The position numbers were made by a program, and so were the translations under genes. A stretch of 39,416 nucleotides of DNA from Clostridia bacterium (lineage in GTDB: Bacteria > Bacillota > Clostridia > Christensenellales > Aristaeellaceae): the NCBI GenBank assembly GCA_017443295.1, contig JAFSNT010000270.1, forward strand, positions 1 through 39,416, read 5' to 3'. Below, piece after piece: positions 1-39,416 of this stretch. Position 1 is the stretch's first letter. Every line of letters begins with the position of its first letter. The notes under the pieces are model-generated. The model saw only the letters and a program-made list of their open reading frames with translations. It was not told the origin of the DNA and made no database searches.

Positions 1-20
1 CAAAACTTGACGGCCTTGTG

Positions 21-145
21 CTTCTGGCCCGGCCGCCTTTGGCGGCCAACCCGGATGCGAAGCATCCGGGGAAAGCCAGGGAATAATCCCTTAGGAAAAA
101 GCGAGCTTTTTCCCTGGGATTTTCCCGGCTTTCTTGGGCCAGAAG
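21..145. repeat. Cloverleaf-like array of perfect hairpins
   Basis: A gene-free stretch built from nested inverted repeats. A perfect 10-bp outer stem (21-30 with 136-145) encloses a 7-bp hairpin (31-37/41-47, loop TTT), a 9-bp hairpin (50-58/62-70, loop GAA) and a long third arm whose base is 72-77/127-132 and whose tip is a perfect 9-bp hairpin (94-102/105-113). The structure could form in DNA or RNA on either strand. No coding potential or known RNA family was recognised. It may be a dispersed intergenic repeat of this genome or a structured RNA. Confidence 0.7.
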
Positions 146-160
146 CCATCAAACTTTCGT

Positions 161-276
161 AAACCCCAGCGCCGCAGGCGGCGCTTGTTCGATATATTCT
201 TGCAAGCTGCTTCGCCAAGTGAGGGTCCAGGGAGATCATCTCCCTGGTCGGGGGTTTGGGGGCGGAGCGCCCCCAA
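161..276. repeat. Second hairpin array, adjacent to the first
   Basis: An outer stem AAACCCC/GGGGTTT (161-167/251-257) encloses an 8-bp hairpin (168-175/178-185) and a perfect 10-bp hairpin (227-236/238-247). A further 9-bp hairpin (256-264/268-276, loop GAG) follows directly and shares two bases with the outer stem, so the two are alternative or coaxial structures. Together with the array at 21-145 it fills nearly all the space before the promoter of the GGDEF gene. No gene is visible here. Confidence 0.65.
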
Positions 277-340
277 CGGTTCCCCTACAAATCCCTATTT
301 CTCATGCATACTTGAGCCGTGAGAAAAGATTTTTTTCAGG

Positions 341-369
341 TGGACACAGGCCGTGTCTTATGCTATAAT
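341..369 (+). promoter_or_regulatory. Promoter of the FIST-GGDEF gene
   Basis: TGGACA (341-346) and a perfect TATAAT (364-369) are separated by 17 bp. The predicted transcript start near 376 excludes an in-frame start at 353 and supports the ATG at 431. Confidence 0.75.
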
Positions 370-430
370 GGCTTTAATTGGAACGCGGCATGTGCATACC
401 ATCGACGGCCTTGAAGGAATGGGGTTTTTT

Positions 431-2197
431 ATGAAACAGATGCTGGTGGAAATCAACCGCGGCGCTCCGGCGGCAGGTCAGCTGACGGATATCCTGAAAG
501 AATACCAAACGGGGAAATACAAAACGATTCTGTTCCACATTTTCAGCGGCATCGCCGACGAAGCGGGCCTGGTTCAGCTCGCCCGGGAAATTGAGCAGTT
601 TTTTGGAACAAAGCTCATCGCTGGCACCATGTCGGCGGGGGAAATCAAGGACGGCCGGATGATCGAGCCGGGCGTCCTGGTCAGCGCCATTTTGTTTGAG
701 CGCTCGGATATTTCCATCCTGCGCATCGACGGCGTGAAGGGAAACGAAATCGCCATCGGCAAGCGGGTGCGGGAAGCGTTGGACGCTGTGCCCGACCTGA
801 AAGCCGCCGAGCTGATGTTCCCCGGCACGGAAGCGGACACGGAGCATATGTACGCCGAAATCAGCCGCTGCCGGAAGGATATCGACATTTTCGGCGGCTA
901 TCCCGGCGGGCACAGGCTCAATTCCCCCGAGCATTTCATTTTCGACGGCACCGGGGCTATGTATGACACCATGCTGGTGATCACCTACGCCGGGAAAGAC
1001 CTGCATTTTGACATGGACAAGTCCATCGGCTGGATCTCCTTAGGCATGCCCTTCAAGGTGACCCGGGCGGAGGGCAAGCACCTGATCGAGCTGGACGGCA
1101 AGCCCGCCGCCGAGGTGTACGAAAAGTTTTTGCAGATCGACCGGAAAAAGCACAACAACGCCGAGGAAGCCTTCGAGTTTCCCTTAATGGCGGTGCAGAA
1201 CGGGGAAGAGCGCCTGCGCAGCGTGGTGCATATCGAGGAGGACGGCTCCTTCTGGCTTCACGGGTTCGTGAAAGAGGGCATGAACATCCACCTCACCTAC
1301 GGCGACCCCACCAACATCGTCAGCATCGTGAACGAACGCCTGGAAGCCATGCGCGGGTTCAAGCCCCAGGTGATTCTGCTTTATTCCTGCGTGGTGCGGA
1401 AAACCTTCTGGGAGGACTTCGTGGACATGGAAATGAAGCCCTTCGCCAACCTGTGCAGCACCTGCGGCTTCCATACCTGGGGCGAGATCCTGCGCAACAG
1501 CCGCACCGGCGAGTTGGACGAAAACAACATCACCCTGCTCTCCATCGGCATGCGGGAGGGCGACGCCCCGGCGGAGGACCTGCCCGAAGTGAAGGTGGAC
1601 GATACCGTGCTGCAAGGGCAGGCGTCCGTTCTCCGGCGCTTGACCCGGCTGGTTTCCACCACCATGGAGGAGCTGCAAAAGGCCCACAGCCGCCTGACCT
1701 ATTTGGCCGAGCGGGACGCCCTGACCGGCATCTACAACCGGGGCAAAATCGAGCATTTGATCGACAAAGCCCTCAGGAGCGGCGGCACCGCGTCTCTGGT
1801 GATGGTGGATTTGGACTTCTTTAAGCGCGTCAACGACCGCAACGGCCACGACATCGGCGACAGCGTCCTGCGCGAGATCGCCGCAATCTTTCAGGATTCC
1901 GTGCGGGGCTATCCCGGCGCGCAGATCGGCCGCTGGGGCGGCGAGGAATTTTTTATCCTGCTTCCCCAGGTGGACGAAGAAAAGGCCGTGGCCTTCGCCG
2001 AAGCCCTGCGCCGCACCGTGGACGAACACGTTTTCCCCGCCGTGGGCCATCTGACCATCAGCCAGGGCGTGATCACCGTCCACAACTATCAGGAGCAAAA
2101 GCGCGTCTATATCCAGGTGGACGACGCCCTGTACAAAGCGAAAGAAGCCGGGCGCAACCGCGTGGAGCAGGCCCCGTCCCTATTCGGAGGAAAATAA
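431..2197 (+). CDS. FIST sensory domain - GGDEF diguanylate cyclase
   Basis: A predicted cytoplasmic diguanylate cyclase that would make cyclic di-GMP from two GTP in response to a small ligand bound by its FIST domain. The protein has 588 residues from the ATG at 431; the GGAATGGGG just upstream is a fair ribosome binding site, and an earlier in-frame start at 353 lies before the likely transcript start. Roughly residues 10-370 form FIST_N and FIST_C (note GTMSAGEI in the N-terminal part). A helical linker follows, then the GGDEF domain, which begins DALTGIYNR and carries the metal-binding VDLDFF stretch and an intact active-site GGEEF at residues 503-507. No RxxD inhibitory site precedes GGEEF. 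There is no membrane segment or signal peptide, so sensing should be intracellular. FIST ligands are thought to be small molecules such as amino acids; the ligand here is unknown. The gene stands alone and converges on rplL. Confidence 0.9.
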   Translation: MKQMLVEINRGAPAAGQLTDILKEYQTGKYKTILFHIFSGIADEAGLVQLAREIEQFFGTKLIAGTMSAGEIKDGRMIEPGVLVSAILFERSDISILRIDGVKGNEIAIGKRVREALDAVPDLKAAELMFPGTEADTEHMYAEISRCRKDIDIFGGYPGGHRLNSPEHFIFDGTGAMYDTMLVITYAGKDLHFDMDKSIGWISLGMPFKVTRAEGKHLIELDGKPAAEVYEKFLQIDRKKHNNAEEAFEFPLMAVQNGEERLRSVVHIEEDGSFWLHGFVKEGMNIHLTYGDPTNIVSIVNERLEAMRGFKPQVILLYSCVVRKTFWEDFVDMEMKPFANLCSTCGFHTWGEILRNSRTGELDENNITLLSIGMREGDAPAEDLPEVKVDDTVLQGQASVLRRLTRLVSTTMEELQKAHSRLTYLAERDALTGIYNRGKIEHLIDKALRSGGTASLVMVDLDFFKRVNDRNGHDIGDSVLREIAAIFQDSVRGYPGAQIGRWGGEEFFILLPQVDEEKAVAFAEALRRTVDEHVFPAVGHLTISQGVITVHNYQEQKRVYIQVDDALYKAKEAGRNRVEQAPSLFGGK

Positions 2198-2201
2198 AAC
2201 A

Positions 2202-2232
2202 AAAACCGCCGCGCGAAACGCGCGGCAGTTTT
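2202..2232. terminator. Bidirectional terminator between the GGDEF gene and rplL
   Basis: A perfect 8-bp GC stem (2208-2215/2219-2226, loop AAA) is flanked by an A-run on the left and a TTTT on the right. The longer T-run is on the minus strand, so it mainly ends the rplJL transcript, but it can serve both converging genes. Confidence 0.85.
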
Positions 2233-2246
2233 CATAAGGAAATGAA

Positions 2247-2615
2247 TTACTTCACTTCGACCTTGGCGCCGACGGCGGCGAAGGCTTCCTTCACCTTTTC
2301 GGCTTCTTCCTTGGAAACGCCTTCCTTCAGAGCCTTGGGCAGGTTTTCCACGAAATCCTTGGCTTCCTTGAGGCCCAGGCCGCTTACGACTTCGCGCACA
2401 GCCTTGATGACCTTGATCTTTTCGGAGCCGGCATCCACCAGGATGGCGTCGAATTCGGTCTGCTCTTCAGCGGGGGCGGCAGCGGCAGCGGGAGCGCCAC
2501 CGGCAACGGCGATAGCGCCGGTCACGCCGAATTTTTCTTTCAGCGCTTCAACCAGTTCGTTGACTTCCATGAGAGACATTTTCTCAATGGCTTCGATGAT
2601 TTCCTGAACGGACAT
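2247..2615 (-). CDS. rplL: 50S ribosomal protein L7/L12
   Basis: Ribosomal stalk protein L7/L12, which recruits translation factors to the large subunit. It has 122 residues from the ATG at 2615; GGAGG lies 7 bases upstream of it, which makes this start better than an in-frame ATG five codons earlier that overlaps the ribosome binding site. The N-terminal dimerisation helices (residues ~1-35), an Ala/Pro-rich hinge (~40-55) and the conserved C-terminal domain ([21 protein letters not shown]) are all present, and the length is normal for the family. It is the second gene of the rplJ-rplL operon, 68 bases after rplJ. Usually rpoB follows; here an opposing gene does. Confidence 0.98.
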
Positions 2616-2683
2616 TTTATTTTCCTCCATTTTTTATGCGGTCGTTTGAGTGTTTTTACGCGGCGGTCAGGCCGCATTGCGGT

Positions 2684-3184
2684 TTAGGCGGCTTCCTTCT
2701 TTTCGGCGATTTCGCCCAGAACGGCCACCAGGGAAGACACGGGACTCATCAGGCAGCCAACCAGGGTCGCCATGAGTTCGTCCTTGCCGGGCATCTTGGA
2801 CAGCTTGACCATGGTCTTTTCGTCCGCGGCCTTGTTTTCAAAGATACCACCGGTGATCTTCAGGGATTCCAGCTTGTTCTTTTCGATGAACTGGGCCACA
2901 GCCTTGGGGCCGGACACAGGATCCTTCTTGCTGAAAACGAACGCGTTGGGGCCGTTCAGCAGATCGTCCATGCCTTCGATGCCCACCTGCTCCAGGGCCA
3001 GCTTCACCAGCCGGTTCTTGAACACGCAGTAATCCACATCGTTTTCACGGCACTGGCGGCGCAGGTTCGTATCCTGTTCCACGGTGAGGCCGGAGTAAGC
3101 CACGACGGTCACGGATTCGGCGTTTTTCAGCTTTTCCACGATCTGGGCTACCTTTTCCACCTTCATGTCACGGTTCTTGCTCAT
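2684..3184 (-). CDS. rplJ: 50S ribosomal protein L10
   Basis: Ribosomal protein L10, the base of the stalk that anchors L7/L12 dimers on 23S rRNA. It has 166 residues and begins at the ATG at 3184, preceded by GAGGAGGTG at a spacing of about 9. The frame stays open upstream as far as 3661, but that part covers the leader, the promoter and the divergent tRNA gene and cannot be coding. The N-terminal half holds the typical VVAYSGLTV and FKNRLVKLAL stretches, and the C-terminal helix that binds L7/L12 is present. L10 with L7/L12 commonly represses this operon by binding the leader. Confidence 0.98.
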   Translation of the reverse strand: MSKNRDMKVEKVAQIVEKLKNAESVTVVAYSGLTVEQDTNLRRQCRENDVDYCVFKNRLVKLALEQVGIEGMDDLLNGPNAFVFSKKDPVSGPKAVAQFIEKNKLESLKITGGIFENKAADEKTMVKLSKMPGKDELMATLVGCLMSPVSSLVAVLGEIAEKKEAA

Positions 3185-3346
3185 TTTTCGATTACACCTC
3201 CTCAATGGCTCGGAATAAAAGAAAACCCTTGCGCCAACGCAAGGGAGAGCATACAAAATACTTTCCGTTGCGCCTCGGCTGGCGGAACTGCGTCCCTTAC
3301 GCGCTTTCGCGCACCGGCTGTCTCTGGCACAGGCTCTTTTAAAGCC
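3185..3346 (-). ncRNA. L10 leader of the rplJ-rplL mRNA
   Basis: About 160 bases of untranslated leader lie between the promoter and rplJ, with several GC-rich self-complementary parts. Position and size fit the ribosomal protein L10 leader of Firmicutes, in which the L10-L12 complex binds its own mRNA. The class is assigned by context and by the attenuator hairpin at its 3' end, not by a covariance search. Confidence 0.7.
3214..3245 (-). terminator. Attenuator hairpin in the L10 leader
   Basis: On the minus strand a perfect 8-bp stem (3238-3245/3226-3233, four-base loop) is followed by TTTTCTTTTATT, about 30 bases before the rplJ start. This is an intrinsic terminator inside the leader, so the operon is probably controlled by transcription attenuation. 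Confidence 0.75.
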
Positions 3347-3353
3347 GTGGAGT

Positions 3354-3382
3354 ATATTACCACAATTTATTCCGCCTGTCAA
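3354..3382 (-). promoter_or_regulatory. Promoter of rplJ-rplL
   Basis: On the minus strand TTGACA (3382-3377), a 17-bp spacer and TAATAT (3359-3354). It is divergent from the tRNA-Leu promoter about 25 bp away. Confidence 0.85.
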
Positions 3383-3404
3383 CACCCGATTTTGAAAAAA
3401 TTGC

Positions 3405-3433
3405 TTGACTTCCGGCAAAACCGCCGTTATAAT
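3405..3433 (+). promoter_or_regulatory. Promoter of tRNA-Leu(UAA)
   Basis: TTGACT (3405-3410), a 17-bp spacer and TATAAT (3428-3433), ending 10 bases before the tRNA. Confidence 0.85.
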
Positions 3434-3443
3434 ATGAACCGTC

Positions 3444-3529
3444 GCGAGTGTGTTGGAATAGGCAGACAACCGAGACTTAAAATCTTGTGCCCTCTGGGCG
3501 TGCGGGTTCGACCCCCGCCACTCGCACCA
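3444..3529 (+). tRNA. tRNA-Leu(UAA)
   Basis: A class II tRNA of 86 bases with acceptor arms GCGAGTG/CACTCGC, a long variable arm, the T-loop GTTCGAC and an encoded CCA. The anticodon stem CGAGA/TCTTG encloses the loop CTTAAAA, giving anticodon TAA for leucine. It has its own promoter and terminator. Confidence 0.95.
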
Positions 3530-3536
3530 AATAGAA

Positions 3537-3562
3537 AGCCGCCAGAAATGGTGGCTTTTTTT
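3537..3562 (+). terminator. Terminator after tRNA-Leu(UAA)
   Basis: The stem AGCCGCC/GGTGGCT (3537-3543/3550-3556) is followed by a run of seven T. In the other direction it can also stop hicAB transcription, though the minus-strand T-tract is weaker. Confidence 0.85.
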
Positions 3563-3573
3563 CGGAAAGGCGG

Positions 3574-3972
3574 TCATTGCAGGCCTAACTTGACGGTCAG
3601 TGCTTCCTGAAGGGTCTGGGAAAAGTTCACGTTGGCGGCTTCGGCTGCGGTGTTCAGCCATTGGGGGATCGAAAGCGTTTTCTTTACCGCCATGTTGGAA
3701 ATCTTTTTGCGGTATGCCGTGGTGTCCGCCAGGATCAGCGTCACGAGCGCTCCCGGTTCTTCTGGATGAATATTGTTCAAGGGGCTTGGCGCGGGAATTT
3801 CCTTTTTATCGTCCTCCATCACCACCAGCATCAGGTTGAGCACATCTTCCCCCATTTCCAGCGCTTCCACAAGATTTTCCCCGCTGGTGAAGCAGTTCTC
3901 TATATCGGGGAAAGTTACCATAAAACCCGGTTCATCCGGCGCGATGATCGCTGGAAAACAATACTTTGCCAT
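3574..3972 (-). CDS. hicB: HicB-family antitoxin
   Basis: Antitoxin of a type II HicAB pair; it would bind and neutralise HicA and repress the operon. It has 132 residues, starting at the ATG at 3972 with AAGGAGG about 9 bases upstream. Residues 1-75 are the HicB-type partial RNase H-like fold (GFMVTFPDIENCFTSGENL, then a helix LVEALEMGEDVLNLML). Residues ~95-130 (KKTLSIPQWLNTAAEAAN and following) look like a ribbon-helix-helix DNA-binding segment. It follows hicA by 34 bases. The toxin-first order is the common one for hicAB. Confidence 0.9.
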   Translation of the reverse strand: MAKYCFPAIIAPDEPGFMVTFPDIENCFTSGENLVEALEMGEDVLNLMLVVMEDDKKEIPAPSPLNNIHPEEPGALVTLILADTTAYRKKISNMAVKKTLSIPQWLNTAAEAANVNFSQTLQEALTVKLGLQ

Positions 3973-4006
3973 ATTCTGTGTCCTCCTTCTGTCTCTCAGG
4001 CTTCCC

Positions 4007-4192
4007 TTATTTCAGTCCTGCCTGCTTGTTCACCGCTTTTTCTATTCCTTTTCCTATCTCCTGCGTGTCATGCCTCGGCACGGGAAACTTTTGTTTGGTA
4101 ATGGGGCTGTACCATATTTCATGGTTGCCGCCCTCGTCCACTTTCCAGCATCCTGCTGCCCGAAGCTGCCGTTTCTTTTCTGCCCACCTCAA
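4007..4192 (-). CDS. hicA: HicA-family mRNA interferase toxin (TTG start)
   Basis: A small toxin of 61 residues with the double-stranded-RNA-binding-like HicA fold; it would cleave mRNA when HicB is lost. The conserved histidine sits in GGNHEIWY (residue 24), followed by the KFPVPRH strand and the C-terminal helix ending NKQAGLK, a typical HicA ending. The start is taken as TTG at 4192, because GGAGG lies 7 bases upstream and the nearest upstream in-frame ATG overlaps the -10 box of the promoter and so precedes the transcript start. A weak TTG start would keep toxin synthesis low relative to HicB. The reading frame is intact. Confidence 0.88.
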   Translation of the reverse strand: MRWAEKKRQLRAAGCWKVDEGGNHEIWYSPITKQKFPVPRHDTQEIGKGIEKAVNKQAGLK

Positions 4193-4214
4193 ACTTTTCC
4201 CTCCTTGCTTTTGC

Positions 4215-4243
4215 ATTATACTACGTAATATTACGTGTGTCAA
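4215..4243 (-). promoter_or_regulatory. hicAB promoter with palindromic operator
   Basis: On the minus strand TTGACA (4243-4238), a 17-bp spacer and TATAAT (4220-4215): both boxes match consensus. The spacer holds a perfect 14-bp palindrome ACGTAATATTACGT (4223-4236). A dimeric HicB ribbon-helix-helix domain bound there would block RNA polymerase, which fits autorepression of toxin-antitoxin operons. Confidence 0.85.
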
Positions 4244-4335
4244 GCGGAAGCAGCTAATATCCGTCTGTCCGTAAATTGCCCCCGTAAAATACCCGTAAAT
4301 TGATCGTTGAATCGGTTTTTTTGTTGAAAAAGTTG

Positions 4336-4364
4336 TTGACATACAAGGGTTTCCGTGGTAAAAT
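4336..4364 (+). promoter_or_regulatory. Promoter of rplU-prp-rpmA
   Basis: TTGACA (4336-4341), 17 bp, TAAAAT (4359-4364). It diverges from the hicAB promoter. Confidence 0.85.
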
Positions 4365-4370
4365 TATTCG

Positions 4371-4460
4371 GTAAGCCGCTCGGGCGGGGCCTTTAAACGC
4401 GCGCAAGCGCTGCCCCATGGCGATAGCGCCACCCTTTCCCTCCGCGGAAGCCCGGCGAGT
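4371..4460 (+). ncRNA. Probable L21 leader RNA
   Basis: The untranslated leader of rplU contains a hairpin TGGCG/CGCCA, a GGGGC/GCCCC pairing and a possible closing stem between CGGGC (4381-4385) and GCCCG (4450-4454). It ends just before the ribosome binding site. Position and size fit the L21 leader of Firmicutes; the family was not confirmed by a search. Confidence 0.55.
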
Positions 4461-4481
4461 AATAAAAGGAGGTGCTGCTGA

Positions 4482-4787
4482 ATGTACGCGATTATTGCGA
4501 CTGGCGGCAAACAGTACCGTGTGTCCGAGGGTGACACCATCTACATCGAAAAGCTCGAAAACGAAGTGGGCGACGTCGTTTCCTTCCCCGTCCTGATGCT
4601 CTCCGGCGAAACCATCGAAGTGGGTTCCCCCTTCGTCACCGGCGCCAGCGTCACCGGCAAGATCGTTCGTCACGGCAAGGGCGAAAAGATCAGGATCCTG
4701 AAGTACAAGAGCAAGAAGAACTACCGCCGCAAGGCTGGCCACCGTCAGCCCTTCACCCAGGTGGAAATCACCGGCATCAACGCCTGA
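4482..4787 (+). CDS. rplU: 50S ribosomal protein L21
   Basis: Ribosomal protein L21, a 23S rRNA-binding protein of the large subunit, full length at 101 residues. The N-terminus [14 protein letters not shown] and the C-terminal [18 protein letters not shown] are family hallmarks. The ATG is preceded by AAGGAGGTG. It is the first gene of the conserved rplU-prp-rpmA operon; prp begins four bases after its stop. Confidence 0.98.
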
Positions 4788-4791
4788 TTTC

Positions 4792-5103
4792 ATGATCCGC
4801 GTCACGCTGCACTGGAAGGGCGATCTGATCACCGGGTTTGAGAGCAGAGGCCATGCGGATTACGCGGAGGAAGGCAGCGATATCGTCTGCGCCGCCGTTT
4901 CCATCCTCACCACCACCTGCGCAAACGCCTTGGAATCCGTGGCGGGGCTTGAGCCGAAGGTGAAAGTATCCCCCGGAAAAATGATCCTTACCCTGCCGGA
5001 GGGCAGCGGCCACGACGCCCAAGTGATCCTGAAAACCATGCGCCAGGGTCTAAGCGATCTTAAGGACGCCTATCCTGACTATCTTCTTCTCAAAGAAAAC
5101 TAA
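4792..5103 (+). CDS. prp: Ribosomal-processing cysteine protease Prp
   Basis: A 103-residue cysteine protease that removes the N-terminal extension of ribosomal protein L27 in Firmicutes and relatives. The catalytic histidine is in GHADYAEEGSD (His21) and the catalytic cysteine in IVCAAVS (Cys33), both in the usual places. It lies between rplU and rpmA, four bases after rplU, with no strong ribosome binding site of its own, so it is probably translationally coupled to rplU. The substrate is the next gene: L27 here carries the matching extension. Confidence 0.95.
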   Translation: MIRVTLHWKGDLITGFESRGHADYAEEGSDIVCAAVSILTTTCANALESVAGLEPKVKVSPGKMILTLPEGSGHDAQVILKTMRQGLSDLKDAYPDYLLLKEN

Positions 5104-5121
5104 GCATTGGAGGAAACAATC

Positions 5122-5421
5122 ATGTTGAAGCTTAATCTTCAGCTTTTCGCCCATAAAAAAGGTATGGGTTCCACCCGGAACGGCCGTGACAGCGAAAGCA
5201 AGCGCCTTGGGCCCAAGCGCGCCGACGGTCAGTTCGTCCTGGCTGGCAACATCCTGGTTCGCCAGCGCGGCACCAAGATCCTGCCCGGCCTGAACGTGGG
5301 CATCGGCAAGGATGACACCCTGTTCGCCAAGGCGGACGGCGTGATGAAGTTTGAACGCAAGGGCAAGTTCAAGAAACAGGTCAGCGTTCATCCCGTTGCC
5401 GCTGAAACCGTCGCCCAGTAA
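5122..5421 (+). CDS. rpmA: 50S ribosomal protein L27 with cleavable N-terminal extension
   Basis: Ribosomal protein L27, whose mature N-terminus reaches toward the peptidyl transferase centre. It has 99 residues from the ATG at 5122; GGAGG lies 8 bases upstream, and an in-frame TTG at 5107 overlaps that site and is not used. The N-terminus [14 protein letters not shown] is the Prp processing motif, with cleavage expected after the Phe (compare LQFFA in Staphylococcus). The conserved body ([26 protein letters not shown]) follows. obg, which often comes next in this operon, is absent; a terminator ends the unit. Confidence 0.97.
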
Positions 5422-5432
5422 TTGAGGGTGGT

Positions 5433-5472
5433 AAAAAGGGCCGCTTCGCTATAAAACGCGAAGGGCCTTTTT
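5433..5472 (+). terminator. Terminator of the rplU operon
   Basis: A long hairpin flanked by AAAAA and TTTTT (arms about 5433-5449 and 5458-5472, with one internal mismatch), 11 bases after rpmA. Confidence 0.85.
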
Positions 5473-5525
5473 CTGTACATTGTGTTCGCCCGTGTTGGCT
5501 GGAACAAACCGCGAAGCCCAGAAAT

Positions 5526-5634
5526 TGTAGGGGCGGATAATATCGGCCCGCCCCGCGCAACATGATTGGTTTGTTGATTCTTCAAACGTTCGTAATATCC
5601 GGCAGTTGCGGGCGGATATTATCCGCCCTTACGG
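5526..5634. repeat. Short element bounded by inverted GGGCGGATAATATC repeats
   Basis: The left end (5526-5554) and the right end (5610-5634) carry the same core GGGCGGATAATATC in opposite orientation. Each is itself a partial palindrome, and the right copy, GGGCGGATATTATCCGCCC, is almost perfect. The 109-bp unit with a unique middle looks like a miniature inverted-repeat element. A weak promoter-like pair (TTGTTG 5571-5576, 16 bp, TAATAT 5593-5598) inside it could drive the next gene. Confidence 0.55.
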
Positions 5635-5696
5635 CCGTCTATCCTGCAATGTGCATAAACCATGCTCGACATTTACCGATAGGAAGGGAAAAACGT

Positions 5697-6761
5697 ATGT
5701 CTATTGTTGATGAAGCCCTTTTTTCCCTGGAAACGGAGCGTCTGCGTCTGCGGCCCTTTACGGAAGCGGATCGTTCCCTGGTTTTGCGCATCGCCTCCGA
5801 CCCGGACACGACGAAATACCTGTTTTTCTGGGGCCGCATCGGCTCCACGCCGGAATCGGACACTGAGCGCTATTTGGCCTATGCCCGGGGCAGATGGGGG
5901 GAAACGCCCATCCGCGCCTGGGAATACTGCGTCACCCTGAAGGAAACCGGGGAAGCCATCGGCCAGGGCAGCGTGGAATGGTGGCAGGACGTTCCCGGCG
6001 CGGCGGAAATCGGCTGGATTTTGCTGCCGGAACACCGGGGGAAAGGCTACGCCACGGAAATGGGCCGGGAGCTGCTTCGCGCCGCCTTTGAGGTGCTGGG
6101 CGCGAAAACCGTCATTTCCCACTGCGACGACCGGAACGCGGCTTCCTTTCACGTGATGGAACGCCTTGGCATGAAGCTGGACGGCATTGAAAAGGGCGCG
6201 CGCCCGGTAAAACACCCGGGGGAGACCAACGGCGACGAACGGCTCTACGTCCTGTCCCGAGAGGAATGGCAGCTGCAAAGGGCCTGGGCGGAGTATCATA
6301 CCTATACCTGCCATTTTGAGGACTTCGCCGATCTGCTGCCCCTCACCGACGGGCGGGTTTCCCTGCGCCTGGAAAAGCGTTCGCCCGCCGATCCCGTGAA
6401 GCGCTACGTACCCGCCTACCAGTTTCAGATCGTGGCAAACGGCCAGCCCGTGGGCCACGTCAGCCTGCGCATCGGCTACCCGGATTCCCTGCTCTACGGC
6501 GGGCAAATCGGGTACGGCGTGGACGCGCCCTTTCGGGGCCAGGGCTACGCCGGGGCCGCCTGCCGCCTGCTGTTCCCCGTCATGCGCGCCCACGGCATGC
6601 GCACCGCCCTCATCACCAACGAAACGGGAAACGCCCCCTCCCGCCGGGTCTGCGAAAAGCTCGGCGCGCGCTTCCTGTGCCGCGCCGACATTCCCGAGGA
6701 CAACGAAATGTATCAAAAGGGCTGCCGCCGGGTGAACGTTTTCGCCCTGGACCTCGAATGA
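5697..6761 (+). CDS. Tandem GNAT-family N-acetyltransferase
   Basis: A 354-residue protein with two GNAT folds in one chain. The first (residues ~10-195) is of the RimJ/RimL type, starting ETERLRLRPFTEAD, with the acetyl-CoA loop HRGKGYA at 113-119. The second (~215-350) is more diverged but keeps FRGQGYA at 279-285. Both pyrophosphate-binding loops look competent. The ATG at 5697 follows AGGAAGGG; the frame is open further upstream, but that part is the inverted-repeat element. The substrate is unknown: amino groups of small molecules, antibiotics or protein N-termini are possible. It is a single-gene unit with a terminator behind it. Confidence 0.88.
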   Translation: MSIVDEALFSLETERLRLRPFTEADRSLVLRIASDPDTTKYLFFWGRIGSTPESDTERYLAYARGRWGETPIRAWEYCVTLKETGEAIGQGSVEWWQDVPGAAEIGWILLPEHRGKGYATEMGRELLRAAFEVLGAKTVISHCDDRNAASFHVMERLGMKLDGIEKGARPVKHPGETNGDERLYVLSREEWQLQRAWAEYHTYTCHFEDFADLLPLTDGRVSLRLEKRSPADPVKRYVPAYQFQIVANGQPVGHVSLRIGYPDSLLYGGQIGYGVDAPFRGQGYAGAACRLLFPVMRAHGMRTALITNETGNAPSRRVCEKLGARFLCRADIPEDNEMYQKGCRRVNVFALDLE

Positions 6762-6787
6762 CGGACGCAATATTTTTATTTTTCCCG

Positions 6788-6813
6788 CCGGAGCGATTTT
6801 TCGCTTCGGTTTT
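6788..6813 (+). terminator. Terminator of the GNAT gene
   Basis: A 9-bp stem CCGGAGCGA/TCGCTTCGG (one G-T pair) with a TTTT loop, followed by TTTT and then a T-rich stretch. Confidence 0.75.
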
Positions 6814-6816
6814 CTG

Positions 6817-6845
6817 TTGCTTTTTCTACAAATAAATGGTAAAAT
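6817..6845 (+). promoter_or_regulatory. Promoter of the giant secreted protein gene
   Basis: TTGCTT (6817-6822), 17 bp, TAAAAT (6840-6845). The leader to the ATG at 6932 is about 80 bases. Confidence 0.6.
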
Positions 6846-6931
6846 TGAATCAAACCTGAAAACCGCAACAAAACCGGAAGCGCAAAGACGACGAACGATC
6901 ATTCTTTTTCCGAAAAAGGAGGACGCATCCC

Positions 6932-9900
6932 ATGAAAAAATGGCTGGTTGCCCTGGCGCTGTGCCTGACGCTGTGCCTGTGCGCGTGCGCGGCATTGGCG
7001 GACGACCATCTCGCGATCATCGTGAGCAACGCCGAAGTTCAAAACGGCGCGGTCAGCGGCGCGTACTACTACAAGCTGTACGCGGACACGAATCAGCACT
7101 CCTTCCTGATGGGCTGGAGTACGGATACTTCCGCCGAAGAGCCGGACAGGTGGTATTCCACTTCCCTGGACTGGTGGTATCCGGAGGGGGACGATTACTA
7201 TATCGTCACCACGCCGCCCTTCAGCGGGGAATACAGCGCGGACGCCCTGTTCTACCGGATCAGCGAAGACGATCCCTGGCAGAGGCTCGTGTTCAACTAC
7301 GACGTGTCCCTGCAGGAGACGGCGGAGACAACGGGCATGACGGAAAACGGCCCCTCCGTCTTTGATGAAACCTATACCCTGGAATGGGACGCTGTGGACG
7401 GCGCGGATGCATACTTCGTCCACATGATCCGGCCCGACCTAAACGGCCAGGAGTACAGGGACATGATTCCCGTGAACAGCTACACGTTTACGGCTCCGGA
7501 CTACAATGAGACGGGAAGAAACCTGTGGCCGATCGGCGCATATGAATGCTGGGTGGAAGCGCTGGCGAATGACGAGCTGATTTCGCCCGCCGCGCATACC
7601 CATTTCACCGTTTCCCCGGCCCTGGGCCTCGGCCCGTGGAACGAGGATTTCGTCGTGCCCGGCGAGGACGGCGTCAGCGCGTCCATTCTGATGAATCAGT
7701 GGATAGAGCTTTCCGTGACGGCGCCGGGGGCGAACATGGTGCACGTTTACGAACTGGCAAACGCCGAGGAAGCGCTTACTGAGGACAAGATTTTCGACAG
7801 CTTCTGGCCCGATGAAAACGGGGAAATCGGGATCAACTGGGTGGGCCTGGGGCAGCACCAGGCTTACAGCAGGGTGCTGGTGGCCGAAGCGGTCGCGCCC
7901 GACGGCACCACGTATCTGAGCGCCCCCTTCACCCTCCAGGTGGGTTACGAGGGGGAAATCCAGGAAGATATCGTATTCGACGTATCCCATACCGATAACG
8001 TATATGACGAAGAAACCGGACGCTTTATCGTGCCCCGGGACGGGATGCTGTACGTGGACGTGCAGAACATGGACGCCAACTTCTTCGGCCTGTACATTAA
8101 CGACTGGATAGCCCCGGCCGATTCCTGGCTTGCGGACAGCCATTGGGTGGACCTGTCAGACGGGGAAACCACCCGCTTGCCCCTGACCGTGCCGCGCTGC
8201 CAGGCGGGGGAAGACTATGAAGTGACCGTTTGCGCCATCCGGTTCGGTTATCCCCAAAAGGACGCGGCAATCACCATTCCCATCCATGTGACGGAAGCGG
8301 CTACAGACAGCGATATCATCGTCACCATGGAGCGGGAGTATATCGTCGGCGAACCGATCCGCGTGTTCGCCTATTACGCCAATCCGGACGGGATCAACGG
8401 CAATTTGCAGATCCGCATCCGGGAAAAGGGCACAGAGGATAACGTCGTCTACGAGGAAGTGGGCGATTTCTATGATTACTGGGACACTGGCGCGGTCATC
8501 TGGCAAAGCGGCACCTTCGTGGTGGACGCCCGCGTTTGGCAGTTCGATGAAAACGGCGCGTCCATCCGCGAGGATCACCAGGAAATCTGGGAATTCACCG
8601 TAAACGCGTTTGGGCGGACGGCGGCCCCCCAGATCAAGGCGTTTTCCACCTTCCCCGCCGGACAGGATCTGATCCTGACCCTGTACGCGGAGGCTGACGA
8701 AGATACGGTCATGCCCGACTGGTTTGAAGCCGCTCTGTTCCGCGTTGACTGGGGCGGATCCTGGATCGGAGGCGCAGGATCGGACGAGCTTCAAGACGGC
8801 ATGGGTACGCTCACCTATGATAAGAACCAGTTGGATGCCGGCGGGGTGTACTGGATCAGGCTGTTCAGCATGAAGCCCGGCTACGAGGTGGGCACCACGG
8901 AATTCCGCTTCGTGGTGGTGGACGAAACCGCCGCGCGGCAGGATCTGACCGTGACGGTGGACGGTTCGACCGACGAGGATCAGGAAATTCTTTCCAGCAC
9001 CAATCTGAAGGTGCGGGTAGGGTACGAAGGAAACCGGCCCACCGTTATCCGCATCCTGAACGGGGATCACTGGGAACACTATCGGAGCGGCGACGAGTTC
9101 AGCTGGGATTGGGGCTTTGGCGACGACGAGCTTTTGCTGTACGCCGAAGGCTCCGACGACGATATCGACTTTGACGCGCTGGACAATAACGACGGCTGGA
9201 GAGACTTTAACTGGGACACGGACGTGAACTGGAACAGAAAGAGCAATCTGATCCGCCTGCACGTGTCCAGTCCCTACGGCGTAATGGCTGTGCCCAGCTT
9301 CTCCATCGAGAATCCGGAAATGGCCGAGGGCGGCAGCGGCGTGATCCCCTGGGGGGACAACGTGTCCCTGCTGATCGCGGATGAAGCGCCCATGGCGCTG
9401 GATCCGAATGGTGGAGAGCCGCAGGCCGTTCAAAACGGCTGGTTCTACTGCAATCTGTATGTGCAGCAGTGGGACGACCAGGGGAACAACTGGTGGGATC
9501 GCGCCGACTGGGACTATCATTACGAAGTCCACAGCGGTCTGAACACCATTTATACCTATAATTTGGAAGGCGGCCACCGGTACCGGCTGGAAATCGGCGC
9601 GGACGGCGAAGGCTACAGCGGCAGAGCGGGCGAGCTTGAATTTGAGTTGGGCGAAAAGCCGGAAGATCTGCAGGAAGCCATCAAGGTTTTCACCGTCAAC
9701 GGCGAATCGGAGCAGCTGGCGGTGCAGACCCGTGAAGAAATGCAGCTGGTGGCCTATTATTCCTACGGCGAATGGTACAGCGTGGAAATCTGCCAGGAAG
9801 ATAACGAGGACTGGTACGAGGACAGGAACCGGAACGCGAACGGCATGTTCCTGGATTCCTGGTGCGCCAACCAGGAAGGCACCTATATCCTGCAAGCCTA

Positions 9901-12900
9901 CGCCTACGGCTATCTGCGGGATGACGACGGAAAAATCACCCAGGATGAAAACGGCGAAAGCGAATGGAGAGAGCTGATCGGCACGGTGACCGTGACCGCG
10001 TCGGCGGACAACGGCGATTTGGATCCGGTCGAGGCTTCCATTTCGACGGACGTGGCTTTCCTTGGCGATGAAATCACCCTGACCTTCAGCGGCCCCGACG
10101 ACGCCGAATTCTTCAACTATTGGGTGCATCCGGTGTGGGACGGCTGGTGGGTTGCCGGCGGCGGCGTGTACGGATTCGGAACGAGTTCGATCGACACGGA
10201 CAGGCTGGAAAGCGGCGTGTACTGCGCGGAGATCGACGCCCAGGCGGTGGGCTACAACCAGAGCCACAAGAATCTGTATTTCGCCCTGCTGGACGAAAAC
10301 GACCAATATTTCTCCAACGACAGCTACATCTTTACCATCTCCACCACCGAAGTGCCCACCGAAACGGAGGCACACATCGTGGCCTACCTGCGGGGCGCGG
10401 ACGCCGTCAGGGCGTATTGCAGCAAGGACGGCCAGGAGATACAGGAATTCCGTTACGAAGACGACCCCGGCCTGAGCGACTGGTTCAGCCGCGGGGAAGC
10501 GGGTTCCTACGCGATTTATATCAGCGGAGAATACGACGGCGTATGGTCTGAACCGGAGCAGGTGTGCGTGCTGGAAATCACGGCGGACAATCAGTTTGAA
10601 TCCGCGCCCGTGCTGACGGTCAACGGCTCCGCCCAGGGAGATATGGTGCCGGTGGATGAAGACAATCCCGGCAGGCTGACCGTTTCCATCCAGCGGGACG
10701 AGGCCGCGCAGGGCTACCACCTGATGGTTCGGAAATTGGGCGAGGACTGGACGTTCTTTGACAGGTTTGTCAATCTGAACGATCCGGATGAAAACACGCA
10801 CTTTGTGATCGGGGAGGATACCGTTTCCGTAACGATCGAAAACGAGAATATCCGGCAGGGCGGCATTTATGAAATCGAATGCTACGCCCACGCGCCGGGC
10901 TACGAAAGCGCCGGAAGCAGCCACGTCTTCCTGCTGCAGCCCACCACGCAGCAAAACCTGACCGTGAAGGTGAACGGCTCGGCCGAGGATGCGCAGGATA
11001 TCCTTTCCAGCACCGATCTGAACGTGCGGGTTTCTTACGGAGGAAACCGACCCACCGCCATCCGATTCCTCAACGGGGATCACTGGGAACACTGGTGGGG
11101 CGGAGACAGCTATGAGCGGGATTGGAGCTTTGGCGACGGCGAGATTTTGCTGTACGCCGAAGGCACCGACGACGATATCGACTTTGACGCGCTGAATGAA
11201 AATAACGGCTGGGATTCCTTTGACTGGGATACGGACGTGAACTGGAACAGGCGAAGCAATCTGATCCGCCTGAACATTTCCAGTCCCTACGGCGAAATGG
11301 CCGCGCCCAGCTTCACCATTGAGAACGACGGCGACGTGATCCCCTGGGGGGACAACATCATCGTTCAGGTGAACGATCCCGGCCCCATGGCGCGGGATCC
11401 CGAGGGCGGGGAAGACTGGGAGGTTGAGAACGGCTGGTTCTACTGCAACCTGTATGTGCAGCGGTGGAGCGATAACGGGGAGCACTCCTGGTGGAACCAC
11501 GTCAATTATGATTACAATTATCCCATCCACAGCGGGCTGAACGAAATCTTCACCTTCAATCTGGAAGGCGGCTGCCGGTACCGGCTGGAAATCGGCGCGG
11601 ACGGTGAAGGCTACAGCGGCAGGTCCGGCTGGGCGGAATTTGAACTGGGCGAAAAACCGGAGGATACCGGGGACGCCGTCAAGGTCTTTACCGTCAACGG
11701 CGAATCGCTGGAGCTGGCGGTTCAGACCTATGAGGAAATGCGGCTGATCGCGTATCATTCTCATGCCGAATGGTACAGCGTGGAGATTCGCAAACAAGAC
11801 AGCGACGACTGGTACGAAGACAGGAACAATATCAGGAACGGCATGCTCATGGAATCCTGGCGCGCCAATGAGGCGGGCACCTACACCCTGGAAGCGTATG
11901 CCACCGGCTATGCTCAGGATGGAAACGAATGGAGAGAGCTGATCGGCACGGTGACCGTGACCGCCTCGGCGGACAACGGCGATATGGACCCGGTCGAGGC
12001 TTCCATTTCGACGAATAAGGCCTACACGGGCGAGGACATCACCCTGACCTTCAGCGGCCCCGACATCGCCGAAAACTTCAACTACTGGGTACACCCGGTG
12101 TGGGACGGCCGCTGGGTTGCCGGGGACGGCCAGAATGGGATCGGAACGGCGACCTTCGGCACCGGCAACCTGGAAAGCGGCGTGTACCACGTGGAGATCG
12201 ACGCCCAGGCGGTGGGCTACAACGAGAGCCACAAGAACCTGTATTTCGCCCTGCTGGACGAAAACGACGAGGATTTTTCCACTGAAAACTACATCTTTAC
12301 CATCTCCACCACCGACATTTCCACCGAAGCGGACGTGCGGATCATCGCGTACCTGCCGGGCGCGGACGCCGTCAGCCTGTATTTCAGCAAGAACGGCGAG
12401 GAGCTGGAGGAATTCCGGCATCAGAACGACCCCGGCCTGGATACCTGGTTCAGCCGCGGAGATACGGGTTCCTACGCGATCTACGTCAGCGGGGAATACG
12501 ACGGCGAATGGTCTGAACCGGAGCAGGTTTGCGTGCTGGAAATCACGGCGAAATACGAATTTGATTCCGCGCCCGCGGTAACGGTCAACGGATCCGAAGA
12601 GGGTTCCATCGTGCCGCTGGACGACGGCGACCCCGGCAGGCTGAACATCTCCATCCTGCGGGACGAGAACGCCCACAGCTATCACCTCAAGGTCAGGGAA
12701 TACGGCGAGGGCTGGTACATCTTCGACGAATCCGTGTACCTGGACGATGAAGAGAACTATGGCCCCTTCGCGGTCGGCGAGGACACCGTTTCCATCACGA
12801 TCGAGGACGAGATCTTCCAGCAGGGCGGCATCTATGAAGTCGAATGCTACGCCCACGCGCCGGGCTACGCGTTCATCGGAACCCGCCGCGCGTTCGTGCT

Positions 12901-15900
12901 GCAGCCCACCGGTGAGGAGAATCTGATCCTGACGGTGAACGGTTCGGACGAGGCGGAGCAGGACGTACCCTCCAGCGCCAACCTGTTTGTGAAGGTTGCG
13001 TATGAAGGAGATAGGCCCACCGCCATCCGCGTCATGAACGGGAACCACTGGGAATACTGGTGGAACGGGGATCAGTATAACCGGAATTGGAGCTATGGCG
13101 ACGACCAGCTTCTGATGTACGCCGAAGGCACCGACGACGAGATCGACTTGCAAAACGGCGATTTCCGCTGGGATACGGACGTGAACTGGAACAGGCGAAG
13201 CAACGCGATCCGTTTGAACGTGACCAGTCCCTACGGCGAAATGGCCGCCCCCAACTTCACCATTGAGAACGACGGCGTGATCCCCTGGGGCGAGAGCATC
13301 GCCGTTCGGGTGAACGACGCCGCGCCCATGGCGCTGGATCCCGAGGGCGGGGAACCCCAGGCCCTTGAGAACGGCTGGTTCTTCGGAAATCTGTTTGTGC
13401 AGCGGTGGAACGATAACGGGGATCATTCCTGGTGGGATCACGTCAATTATGATTACGGTTATCCCATTTCCAGCGGCCTGAACCTGATTCCCACCTTCAA
13501 CCTGGAAGGCGGCTGCCGGTACAGGCTGGAAATCGGCGCGGACGGCGAAGGCTACGGCGGCAGCTCCAGCCGGATGGAATTTGAGCTGGGCGAAAAGCCG
13601 GAGCATACCGGGGAAGCCCTCAAGGCCTTCACGGTGAACGGAGCGGCGGAGAATCTGGCGGTTCAGACCCATGAGGATATGCAGCTGATCGCCTATCATT
13701 CCGACGCCGAATGGTACGATGTGGTGATCCGCATGGAAGGCGACGATGGCTGGCGGGACAGCAGGAGTACCAACAGGGACGGCATGCTGCTGGATTACTG
13801 GTGCGCCAACATGCCCGGTTCCTACACCATGGAAGCCTATGCCTTCGGCGGCTTCCGGGATGAGTACGGCAACCGCACGGTGGATGAAAACGGCAACGAT
13901 GAATGGAGAGAGCTGATCGGCACGGTGCATGTTACCGTGACGTCGGATCACGGCGAGTTGAATCCGGTCAGCGCCTCCGTGACGGATTGGGCCTATGCGG
14001 GCCAGGATATTACCCTTACCTTCAGCGGCCCCGAGGAAGCCGAAGACTTCAACTACAGCGTGCGTCAGCAGTGGAACGACCGTTGGATCACCGGAAACAA
14101 CGCGAAGAAAACCAATACGGTCACCATCAACACCGACGGGCTGGAAAGCGGCGTGTACAGTGTGGACGTCTACGCCCAGGCGGTCGGTTACGACCAGAGC
14201 TACAAGAAGCTGTATTTCGCCCTGCTGAACGAAAACGACGCGGTTTTCGTCAACGATTACGTTATCTTCTCCCTCTCCGACACGGAAGTGACCACCGATG
14301 AGAATACGTGGCTCGTCGCGTTCATGCCGGGCGCGGATGCCGTGGAGGTCAGTTACCGCATGGACGGGGGAGAGCTGACGGGCTTCCGTTACGATCGCGG
14401 CCCCGGCCTGAGCGATCCGTTCAGCCGCGGCGTATCGGGTACCTTTGTGTTCTATGTCAGCGGAGAATTCGACGGCGAATGGACAGAGCCTTTGGAAGTG
14501 GGCACGCTGGTGATCACGGCGGAATACGAATTCGCCGCTGATCCCGTGGTAACGCTCAACGGCACCACCGAGGGCGCCGCCGTGCCGGCGATCGAAAACG
14601 ACGAACATCGGCTGGATATTTCCATCGACCGGGACGAGGAAGCCCAGAGCTACTATATCCTGGTTTGGGAACCCGGCGACGGCTGGGCCTTCATTGAACA
14701 GTACGTCGACCTGAACGCGGAATACAACGACTCGGACTTTGAGATCGGGGAGGATTCCCTGTTCGCCACGTTCTGGGATGACCGGATCGAACCGGGCAAG
14801 GTGTACACGGTCGAGTGCTTCGTACACGCGCAGGGCTACGAAAGCCGAGAAACCAGCCGCACCTTCGTGCTGCAGCGGGAGGGGCAGCAAAACGTGACCC
14901 TGGAGGTCAGCCCCATCGACGACGAAGGCTTCTGGACGGGCCGTGAAGTGCATGTAACGGCCTCCGCGCCCGACGCCACCGCGCTCTATATCCGCATGAA
15001 CAACGAGGAGCGCTGGTACCGCGGCAATTCGATGGACGAACGCTGGTCCATCTGGGATACGGGCACCATGTTCTACGCCTACGCCACCACCGATCCCATC
15101 CCGGAGGACGACGACTTCCCCTGGCACGAGCTGAATGTGGACTGGAGCATGCAGTCCGAACCCATATGGATCGAAGCAAATACCTTGGGAGATACGGAAA
15201 TCCCGACGCTTACCTTTAACGATCACGTGACCAAGGGCGATTGGCTGGAAATCACCGTGGGGGACGACGCCGACGCCCGTCAGATCGACGTGCGGATCTC
15301 GGATGACAATGGAGAAACCTTCGAATTCCGCCGCCTCTGGTCGCCCGGCGTCTATAAGCTCTCCACCGCCTATCTGAATGCGGGCCAGCGGTACTGGGTA
15401 TGGCTGAGCTGCGTACAGGATAAGCACCTGTGGACGAACGGACAGGGCCTGGCGCTGTACGTGGACGAGCCGGAGGACGGCAACCCCTTCTTCCGAACGG
15501 ATAAAACGACGCTGTATCCGGGCGAATGCTTCATTCCCACGGTTTACGCGCCCGGCGCGGTGCATATCTGGATCGAGAACACCGACGACGAAGGCGGCCT
15601 CTGGGGCGATTGGGACGGCGAAACCGCCACCAATCACGCGGACTGGGAGTGGTGGTACGACGATCCCGGCGAGTTCAGCCTGACCGCCTGGGCGCTGTAT
15701 CCCGACCAGGAAGAGCGCACCCGGATCGGCGACGTCGTCTTCACCGTTCTGGAACCCACCGGCCTGGAAGCGCCGGAAATCAGCGTGGCCCGTGAAGCGG
15801 ATGTGACGCAGGATATCGACGTCTGCGTTACCCCCGTGGAATACGGCTACGATTACTGCCTGCAGCTGCACTGGTTCGGGCAGGATGAAGCGGATTGGAT

Positions 15901-17065
15901 CAGATGGAACAAGAACGCCAGGGACGTGGATCAGGAAAGCGGCCAGCTCATCTTCACCATTCCCGCCTACACCATGGAAGCCAATAAGCCCTATTGGATC
16001 GACGTGTATGTGGATCCGGCCCGGGACGATTACGCCCACACCAACGGCGGCGCTTCCGTCAGCATCATGACCGTGGACGGGGACGAGAGAGACGAATCCA
16101 TCACCCTGGCCCTGGTGCCCGGAGCAAGCGCCACAGTGACGGACGAGGGCGTGTTCATTCCCATCAACACGGGCTTCGGCGTCACGGTGACCGCCACCGG
16201 AAGCGAGCTGCCCACCGCCATCGCCATCTACATGGGCGACCATACGGAGTACCGGTTCTTCAACGACGCCGACGGCTCGGCGGAAACCGAGTACGTGGGC
16301 ATGAGCGAGTATCAGCCCTGCCCGGAGACCATCTTCGCCAGGGCCAGCTACGATGATCTGAGCGATTACGACGGCTGGGAGGCTGTGCCGTGGAGCGACC
16401 TGAACTGGGGCAGCCCCAGCAACTCCGTGCTGGTGACCTTCACCGCCAACGGACACGCCGATCCGCCGGAAATCTTCAACCATTGGGCCACCATCCGCGG
16501 CCGCGACATGATTATCACCGTCACCTTGGGCGCCAACGCCAACGAGGCCCACGCCAATATCGACAGGATCTTGGGCGGCTGGGAGCAGGATCTGGTGTTT
16601 GACCGCTGGATCGGCTGGGAACCCACGGAGGGAACCGAAAACCAGGGCACCATCACCATTCCTACCGATGACATTCCCATCGGCACGTACCGCCTGTATG
16701 TGGACAACTCCGGCGAGGGCTACGACAACAGCCGCACGACTGTCTGGTTCCTCATCGTGGAGGATCCCTTCCAGAGCGCGTCGAAGCTGGTTCTGCCCTC
16801 CGGCCTGCAAACCATCGAGGAAGGAGCCTTTGAGGGCATCGCCGCCGATACGGTCATCATTCCCGAAGGGGTCACGACCATCGGCAGAGACGCGTTCAGG
16901 AGCAGCCAGGTGCGCCTGGTGGTGATCCCCGACAGCGTCACCTCCATCGGGGAGGACGCCTTCGCGGGCACCAACCTCTACATCGTCTACGGCTTCAACG
17001 CCGGCCCGGCCCTCCAGCTGGTTTATGACACGGACGCCGCGGCGTTCTGCTTCATCGGAGACTGA
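6932..17065 (+). CDS. Giant secreted repeat protein with C-terminal BspA-like LRR
   Basis: An exported protein of 3377 residues. AAAGGAGG lies about 9 bases before the ATG. Residues 1-23 are a signal peptide (MKKWLVALALCL..., cleavage expected after ALA). The next ~645 residues are beta-rich, FN3/Ig-like segments. Three tandem repeats of about 655-670 residues follow (roughly 670-1340, 1341-1995 and 1996-2650). Each opens with a (Q)(N/D)LTV-VNGS motif and holds a Trp/Asp-rich block (WDTDVNWN) and a block with GCRYRLEIGADGEGY or a variant. Two decayed partial copies begin near 2653 and 3058. Residues ~3280-3377 are LRR_5 (BspA-like) repeats with LPSGLQTIEEGAFEG. The protein is acidic and rich in Trp, with no LPXTG, SLH or C-terminal membrane anchor, so it is released or held non-covalently. 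Function is unknown; an adhesin or surface-layer role is a guess. Confidence 0.9.
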   Translation: MKKWLVALALCLTLCLCACAALADDHLAIIVSNAEVQNGAVSGAYYYKLYADTNQHSFLMGWSTDTSAEEPDRWYSTSLDWWYPEGDDYYIVTTPPFSGEYSADALFYRISEDDPWQRLVFNYDVSLQETAETTGMTENGPSVFDETYTLEWDAVDGADAYFVHMIRPDLNGQEYRDMIPVNSYTFTAPDYNETGRNLWPIGAYECWVEALANDELISPAAHTHFTVSPALGLGPWNEDFVVPGEDGVSASILMNQWIELSVTAPGANMVHVYELANAEEALTEDKIFDSFWPDENGEIGINWVGLGQHQAYSRVLVAEAVAPDGTTYLSAPFTLQVGYEGEIQEDIVFDVSHTDNVYDEETGRFIVPRDGMLYVDVQNMDANFFGLYINDWIAPADSWLADSHWVDLSDGETTRLPLTVPRCQAGEDYEVTVCAIRFGYPQKDAAITIPIHVTEAATDSDIIVTMEREYIVGEPIRVFAYYANPDGINGNLQIRIREKGTEDNVVYEEVGDFYDYWDTGAVIWQSGTFVVDARVWQFDENGASIREDHQEIWEFTVNAFGRTAAPQIKAFSTFPAGQDLILTLYAEADEDTVMPDWFEAALFRVDWGGSWIGGAGSDELQDGMGTLTYDKNQLDAGGVYWIRLFSMKPGYEVGTTEFRFVVVDETAARQDLTVTVDGSTDEDQEILSSTNLKVRVGYEGNRPTVIRILNGDHWEHYRSGDEFSWDWGFGDDELLLYAEGSDDDIDFDALDNNDGWRDFNWDTDVNWNRKSNLIRLHVSSPYGVMAVPSFSIENPEMAEGGSGVIPWGDNVSLLIADEAPMALDPNGGEPQAVQNGWFYCNLYVQQWDDQGNNWWDRADWDYHYEVHSGLNTIYTYNLEGGHRYRLEIGADGEGYSGRAGELEFELGEKPEDLQEAIKVFTVNGESEQLAVQTREEMQLVAYYSYGEWYSVEICQEDNEDWYEDRNRNANGMFLDSWCANQEGTYILQAYAYGYLRDDDGKITQDENGESEWRELIGTVTVTASADNGDLDPVEASISTDVAFLGDEITLTFSGPDDAEFFNYWVHPVWDGWWVAGGGVYGFGTSSIDTDRLESGVYCAEIDAQAVGYNQSHKNLYFALLDENDQYFSNDSYIFTISTTEVPTETEAHIVAYLRGADAVRAYCSKDGQEIQEFRYEDDPGLSDWFSRGEAGSYAIYISGEYDGVWSEPEQVCVLEITADNQFESAPVLTVNGSAQGDMVPVDEDNPGRLTVSIQRDEAAQGYHLMVRKLGEDWTFFDRFVNLNDPDENTHFVIGEDTVSVTIENENIRQGGIYEIECYAHAPGYESAGSSHVFLLQPTTQQNLTVKVNGSAEDAQDILSSTDLNVRVSYGGNRPTAIRFLNGDHWEHWWGGDSYERDWSFGDGEILLYAEGTDDDIDFDALNENNGWDSFDWDTDVNWNRRSNLIRLNISSPYGEMAAPSFTIENDGDVIPWGDNIIVQVNDPGPMARDPEGGEDWEVENGWFYCNLYVQRWSDNGEHSWWNHVNYDYNYPIHSGLNEIFTFNLEGGCRYRLEIGADGEGYSGRSGWAEFELGEKPEDTGDAVKVFTVNGESLELAVQTYEEMRLIAYHSHAEWYSVEIRKQDSDDWYEDRNNIRNGMLMESWRANEAGTYTLEAYATGYAQDGNEWRELIGTVTVTASADNGDMDPVEASISTNKAYTGEDITLTFSGPDIAENFNYWVHPVWDGRWVAGDGQNGIGTATFGTGNLESGVYHVEIDAQAVGYNESHKNLYFALLDENDEDFSTENYIFTISTTDISTEADVRIIAYLPGADAVSLYFSKNGEELEEFRHQNDPGLDTWFSRGDTGSYAIYVSGEYDGEWSEPEQVCVLEITAKYEFDSAPAVTVNGSEEGSIVPLDDGDPGRLNISILRDENAHSYHLKVREYGEGWYIFDESVYLDDEENYGPFAVGEDTVSITIEDEIFQQGGIYEVECYAHAPGYAFIGTRRAFVLQPTGEENLILTVNGSDEAEQDVPSSANLFVKVAYEGDRPTAIRVMNGNHWEYWWNGDQYNRNWSYGDDQLLMYAEGTDDEIDLQNGDFRWDTDVNWNRRSNAIRLNVTSPYGEMAAPNFTIENDGVIPWGESIAVRVNDAAPMALDPEGGEPQALENGWFFGNLFVQRWNDNGDHSWWDHVNYDYGYPISSGLNLIPTFNLEGGCRYRLEIGADGEGYGGSSSRMEFELGEKPEHTGEALKAFTVNGAAENLAVQTHEDMQLIAYHSDAEWYDVVIRMEGDDGWRDSRSTNRDGMLLDYWCANMPGSYTMEAYAFGGFRDEYGNRTVDENGNDEWRELIGTVHVTVTSDHGELNPVSASVTDWAYAGQDITLTFSGPEEAEDFNYSVRQQWNDRWITGNNAKKTNTVTINTDGLESGVYSVDVYAQAVGYDQSYKKLYFALLNENDAVFVNDYVIFSLSDTEVTTDENTWLVAFMPGADAVEVSYRMDGGELTGFRYDRGPGLSDPFSRGVSGTFVFYVSGEFDGEWTEPLEVGTLVITAEYEFAADPVVTLNGTTEGAAVPAIENDEHRLDISIDRDEEAQSYYILVWEPGDGWAFIEQYVDLNAEYNDSDFEIGEDSLFATFWDDRIEPGKVYTVECFVHAQGYESRETSRTFVLQREGQQNVTLEVSPIDDEGFWTGREVHVTASAPDATALYIRMNNEERWYRGNSMDERWSIWDTGTMFYAYATTDPIPEDDDFPWHELNVDWSMQSEPIWIEANTLGDTEIPTLTFNDHVTKGDWLEITVGDDADARQIDVRISDDNGETFEFRRLWSPGVYKLSTAYLNAGQRYWVWLSCVQDKHLWTNGQGLALYVDEPEDGNPFFRTDKTTLYPGECFIPTVYAPGAVHIWIENTDDEGGLWGDWDGETATNHADWEWWYDDPGEFSLTAWALYPDQEERTRIGDVVFTVLEPTGLEAPEISVAREADVTQDIDVCVTPVEYGYDYCLQLHWFGQDEADWIRWNKNARDVDQESGQLIFTIPAYTMEANKPYWIDVYVDPARDDYAHTNGGASVSIMTVDGDERDESITLALVPGASATVTDEGVFIPINTGFGVTVTATGSELPTAIAIYMGDHTEYRFFNDADGSAETEYVGMSEYQPCPETIFARASYDDLSDYDGWEAVPWSDLNWGSPSNSVLVTFTANGHADPPEIFNHWATIRGRDMIITVTLGANANEAHANIDRILGGWEQDLVFDRWIGWEPTEGTENQGTITIPTDDIPIGTYRLYVDNSGEGYDNSRTTVWFLIVEDPFQSASKLVLPSGLQTIEEGAFEGIAADTVIIPEGVTTIGRDAFRSSQVRLVVIPDSVTSIGEDAFAGTNLYIVYGFNAGPALQLVYDTDAAAFCFIGD
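8938..14886 (+). repeat. Three ~2-kb tandem repeats inside the giant gene
   Basis: Units begin near 8938, 10953 and 12917 and the third ends near 14886, about 2015, 1964 and 1967 bp each. They are similar at the DNA level, with long near-identical stretches (for example around 11221 and 13168). Indels keep the frame. Such repeats can expand, contract or be collapsed in assembly. Confidence 0.85.
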
Positions 17066-17080
17066 CGAACTTCTTCAAAC

Positions 17081-17114
17081 AAAAAAAGCGTTTTCCGCTA
17101 GGCGGAAAAACGCT
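17081..17114 (-). terminator. Terminator of the type III R-M operon
   Basis: The stem AGCGTTTTCCGC with its near-complement (17087-17098/17102-17114) is followed on the minus strand by a run of seven T. It ends transcription coming from res. Confidence 0.8.
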
Positions 17115-17133
17115 GACACAGTGAATTGAACAG

Positions 17134-17180
17134 CGCGGCTGAAAGCGTTCCCCATGCGGGAGGCTTTCAGCCGCGTTTCT
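17134..17180 (+). terminator. Terminator of the giant secreted protein gene
   Basis: A perfect 13-bp stem CGCGGCTGAAAGC/GCTTTCAGCCGCG (17134-17146/17163-17175) followed by TTTCT. It lies beyond the minus-strand terminator, so the two converging transcripts overlap here. Confidence 0.75.
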
Positions 17181-17230
17181 TATATGCTTCCAGAGCGGGG
17201 GAGAGGATCGAGCGCCCTGCTGCCGTTCAG

Positions 17231-20209
17231 CTAAGCGTTCAGCACTTCACTGATGATCTGGGCGATTTGCTTGTTGTTGATCTGCTCCCGGAAATGCACG
17301 GTATAGCCATCGCGGGAGAGGTTCTCAAAAAAGACTTTGGCGCATTCGATTTTTGCCGCCTCGTTGCCGCGCAGGATATCTTTGCCTTCCACGTCTTTCG
17401 TCTCGACGACGATATTCAGCTCCTTTTCGCCGTTTGCCTTTCTGACCACATACATGAAATCCGGGCTGTACATTTCACCTGTGATCGTGGGAATGGCGAT
17501 GCTGCTGCGCGGGATTTTTCCGTAAACGACCACTTCTTCAATATCCGCCGTGATGTTGTCTTTCTCCAGGGGAGAGTCGTAAGCGTATGCGTCATACAGA
17601 TATTTTTCGATCGGGGTGCCTTCCACGATCTTTGTCCCGATTCTGCCCTGCGCGATTTCCTCCCGCGGCGTGCCGTCGGCATAGGTCAGCGCGGTTGCCC
17701 CGCGCCGGGTGCCGCTTTTTACGTAACGGAAGCGCCCCTGAAGCTGTGTGACCTTCCAATTCCGGAACTCGGCGCAAAAGGCGCTGGCGGAGTTTTCGTT
17801 CATATACTTGGGGTCGACTTCGCCATGCTTTGCGCTGTACCGCGTCATCGCGCCATGCAGCGCGGCAAGGGGAATACTGGTAACGCGCATGATCCTCGAC
17901 AGGAACATACCGTAAGGAATCGGACGCGTCACTGTGTACTGCACGCCTGTGCCCGCCTCGGCGCTCATTTGCGTCCCATCGCTGTGTACAATATCCCGGC
18001 TGCTGCGCATGACGACATCCGTAAACACTCCGGGCTTTTCAAACAGCGAAAGCGCGACGGATTCCATATCCGCGTCCAAGTCCCGATCATAGAAAAGCAG
18101 ATATCTCTGATTGATGCGTTCCCACAATTCACGCATCTCGTTGTATACGGCTTTTCGGATTTTGATGGGCTTGGGCTTTTCCTTGTTTCTATCCTTGACC
18201 TTTCCGGCGGAAAGCCCGGAAGCAAACTGCGGGTATTCCGCGAAAAACGCGGCGCGGTTATCGGAAACGATATTGCGCTGCCAGTCGATATACTTTTTGG
18301 AAAGCAATTCGGCGAATAACGTGCCGGGTTCTTTTCCCAGCTTCGCGGCGACTTCTTTGATGCGCTCTTCCGACAATACCGAAGCCTGCGGAATCTCGCC
18401 GTTGATCTGATCCACCAGCCGCTGCGCAAAATCCGCTTCCGTAAAATCGACGATATAGTTCAGCTGAAATTCTTCATTGGAAATGCGGTTGCCGTTTTCA
18501 TCAACGGGCAGACGCAGCCCGCGCCCCACCTCCTGCAGCTTGCTGTTATCGCTGCCGCTGGAGCGCAGTTTCGCGATCGTAAACACATTGGGATTGTCCC
18601 AGCCCTCTTTCAGCGTCCATTTTGAGAACAGGAACCGCAGGGTATTATACGTTCCGTCGGGCTTGCGGAACGAAAGCAGCTGCTTTTTCCCGTTGAGGAT
18701 GGCGTCGACTTCCTTTGCGATTTCTTCATCGGAATCACTGTTGTCCTGCGAAAAGTAACCGGCGTGGCAGGCCGACAAATCCGCCAGGGACGCCTCCAGA
18801 AACGCGCGGTATTCAGCCTCGTGGCCGTTGAGCGACACCATAACCGTTTCCATGCGTTCTTTCAGCAGCCGTTCAAACGCCGTCAGCAAATAGGGCGTCT
18901 TCCCGTCGGCATCGGGACGGTACGAAGAAATATCGTCGATGAAAAACAGCGCCAGGGTCTTGATTTTGAAGGAGCGGTTGCAGAAATTCTCCCGCTCGGT
19001 CTCGAAATGCCGCTCCAGCGCAAGCCGGATCATCTGTTCCTGATAAGACGACATATATACGTCGACGTCCATTTCCTCGCCGGCCGTCTTGACCACGCCG
19101 TTTGAAAATTCAACGGTGTTCGCCGCAATCGCAAGCACCGTGATGCCCACGAAAGCGTCGCTGACAACGCCAAGAGAATCGCCTGCTTTCAGCGTGAATG
19201 ACCGCGTGCCGTCGTCCTTCTTTTTGCGCTGGAAGGTGACGGATTCCTTGCTTGCGATGGAGAGGATTTTGACCTTTTCTTCCTGCTTGGACAGCGGTTC
19301 AAAATGCTCTTTTGCAACGCCCTTGATCAGCCCCTGATTGAAGGATTCACAGGCATTCAGATCATAGAGCAGGTATTGGTAGTCCTTTACCGTGATCTTG
19401 TTTCGGCCCCGCCCCGCGGTGGTTTCGGGAAAAGTCGCGCCGTAGCGTATCACGGCCTGCGGCTGTATCTCGCTCATGATCGTCTGGAACGCTTTTTGAT
19501 CGCGGGAGAAGCGGTGCGGCTCGTCGATGATCACAACCGGCCTTGTGGCGCGCAGCGCGTCAAACGGCTTATAAAACCCTTCCGCGCCGTAATCGTAGTC
19601 GTCACGCCAGAGCAGGCCCGTGTCCCGTCCGCCGCGCTGCGAATTGCTGGTGATCAGCTGCATATTGACCAGCAGCACATAGATTTTCTTTGTGCTTTGG
19701 CAGCTGCCTTTGATAAAATCGCTTACGACGCTGGGGAAGTAGCTGCGTCCTTTTTTCTTGTTCTTGGGGGCTTCAAGCACCCCAAGCTCGATCTCGGCGC
19801 CGTAGCCGCATCCGTCCGTAAAGTGACGGCGCGAATATTCATCCCGTATGAACTGCGCGGTACCGGCTTTGATTGCCAGAGACGGAACGGCGATGATGAA
19901 CTTATTGAGGCCGTAGCGTTTATGCAGCTCGTATATGGTTTTTGTGTATACATAGGTCTTGCCGGTTCCCGTTTCCATCTTGATATCGAGATTCAGGCAG
20001 GAACCGACCGCCGCCGTGTTCCTGTATTCCGCGGGAACGGCAGCTTGAAGCGACCGCAGATTTGCGGCCAATTTTCCATCGGCCAAATGAATCCGCGGAT
20101 TCTCATAGAACTGAACCGGAGGCGTGATGGCGACGCCGTCCAGCGCGCCGCAAACGGCGTCAATGGCTGTTTGCTGGTGTGGAAGATTTTGCTGGAGGAT
20201 GAGTTCCAT
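17231..20209 (-). CDS. Type III restriction enzyme, Res (helicase-nuclease) subunit
   Basis: Restriction subunit of a type III system; with Mod it translocates on DNA and cuts near one of two unmethylated sites. It has 992 residues. The ATG at 20209 is chosen because GAGGGGG lies 7 bases upstream, overlapping the stop region of mod; a start ten codons earlier lacks such a site. The superfamily 2 helicase core is complete: Walker A METGTGKT (GTGKT 81-85), motif II DEPH (229-232) and motif VI VGRGLRLP (~562-569). The C-terminal PD-(D/E)xK nuclease is visible as SPDF (~915) with ETK (~936). Mod and Res are 13 bases apart and should be translated together. The frame is intact, so the system may be active. 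Confidence 0.93.
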   Translation of the reverse strand: MELILQQNLPHQQTAIDAVCGALDGVAITPPVQFYENPRIHLADGKLAANLRSLQAAVPAEYRNTAAVGSCLNLDIKMETGTGKTYVYTKTIYELHKRYGLNKFIIAVPSLAIKAGTAQFIRDEYSRRHFTDGCGYGAEIELGVLEAPKNKKKGRSYFPSVVSDFIKGSCQSTKKIYVLLVNMQLITSNSQRGGRDTGLLWRDDYDYGAEGFYKPFDALRATRPVVIIDEPHRFSRDQKAFQTIMSEIQPQAVIRYGATFPETTAGRGRNKITVKDYQYLLYDLNACESFNQGLIKGVAKEHFEPLSKQEEKVKILSIASKESVTFQRKKKDDGTRSFTLKAGDSLGVVSDAFVGITVLAIAANTVEFSNGVVKTAGEEMDVDVYMSSYQEQMIRLALERHFETERENFCNRSFKIKTLALFFIDDISSYRPDADGKTPYLLTAFERLLKERMETVMVSLNGHEAEYRAFLEASLADLSACHAGYFSQDNSDSDEEIAKEVDAILNGKKQLLSFRKPDGTYNTLRFLFSKWTLKEGWDNPNVFTIAKLRSSGSDNSKLQEVGRGLRLPVDENGNRISNEEFQLNYIVDFTEADFAQRLVDQINGEIPQASVLSEERIKEVAAKLGKEPGTLFAELLSKKYIDWQRNIVSDNRAAFFAEYPQFASGLSAGKVKDRNKEKPKPIKIRKAVYNEMRELWERINQRYLLFYDRDLDADMESVALSLFEKPGVFTDVVMRSSRDIVHSDGTQMSAEAGTGVQYTVTRPIPYGMFLSRIMRVTSIPLAALHGAMTRYSAKHGEVDPKYMNENSASAFCAEFRNWKVTQLQGRFRYVKSGTRRGATALTYADGTPREEIAQGRIGTKIVEGTPIEKYLYDAYAYDSPLEKDNITADIEEVVVYGKIPRSSIAIPTITGEMYSPDFMYVVRKANGEKELNIVVETKDVEGKDILRGNEAAKIECAKVFFENLSRDGYTVHFREQINNKQIAQIISEVLNA

Positions 20210-20222
20210 ATCGCTATCCCCC

Positions 20223-22259
20223 TCAATAACGGATATCAAAATTGATCCGCAGATTCTTTTCCGTATCCTTTAACCGGGCCAGATTCACTTTCAGCGATTC
20301 CGTTTCAGTCCATGTGAAGCTGTACCCGCACAAAACAACGTTTTCCGGATTGAAAGTCCCGTCCGTTTCATACCTTGCGGTCATGGCGGCGATGGCTTCA
20401 TTTTTCAGATTGGGATTGATCAGATACAGGTGCTTATCCATGTAGTACCCGGTGTATCCGTCGAAATCAACGGACTGCACCGGCGCGGTAAACCCATACC
20501 CGTCGCGCACAAGCCAGGTGGCAAGCACAGTCGGCACGCCAAAATCCTGCAAAACAGTATTATGAAGCAGGAAGCCCGCCTCCGGCTCAAATTTCTCCAG
20601 CTTGTCAAGCGTTTCGGCAGACGGCTCCACAAGCGTGAAATGACGGAAGCCGAGATCGGCGGCAGTATCCGGGTGCGCCTCGCGAATTTTTGCCGAAGCG
20701 CGTATGATACGCTCAAAACCTAAGAAATCCAATGTGTGCGGATGCCGCGCGGCGTCCAAAAACGCAAGATTGCTTCTTAAGGCTGTCAGGGATTCTCCGC
20801 TTGCCGATGAAACTTTCTCGTCCAAGTTTTCCGGCAACTGAATGAGGATTGTTTTTATATTCCTGTTTCCGTCCGCGTTCAGCTCCATTGCGGCTTGCAT
20901 TGTTGTCGCCGATCCGCTGAAGAAATCGCAAATCATGCAATCTGACGTGGTTCCCATATGCAGGACGCGTTTGATCAATTCTACAGATTTTGGATAATCA
21001 AATTCAACGCTTGGAAGAAGGGCCTTCAACGTGCGTCTTGCAACATCCGTTGACAATTCTCCGCCCTGCCAAAACGACTTGGCCTTTGACGTTCTGATAT
21101 CGTCCTCGTCAAACTCATCAAATTCGTCGTCGTCAATAACGGGGTTCAAGGCGGGGTTAAGGTATACGCGATGCTTGATTCCCCATTTCCCAGCTCTGTT
21201 TTGTTCGGGATGAAGAATCGCCAAGGAGTTCGCCACATGGTCTTTTCCCCATCTCCAACGGCCATCACTGCCGTCGCCCCTCAATGGCGTGATTCTTACA
21301 AAGCCGTCCCCAGCCGTCATAGAACACTGCTTTGTGTCGGGATTGTAGTATATCGGGAACCACATATTAGGCCGATCCTCTCTGCGGTCAGGGCGCCCTC
21401 TTTTTCTAAGGTCGCGCAGTGCATACGCATTGCCGTTTTCATCGGTATACTTGTATTGCGCTATTTGCTCCGCCGTAAGCGGCATTCCGCCGGAGATGAA
21501 TCGCTCGCAGACATACATGAGCAGATACTCGTGCGTTGTGGCGATATTGGCGCGATCATTGCGCCCCTTAAGGTTGTTTACAACCGCAATCTGTCCGGCA
21601 AAGTTGTGTTCGCCAAAAACATCATCGCACGCAAGCTTTAAATCCGATTGCTCGTTATCGTCTATAGAAATGAAAATGACCCCATCGTTCGATAGAAGAT
21701 CTCTGGCTAAAAGGAGGCGCGGATACATAAACATGAGCCACGCGGAATGGGACGCGCTTCCGCGCTTTGTCAAGTCGAGAATCCGTTTCGCCTGTTCCTC
21801 GCTGATGCTAAGCTTGTCCGCCAAGTCCTCCGCCGTATAATTGAATCTGTCGTTATAAACAAATCCGTCGGAGCCGGTATTGTAGGGCGGATCAATATAG
21901 ACGCATTTCACTTTCTTGGCATAGGATTTGAGCAGATGCTTCAGCCCGTCCAGATTATCACCGCTGATATAGATATTCTGGCTGTTGGCGTTTTCCGGCT
22001 GGCTGTTATGCGCTTCATCCGGGACGATGACCGTGGTTGTATCCAATGACGCCAGCAAGCGGGCATAGTTTTTTCCGAGGAACCGCAGTTCGTAGCCCTC
22101 GTTCGTTACGGCAACCTTATCCGACAGATATTCCTTGAAACGCTCAAGATCAAAACTGCCGTCGGCGGAAAAGCAGGCCGGGAAATGCTCTCGAAGCACC
22201 GCCAGCTCTTTTGTGTTCGGCGTAACGCTCTCGTTTGCCGTCATAATATCCTTTATCAT
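20223..22259 (-). CDS. Type III DNA methyltransferase, Mod subunit
   Basis: Modification and DNA-recognition subunit of the type III system, expected to methylate adenine at N6 in a short asymmetric site. It has 678 residues from the ATG at 22259, preceded by CGGAGG at a spacing of 7. The catalytic motif IV is DPPYNTG (from residue 123), and the AdoMet-binding motif I is DFFSGSATT (~442), after motif IV; this order is that of beta-class methyltransferases, as in other type III Mod proteins. The region between them should contain the target recognition domain. No simple-sequence tract suggesting phase variation is visible. xre lies two bases upstream and res 13 bases downstream. Confidence 0.94.
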   Translation of the reverse strand: MIKDIMTANESVTPNTKELAVLREHFPACFSADGSFDLERFKEYLSDKVAVTNEGYELRFLGKNYARLLASLDTTTVIVPDEAHNSQPENANSQNIYISGDNLDGLKHLLKSYAKKVKCVYIDPPYNTGSDGFVYNDRFNYTAEDLADKLSISEEQAKRILDLTKRGSASHSAWLMFMYPRLLLARDLLSNDGVIFISIDDNEQSDLKLACDDVFGEHNFAGQIAVVNNLKGRNDRANIATTHEYLLMYVCERFISGGMPLTAEQIAQYKYTDENGNAYALRDLRKRGRPDRREDRPNMWFPIYYNPDTKQCSMTAGDGFVRITPLRGDGSDGRWRWGKDHVANSLAILHPEQNRAGKWGIKHRVYLNPALNPVIDDDEFDEFDEDDIRTSKAKSFWQGGELSTDVARRTLKALLPSVEFDYPKSVELIKRVLHMGTTSDCMICDFFSGSATTMQAAMELNADGNRNIKTILIQLPENLDEKVSSASGESLTALRSNLAFLDAARHPHTLDFLGFERIIRASAKIREAHPDTAADLGFRHFTLVEPSAETLDKLEKFEPEAGFLLHNTVLQDFGVPTVLATWLVRDGYGFTAPVQSVDFDGYTGYYMDKHLYLINPNLKNEAIAAMTARYETDGTFNPENVVLCGYSFTWTETESLKVNLARLKDTEKNLRINFDIRY

Positions 22260-22261
22260 GT

Positions 22262-22492
22262 TCAATCCTCCGATTTGTTTCCTTGCGGTTTGTCCGGAAC
22301 AAAATCCATAATATCGTCGAGCCTGCAATCCAGGACGCGACATATCTTTTCCATGGACTCCATGGAAATATATGTATCCCTTTTGAGCCGTGCGGTGATA
22401 TTTGCGCTGTAACCGGCCTGCTGCTGCAACTGCACCGCCGTCATATCCCGGTCAACCAGCAAATGAAACAGCTTTTTATACGAAACAGCCAT
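22262..22492 (-). CDS. XRE/Cro-type HTH regulator at the head of the R-M operon
   Basis: A 76-residue DNA-binding protein starting MAVSYKKLFHLLVDRD; AAGGAGG is six bases before the ATG at 22492. The helix-turn-helix covers roughly residues 15-65 (TAVQLQQQAGYSANITARL, then YISMESMEKICRVLDC), typical of small Cro/C1-type repressors. Its stop is two bases before the mod start, and the mod ribosome binding site lies within its 3' end, so the genes are co-transcribed. By analogy with controller (C) proteins it may set the timing of restriction-modification expression, but C proteins are known mainly from type II systems, so this is inference. Confidence 0.85.
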   Translation of the reverse strand: MAVSYKKLFHLLVDRDMTAVQLQQQAGYSANITARLKRDTYISMESMEKICRVLDCRLDDIMDFVPDKPQGNKSED

Positions 22493-22536
22493 CGCGCGCC
22501 TCCTTGCGAAAATCAGCTTCGCCAACGTCTTCATTC

Positions 22537-22556
22537 AGTATATCACGAGAATGTGA
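22537..22556 (-). promoter_or_regulatory. Extended -10 promoter and possible operator of xre-mod-res
   Basis: On the minus strand an extended -10 element TGATATACT (22545-22537) gives a ~40-base leader to xre; no good -35 is seen. It overlaps an inverted repeat TCAC-N6-GTGA (22543-22556), which could be the XRE protein's own operator. Confidence 0.45.
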
Positions 22557-22568
22557 ATAATGCTACCG

Positions 22569-22596
22569 CCTCCGGGATCATTTCGGGAGGTTTTTT
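22569..22596 (+). terminator. Terminator-like hairpin at the left border of the IS
   Basis: CCTCC/GGAGG (22569-22573/22586-22590) followed by six T on the plus strand. No plus-strand gene precedes it. The IS30 element has entered at the end of its T-tract. Confidence 0.5.
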
Positions 22597-22601
22597 CATT
22601 T
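22589..22601. repeat. Direct repeat flanking the IS, left copy
   Basis: GGTTTTTTCATTT, repeated exactly at 24164-24176. One base separates each copy from the IS terminal repeats. It is the probable target duplication. Confidence 0.7.
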
Positions 22602-22602
22602 A

Positions 22603-22631
22603 GTAAATTCCCAAAGTAAGTTCCACAGTGG
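22603..22631 (+). repeat. IS left terminal inverted repeat
   Basis: 29 bp, the perfect reverse complement of 24134-24162. Just inside it the motif TGGGATTTAC occurs twice. Confidence 0.93.
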
Positions 22632-22711
22632 GATTTACGCTGGGATTTACTTTGAGAAGGGAAAAGAGGTTGAATATACTCTGGGAAGAAACCCAGAGAG
22701 GAGGCCAGAAA

Positions 22712-23932
22712 ATGGCTAAGAAAGAGAACCCGAACAAGAACAAGCACTTAACAGGAGAGCAACGGAAGGAGGTTGAAGAATGCCTGGCAAAGCGGATGAC
22801 GTTCAAAGCGATCGGACGGTTTCTGGAAAAGGACCCGACAACGATTTCGTATGAAGTCAAGCACCATAGAACAGAACATCGAAACGGCTTTACGAAGGAA
22901 ACCGGAACATGCCCGCGACTGTTGAAAGCGCCTTATGTGTGCAACGGATGTCCCCAAAAACATTCCGCTTCCTGCCGCTATGTACGTTACTACTACCGTG
23001 CTGATGTGGCACAGTCTGAATACAAAACGCTGCTGGTCGAAGCAAGGGAAGGGATTCCCCTGAACAAGCAAGCGTTTTACGATACAGATCGGATCATTAC
23101 CGATGGCCTGAAAAAGGGACAGCACCTTTACCATATCATGGCAAATTCTCCGGATATCACCTGCTCCAAGAGTACAGTTTACCGTCACTTTAAAAAAGGA
23201 TACTATTCCGCGTCCGTGCTTGATCTTCCAAGGGCGGTGAAGTTTAAACCCAGGAAGCAGAAGAAAATGGATTATGTTCCGGCCGGCGTCAAGGTTGGCC
23301 GCACTCATGATGATTTCCTTGCCTATGTCGCGGAACACCACCTTGAACGCCATGTCGAACTGGATACCGTGATTGGCCGCGTCGGTGGGAAGGTGATCAT
23401 GACGGTTCATTTTACCGCTTGCAATTTTATGGTTGGATTGCTGATGGACAACAAGTCCGCAGTAGAAGGCGCTATGAAGTTTTCCTCTTTCAAGAATCGT
23501 CTTCGCAATGCGGGGGTCTCTATCCTTTCTTTGTTTGACGTCCTCTTGTGCGACAACGGCGGTGAGTTTTCTGATGTTTTTTCCTTTGAAAATGATGATA
23601 AAGGCAACCGTGAAATCCCCCTGTTTTTCTGTGACCCCATGTGTTCTTCTCAAAAGGCTCAAATCGAGAAGAATCACACGCTTTTCCGCGATATTGTTCC
23701 AAAAGGGTCTTCGTTCGACGATTTCTCCCAGGAAACCGTCAACCTCATCTTTTCTCATGTCAACTCTGTCAGCCGTTCTATCTATATGGGTAAAACGCCT
23801 TATGACATGTTCTCTTTCTTCTACAATGACCGCTTTCCCTCTCTGCTGGGGATTGATCGTATTCCTCCGGACAGGGTCGTTCAGTCTCCCGCTTTGCTCG
23901 CTGGTATTGCTGATTTATCCAAAAATCTCTAA
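22712..23932 (+). CDS. IS30-family transposase
   Basis: DDE transposase that cuts and joins the ends of its IS. It has 406 residues from the ATG at 22712, with GGAGG seven bases upstream; the frame is open further upstream, but that part runs through the terminal repeat. The N-terminus has the IS30 helix-turn-helix (KHLTGEQRKEVEECLAKR, then PTTISYEVKHHR) and a cysteine-containing segment (CNGCPQKHSASC). The catalytic triad is visible as ELDTVIG (Asp218), LCDNGGEF (Asp281) and QIEKNH (Glu319). No frameshift or stop interrupts it. Confidence 0.94.
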   Translation: MAKKENPNKNKHLTGEQRKEVEECLAKRMTFKAIGRFLEKDPTTISYEVKHHRTEHRNGFTKETGTCPRLLKAPYVCNGCPQKHSASCRYVRYYYRADVAQSEYKTLLVEAREGIPLNKQAFYDTDRIITDGLKKGQHLYHIMANSPDITCSKSTVYRHFKKGYYSASVLDLPRAVKFKPRKQKKMDYVPAGVKVGRTHDDFLAYVAEHHLERHVELDTVIGRVGGKVIMTVHFTACNFMVGLLMDNKSAVEGAMKFSSFKNRLRNAGVSILSLFDVLLCDNGGEFSDVFSFENDDKGNREIPLFFCDPMCSSQKAQIEKNHTLFRDIVPKGSSFDDFSQETVNLIFSHVNSVSRSIYMGKTPYDMFSFFYNDRFPSLLGIDRIPPDRVVQSPALLAGIADLSKNL

Positions 23933-24133
23933 TCCTCACGTCCCATTTTAAATCCATCCCCAACTGAACTTACTCTGAAATGCCTTGCGTTTCGGAGCGC
24001 GACGCATACTTTTTTTCGCTTTTTCCTCGCTCTCACTTCTCCTTTTCCGCCTTTTTCAGGCTTATTTCTGGCCTTTTTTCTCTTTCTTATACTTACTTCC
24101 ACTGTATTTCTTATACTTACTCCAACCCCGTTT

Positions 24134-24162
24134 CCACTGTGGAACTTACTTTGGGAATTTAC
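24134..24162 (-). repeat. IS right terminal inverted repeat
   Basis: 29 bp, perfectly complementary to the left repeat at 22603-22631. Confidence 0.93.
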
Positions 24163-24163
24163 G

Positions 24164-24176
24164 GGTTTTTTCATTT
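24164..24176. repeat. Direct repeat flanking the IS, right copy
   Basis: GGTTTTTTCATTT, identical to 22589-22601. Confidence 0.7.
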
Positions 24177-24180
24177 CGCA

Positions 24181-24211
24181 AAAAGAAAAACCCCGAAAGC
24201 GTAATGCTTTC
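24181..24211 (-). terminator. Terminator of tRNA-Leu(GAG)
   Basis: On the minus strand GAAAGC-ATTAC-GCTTTC, then GGGG and TTTTTCTTTT, 14 bases after the tRNA. Confidence 0.8.
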
Positions 24212-24225
24212 AAGGCTTTCAGCAG

Positions 24226-24307
24226 TGCGGTCGACGGGACTTGAACCCGTACTCGGTTAAGAACACGCCCCTCAAACGTGCGCGTATGCCAATTCCGCCA
24301 CGACCGC
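24226..24307 (-). tRNA. tRNA-Leu(GAG)
   Basis: A class II tRNA of 82 bases with acceptor arms GCGGTCG/CGACCGC and the T-loop GTTCAAG. The anticodon stem CACGT/GCGTG (one T-G pair) encloses TTGAGGG, giving anticodon GAG for leucine. The 3' CCA is not encoded (CTG follows the discriminator A), unlike the two other tRNAs here, so it must be added by the CCA enzyme. Confidence 0.93.
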
Positions 24308-24334
24308 GGGAAATGCTGTAAAACAGCGTCTATT

Positions 24335-24363
24335 ATTATACCCAAACCGGGGCGAATTGTCAA
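24335..24363 (-). promoter_or_regulatory. Promoter of tRNA-Leu(GAG)
   Basis: On the minus strand a full-consensus TTGACA (24363-24358), 17 bp, TATAAT (24340-24335). Confidence 0.9.
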
Positions 24364-24435
24364 CCGTTTTTCTGGAAATCGTGAAAAAGTCTCGCTGAAT
24401 TCGCTGATTTTCTCTCCTTCTAAGCAAACCAAGCT

Positions 24436-24494
24436 AAAAAGGGCGAAAATACAGCCCGAAAACCGGGACGGTTGATCCCAGCTTCCGGGCTGTA
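24436..24494 (-). terminator. Terminator of the YD-repeat operon
   Basis: On the minus strand the 9-bp stem TACAGCCCG/CGGGCTGTA, with a further pairable loop, is followed by TTTTCGCCCTTTTT. It lies 33 bases after the LCP-like gene. The rest of 24308-24527 holds only this and the tRNA promoter. Confidence 0.75.
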
Positions 24495-24527
24495 ATTTCA
24501 GGATGTTCAAGGAGGAGCAGAGATTTT

Positions 24528-25604
24528 TTAATCCTGATCCAGGAATTTCCTGATTTCTGCCATGTTGGCTTCCTTATCGATCAAGTGGCCTTTCGTTCCG
24601 GCGATGATGTCATAGGGCTTCGTCGCTTCCAGGGGGAGAACCTTGAACAGCAGGGCTTCAAACAGGTCTACGCCCTGCCGGGAAGCCTGATAAGCAACCC
24701 GTGCCAGCGCCAGGGAAATGGAACGGATCTCGTCCTCCGTAAGATTGTTGAAGGCCATGCGGAAGATGGGATCCATCTGCTGACGGATGAATTGATAATC
24801 CTCCTCCGTAACGTCGTCCAGGTTAATGGCGCGGCCATGCACGCTTTCGGGCGCGCCGGTTTCATTGGTATAGAACGTCACGTGATCGGCGATGACCTTG
24901 CCCACGCTGTCGAACAAGTTGGCGATGACCTTCGCTTCCCGTCCGCAGCAGTTATACACGGAGTCATACTGCAGCCAGCCGAAGCCCACGGCCTGCAGGC
25001 CGTTCAGATGGGTGTTGGGGCCGAAGTCCGTCAGGTAGTATTCCTGCGCCAGCATCTCCACGATGGCCTGGCCCAGGAAGCCGCTGCCCACCTGCGCTTC
25101 CAGAGAAGCCTTCTTGGAAGCCACCATACCGTTCAGGGCGTTGCGTTCCGCGCGGGAGATATCCACATAGACGCCGCCGTATTCGTCGATCAGATTGGCC
25201 AGGTTCAGATAGTTCAGCGACATGTAATACTCGATGTTCATGCCGAAGTTCGCGTTGAAAACCTTCATGCATTCTTCGGGGCCGTTGTTCCGGTAGGGCA
25301 TATCCAGCTTCTGGGGCACGTCGTAGCCTTCGTAATCAATGAACGTATCCCAGGTGAACATGACCAGGCGGATCTTGCCGACCACGGGATTCATGGCCAC
25401 GAGCATCATGGTGTTTCCGGCGTTGCCCTTATCGTTGTTCATGCCTTCGTTGCAGATCAGCAGGAAATTCACCCAATCGCTGTCGTTCCCCGCGTCCTCC
25501 GCCAGCGCGAACGCTGGCAGGAGGCACAGGGCGAGTACAAGCGCCGTCAATCTGGGGATCAAGGTTTTCATTATGCGCGGCATACGGATTTTCGTCCTTT
25601 TCAT
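24528..25604 (-). CDS. Degenerate LytR-CpsA-Psr (LCP)-like exported protein
   Basis: A 358-residue protein related to LCP phosphotransferases, which attach glycopolymers to peptidoglycan. GGAGG lies nine bases before the ATG at 25604. Residues 1-35 look like a cleavable signal peptide (cleavage near FALA-ED) rather than the usual LCP membrane anchor. The LCP core is recognisable: NFLLICNEG (46-54), TMMLVAMNPVVGKIRLVMF (65-83), then YYMSLNYLNLANLIDEYGGV. However, the aspartate expected in the (R)xDT/S motif is Asn64 (GNTMM), and the arginine of the SRDT motif is Trp85 (TWDT). The active site is thus probably lost or altered; a binding or scaffold role is possible. It is the last gene of the operon, 15 bases after the YD-repeat gene. 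The LCP assignment comes from motif spacing and context. Confidence 0.75.
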   Translation of the reverse strand: MKRTKIRMPRIMKTLIPRLTALVLALCLLPAFALAEDAGNDSDWVNFLLICNEGMNNDKGNAGNTMMLVAMNPVVGKIRLVMFTWDTFIDYEGYDVPQKLDMPYRNNGPEECMKVFNANFGMNIEYYMSLNYLNLANLIDEYGGVYVDISRAERNALNGMVASKKASLEAQVGSGFLGQAIVEMLAQEYYLTDFGPNTHLNGLQAVGFGWLQYDSVYNCCGREAKVIANLFDSVGKVIADHVTFYTNETGAPESVHGRAINLDDVTEEDYQFIRQQMDPIFRMAFNNLTEDEIRSISLALARVAYQASRQGVDLFEALLFKVLPLEATKPYDIIAGTKGHLIDKEANMAEIRKFLDQD

Positions 25605-25619
25605 GAATTTGATCCTCCT

Positions 25620-28600
25620 TTACTGATTGTCCACAGGCAGGGCGTTGCGGTTCTGATCGTAGCGGTTCGTGATGATCAGCACACCGTCCATATCATAGTA
25701 ACCGTTCCAGCCCGCCACGCCGTCCTTGTTGTTGGTCAGCTTGTTATACCGGTTCAGGTAACGCTCGGAGATCAGGCGGCCTTCGCTGTCGTATCCGCGC
25801 TCAACGCTGGCATAGCCATCCTGGCAGTTGATCTGGGCGTGGATCGCGTCGAAGTAGCCTTCCCAGGTGATATTGCCGTTTTCGTCCTGCTCGTATTCCT
25901 TGATGGCGTAACCGTCCGCCGCGGTGACGGCGTTGCCGTTTCCATCCAGGAAGGTGATTTCATGCACCTGGGTAATGGGGTAGAACAGGGTGCTGACGCC
26001 CCAGGCGCCGTTCAAGGCGGCGCAGCGGTTGCCGTTTTCGTCCAGATAGTAGAGGAAGTATTTTTCCACGCGGCTGGAATCGCTCAGATCGTAATCGTAT
26101 TCCACACCGGCGTAGCCGTCGGCGTTCATCACGGGATTGCCGTTCATATCCAGCCAGACTTCCTTCGCCAGCTTGCCGAAGGGGGTGTATTCCTTGCTGA
26201 TCCCGTAAGCGCCCTTGACCGCGGCCGCGTTGCCCGCGGCGTCATAGTACCGTTCCAGGGATATCTGGCCGCGGCTGGTGTATTCCCGGATCACCCGGCT
26301 GCAGCCCTCGGCGCCCAGGGCGGCGCTGCCGTTCCTGTCAAAGTAGCTGGTTTCGATCGCCCGGCCATAGTGGTCATACTTTTCGATCCGATAGATGAAG
26401 GCGTCTTCCTCCAGCGTTTCGTCGGCGATGCGCATGACGTAGGTCTGCTCTTCCGCGTTTTCTTCCACCAGCTCGCGCCTGCTGAAGCCGTTGAGGCAGA
26501 AGGGCTGGCCGTCGGTATCCAGATAGTATTCCTCCGCGACGAGGCCGCTTTCGGCATAGGTGATGTAGTGCGCGGCGTAACCCTCGCGGCAGGGGGCCAG
26601 AGCGTCAAAATCGTCGTAGTATTCTTCGCTGATCAGACGGCTTTCCTCGTCGTAATCAAGGAAGGAATAGGAGTACAGCGAGCCTTCGGGAATGACGCCC
26701 AGCGCCAGGGTATCCAGATATCTTTCCGAGGTCTTATTGCCCAGCTCGTCGTAGGTATACTGGACGACGGCGTAGTTCATGCTGGTGTTGGTCAGATTGT
26801 CTTCGGTATCGTAGTATGCTTCCTCGATCACGTTGCCCAGAGTGTTGTAGGTCGTGGTCTTTTTCGCGTAGCCCATACGCCGGGCCTTCAGATTGCCGGA
26901 ACGGTCGTGGTAGCTGCGGGAGGTCTCCCGGCCCGCCAGATCGTAGGTATACCGGATCTCGGCGTAATCGTTGCTGTACAGCGTAGGATTGCCGGAAGCG
27001 TCAAAGTATTTGATGGACAGTACCTTTCCGTCCGCGTCCACGTCCCGGGTGAGGGAGGAGTAGAGGCCGGAGGTGTGGATCGCGGGCTGGCCCTTGGTGT
27101 TCAGCAGGCGTTCTTCCACGCAATGGTTGCGGTCATCATACTTATAAACAATTTCGCTGTAACCGTACGCGCACCAGGTGAGTCTGCCGTCTTTGCCGTA
27201 GTAGGACTGTTGGATCTTGTTGTTCCACTCATCGTAAGCATAGCCCACGGCGCTGTAGCCGCCGCTCAGGCTGACCGGCTGGCCGTCCGCGTTCAGGTAT
27301 TCTTTTCTGACGACCCGATTCAGCCCGTCCCAGGTATTGCGCATGGTAGCATACCCGGCGGAGCAGACGACGGGCATATCCTGATGATCCAGATAGGTTT
27401 CGGTCAGGATGTTGCCGTTCTTATCCACAGTGCGCCGAATGCCGGAATAACCGGCGTTGATATAGGTGCGCACGTAGTGGTCGTCCAGATAGATGATTTT
27501 GGTGAGGTAATTGTTTTCGTTGTAGGTATTCTGGACCGCGGCGTAGCCATCCTTGAACAGGGTGGGCTGGCCGAAGGTATCCAGGTAAGTGGTGCGCCAT
27601 ACCTTGCCCTGATCGCTGTATTCGTAGCGGATGCCGGCATAGCCGGAAGAAATCATGACGCTGAATCCGTTGGTGTTCAGGTAGGTCTGGCTGATCTTCC
27701 GGTCCTGCATATCGTAGCCGTAGGCGATGGAAGCGTAGCCTCCCTGGGTTTCAACGGGCTGCAGGGCGGCGTTCAGGTAGTCCGTGCGGATCAGGCGGCC
27801 GCGGGCGTCGTACACGCTGCGGGTGGCCGTGGCGCGATTGGTCAGGGAAGCGATCCGTTCGTTTTCGTCCAGGTACTGCTCCAGGATCATGTGGTTGAAC
27901 TTGTCATATTCGCGCTTCCACACGCTGAACCCTTCGGGAACGCGCACCAGATCGTCCTTTTCATCCAGATAACGGACTTCCAGGGTGTTGCCGGCAATGT
28001 CGTAAACATAGGCGATGGCGGAATAGCCGCGATTGACCATGACCCGCTGCATGCCGGCGTCCAGATAGCTTTCCTTGGTCTTCCGGCCCCACTCATCGTA
28101 TTCGTATTCGGCAGCGGCATAGCCGCCTTCGATCATGACGATCTGATCGTTGAAATACCAGACGGAGCGGACGCGGTTGTTGGCGGCGTCGTATTCATGG
28201 GTGACCCGGTTGTAACCGTCGGGCAGGATGGTGGGCTGGCCCTCAAAGTAATACCAGGCTTGCTCCAGGCAGTTGCCGTGGGCGTCCCGCTTGTAGGAAA
28301 CGAAGCTGTAGCGGCCGTTCTGCAGCACGTACCGGCCGTTCTCGCCAAAGAACGCTTCGCTGGTCAGGAAGCCCTGGGCGTCCCAGGTCTGCACCTTGCG
28401 GGCGTAGCCGCTCTTCTGCATGAGCAGATTGCCCTTGCCGTCCGTGTATTCTTCGGTCAGCAGGTCATTGGTTTCGTCGTAGGTGCAGGTTTTCAGGGCG
28501 TAGCCCTTGGAGGTGACGACGGGTTCGTTGTTCAGGCCGGTATACGCTTCGGTCAGCACGTTGCCGTTTCGGTCATAGGTGTACGCCACGGCGGCGTAAT

Positions 28601-31370
28601 TGCCCATGTACATGTAGGGCTTGCCGGTTTCGTCGAAATACGCTTCGCTGAGCAGACGGTTTTCATCGTCGTAAGTCCGCCGGATTTCAGCGGCGCCCGC
28701 GCTGACCTTGGCCACGCGTCCGTCCGCGCCGTAGTACACCTCGCGCACCAGGTTGCCCTTGGCGTCATATTCCATCAGGAAGGAGGCGTAGCCCTGGGGG
28801 CACTCCACGGGATTGCCCGCCGCGTCGAAATAGGCTTCGGACAGCATATGGCCGTCCAGATCCCAGGTGAACGCCGCCCGATGATATCCGTCCGCGATGA
28901 CGGTGGGCTGCAGCTGGGCGTCAAAATAGCTTTCGCTCAGGGTGTTTCCGCTTTCGTCAGCGACGGTTTCCTTGCGGGCAAAGCCCAGGAACGTATCGGC
29001 GGGCTGCCGGTCCGCGCCCAAATAAGTGAGGGTGGTTTTGTTTTCCGCGTCGTCATACGCAAAGCTCTTGATCGCGTAATTGTCGCGGTTGACCAGCAGG
29101 GAGCCGTTCTCGCTGTAATACGCTTCCTCCAGAATGCGGCCTTCGCCGTCCACCTTGCGCTCAAACCAGGAATAGCCTACGCTGGCAGGGGATACAGGCT
29201 CGTTATTTACGCCGTAGTACGCGCGTCGCAGCAGGTTTCCGTCGGCGTCATACTTCACTTCGTAAGCGGAATAGCCGGAGGACAGCAGGATGGGCTGACC
29301 GTCCAGGCCCAAATAATCGATCCGGGTCGTGATGCCCAGGAGGGGATCGTATGCCAGCTTCCGGGCAGAATAGCCGTCGCTGAGCATGATGGGCTTCAAA
29401 TCAGCGCCAAAGTTCGCTTCATACACCATTTGGTGCATGCCGTCATAAGCGCGTTCCACGCGGGCGCGCCCATTCACCAGCGTCAGCTCATCTTCGGAAT
29501 TGAAGTAGCTGATGGCGGTAATATTGCCGTCGGCGTCGTATGCGTAGATGACGGAAGCATAACCAGCCGCCTGGGTGAGGGCCAGGCCGTCCGCGTCGTA
29601 ATACTTTTCACCGGTATGGTGGCCGAAGTTGTCGTAGGTATGCACCTGCATGGCAAACTGGCCGCCCACGGTGACCGGCTTGCCGTCGGTGCCGAAATAC
29701 GCTTCCCACAGCAGGCTGCCGCTGCGGTCATATTCCCGCAGCACGGTGGCCGCGCCGGTGCGGCTTTCCGCCGGAGCGTCGTTCAGGCCGAAATAGCGTA
29801 CGCCGGTCTGCATCAGGTTGCCGTCGTAGCTGTATGCCACCCGATGAGCGTTATTGACCACGTTGGTATCGTTCCGGCCGTCGGCGGTAAAGAACGCTTC
29901 CTCCAGCAGCAGGCTGTTGTGGGGGCCGCCGTACACCATGCTTCTGGCGTAAGCGCCGTTGATCCCTTCGCAGGGCTGACCGTTTTCGTCGAAATACGCT
30001 TCATAGACGGCAGGGTCGGCAGTGCTCGTGCCCTGATACCGGAACGTGATGGAGGCGTACTGCGTTTCTTCGTTGCGCACCGGCTGCCAGGATTTATTAT
30101 AATAGGTAGTCCGAATGATCTGCTCGTGTTCGTTCCGTTCGTTGATCAGCCCGGCGTAACCTGCCTTGATCTGGATCAGCTGCATATTCGTGCCGAAGAA
30201 GCGTTCCCGCTCCACCTGATCGGGCCGGATCACCCACAGGTCTTCGCCGTTCTCGCCCACGGTCTTCACCCGATGGTATCGCCATTCGATGCGGGCGTAA
30301 CCGTCGTTGGACATGGTGTATTCGTCCACGATGTCATAGAAAGTCTCGCGATAATCGAAATCATCGCCGTTGTATTCCATTTCCACCATGGAATAGCCCT
30401 TTTTGATCATGGTCCGCTGATTGTCAGCGCCATAGTACCGGATAAAGCGGATATTGTCGGAGCCCTTGTAGTATTCGTTGGTGAACTTGGCGTAACCGTC
30501 CAGGTTCTTGTACAGCAGGCCGTCCTTGCCCAAGTAATCCGTTTCCACCATGCGGTTCTGTTCGTCGTACATCATGACGGCGGAAGCGTAGCCCACGGAG
30601 GCGATGATCCGTTCATCCTCCGCGCCGTAGTAATCCACCCGCACCAGATTGCCTTTTTGGTCGTAGGTGTTTTCCATCCGGTGATAATGACCCTGGGCCA
30701 CCACCTTGGCGCCGCCGGCGGAAAAATAGGATTTCGCGGTTAGCTTGCCGTTTTTGTTGTATACGGTAACGACGCTGGCGCAGCCTTCCGTACCCAGCAG
30801 GGGGGAGCCGTCCTTGTCCAGATACCGCGTGGTGATGGTTTTGGTATCGTCACCGTTCACCACGTCATAGACGATCTGGGCGTAACCCCCTGACGGCCGC
30901 GTCAGATTGCCCGCCGCGTCGTAGAAGCTGGTGGAGAGGATCTGGCTGCCGTCATACACATCCCGGCGATAGCTGAAATCGTTGGGGATGTCCGCCCGGC
31001 TGCCGTCGGCGGCGAAGCGCTCCTCGGCGGTCAGCTTGCCGTTCTCATAGGTATAAACTACCTGGGCATACCCCTTGACGGTGTTGACGGGTTCGCCGTT
31101 CAGACCGAAGTATGTTTCCTTCAGCGGCTTGGAGCTGCTGCCCCAGGCGTACTCGGCCCGATAATAGCCCTGCGCGTTCAGAGCCGGAGCGCCGTTCAGG
31201 TCGTGCACGGTTTCCCTGATCAGGTTGCCGGCCGCGTCCCATTCGCAGTCCGCCTCAGTGAAAGCGGGAATGGAAAGGGCGTCATGGCTTCCGTCTGCCC
31301 ATGCCGTGCCTGCCGCCAGCAGGGCAAGGAGCAGAAGGAATGTCAGAACGGACAGTTTGAGCTTGTTCAT
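25620..31370 (-). CDS. Giant exported protein of ~57 YD-like 32-residue repeats
   Basis: A 1916-residue exported protein. AAGGAGG precedes the ATG at 31370, which overlaps the stop of the kinase gene (ATGA), so the two are translationally coupled. Residues 1-25 are a signal peptide (cleavage after TAWA). From about residue 40 to the end the protein is a chain of roughly 55-58 repeats of 32 residues, with pattern GYA-x3-Y-x-YD-x2-GN-x3-E-x-Y-x-D-x2-G-x-PV. The motif resembles the YD repeats of RHS/Tc proteins, but there is no RHS core, no protease site and no C-terminal toxin domain; the chain ends NALPVDNQ. No LPXTG or membrane anchor is present. The repeats may form a long beta filament or shell, perhaps binding carbohydrate. 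Placement between a tyrosine kinase and an LCP-like protein suggests controlled export or wall attachment, which is inference. Confidence 0.85.
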   Translation of the reverse strand: MNKLKLSVLTFLLLLALLAAGTAWADGSHDALSIPAFTEADCEWDAAGNLIRETVHDLNGAPALNAQGYYRAEYAWGSSSKPLKETYFGLNGEPVNTVKGYAQVVYTYENGKLTAEERFAADGSRADIPNDFSYRRDVYDGSQILSTSFYDAAGNLTRPSGGYAQIVYDVVNGDDTKTITTRYLDKDGSPLLGTEGCASVVTVYNKNGKLTAKSYFSAGGAKVVAQGHYHRMENTYDQKGNLVRVDYYGAEDERIIASVGYASAVMMYDEQNRMVETDYLGKDGLLYKNLDGYAKFTNEYYKGSDNIRFIRYYGADNQRTMIKKGYSMVEMEYNGDDFDYRETFYDIVDEYTMSNDGYARIEWRYHRVKTVGENGEDLWVIRPDQVERERFFGTNMQLIQIKAGYAGLINERNEHEQIIRTTYYNKSWQPVRNEETQYASITFRYQGTSTADPAVYEAYFDENGQPCEGINGAYARSMVYGGPHNSLLLEEAFFTADGRNDTNVVNNAHRVAYSYDGNLMQTGVRYFGLNDAPAESRTGAATVLREYDRSGSLLWEAYFGTDGKPVTVGGQFAMQVHTYDNFGHHTGEKYYDADGLALTQAAGYASVIYAYDADGNITAISYFNSEDELTLVNGRARVERAYDGMHQMVYEANFGADLKPIMLSDGYSARKLAYDPLLGITTRIDYLGLDGQPILLSSGYSAYEVKYDADGNLLRRAYYGVNNEPVSPASVGYSWFERKVDGEGRILEEAYYSENGSLLVNRDNYAIKSFAYDDAENKTTLTYLGADRQPADTFLGFARKETVADESGNTLSESYFDAQLQPTVIADGYHRAAFTWDLDGHMLSEAYFDAAGNPVECPQGYASFLMEYDAKGNLVREVYYGADGRVAKVSAGAAEIRRTYDDENRLLSEAYFDETGKPYMYMGNYAAVAYTYDRNGNVLTEAYTGLNNEPVVTSKGYALKTCTYDETNDLLTEEYTDGKGNLLMQKSGYARKVQTWDAQGFLTSEAFFGENGRYVLQNGRYSFVSYKRDAHGNCLEQAWYYFEGQPTILPDGYNRVTHEYDAANNRVRSVWYFNDQIVMIEGGYAAAEYEYDEWGRKTKESYLDAGMQRVMVNRGYSAIAYVYDIAGNTLEVRYLDEKDDLVRVPEGFSVWKREYDKFNHMILEQYLDENERIASLTNRATATRSVYDARGRLIRTDYLNAALQPVETQGGYASIAYGYDMQDRKISQTYLNTNGFSVMISSGYAGIRYEYSDQGKVWRTTYLDTFGQPTLFKDGYAAVQNTYNENNYLTKIIYLDDHYVRTYINAGYSGIRRTVDKNGNILTETYLDHQDMPVVCSAGYATMRNTWDGLNRVVRKEYLNADGQPVSLSGGYSAVGYAYDEWNNKIQQSYYGKDGRLTWCAYGYSEIVYKYDDRNHCVEERLLNTKGQPAIHTSGLYSSLTRDVDADGKVLSIKYFDASGNPTLYSNDYAEIRYTYDLAGRETSRSYHDRSGNLKARRMGYAKKTTTYNTLGNVIEEAYYDTEDNLTNTSMNYAVVQYTYDELGNKTSERYLDTLALGVIPEGSLYSYSFLDYDEESRLISEEYYDDFDALAPCREGYAAHYITYAESGLVAEEYYLDTDGQPFCLNGFSRRELVEENAEEQTYVMRIADETLEEDAFIYRIEKYDHYGRAIETSYFDRNGSAALGAEGCSRVIREYTSRGQISLERYYDAAGNAAAVKGAYGISKEYTPFGKLAKEVWLDMNGNPVMNADGYAGVEYDYDLSDSSRVEKYFLYYLDENGNRCAALNGAWGVSTLFYPITQVHEITFLDGNGNAVTAADGYAIKEYEQDENGNITWEGYFDAIHAQINCQDGYASVERGYDSEGRLISERYLNRYNKLTNNKDGVAGWNGYYDMDGVLIITNRYDQNRNALPVDNQ
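25650..31250 (-). repeat. 96-bp tandem coding repeats of the YD protein
   Basis: The 32-residue period equals 96 bp and runs through almost the whole gene. Units are diverged, with conserved GY at the unit start and a D-x-x-G-x-P turn near the end, so this is an old array rather than a recent expansion. Confidence 0.8.
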
Positions 31371-32923
31371 TGCGGTTGATCCTCCTTGTTCGGTGTATCA
31401 GCTTGGTCGGGCGCCTGGGGGTCTCTGGTCAGTTTGCCCCGGGTATCGTATGGATGCCGCGTGCTGTAGCCGCCGCGGGTGCCATATTTGCTGTATTTGT
31501 CGTACTTTCCGTACTTGCCGTATTTGCCGTACTTATAGCCGTTGTAGTAGTAATACCTTCTGCTGTAATAACCGCCGTGGTTCAGGTTTTCGCCGTAGAA
31601 GACGAAGCCCAGCACGTTCAGCCCCGTCATTTCCGTTTGCTTTAAGGCCCGCTGCAGCTCCCGGTTATCGGAGAAGTGCTGGCGCACCACGAAGATCGCG
31701 CCAGCCACCTGATCGGACAGGGCCAGGGGGTCGCTTACGATGTTGATGGGGGGAGCGTCCAGCAGAACCAGATCGTAGGCGGCTTCAAATTCTTCCATCA
31801 GCCGGTGCATGGCCGGCGATTCCAGCAGCTCCGCGGGGTTGGGGGGAATGGTTCCGGCGGGCAGAATGTGCATGCTGTCCAAATGGGTCTTCACCAGCAG
31901 ATCCTTCCACGGGGAAGTGCCCACCAGCGCGTCGGACAGGCCGGGAAGGGAATCCTCATAAGCGAAAATATCGTGCTGGCACGCGCGCCGCATATCCGCG
32001 TCGATCAGCAGCACCTTTTTGCCGCTCATGGCGACTGAAATGGCTAAGTTGGCGGCGATGGTGGATTTGCCTTCGCCGGAAATGCCGCTGGTGACGACCA
32101 CGGCGTGCTTTTTCTTTTCCACCAGGGTATACAGCAGGTTCATGCGGAGCTTGGCGTAGCTTTCCACCACTTCCATCTCGCTGTTGTCGTTCAGCAGGAA
32201 TTTGGCGGGATCCACGCTTTCCTCTTTATACCGTTTCAGGGAAGCCAGCACCGGAATGCCGTAGGTGTCGGTAAGCTCCTTGGCGTCCTCGATCTTCTGG
32301 GTCAGCAGGAAGAGCAGAAACAGCAGGCCGGCCGCCGGGATCGCCCCGAATGCCGCGCCTTTGATGCCGTTCTGCATCAGGGGACGGGGGTTAGGTCTGG
32401 CGGGAGGGTCCGCGTAGTCGATGATTTCGATAGCGCCCGCACCCACCACGCGCTTGATTTCCGTGGGCGCCACGTCCATGACGGTGTTGCAGATGTCCGC
32501 CGCCCTCTGCGGGTCGGTGGTAGTGCAGCTGATCTTCAGCACGCCCGTTTCGGATACGGAGCCCATGGACAGGGTGCCGGAAATCTGGCCCGCGGTAATT
32601 TGGGGATAGTCCGGCAGCAGCCGTTCCACCACCACGTCCATCACCTTGTTGCTCCTTACCACCACCAGATAGGTGTCAATGAGCCGCACGGCGCTGGTGA
32701 TATCAGAATAACTGGTGTACCCGTAATTGACCAGATTGGGATTGGCGTTGTACACGTACATGGTGCCGGTGGCGGTGTAGGTATCCCGCGTTCGGTACGC
32801 GGTGTTCCAATACATATAGCCAAAGCCGATGCCGGCGCACAGGATGATGATCCAACAGCGCTTCAGCATAAAGAACATCAGTTTGATGATGTCAATGTTA
32901 AAAGCAACTTCTTTTTTGTTCAT
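31367..32923 (-). CDS. Fused Wzz/CpsC-CpsD-type tyrosine kinase with Tyr-rich tail
   Basis: A bacterial tyrosine kinase of 518 residues that joins the membrane adaptor and kinase in one chain, a layout more common in Proteobacteria (Wzc). Membrane segments lie at ~23-40 and ~190-208 and enclose a ~150-residue external Wzz domain. The cytoplasmic kinase has Walker A SGISGEGKS (279-287), Walker A' VLLIDADMR (304-312) and Walker B LVLLDAPP (385-392). The tail (452-492) has 15 tyrosines, many in KYG triplets, the expected autophosphorylation cluster. Such kinases regulate polymerisation and export of surface polymers through cycles of self-phosphorylation. The ATG at 32923 has a distant GAGGGG that sits in the loop of a small hairpin. 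It is the first gene of the operon and overlaps the YD-repeat gene by 4 bases. Confidence 0.92.
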   Translation of the reverse strand: MNKKEVAFNIDIIKLMFFMLKRCWIIILCAGIGFGYMYWNTAYRTRDTYTATGTMYVYNANPNLVNYGYTSYSDITSAVRLIDTYLVVVRSNKVMDVVVERLLPDYPQITAGQISGTLSMGSVSETGVLKISCTTTDPQRAADICNTVMDVAPTEIKRVVGAGAIEIIDYADPPARPNPRPLMQNGIKGAAFGAIPAAGLLFLLFLLTQKIEDAKELTDTYGIPVLASLKRYKEESVDPAKFLLNDNSEMEVVESYAKLRMNLLYTLVEKKKHAVVVTSGISGEGKSTIAANLAISVAMSGKKVLLIDADMRRACQHDIFAYEDSLPGLSDALVGTSPWKDLLVKTHLDSMHILPAGTIPPNPAELLESPAMHRLMEEFEAAYDLVLLDAPPINIVSDPLALSDQVAGAIFVVRQHFSDNRELQRALKQTEMTGLNVLGFVFYGENLNHGGYYSRRYYYYNGYKYGKYGKYGKYDKYSKYGTRGGYSTRHPYDTRGKLTRDPQAPDQADTPNKEDQPQ

Positions 32924-33056
32924 GCGGCAGAATCAACCCCTCTGCTTTACGGACGCGCGCTCCGTTTCTTTTGCTTCGTTTGGTCAGCCATGCCTTCGCA
33001 AGCCTTTTCGGGAAGCGCCAAACACTGCCCGATGTGTGTGAAGGCATACTAAACCA
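32924..33056 (-). promoter_or_regulatory. Structured leader of the kinase-YD operon
   Basis: About 130 untranslated bases. An 8-bp stem ATGCCTTC/GAAGGCAT (33047-33040/32997-32990) encloses a CGGG/CCCG pairing. A hairpin ACGGA/TCCGT follows, and a final stem GCAGA/TCTGC (32945-32941/32931-32927) holds the GAGGGG ribosome binding site in its loop region. Translation may be controlled here. No known riboswitch was recognised. Confidence 0.5.
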
Positions 33057-33062
33057 CACTCT

Positions 33063-33090
33063 ATTGTACCACTAAAAACAGAAATGTCAA
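33063..33090 (-). promoter_or_regulatory. Promoter of the kinase-YD-LCP operon
   Basis: On the minus strand TTGACA (33090-33085), a 16-bp spacer and TACAAT (33068-33063). Confidence 0.75.
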
Positions 33091-33188
33091 TTATTTTCAG
33101 TGCCCTTTATTTGCTATATTTGAGGCAGAATTGCATTCATTCGCCTATCAAAAATCCAACGGAAGCTGCAATGCCCAGGGGGGGATTG

Positions 33189-33411
33189 TCAAGGGGGCCT
33201 CCCCTTGACTGAAATCCGCACCGGCGGCGTGTACGCCGGGAGGACGAAAAATTTCTGTAAGGAGCGCAGACGACTGAAAGAAATTTTTCTACCTTGCGGT
33301 TTTTCCGCCCGGAAATCCCGTAGGGATTTTAGGAAAAACCGTGCGGGGGGCACGCGGGGGGTATGCAATACCCGCCCGCGCGTTACCATGAACCCGAAGG
33401 GGAATGGTAAC
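33189..33411. repeat. Array of perfect hairpins between the two kinase operons
   Basis: The space between the operons (33091-33428) has no gene but holds successive inverted repeats: TCAAGGGG/CCCCTTGA (33189-33196/33201-33208), CCGGCG/CGCCGG (33221-33226/33234-33239), a 10-bp pair GAAAAATTTC/GAAATTTTTC (33246-33255/33280-33289), a 10-bp pair CGGTTTTTCC/GGAAAAACCG (33297-33306/33332-33341) with AAATCCC/GGGATTT nested inside, and GTTACCAT/ATGGTAAC (33382-33389/33404-33411). The style resembles the arrays at 21-276, but the sequence differs. Confidence 0.65.
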
Positions 33412-33427
33412 GTATGATTTGCGCAAC

Positions 33428-33470
33428 AAAAAAGACGCCGCCGCTCAATAAACGAACAGCGCGCCTTTTT
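33428..33470 (-). terminator. Terminator of the CpsC-CpsD-LCP operon
   Basis: An imperfect hairpin with AGCG/CGCT at its tip is flanked by AAAAAGG and CTTTTTT on the minus strand, about 20 bases after the last gene. It is nearly symmetric. Confidence 0.65.
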
Positions 33471-33488
33471 CAGGGGCGTCCCGAACGA

Positions 33489-34127
33489 TCAGATTTTCTG
33501 AATGATGGCGAAGGGACCCAGCACCTTGGCTTCCGTGACGAAGGAGCCGTCTTTGCTGACGAAGCTGTCTTCCTCGATGGCGGTGTAGAATATTTCGCCG
33601 GTGGCGGGGTTGACCTGCATCACCAGATAATTGCCCAAATCGCTCTTCTTTACGCCCATCATGGCGTCGGCCTGCATCCTGGCGCGAACCGACATCACGT
33701 TATCCCCGTGCATATAAACGATCTGGGTGCCGTCCGTCAGGACGAGATCCTTGAAGCGGGTGACAAAATGATAGCGCGACAATTGCTCCGGGGCGGCCTG
33801 GGCGAGTTCCTCGGGCTGATACTTCTTCAGACTGGCCGCGAACTGGTAGGGTTCGATCACCAGGCTGTCAGAATTGACGCCGGTAATGATATCCTTCACG
33901 TCCGCGTTGTCATACATCGCCGCGTTAAACGGAATGACCTTGAGATACCATTCTCCGCCGGATAACTGTTCCGCGATCCACGCGCTGGTGGCATGCGCCG
34001 CGTCCGAGAGAATCTCAATCACTTCAACGTTCGACGACACATAGCCGATGCTGGGATTGGCCAGCGCGGGCGCCGCGCTGATGGAAACGAGTGCAATTAC
34101 GCAGAGAAACGCAAGAAACCTTTTCAT
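33489..34127 (-). CDS. Small exported protein of unknown function
   Basis: A 212-residue protein with a clear signal peptide (MKRFLAFLCVIALVSISAA, cleavage near PALA-NP at residue 23). AGGAGG precedes the ATG at 34127. The mature part is mixed alpha/beta with no cysteine, no transmembrane segment and no motif I recognise. Visible stretches are VEVIEILSDAAHATSAW, GEWYLKVIPFNAAMY and the C-terminal GEIFYTAIEEDSFVSKDG. It is the last gene of the operon, 90 bases after the LCP gene, in the place where the sister operon has its LCP-like gene. A role outside the membrane with the LCP protein or the kinase sensor is possible but unproven. Confidence 0.8.
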   Translation of the reverse strand: MKRFLAFLCVIALVSISAAPALANPSIGYVSSNVEVIEILSDAAHATSAWIAEQLSGGEWYLKVIPFNAAMYDNADVKDIITGVNSDSLVIEPYQFAASLKKYQPEELAQAAPEQLSRYHFVTRFKDLVLTDGTQIVYMHGDNVMSVRARMQADAMMGVKKSDLGNYLVMQVNPATGEIFYTAIEEDSFVSKDGSFVTEAKVLGPFAIIQKI

Positions 34128-34217
34128 GTCCGTATCCTCCTGGCTTTTCCTAAAGATTGAATTATCAAAGCGCGAATCCCATCCGCGCCGTGATTCGGTG
34201 TTCAGGGAAGGCGGCCC

Positions 34218-35243
34218 TCACTGCTCGATATAGAACAGATCGACCACCAGCTTTCGGACCTGCTCCGGGTCCGGGTAAAACTCGTCGTAGCTGTCTCCGA
34301 CGGTGTGCTGGCCTTCCAGGGTGTAATAATCGCCGCTTCCGAACGGGGCGTTCTTCAATTTCTTCGTCAGGTTCAGGTAGCTGCTCCTGGTGATGTTGGT
34401 GTTCACGATTTTTTCCGCCTGCATCATCTTGTCCCATGCCTTGGATGAATTCGCGGTCAGATAATCCGCCAGCTTGCCGGCAACGGCCTCGATATAGGCG
34501 CGCTGCCGCTCCATGCGGCCCACGTTGGATAGATCCTCTTCCGTGTCTCTGGAACGAATGAAGGCTTCCAGGTTCGATCCGTCGATGACGGCGGTTTCTC
34601 CCTGGACAAAGCCAAGCTCGGCCAAATCGCCGTTGGGCACGGTCACGTTCACCGGGCCGACCATCTCCGCGATCACGGGAAGGGAAGCGCTGTTGGTGAC
34701 GACATAGCTTCGGATGGGGATCTTGCACAGCAGGTCGGAGACGGCCTGGCACAGGTTCATGCCGCTGATCCTGCCGCCTTCTCCGTAGGCGTAGGCATAG
34801 CCCAAATGATCGGTAAACAGGCCGCGATCCAGGCCGTCCAGGGTGTATTTATGGATGTCCGTCATGGTGTCGCGGCTCAGGGCGATGATGCTCATCCGCC
34901 GATGATACTCGTCCAGCACGATCACGGAGATGCTGTCCGCCCGGGGGGCCAGCGTGTACTTGCTGGTCACGGCCAGAGCGTCGGGGGAGTCGACGCCGGC
35001 GTACACGATGGTGGTGATCCTTTCGTTGTAGCGGTATTTCCTGCCCTCGTATTCGATCTGCCTGTAGCCCGTGCCCACGTCCACCGAATTGCCCACCGAT
35101 ACGGCCTGGACGCGCTGGTTCTCCGCGCTCGTATACAGCCACAGCCCCACGACGGCCAGCACACACAGGGCGGCAAACACGTATACCCGCACCGCGCGGC
35201 GGTTCAAACGCCTGCGCTTTTTTTGCCTTTCTTTTTCCGACAT
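34218..35243 (-). CDS. LytR-CpsA-Psr family glycopolymer transferase
   Basis: A membrane-anchored LCP enzyme of 341 residues that would transfer a lipid-linked polymer to peptidoglycan on the outer face of the membrane. GGAG lies seven bases before the ATG at 35243. A basic N-terminus is followed by one membrane helix (~18-37). The LCP domain has RADSISVIVLD (Asp103), LSRDTM (Arg124-Asp125), YAYAYGEGG and the arginine-rich FIRSRDTEEDLSNVGRMERQR (229-248), so the key acidic and arginine residues are present. It contrasts with the altered LCP-like protein at 24528-25604. It is 53 bases downstream of the CpsD-type kinase gene. Confidence 0.92.
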   Translation of the reverse strand: MSEKERQKKRRRLNRRAVRVYVFAALCVLAVVGLWLYTSAENQRVQAVSVGNSVDVGTGYRQIEYEGRKYRYNERITTIVYAGVDSPDALAVTSKYTLAPRADSISVIVLDEYHRRMSIIALSRDTMTDIHKYTLDGLDRGLFTDHLGYAYAYGEGGRISGMNLCQAVSDLLCKIPIRSYVVTNSASLPVIAEMVGPVNVTVPNGDLAELGFVQGETAVIDGSNLEAFIRSRDTEEDLSNVGRMERQRAYIEAVAGKLADYLTANSSKAWDKMMQAEKIVNTNITRSSYLNLTKKLKNAPFGSGDYYTLEGQHTVGDSYDEFYPDPEQVRKLVVDLFYIEQ

Positions 35244-35296
35244 AATCAGCTCCGTTCAGGGGGTGGGGAGGGAAAGAACCGTCAGCTTGCGGCCCG

Positions 35297-36154
35297 TCAG
35301 CCGCCGCTTTTGTTTTTCGTTTTACCGCGCCTTCTTCCGACTGCCTTTTTTTCTTTTTGCTCCTTTGTTTTGCCGTAACCGTAGCCGTATTTCTGGCCAT
35401 AGCCGTATCCGTATTTCTGGCCGTAACCGTAGCCATACCCGTAGCCGTAGCCGTAAGCGCCCTTGTGGAAGCCGGTCTTGTTGAGTACGACCCCCAGCAT
35501 CTTCACGTCGGCGTAATTCAGCTGCTGTACGGCGTGCATGGACTGGCGGCGTTCAGACGCGCCGCTTTCCACAACCAGCACCGTTCCGTCGCATTCCTTG
35601 GCGATCAGCAGGGCGTCGATGACGGCGTTCACGGGCGGCGTGTCCACGATGATATAATCGTATTGGCCGCGCAGCTCCCGCATCAGGCCGCGAAACAGCT
35701 CCCCGGAAAACAGCTCGCTGGGGTTGGGCGCGATGGAACCGGCGAAAAGAATGTCGAGGTACGGATCCTTGGTGCCCCAAATGGCGTCCTGCATGCTGAT
35801 CTCGCCGCACAGGAAATCCGTCAGGCCGTAGATATACTTTGCCTGCCGCACCTTGTAGCGGCTCAAAATGGCGCTGTTGCGGATATCGCAGTCCAGGAAG
35901 ATGGTGCGCTTGCCCAGCGCCGCGAAGCTCTTGGCCAGACGGAAGGATATGGCCGATTTCCCTTCGTGGATCTGCGCGCTGGTGATGCAGATGGTCTTGA
36001 TGGCGTAGCCGCTGAGCTGAATATTGCCCCGCAGGGTATTGACGGCCTCGTTGACCAGGAAGGGCGCGGGGGGAATCGTCATTTCGGCGATCCGACGCTC
36101 CGGAACATACGTCTTTTCGTACATTTTATTCTCCACGGAATAAATCCCTTTCAT
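35297..36154 (-). CDS. CpsD-type tyrosine kinase with GY-repeat tail
   Basis: A cytoplasmic bacterial tyrosine kinase of up to 285 residues that works with the CpsC adaptor encoded just upstream. Walker A is SAQIHEGKS (59-67), with Ala and His where family members usually have glycine or proline-glycine; Walker A' is TIFLDCDIR (84-92) and Walker B YIIVDTPP (167-174). The tail (234-260) is a near-perfect GY alternation with 12 tyrosines, followed by a basic end. The given start overlaps the stop of the CpsC gene (ATGA); an ATG at 36124 with GGAG six bases upstream is an equally good start and would shorten the protein by ten residues. There is no membrane segment, as expected for a split kinase. 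Confidence 0.92.
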   Translation of the reverse strand: MKGIYSVENKMYEKTYVPERRIAEMTIPPAPFLVNEAVNTLRGNIQLSGYAIKTICITSAQIHEGKSAISFRLAKSFAALGKRTIFLDCDIRNSAILSRYKVRQAKYIYGLTDFLCGEISMQDAIWGTKDPYLDILFAGSIAPNPSELFSGELFRGLMRELRGQYDYIIVDTPPVNAVIDALLIAKECDGTVLVVESGASERRQSMHAVQQLNYADVKMLGVVLNKTGFHKGAYGYGYGYGYGYGQKYGYGYGQKYGYGYGKTKEQKEKKAVGRRRGKTKNKSGG

Positions 36155-36909
36155 TTGTTGTCATGCTCCGCCTGATCCGAAAAATACGGCACGGAAGCGA
36201 GCAGCGGCAGCCTCAGGTATTTCTTCACGTCGTCTTCGTTTTTCAGGGTGGTATCCATCATCACCGACAGGGTAATGAACGCGGCCACCAGCAGCACGCC
36301 GAACAGCATGCCGTATATGGCATGGATCTTTCTGCCCGGGGTGATGTTTTCCACGGCCTCCGCTTCGGAATGGTCGATGATGGTGGGTTCGCTGGTGCCG
36401 ATGACCTGGAAAATGCGTTCGATGCTCACGTTCAGCAGCTCGTTGGCGATGAGCCGGCAGCTTTCCTCGTCGCCGGTGGTCACCGCCGTTTTGATGATGT
36501 GCGTTCCGGAAGGATTGGAGACGGAGATCATGCCGCCCAGCTTTTTGTAATCAATGTCCAGCTCCAGTTCCTCGATCACCTTGTTCAGCACCGCGCGGCT
36601 TTTAATGATGGACTTATAGTCCTCCGTCAAAGCGGAACCCAACTGCAGATCGGAAAGGGAAATGAGGGTGTCGGTATTGGTGATGTACATTTCCGTCGTG
36701 GCCTTATATTGCGGATGGACGAAAAGGCTGTAATAGCTCATGGAGACCACCACGCCCACCACGGCGCCCAGCACCAGCAGCTTCCAGTTCCGCAAAAGCG
36801 TGAAAAACAGCTCCACAAGATCTATTTCCTGGATGTACGGCGACTGCGTATTGGGCCTGACCGCCGCCGCGCTCCGCTCGGGCGAAACCGCCTGCTTGCT
36901 CTGCTCCAT
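36151..36909 (-). CDS. CpsC/Wzz-type membrane adaptor of the tyrosine kinase
   Basis: A chain-length-determinant (Wzz) membrane protein of 252 residues that activates the CpsD kinase and senses or controls polymer export. Membrane helices lie at ~43-62 and ~196-217 with an external domain between them; the cytoplasmic C-terminus (DVKKYLRLPLLASVPYF) would contact the kinase. The ATG at 36909 has AAGGAG about 12 bases upstream; a GTG 11 codons earlier is a weaker alternative. It is the first gene of the operon and overlaps the kinase gene. Confidence 0.9.
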   Translation of the reverse strand: MEQSKQAVSPERSAAAVRPNTQSPYIQEIDLVELFFTLLRNWKLLVLGAVVGVVVSMSYYSLFVHPQYKATTEMYITNTDTLISLSDLQLGSALTEDYKSIIKSRAVLNKVIEELELDIDYKKLGGMISVSNPSGTHIIKTAVTTGDEESCRLIANELLNVSIERIFQVIGTSEPTIIDHSEAEAVENITPGRKIHAIYGMLFGVLLVAAFITLSVMMDTTLKNEDDVKKYLRLPLLASVPYFSDQAEHDNK

Positions 36910-37044
36910 GTGCGTTTCTGTCTCCTTCGTGCGCCCTTGCACTTTTTTTCCGGGATTTTTGCGTACCCGGACAGCGGCCCTCGCGTCCGGCGCGCGGCGT
37001 TTTTGCCAATTTGATATAACAAAAAACAGCGCCGAATGAAGGCA
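36910..37044 (-). promoter_or_regulatory. Leader of the CpsC-CpsD-LCP operon
   Basis: About 135 untranslated bases with a CCGGAC/GTCCGG hairpin (36990-36985/36972-36967) and a small GTGC/GCAC hairpin just before the ribosome binding site. Its length is like that of the leader of the neighbouring operon, but the sequence differs. Confidence 0.4.
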
Positions 37045-37049
37045 GTCCC

Positions 37050-37078
37050 ATCATAACATATCGGCGGTAAAAAAGCAA
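37050..37078 (-). promoter_or_regulatory. Promoter of the CpsC-CpsD-LCP operon
   Basis: On the minus strand TTGCTT (37078-37073), 17 bp, TATGAT (37055-37050). Confidence 0.6.
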
Positions 37079-37177
37079 TGCCCTAAAACGATATATTTTA
37101 TCCGAACACGAACGTTCGCGGAAAAAAATATAAAAAGATTCGGGGCTGGAATTTGCAGAAATCGTCAAAATATTTTC

Positions 37178-37207
37178 TTGACACGCCGGGCCGCGCCGTG
37201 CTATAAT
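37178..37207 (+). promoter_or_regulatory. Promoter of tRNA-Arg
   Basis: TTGACA (37178-37183), an 18-bp GC-rich spacer and TATAAT (37202-37207). Confidence 0.85.
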
Positions 37208-37235
37208 ACATCCGCTTTCCGAAAGGCGAGCGTAT

Positions 37236-37312
37236 GCGCCCGTAGCTCAGTTGGATAGAGTGTCAGACTCCGACTCTGAAGGCCGCGCGTTCGAGTCGCG
37301 CCGAGCGCACCA
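37236..37312 (+). tRNA. tRNA-Arg(CCG)
   Basis: A 77-base tRNA with an encoded CCA. The anticodon stem TCAGA/TCTGA encloses CTCCGAC, giving anticodon CCG for arginine. The acceptor stem GCGCCCG/CGAGCGC has one C-A mismatch at the fifth pair. The T-loop GTTCGAG is normal. Confidence 0.92.
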
Positions 37313-37317
37313 GCAAG

Positions 37318-37357
37318 CCCTGATCTGTCAAGCTGTATTGACGGGTCAGGGTTTTTT
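37318..37357 (+). terminator. Terminator of tRNA-Arg
   Basis: A long stem CCCTGATCTGTCAA/TTGACGGGTCAGGG (37318-37331/37338-37351, two mismatches) followed by six T. Confidence 0.88.
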
Positions 37358-37390
37358 CATAACACGCACCGATGTGGGAGGGAAAGCGGC

Positions 37391-39004
37391 ATGATCCGCG
37401 TGGCCAACATCAAAATCCCCCTGGACAGCGCCGAGGACGCGCCGCTTTTCGCCGCCCTCAAAAAGCTGCGGGCGGACAGGAGCCAGGTGAAGGACTGGCG
37501 GGTGAGCAAAAAGAGCGTGGACGCCCGGGACAAGGGGGACGTACACTTCGTTTTGAGCGTGGACGTGTCCCTGTGGAACGAGGACGCGTATCTTCGCGCC
37601 GCCAAGCCCGGCACGGTGACCCGGGTCGCGCCCATGACGTCCGTTCCGGTGATTCGGGCGGAATATACGGGCCTTCGCCCCGTAGTGGCGGGTTTCGGCC
37701 CCGGCGGGCTGTTCGCCGCCCTCACCCTGGCACGGGCGGGCCTCCGGCCCCTGGTGCTGGAGCGGGGAGAGCGGGTGGAAAAAAGGGCGAAAACCACCGA
37801 ACGCTTTGCCCAAACAGGGGATTTGAACCCGGAAAGCAACGTCCAGTTCGGCGAGGGCGGCGCGGGGGCTTTCTCCGACGGCAAGCTCACCACCGGCATC
37901 AAGGACAGGCGCTGCCAGACGGTGCTAAAGGAGCTGCACGACCACGGCGCGCCGGAGGAAATCTTATACTTGGCCCGGCCCCATATCGGCACGGATCGGC
38001 TGCCACAGGTGGTCAAGTCCATCCGGGAGGAAATCCTTGCTTTGGGCGGCGAGGTGCTGTTCAACGCTAAGCTCACAGAGATCAAGACCCGGGCCGGGCA
38101 GGTGGAGGCCGTGGAATACACGGACGAAACGGGGAAACACGCCCTTGCCGCCGACGCCCTGATCGTGGCCATCGGCCACAGCGCGGCGGACACCCAGCAG
38201 ATGCTGTTCCAGGCGGGGGTAAACATGATCCAGAAGCCCTTTTCCGTGGGCGCGCGGATCGAGCATCCCCAAAGCCTCATCAACAAAAGCCAGTACGGCA
38301 AATTCGCCGCCCATCCGGCCCTTGGCGCGGCGGAATACCATCTTTCCGCCAAGCTGCCCGACGGGCGGGGGGCCTACACCTTCTGCATGTGCCCCGGCGG
38401 CACGGTGGTGCCAGCGGCCAGCAGGCTTGGCGGCGTGTGCGTCAACGGCATGAGCCGCTTCGCCCGGGACGGGGAAAACGCCAACGCCGCCCTGCTGGTG
38501 GACGTGCGAACCGAGGATTTCGGCGACGACCATCCCCTGGCGGGTTACGCACTGCAAAGGGCCTGGGAGGAAAGGGCCTTCCGGGCGGGCGGAAACAACT
38601 ATTTCGCCCCCGTGCAGCTGGCCGGGGACTTGCTGGCGGGCAGAGCGACCAAGGCCTTGGGCAGCGTGCAGCCCACCTACCGCCCCGGCGTCTCCTGCGC
38701 GGATTTTCGGGATATATTGCCCGGCTTCGCTTATCAGGGCTTGCAGGGGGCCATTCGGGCCTTTGACCGGCAATTAAAGGGCTTCGCCCTGCCGGACGCG
38801 GTGCTCACGGCGGTGGAAAGCCGGTCCTCCTGCCCGGTGCGGCTGCTTCGGGACAGCCGGTATGAAAGCAACATCGGCGGCCTGTACCCCTGCGGCGAGG
38901 GGGCGGGCTACGCGGGCGGCATCATGAGCGCCGCCGTGGACGGCATCAGAGTAGCGGAAGCGATTCTAAAGAACAAAGGGATCATTCATGAAAGTGAAAA
39001 GTGA
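37391..39004 (+). CDS. FAD-dependent oxidoreductase, COG2509 type
   Basis: A predicted cytoplasmic flavoprotein of 537 residues in the uncharacterised FAD-dependent dehydrogenase family (COG2509). GGGAGGG lies eight bases before the ATG. An N-terminal ~90-residue domain (WRVSKKSVDARDKGDVHFV) precedes the dinucleotide fold, with VVAGFGPGGLFAALTLARAG (GxGxxG at 101-106) and an acidic residue ending the second strand (LVLERG). NVQFGEGGAGAFSDGKLTTG and the C-terminal GLYPCGEGAGYAGGIMSAAVDG are family signatures for FAD binding. The substrate is unknown. The last codons and the stop lie inside the GTGAAAA repeat array, so the C-terminus IIHESEK may have been changed by that element. No separate promoter is seen in the 33 bases after the tRNA terminator. 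Confidence 0.9.
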   Translation: MIRVANIKIPLDSAEDAPLFAALKKLRADRSQVKDWRVSKKSVDARDKGDVHFVLSVDVSLWNEDAYLRAAKPGTVTRVAPMTSVPVIRAEYTGLRPVVAGFGPGGLFAALTLARAGLRPLVLERGERVEKRAKTTERFAQTGDLNPESNVQFGEGGAGAFSDGKLTTGIKDRRCQTVLKELHDHGAPEEILYLARPHIGTDRLPQVVKSIREEILALGGEVLFNAKLTEIKTRAGQVEAVEYTDETGKHALAADALIVAIGHSAADTQQMLFQAGVNMIQKPFSVGARIEHPQSLINKSQYGKFAAHPALGAAEYHLSAKLPDGRGAYTFCMCPGGTVVPAASRLGGVCVNGMSRFARDGENANAALLVDVRTEDFGDDHPLAGYALQRAWEERAFRAGGNNYFAPVQLAGDLLAGRATKALGSVQPTYRPGVSCADFRDILPGFAYQGLQGAIRAFDRQLKGFALPDAVLTAVESRSSCPVRLLRDSRYESNIGGLYPCGEGAGYAGGIMSAAVDGIRVAEAILKNKGIIHESEK

Positions 39005-39028
39005 AAAGTGGAAAGTGAAGATTTTATA
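38992..39028 (+). repeat. GTGAAAA heptamer repeats, left side of the four-helix-bundle gene
   Basis: Four 7-bp units in a row (GTGAAAA, GTGAAAA, GTGGAAA, GTGAAGA from 38994), then TTTTATA. Another GTGAAAA occurs at 39036. The stop of the oxidoreductase gene is made by this array. Confidence 0.75.
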
Positions 39029-39044
39029 GCGGAGAGTGAAAAAG

Positions 39045-39392
39045 ATGGATTTGGCAGGCGAAAAAAGCAAAAAGTTTGCAATCAGAATCGTTAGAGTCTA
39101 TCAGTATTTGCGAACTGAAAAGAAAGAATTCGTATTGTCGAAACAACTGCTTCGATCAGGCACATCTATTGGGGCAAATCTGGCAGAATCAAAGTGTGCA
39201 ATCAGCCGAAATGATTTTGCCTCCAAAGTGTATATCGCGCTCAAGGAAACCACTGAAACAATGTATTGGCTGGAACTGCTGTATCAGACAGAATACTTAA
39301 CGAAGAAACAGTATTTCAGCCTGTGCCGCGATGCTGCGGATATTCGCAACATTCTTTCCGCCACGACACGAACGATGCAACGGAAAGTGTAG
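39045..39392 (+). CDS. Four-helix-bundle protein (23S rRNA intervening-sequence type)
   Basis: A 115-residue helical protein of the four-helix-bundle family (IVS/S23-like), first found in 23S rRNA intervening sequences and related to the accessory protein Avd of diversity-generating retroelements. Family marks are FAIRIVRVYQYL, QLLRSGTSIGANLAES (the conserved R-x-x-x-S-I-x-x-N-x-x-E pattern) and the later ASKVYIALKETTETMYWLELL. The ATG at 39045 is ten bases after GGAG; a GTG at 39036 is too close to that site. The gene lies between GTGAAAA-type repeats and is more AT-rich than its neighbours, which suggests a small mobile unit. No rRNA or reverse transcriptase is nearby. Confidence 0.9.
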   Translation: MDLAGEKSKKFAIRIVRVYQYLRTEKKEFVLSKQLLRSGTSIGANLAESKCAISRNDFASKVYIALKETTETMYWLELLYQTEYLTKKQYFSLCRDAADIRNILSATTRTMQRKV

Positions 39393-39400
39393 ACTATATA

Positions 39401-39416
39401 AGATTTTCACTTTTCA
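39401..39416 (-). repeat. Inverted GTGAAAA-type repeat, right side, cut by the window end
   Basis: The reverse complement reads TGAAAAGTGAAAATCT, matching the left array in inverted orientation. The window ends inside it. Confidence 0.65.

What the first reader, a model, noticed from the sequence alone, without database searches (positions are those of the whole stretch)
24528..36909. Twin tyrosine-kinase/LCP operons without any polysaccharide synthesis genes
Two adjacent operons share a design: Wzz-BY-kinase module, exported protein, LCP-family protein. In capsule loci these components sit with glycosyltransferases, a flippase and a polymerase; none is present across 12.4 kb. In the first operon a 1916-residue YD-repeat protein, coupled by a 4-base overlap to the kinase gene, takes the place of the polymer genes. 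The seen facts are the genes and their coupling. The inference is a kinase-controlled system that exports or anchors a protein filament, or acts on a polymer made elsewhere.
Basis: partly seen in the sequence, partly recalled or inferred. Interest (0 to 1): 0.75.

Follow-up and report, generated by a model that had tools for sequence, protein, structure and literature searches.

The report
Capsule-gene head with giant repeat protein
A gut-bacterial gene trio - a membrane kinase, a giant secreted repeat protein and a disarmed wall-linking enzyme - looks like the fixed front end of surface-sugar (capsule) gene clusters, here separated from the sugar-making genes, and the giant protein is an unexpected part of such clusters.

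Summary
The genes are there as described: WZZ2-KIN2-LCP2-EXP212, then, apparently in a separate unit, fused Wzz-kinase (KINF)-YD (1916 aa)-LCP1; no sugar-polymer gene was found in the 39.4-kb contig. The inference from that absence fails. In 30 of 32 homologous loci KINF-YD-LCP1 stand in the same order, and of 26 loci with at least 12 kb of contig downstream, 22 carry a sugar transferase or Wzx-type flippase there on the same strand. The trio is a constant head; the polymer genes behind it are exchanged (G163/G185: trio 91-95% identical, none of 14 downstream proteins 60% identical). YD, LCP1 and KINF co-occur almost perfectly in 300 genomes. YD has nearly constant length, 55 ordered repeats and no variable toxin end. 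LCP1 keeps the LCP signal, but 33 of 33 copies lack three catalytic arginines at their aligned columns. Divergent YD giants head a second kind of capsule-type locus. Best reading: YD and pseudo-LCP are chemistry-independent parts of exopolysaccharide assembly or retention, parted from polymer genes in this clade but under purifying selection. The second operon is an ordinary CpsCD/LCP module. No structure could be predicted; function is inferred from context.

The parts
31367..32923 (-). KINF: fused Wzz-like chain-length regulator and BY-kinase, 518 aa, Tyr-rich tail
   Evidence: TIGR01007 165 bits, TIGR01006 75 bits; GEGKST, DxD and DxPP conserved in at least 30 of 31 aligned rows
25620..31370 (-). 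YD: 1916-aa protein, 55 repeats of about 32 residues (consensus GYARVEYTYDEDGNLLSEAYLDANGQPVMNSD), signal-peptide-like N-terminus (by eye), no LPxTG in the five tails checked
   Evidence: 32 further full-length loci of 1865-1976 aa
24528..25604 (-). LCP1: LCP-type protein with signal-peptide-like N-terminus (by eye) and without the usual catalytic Arg set
   Evidence: PF03816 51 bits; profile hits LCP structures, best 4.9e-13; 33 of 33 orthologues R->W, R->W, R->Q
36151..36909 (-). WZZ2: separate chain-length regulator (CpsC/CapA type)
   Evidence: PF02706 58 bits, TIGR01006 140 bits
35297..36154 (-). KIN2: separate BY-kinase (CpsD/CapB type), Gly-Tyr-rich tail
   Evidence: TIGR01007 197 bits
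34218..35243 (-). LCP2: canonical LCP protein (GVD, ADS, SRDT, IRSR, GRMERQ present)
   Evidence: PF03816 61 bits
33489..34127 (-). EXP212: small exported-looking protein of unknown family, last gene of the second operon
   Evidence: no family; homologues of 90, 59 and 35 bits in the same place in L122, L123, L124
33063..33090 (-). promoter-like site (TTGACA-16-TACAAT) before KINF
   Evidence: consensus match only
33439..33461 (-). terminator-like hairpin after EXP212
   Evidence: consensus match only

Best explanation
KINF-YD-LCP1 is the conserved 5' head of a Wzx/Wzy-type exopolysaccharide (EPS) locus found so far in one bacterial family; in this genome and its nearest relative it is not beside polymer genes but next to an ordinary CpsCD/LCP regulatory module. 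Shown: order, coupling, co-occurrence, association with EPS genes in relatives, exchange of the polymer genes behind a constant trio, nearly constant length of YD, loss of LCP catalytic residues, purifying selection in the window's clade. Inferred: KINF sets polymer length and activity as other polysaccharide co-polymerase kinases do; YD is secreted by the Sec route and forms a large fixed-size repeat body outside the membrane; LCP1 keeps a lipid-glycan- or YD-binding fold but no longer transfers polymer to peptidoglycan; together YD and LCP1 receive or retain the growing polymer at the surface whatever its sugar chemistry, taking the place of, or assisting, covalent attachment by a catalytic LCP.
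For: Trio in order in 30 of 32 loci. PF02397 downstream, same strand, in 23 of 34 genomes at 2.6-19 kb against about 0.4 expected by a rough estimate; PF01943 in 12 of 34, a lower bound; glycosyltransferase, Wzy_C just under its cut-off and Wzx in G185. One-contig genomes G163 and G185 have a single BY-kinase at E<=1e-30, KINF, in front of the EPS cluster. In 300 family genomes LCP1 is in 37, all among the 39 with YD, the two misses being contig ends; KINF in 39. G186 keeps LCP1 on another contig than KINF-YD, so the link is not only position. Constant trio before exchanged polymer genes in G163/G185. Pairwise identities of YD and LCP1 correlate at 0.91. The same repeat is 58% identical between window and orthologues, repeats within the window protein 21%. 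dN/dS window versus G150 is 0.16 for KINF and YD (C-terminal 1498 codons), 0.26 for LCP1. Divergent YD giants head four loci with fused kinase, CpsB and LCP in genus g32 (families checked in one).
Against: In the window and in G150 (32 kb downstream) no EPS gene was found near, nor by PF02397/PF01943 in G225, G154 and G201 although there was room (in G201 CapD-like and NusG-like genes lie upstream instead, read by eye). Co-occurrence of neighbours is partly trivial, since adjacent genes are lost together; G186 is the only parted case. 13 of 20 divergent YD giants inspected showed no kinase, LCP or evident EPS gene, so YD repeats alone do not imply EPS. The scaffold role is read from position and conservation only. 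LCP1 keeps the Asp of SRDT and has invariant Arg residues of its own, and the alignment beyond residue 156 is weaker, so inactivity is likely, not shown. Near pairs other than G163/G185 do share downstream genes (7 of 13 in G066/G132).
Confidence: 0.68

Rival explanations
1. YD is a surface adhesin or matrix protein merely co-expressed with EPS: the kinase operon is a convenient place, but YD takes no part in making or holding the polymer.
For: Large YD-repeat proteins are frequent in this family (matches at E<=1e-20 in 106 of 300 genomes), and 13 of 20 divergent ones inspected lie without evident EPS or kinase genes.
Against: YD length and repeat order are nearly fixed; it sits between, and co-occurs with, KINF and LCP1, and LCP1 is kept in G186 although it lies elsewhere.
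Confidence: 0.22
2. One reading: a kinase-controlled exporter or anchor of a protein filament, without polysaccharide.
For: No polymer gene found in the contig nor a PF02397 or listed PF01943 hit in 32 kb downstream in G150.
Against: EPS-type genes follow the trio in 22 of 26 loci with at least 12 kb of room; in two one-contig genomes this is the only BY-kinase at E<=1e-30 and it heads the EPS locus.
Confidence: 0.07
3. In the window's clade the trio is a decaying leftover: the EPS cluster was lost or displaced and the head is no longer used.
For: Behind LCP1 lie a tRNA gene, an IS30 transposase and a type III restriction system instead of EPS genes; G263 shows what decay looks like, with KINF cut to about half and no YD orthologue or LCP1.
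Against: All three window genes are open; dN/dS to G150 is 0.16-0.26; this genome and G150 have EPS clusters with no BY-kinase on the stretches read.
Confidence: 0.12
4. YD is an Rhs/WapA-type polymorphic toxin with LCP1 in the immunity-gene place.
For: RHS_repeat match just over its cut-off; large secreted-looking YD protein followed by a small gene.
Against: No variable C-terminal domain: the end is conserved across 33 orthologues; the next gene is the same LCP-type protein in 31 of 32 loci; period 32; no DPxG-type core motif stood out in the four sequences printed.
Confidence: 0.02

Closest known systems
Wzy-dependent capsule/EPS head CpsABCD (Streptococcus) and CapAB with LcpC (Staphylococcus)
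   Same: PCP protein, BY-kinase and LCP protein work before exchangeable polymer genes; the window's second operon is of this kind, and in G186 it also has the CpsB phosphatase
   Different: First operon has PCP and kinase fused, no phosphatase, a 1.9-2.0-kaa repeat protein in the middle and an LCP without three catalytic arginines
E. coli Wzc (PCP-2a, fused kinase)
   Same: PCP and kinase in one chain with Tyr-rich tail
   Different: Shorter chain (518 aa against the 720-position Wzc profile); no outer-membrane exporter gene was noticed in the loci, though none was searched for
Rhs/YD proteins (WapA, Rhs toxins, teneurins; recalled)
   Same: Tandem YD-containing repeats, secreted-looking, weak PF05593 match
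   Different: 32-residue period, no variable toxin end, nearly fixed length, EPS-locus context
Actinomyces oris LcpA-GspA (LCP that attaches glycan to a surface protein; passages of PMC7831098)
   Same: An LCP protein working with a surface protein rather than peptidoglycan
   Different: A. oris LcpA needs its arginines; LCP1 lacks three at the aligned columns; GspA is not a YD protein (recalled)
VanZ lipocone proteins linked to exopolysaccharide genes (passages of PMC12419801)
   Same: A YD-repeat plus VanZ protein occurs inside an EPS cluster of a relative
   Different: No VanZ domain was found in the giant YD

Membership tests
Wzy-dependent EPS/capsule locus | PCP protein with BY-kinase | tested here: met
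Wzy-dependent EPS/capsule locus | initiating sugar transferase, glycosyltransferases, Wzx, Wzy in the same cluster | tested here: not met
   Not found in the window. Met in relatives: PF02397 in 23 of 34, PF01943 in at least 12 of 34; GT1, sub-cut-off Wzy_C and Wzx in G185. The window trio is a homologue of a locus head, not itself a full locus
BY-kinase | Walker A, A', B motifs and C-terminal Tyr cluster | tested here: met
   GEGKST, DxD, DxPP conserved; at least five Tyr in the last 70 residues in 27 of 30 orthologues, the other three have long tails
BY-kinase | autophosphorylation | not testable with these tools
   needs biochemistry
LCP phosphotransferase (LCP1) | LCP sequence/fold signal | tested here: met
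   PF03816 51 bits over 24.6, but TIGR00350 38.7 under 62.3; profile hits 16 PDB sequences, best 4.9e-13, LCP proteins by name or recalled
LCP phosphotransferase (LCP1) | catalytic Arg and Mg-binding Asp residues | tested here: not met
   33 of 33 have W, W, Q at three Arg columns and G at the GVD Asp; N in 32 and S in 1 at the ADS Asp; the GRxxRQ Arg column is R in 1 of 33; the Asp of SRDT is kept. Roles from passages of PMC7831098
LCP phosphotransferase (LCP2) | catalytic Arg and Asp residues | tested here: met
   all eight columns canonical by construction of the comparison, and shared by five other LCPs
Rhs polymorphic toxin | variable C-terminal toxin domain | tested here: not met
   C-terminus conserved in 33 sequences
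Rhs/teneurin fold | closed YD shell structure | not testable with these tools
CpsBCD phosphoregulatory module (second operon) | PCP plus separate BY-kinase plus PHP phosphatase CpsB | tested here: inconclusive
   PCP and kinase present; no CpsB gene beside them in the window, but one at the same genomic site in G186

The most novel reading that the evidence does not exclude
A new way of holding a capsule: the polymer is handed by a kinase-controlled polymerase to a giant fixed-length YD-repeat protein instead of to peptidoglycan, with a disarmed LCP protein presenting the lipid-linked chain. YD would be the acceptor or ruler of the polymer, independent of its sugar chemistry, which would explain why one trio fronts different EPS clusters and why two divergent kinds of YD giant stand beside kinase and LCP genes.
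Probability: 0.17. Interest if true: 0.85.

Novelty: new variant of a known kind. Interest (0 to 1): 0.6.

Why it matters
According to the review PMC12220298 (section 9 read), LCP-based capsule attachment is well established only for Staphylococcus and Streptococcus. Here a family of bacteria couples EPS loci to a giant secreted-looking repeat protein and a conserved LCP homologue without the usual catalytic residues. If YD and pseudo-LCP hold or measure the polymer, this is a protein-based alternative or aid to covalent attachment, and the exchange of polymer genes behind a constant trio offers a natural test of which parts ignore sugar chemistry.

Tried and rejected
Rejected: protein-filament exporter without polysaccharide (EPS-type genes follow the trio in relatives). 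Rejected: Rhs toxin (conserved C-terminus). Rejected: twin operons as one conserved unit; in the 32 orthologue loci no second operon was seen beside the trio, of the others only G150 was seen to have both (in G252 the contig ends), while G186 has the second operon plus LCP1 at the same genomic site without KINF-YD. The 2052-aa ORF antisense to YD lost to YD in codon-based gene calling and was taken as an artefact.

Led nowhere: PDB sequence search with YD. Literature: searches, plus 53 on one genus name; from the listings, and passages of PMC12419801, none was seen to describe the trio or a YD protein in a polysaccharide locus. Only openly licensed PMC papers are held, so absence from print is not shown. 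The class-wide search found no YD match at E<=1e-60 in 390 other genomes; weaker relatives were not looked for.

Weaknesses: my gene finder was trained on window genes and missed AT-rich EPS genes until a length-based fill was added; it cut or missed KINF or LCP1 in some loci, so trio counts rest on tblastn. The PF01943 list was cut by the tool, so that count is a lower bound. Coordinates were typed. One search ended with an error on a last, meaningless control line after printing the results used. The set of 39 YD orthologues was chosen by me (strong matches, mostly above 50% identity; G040 39%). The 20 divergent giants were picked by hand, not at random; their neighbours were compared only with window proteins and read by eye, and L160 and L161 are short. 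LoaP and exporter families were tested on one representative each.
Full report
What is there. The window is a whole contig (C254, 39,416 bases) of a 3.46-Mb assembly in 274 contigs, 86% complete, 7% contaminated. On the minus strand lie WZZ2-KIN2-LCP2-EXP212 and then KINF-YD-LCP1. Families: WZZ2 PF02706, KIN2 and KINF TIGR01007, LCP1 and LCP2 PF03816, all over their cut-offs; YD a single PF05593 stretch; EXP212 none. KINF and YD overlap by 4 bases, LCP1 follows 15 bases after YD. A terminator-like hairpin after EXP212 and a near-consensus promoter before KINF suggest two units. No polymer-synthesis gene was found among the 17 window proteins scanned with Pfam. On the left follow tRNA-Leu, an IS30 transposase, type III restriction genes and a 3377-aa exported-looking protein; on the right only 2.5 kb remain.

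The trio in relatives. A search of 300 genomes of the same family with YD found matches at E<=1e-20 in 106; 39 of these (window included) carry what I take as orthologues, mostly above 50% identical, G040 39%; the other 67 have divergent repeat proteins, around 30% identical in the rows listed. Full-length copies from 32 other genomes are 1865-1976 aa without stops. By tblastn KINF lies upstream in 31 of 32 and LCP1 downstream in 31 of 32, all three in 30 of 32 (in L056 KINF reads in two pieces). The exceptions are G201 (no KINF) and G186 (no LCP1 there). In the 31 loci with KINF the nearest candidate YD start lies within 160 bases of the KINF stop. In a class sample, 390 other genomes gave no match at E<=1e-60 (at least one of them, G035, is of the same family).

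EPS genes behind the trio. Searches of 35 genomes with PF02397 and PF01943 were set against YD positions in the 34 non-window genomes: PF02397 lies within 25 kb downstream in 23 of 34, in all 23 on the same strand, 2.6-19 kb away; PF01943 in 12 of 34, a lower bound. Of the 26 with at least 12 kb of contig downstream, 22 have one or both; exceptions are G225, G154, G201 and G150. Of the eight with less room, two have a hit. A rough estimate of chance is 0.4 of 34. In G185 Pfam gives sugar transferase, glycosyltransferase, Wzx and a Wzy_C match just under its cut-off. A protein family of about 165 aa occurs in 17 of 32 neighbourhoods, usually next after LCP1; one member matches antiterminator LoaP at 45 bits, below the cut-off of 125. 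In the one-contig genomes G163 and G185 the kinase of the trio is the only BY-kinase at E<=1e-30.

Constant head, exchanged tail. G163 and G185 have YD, LCP1 and KINF 91, 95 and 92% identical, but none of 14 downstream proteins is 60% identical or more, and one is 30-60%. Other near pairs share more: 7 of 13 in G066/G132, 3 of 14 in G082/G055. Pairwise identities correlate: YD-LCP1 0.91, YD-KINF 0.82, which common descent alone would also give.

Co-occurrence. In the same 300 genomes LCP1 (profile A2, E<=1e-40) occurs in 37, all within the 39 YD genomes (Fisher 2e-45, not corrected for relatedness or for adjacency). The two YD genomes without LCP1, G036 and G204, have YD cut by a contig end. 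KINF (profile A3, E<=1e-80) occurs in 39: YD without KINF in G201 and in G252 (contig end); KINF without YD in G169 (contig end) and in G263, where about half of KINF is left and unrelated genes follow. In the genus 6 of at least 26 genomes have YD (the list of misses is capped), so the trio comes and goes together.

The window's clade. G150, the closest relative (YD about 93% over most of its length), has WZZ2-KIN2-LCP2-EXP212-KINF-YD on one contig end and YD-LCP1, a restriction-like gene (48-bit match to the window's) and a 3382-aa protein on another. dN/dS between window and G150 is 0.16 for KINF and for the C-terminal 1498 codons of YD, 0.26 for LCP1, 0.14-0.36 for the second operon. G186 has, at a site with the same ribosomal-protein and GNAT neighbours, CpsB-WZZ2-KIN2-LCP2-EXP-LCP1 without KINF-YD, and its KINF-YD on another contig directly before sugar genes. 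So LCP1 is kept even when parted. EPS clusters without a BY-kinase on the stretches read are seen in this genome (C263, whose first genes lie near the contig end) and in G150 (C32, C5), while the three BY-kinases of G150 lie on contigs C13 and C58. This fits a split, trans-acting arrangement but does not prove it.

The second operon. CpsB/CapC phosphatase (PF19567 in G186), PCP, kinase, LCP and a small exported-looking protein form a module without polymer genes beside it in G186, G094 and G248, and in part in G176. The window lacks the phosphatase there. This part is ordinary.

YD. 55 units of about 32 residues (39 of 54 spacings exactly 32); the same unit is 58% identical between window and orthologues, different units of the window protein 21%. 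Length is 1928-1976 in 31 of 33, the others being the window (1916) and L054 (1865, start uncertain). The C-terminus is conserved. This looks like one fixed body rather than a length-variable adhesin or a toxin carrier.

LCP1. The profile finds LCP-type structures in the PDB (best 4.9e-13). In 33 of 33 orthologues three arginine columns hold W, W and Q, and the GVD and ADS aspartate columns hold G (33) and N (32) or S (1); the Asp of SRDT is kept. Eight other LCPs, four of the own genome and four of relatives, were compared; six are canonical at these columns, while C212 and C180 are partly aberrant too. LCP1 has its own invariant motif GWLQYDSVxNCCxR in 33 of 33. The roles of the arginines and aspartates are taken from passages of the review PMC7831098; the alignment of the second half is less sure than that of the first.

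A second architecture. Of 20 divergent YD giants inspected (picked by hand), four of genus g32 (L143, L145, L152, L153) stand with fused Wzz-kinase, CpsB-like and LCP genes; in L145 Pfam confirms these and CapD (PF02719) and sugar transferase behind them. L144 has a Wzz-like gene near; two of genus g27 (L147, L159) stand by sugar-nucleotide-type genes, read by eye; in the other 13 I saw no link. EPS clusters of five genomes hold a 474-506-aa protein matching YD; in G185 it ends in VanZ, and the G236 protein looks alike by eye.

Mechanism. By established knowledge PCP/BY-kinases control Wzy polymer length and LCP proteins attach polymer to peptidoglycan (PMC12220298, passages and section 9; PMC6441080, abstract). 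A secreted body encoded between these two genes, constant while polymer genes change, is most simply a chemistry-independent part of polymer assembly or retention. That EPS is involved I hold at about 0.9; that YD itself handles or holds the polymer at about 0.6; that LCP1 binds without transferring at about 0.6.

Noticed in passing
upstream of KINF in relatives, e.g. L067:1418-6353: An NHLP/NHLM-type bacteriocin export pair (TIGR03796 over, TIGR03797 just under its cut-off) with a short HlyD-like protein lies next to KINF; the HlyD-like family is in 12 of 32 loci, families checked only in L067. Not seen in the window.
   Followed up: partly
L081:13887-15356 and L101:14859-16301: About 480-aa protein with a TM segment, YD-like repeats and a VanZ domain (Pfam only for the first) inside EPS clusters.
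   Followed up: partly
window:6932-17065: 3377-aa exported-looking protein with a BspA-type LRR match at its end (PF13306); 3382-aa counterpart in G150.
   Followed up: no
window:17231-22343 and 22628-23932: Type III restriction-modification genes next to an IS30 transposase and a tRNA-Leu gene, in the place where relatives have EPS genes.
   Followed up: partly
L128, L129: Other loci with a LoaP-like gene, fused kinase, LCP, a small exported-looking protein and an 806-821-aa protein (the L129 one matches Opp4A at 40 bits, far under the cut-off).
   Followed up: no
window:353-2197: FIST domains joined to a GGDEF domain.
   Followed up: no
L163 (G263): About half of KINF is left with unrelated genes behind it, and no YD orthologue or LCP1 was found in that genome: a lost module.
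   Followed up: partly
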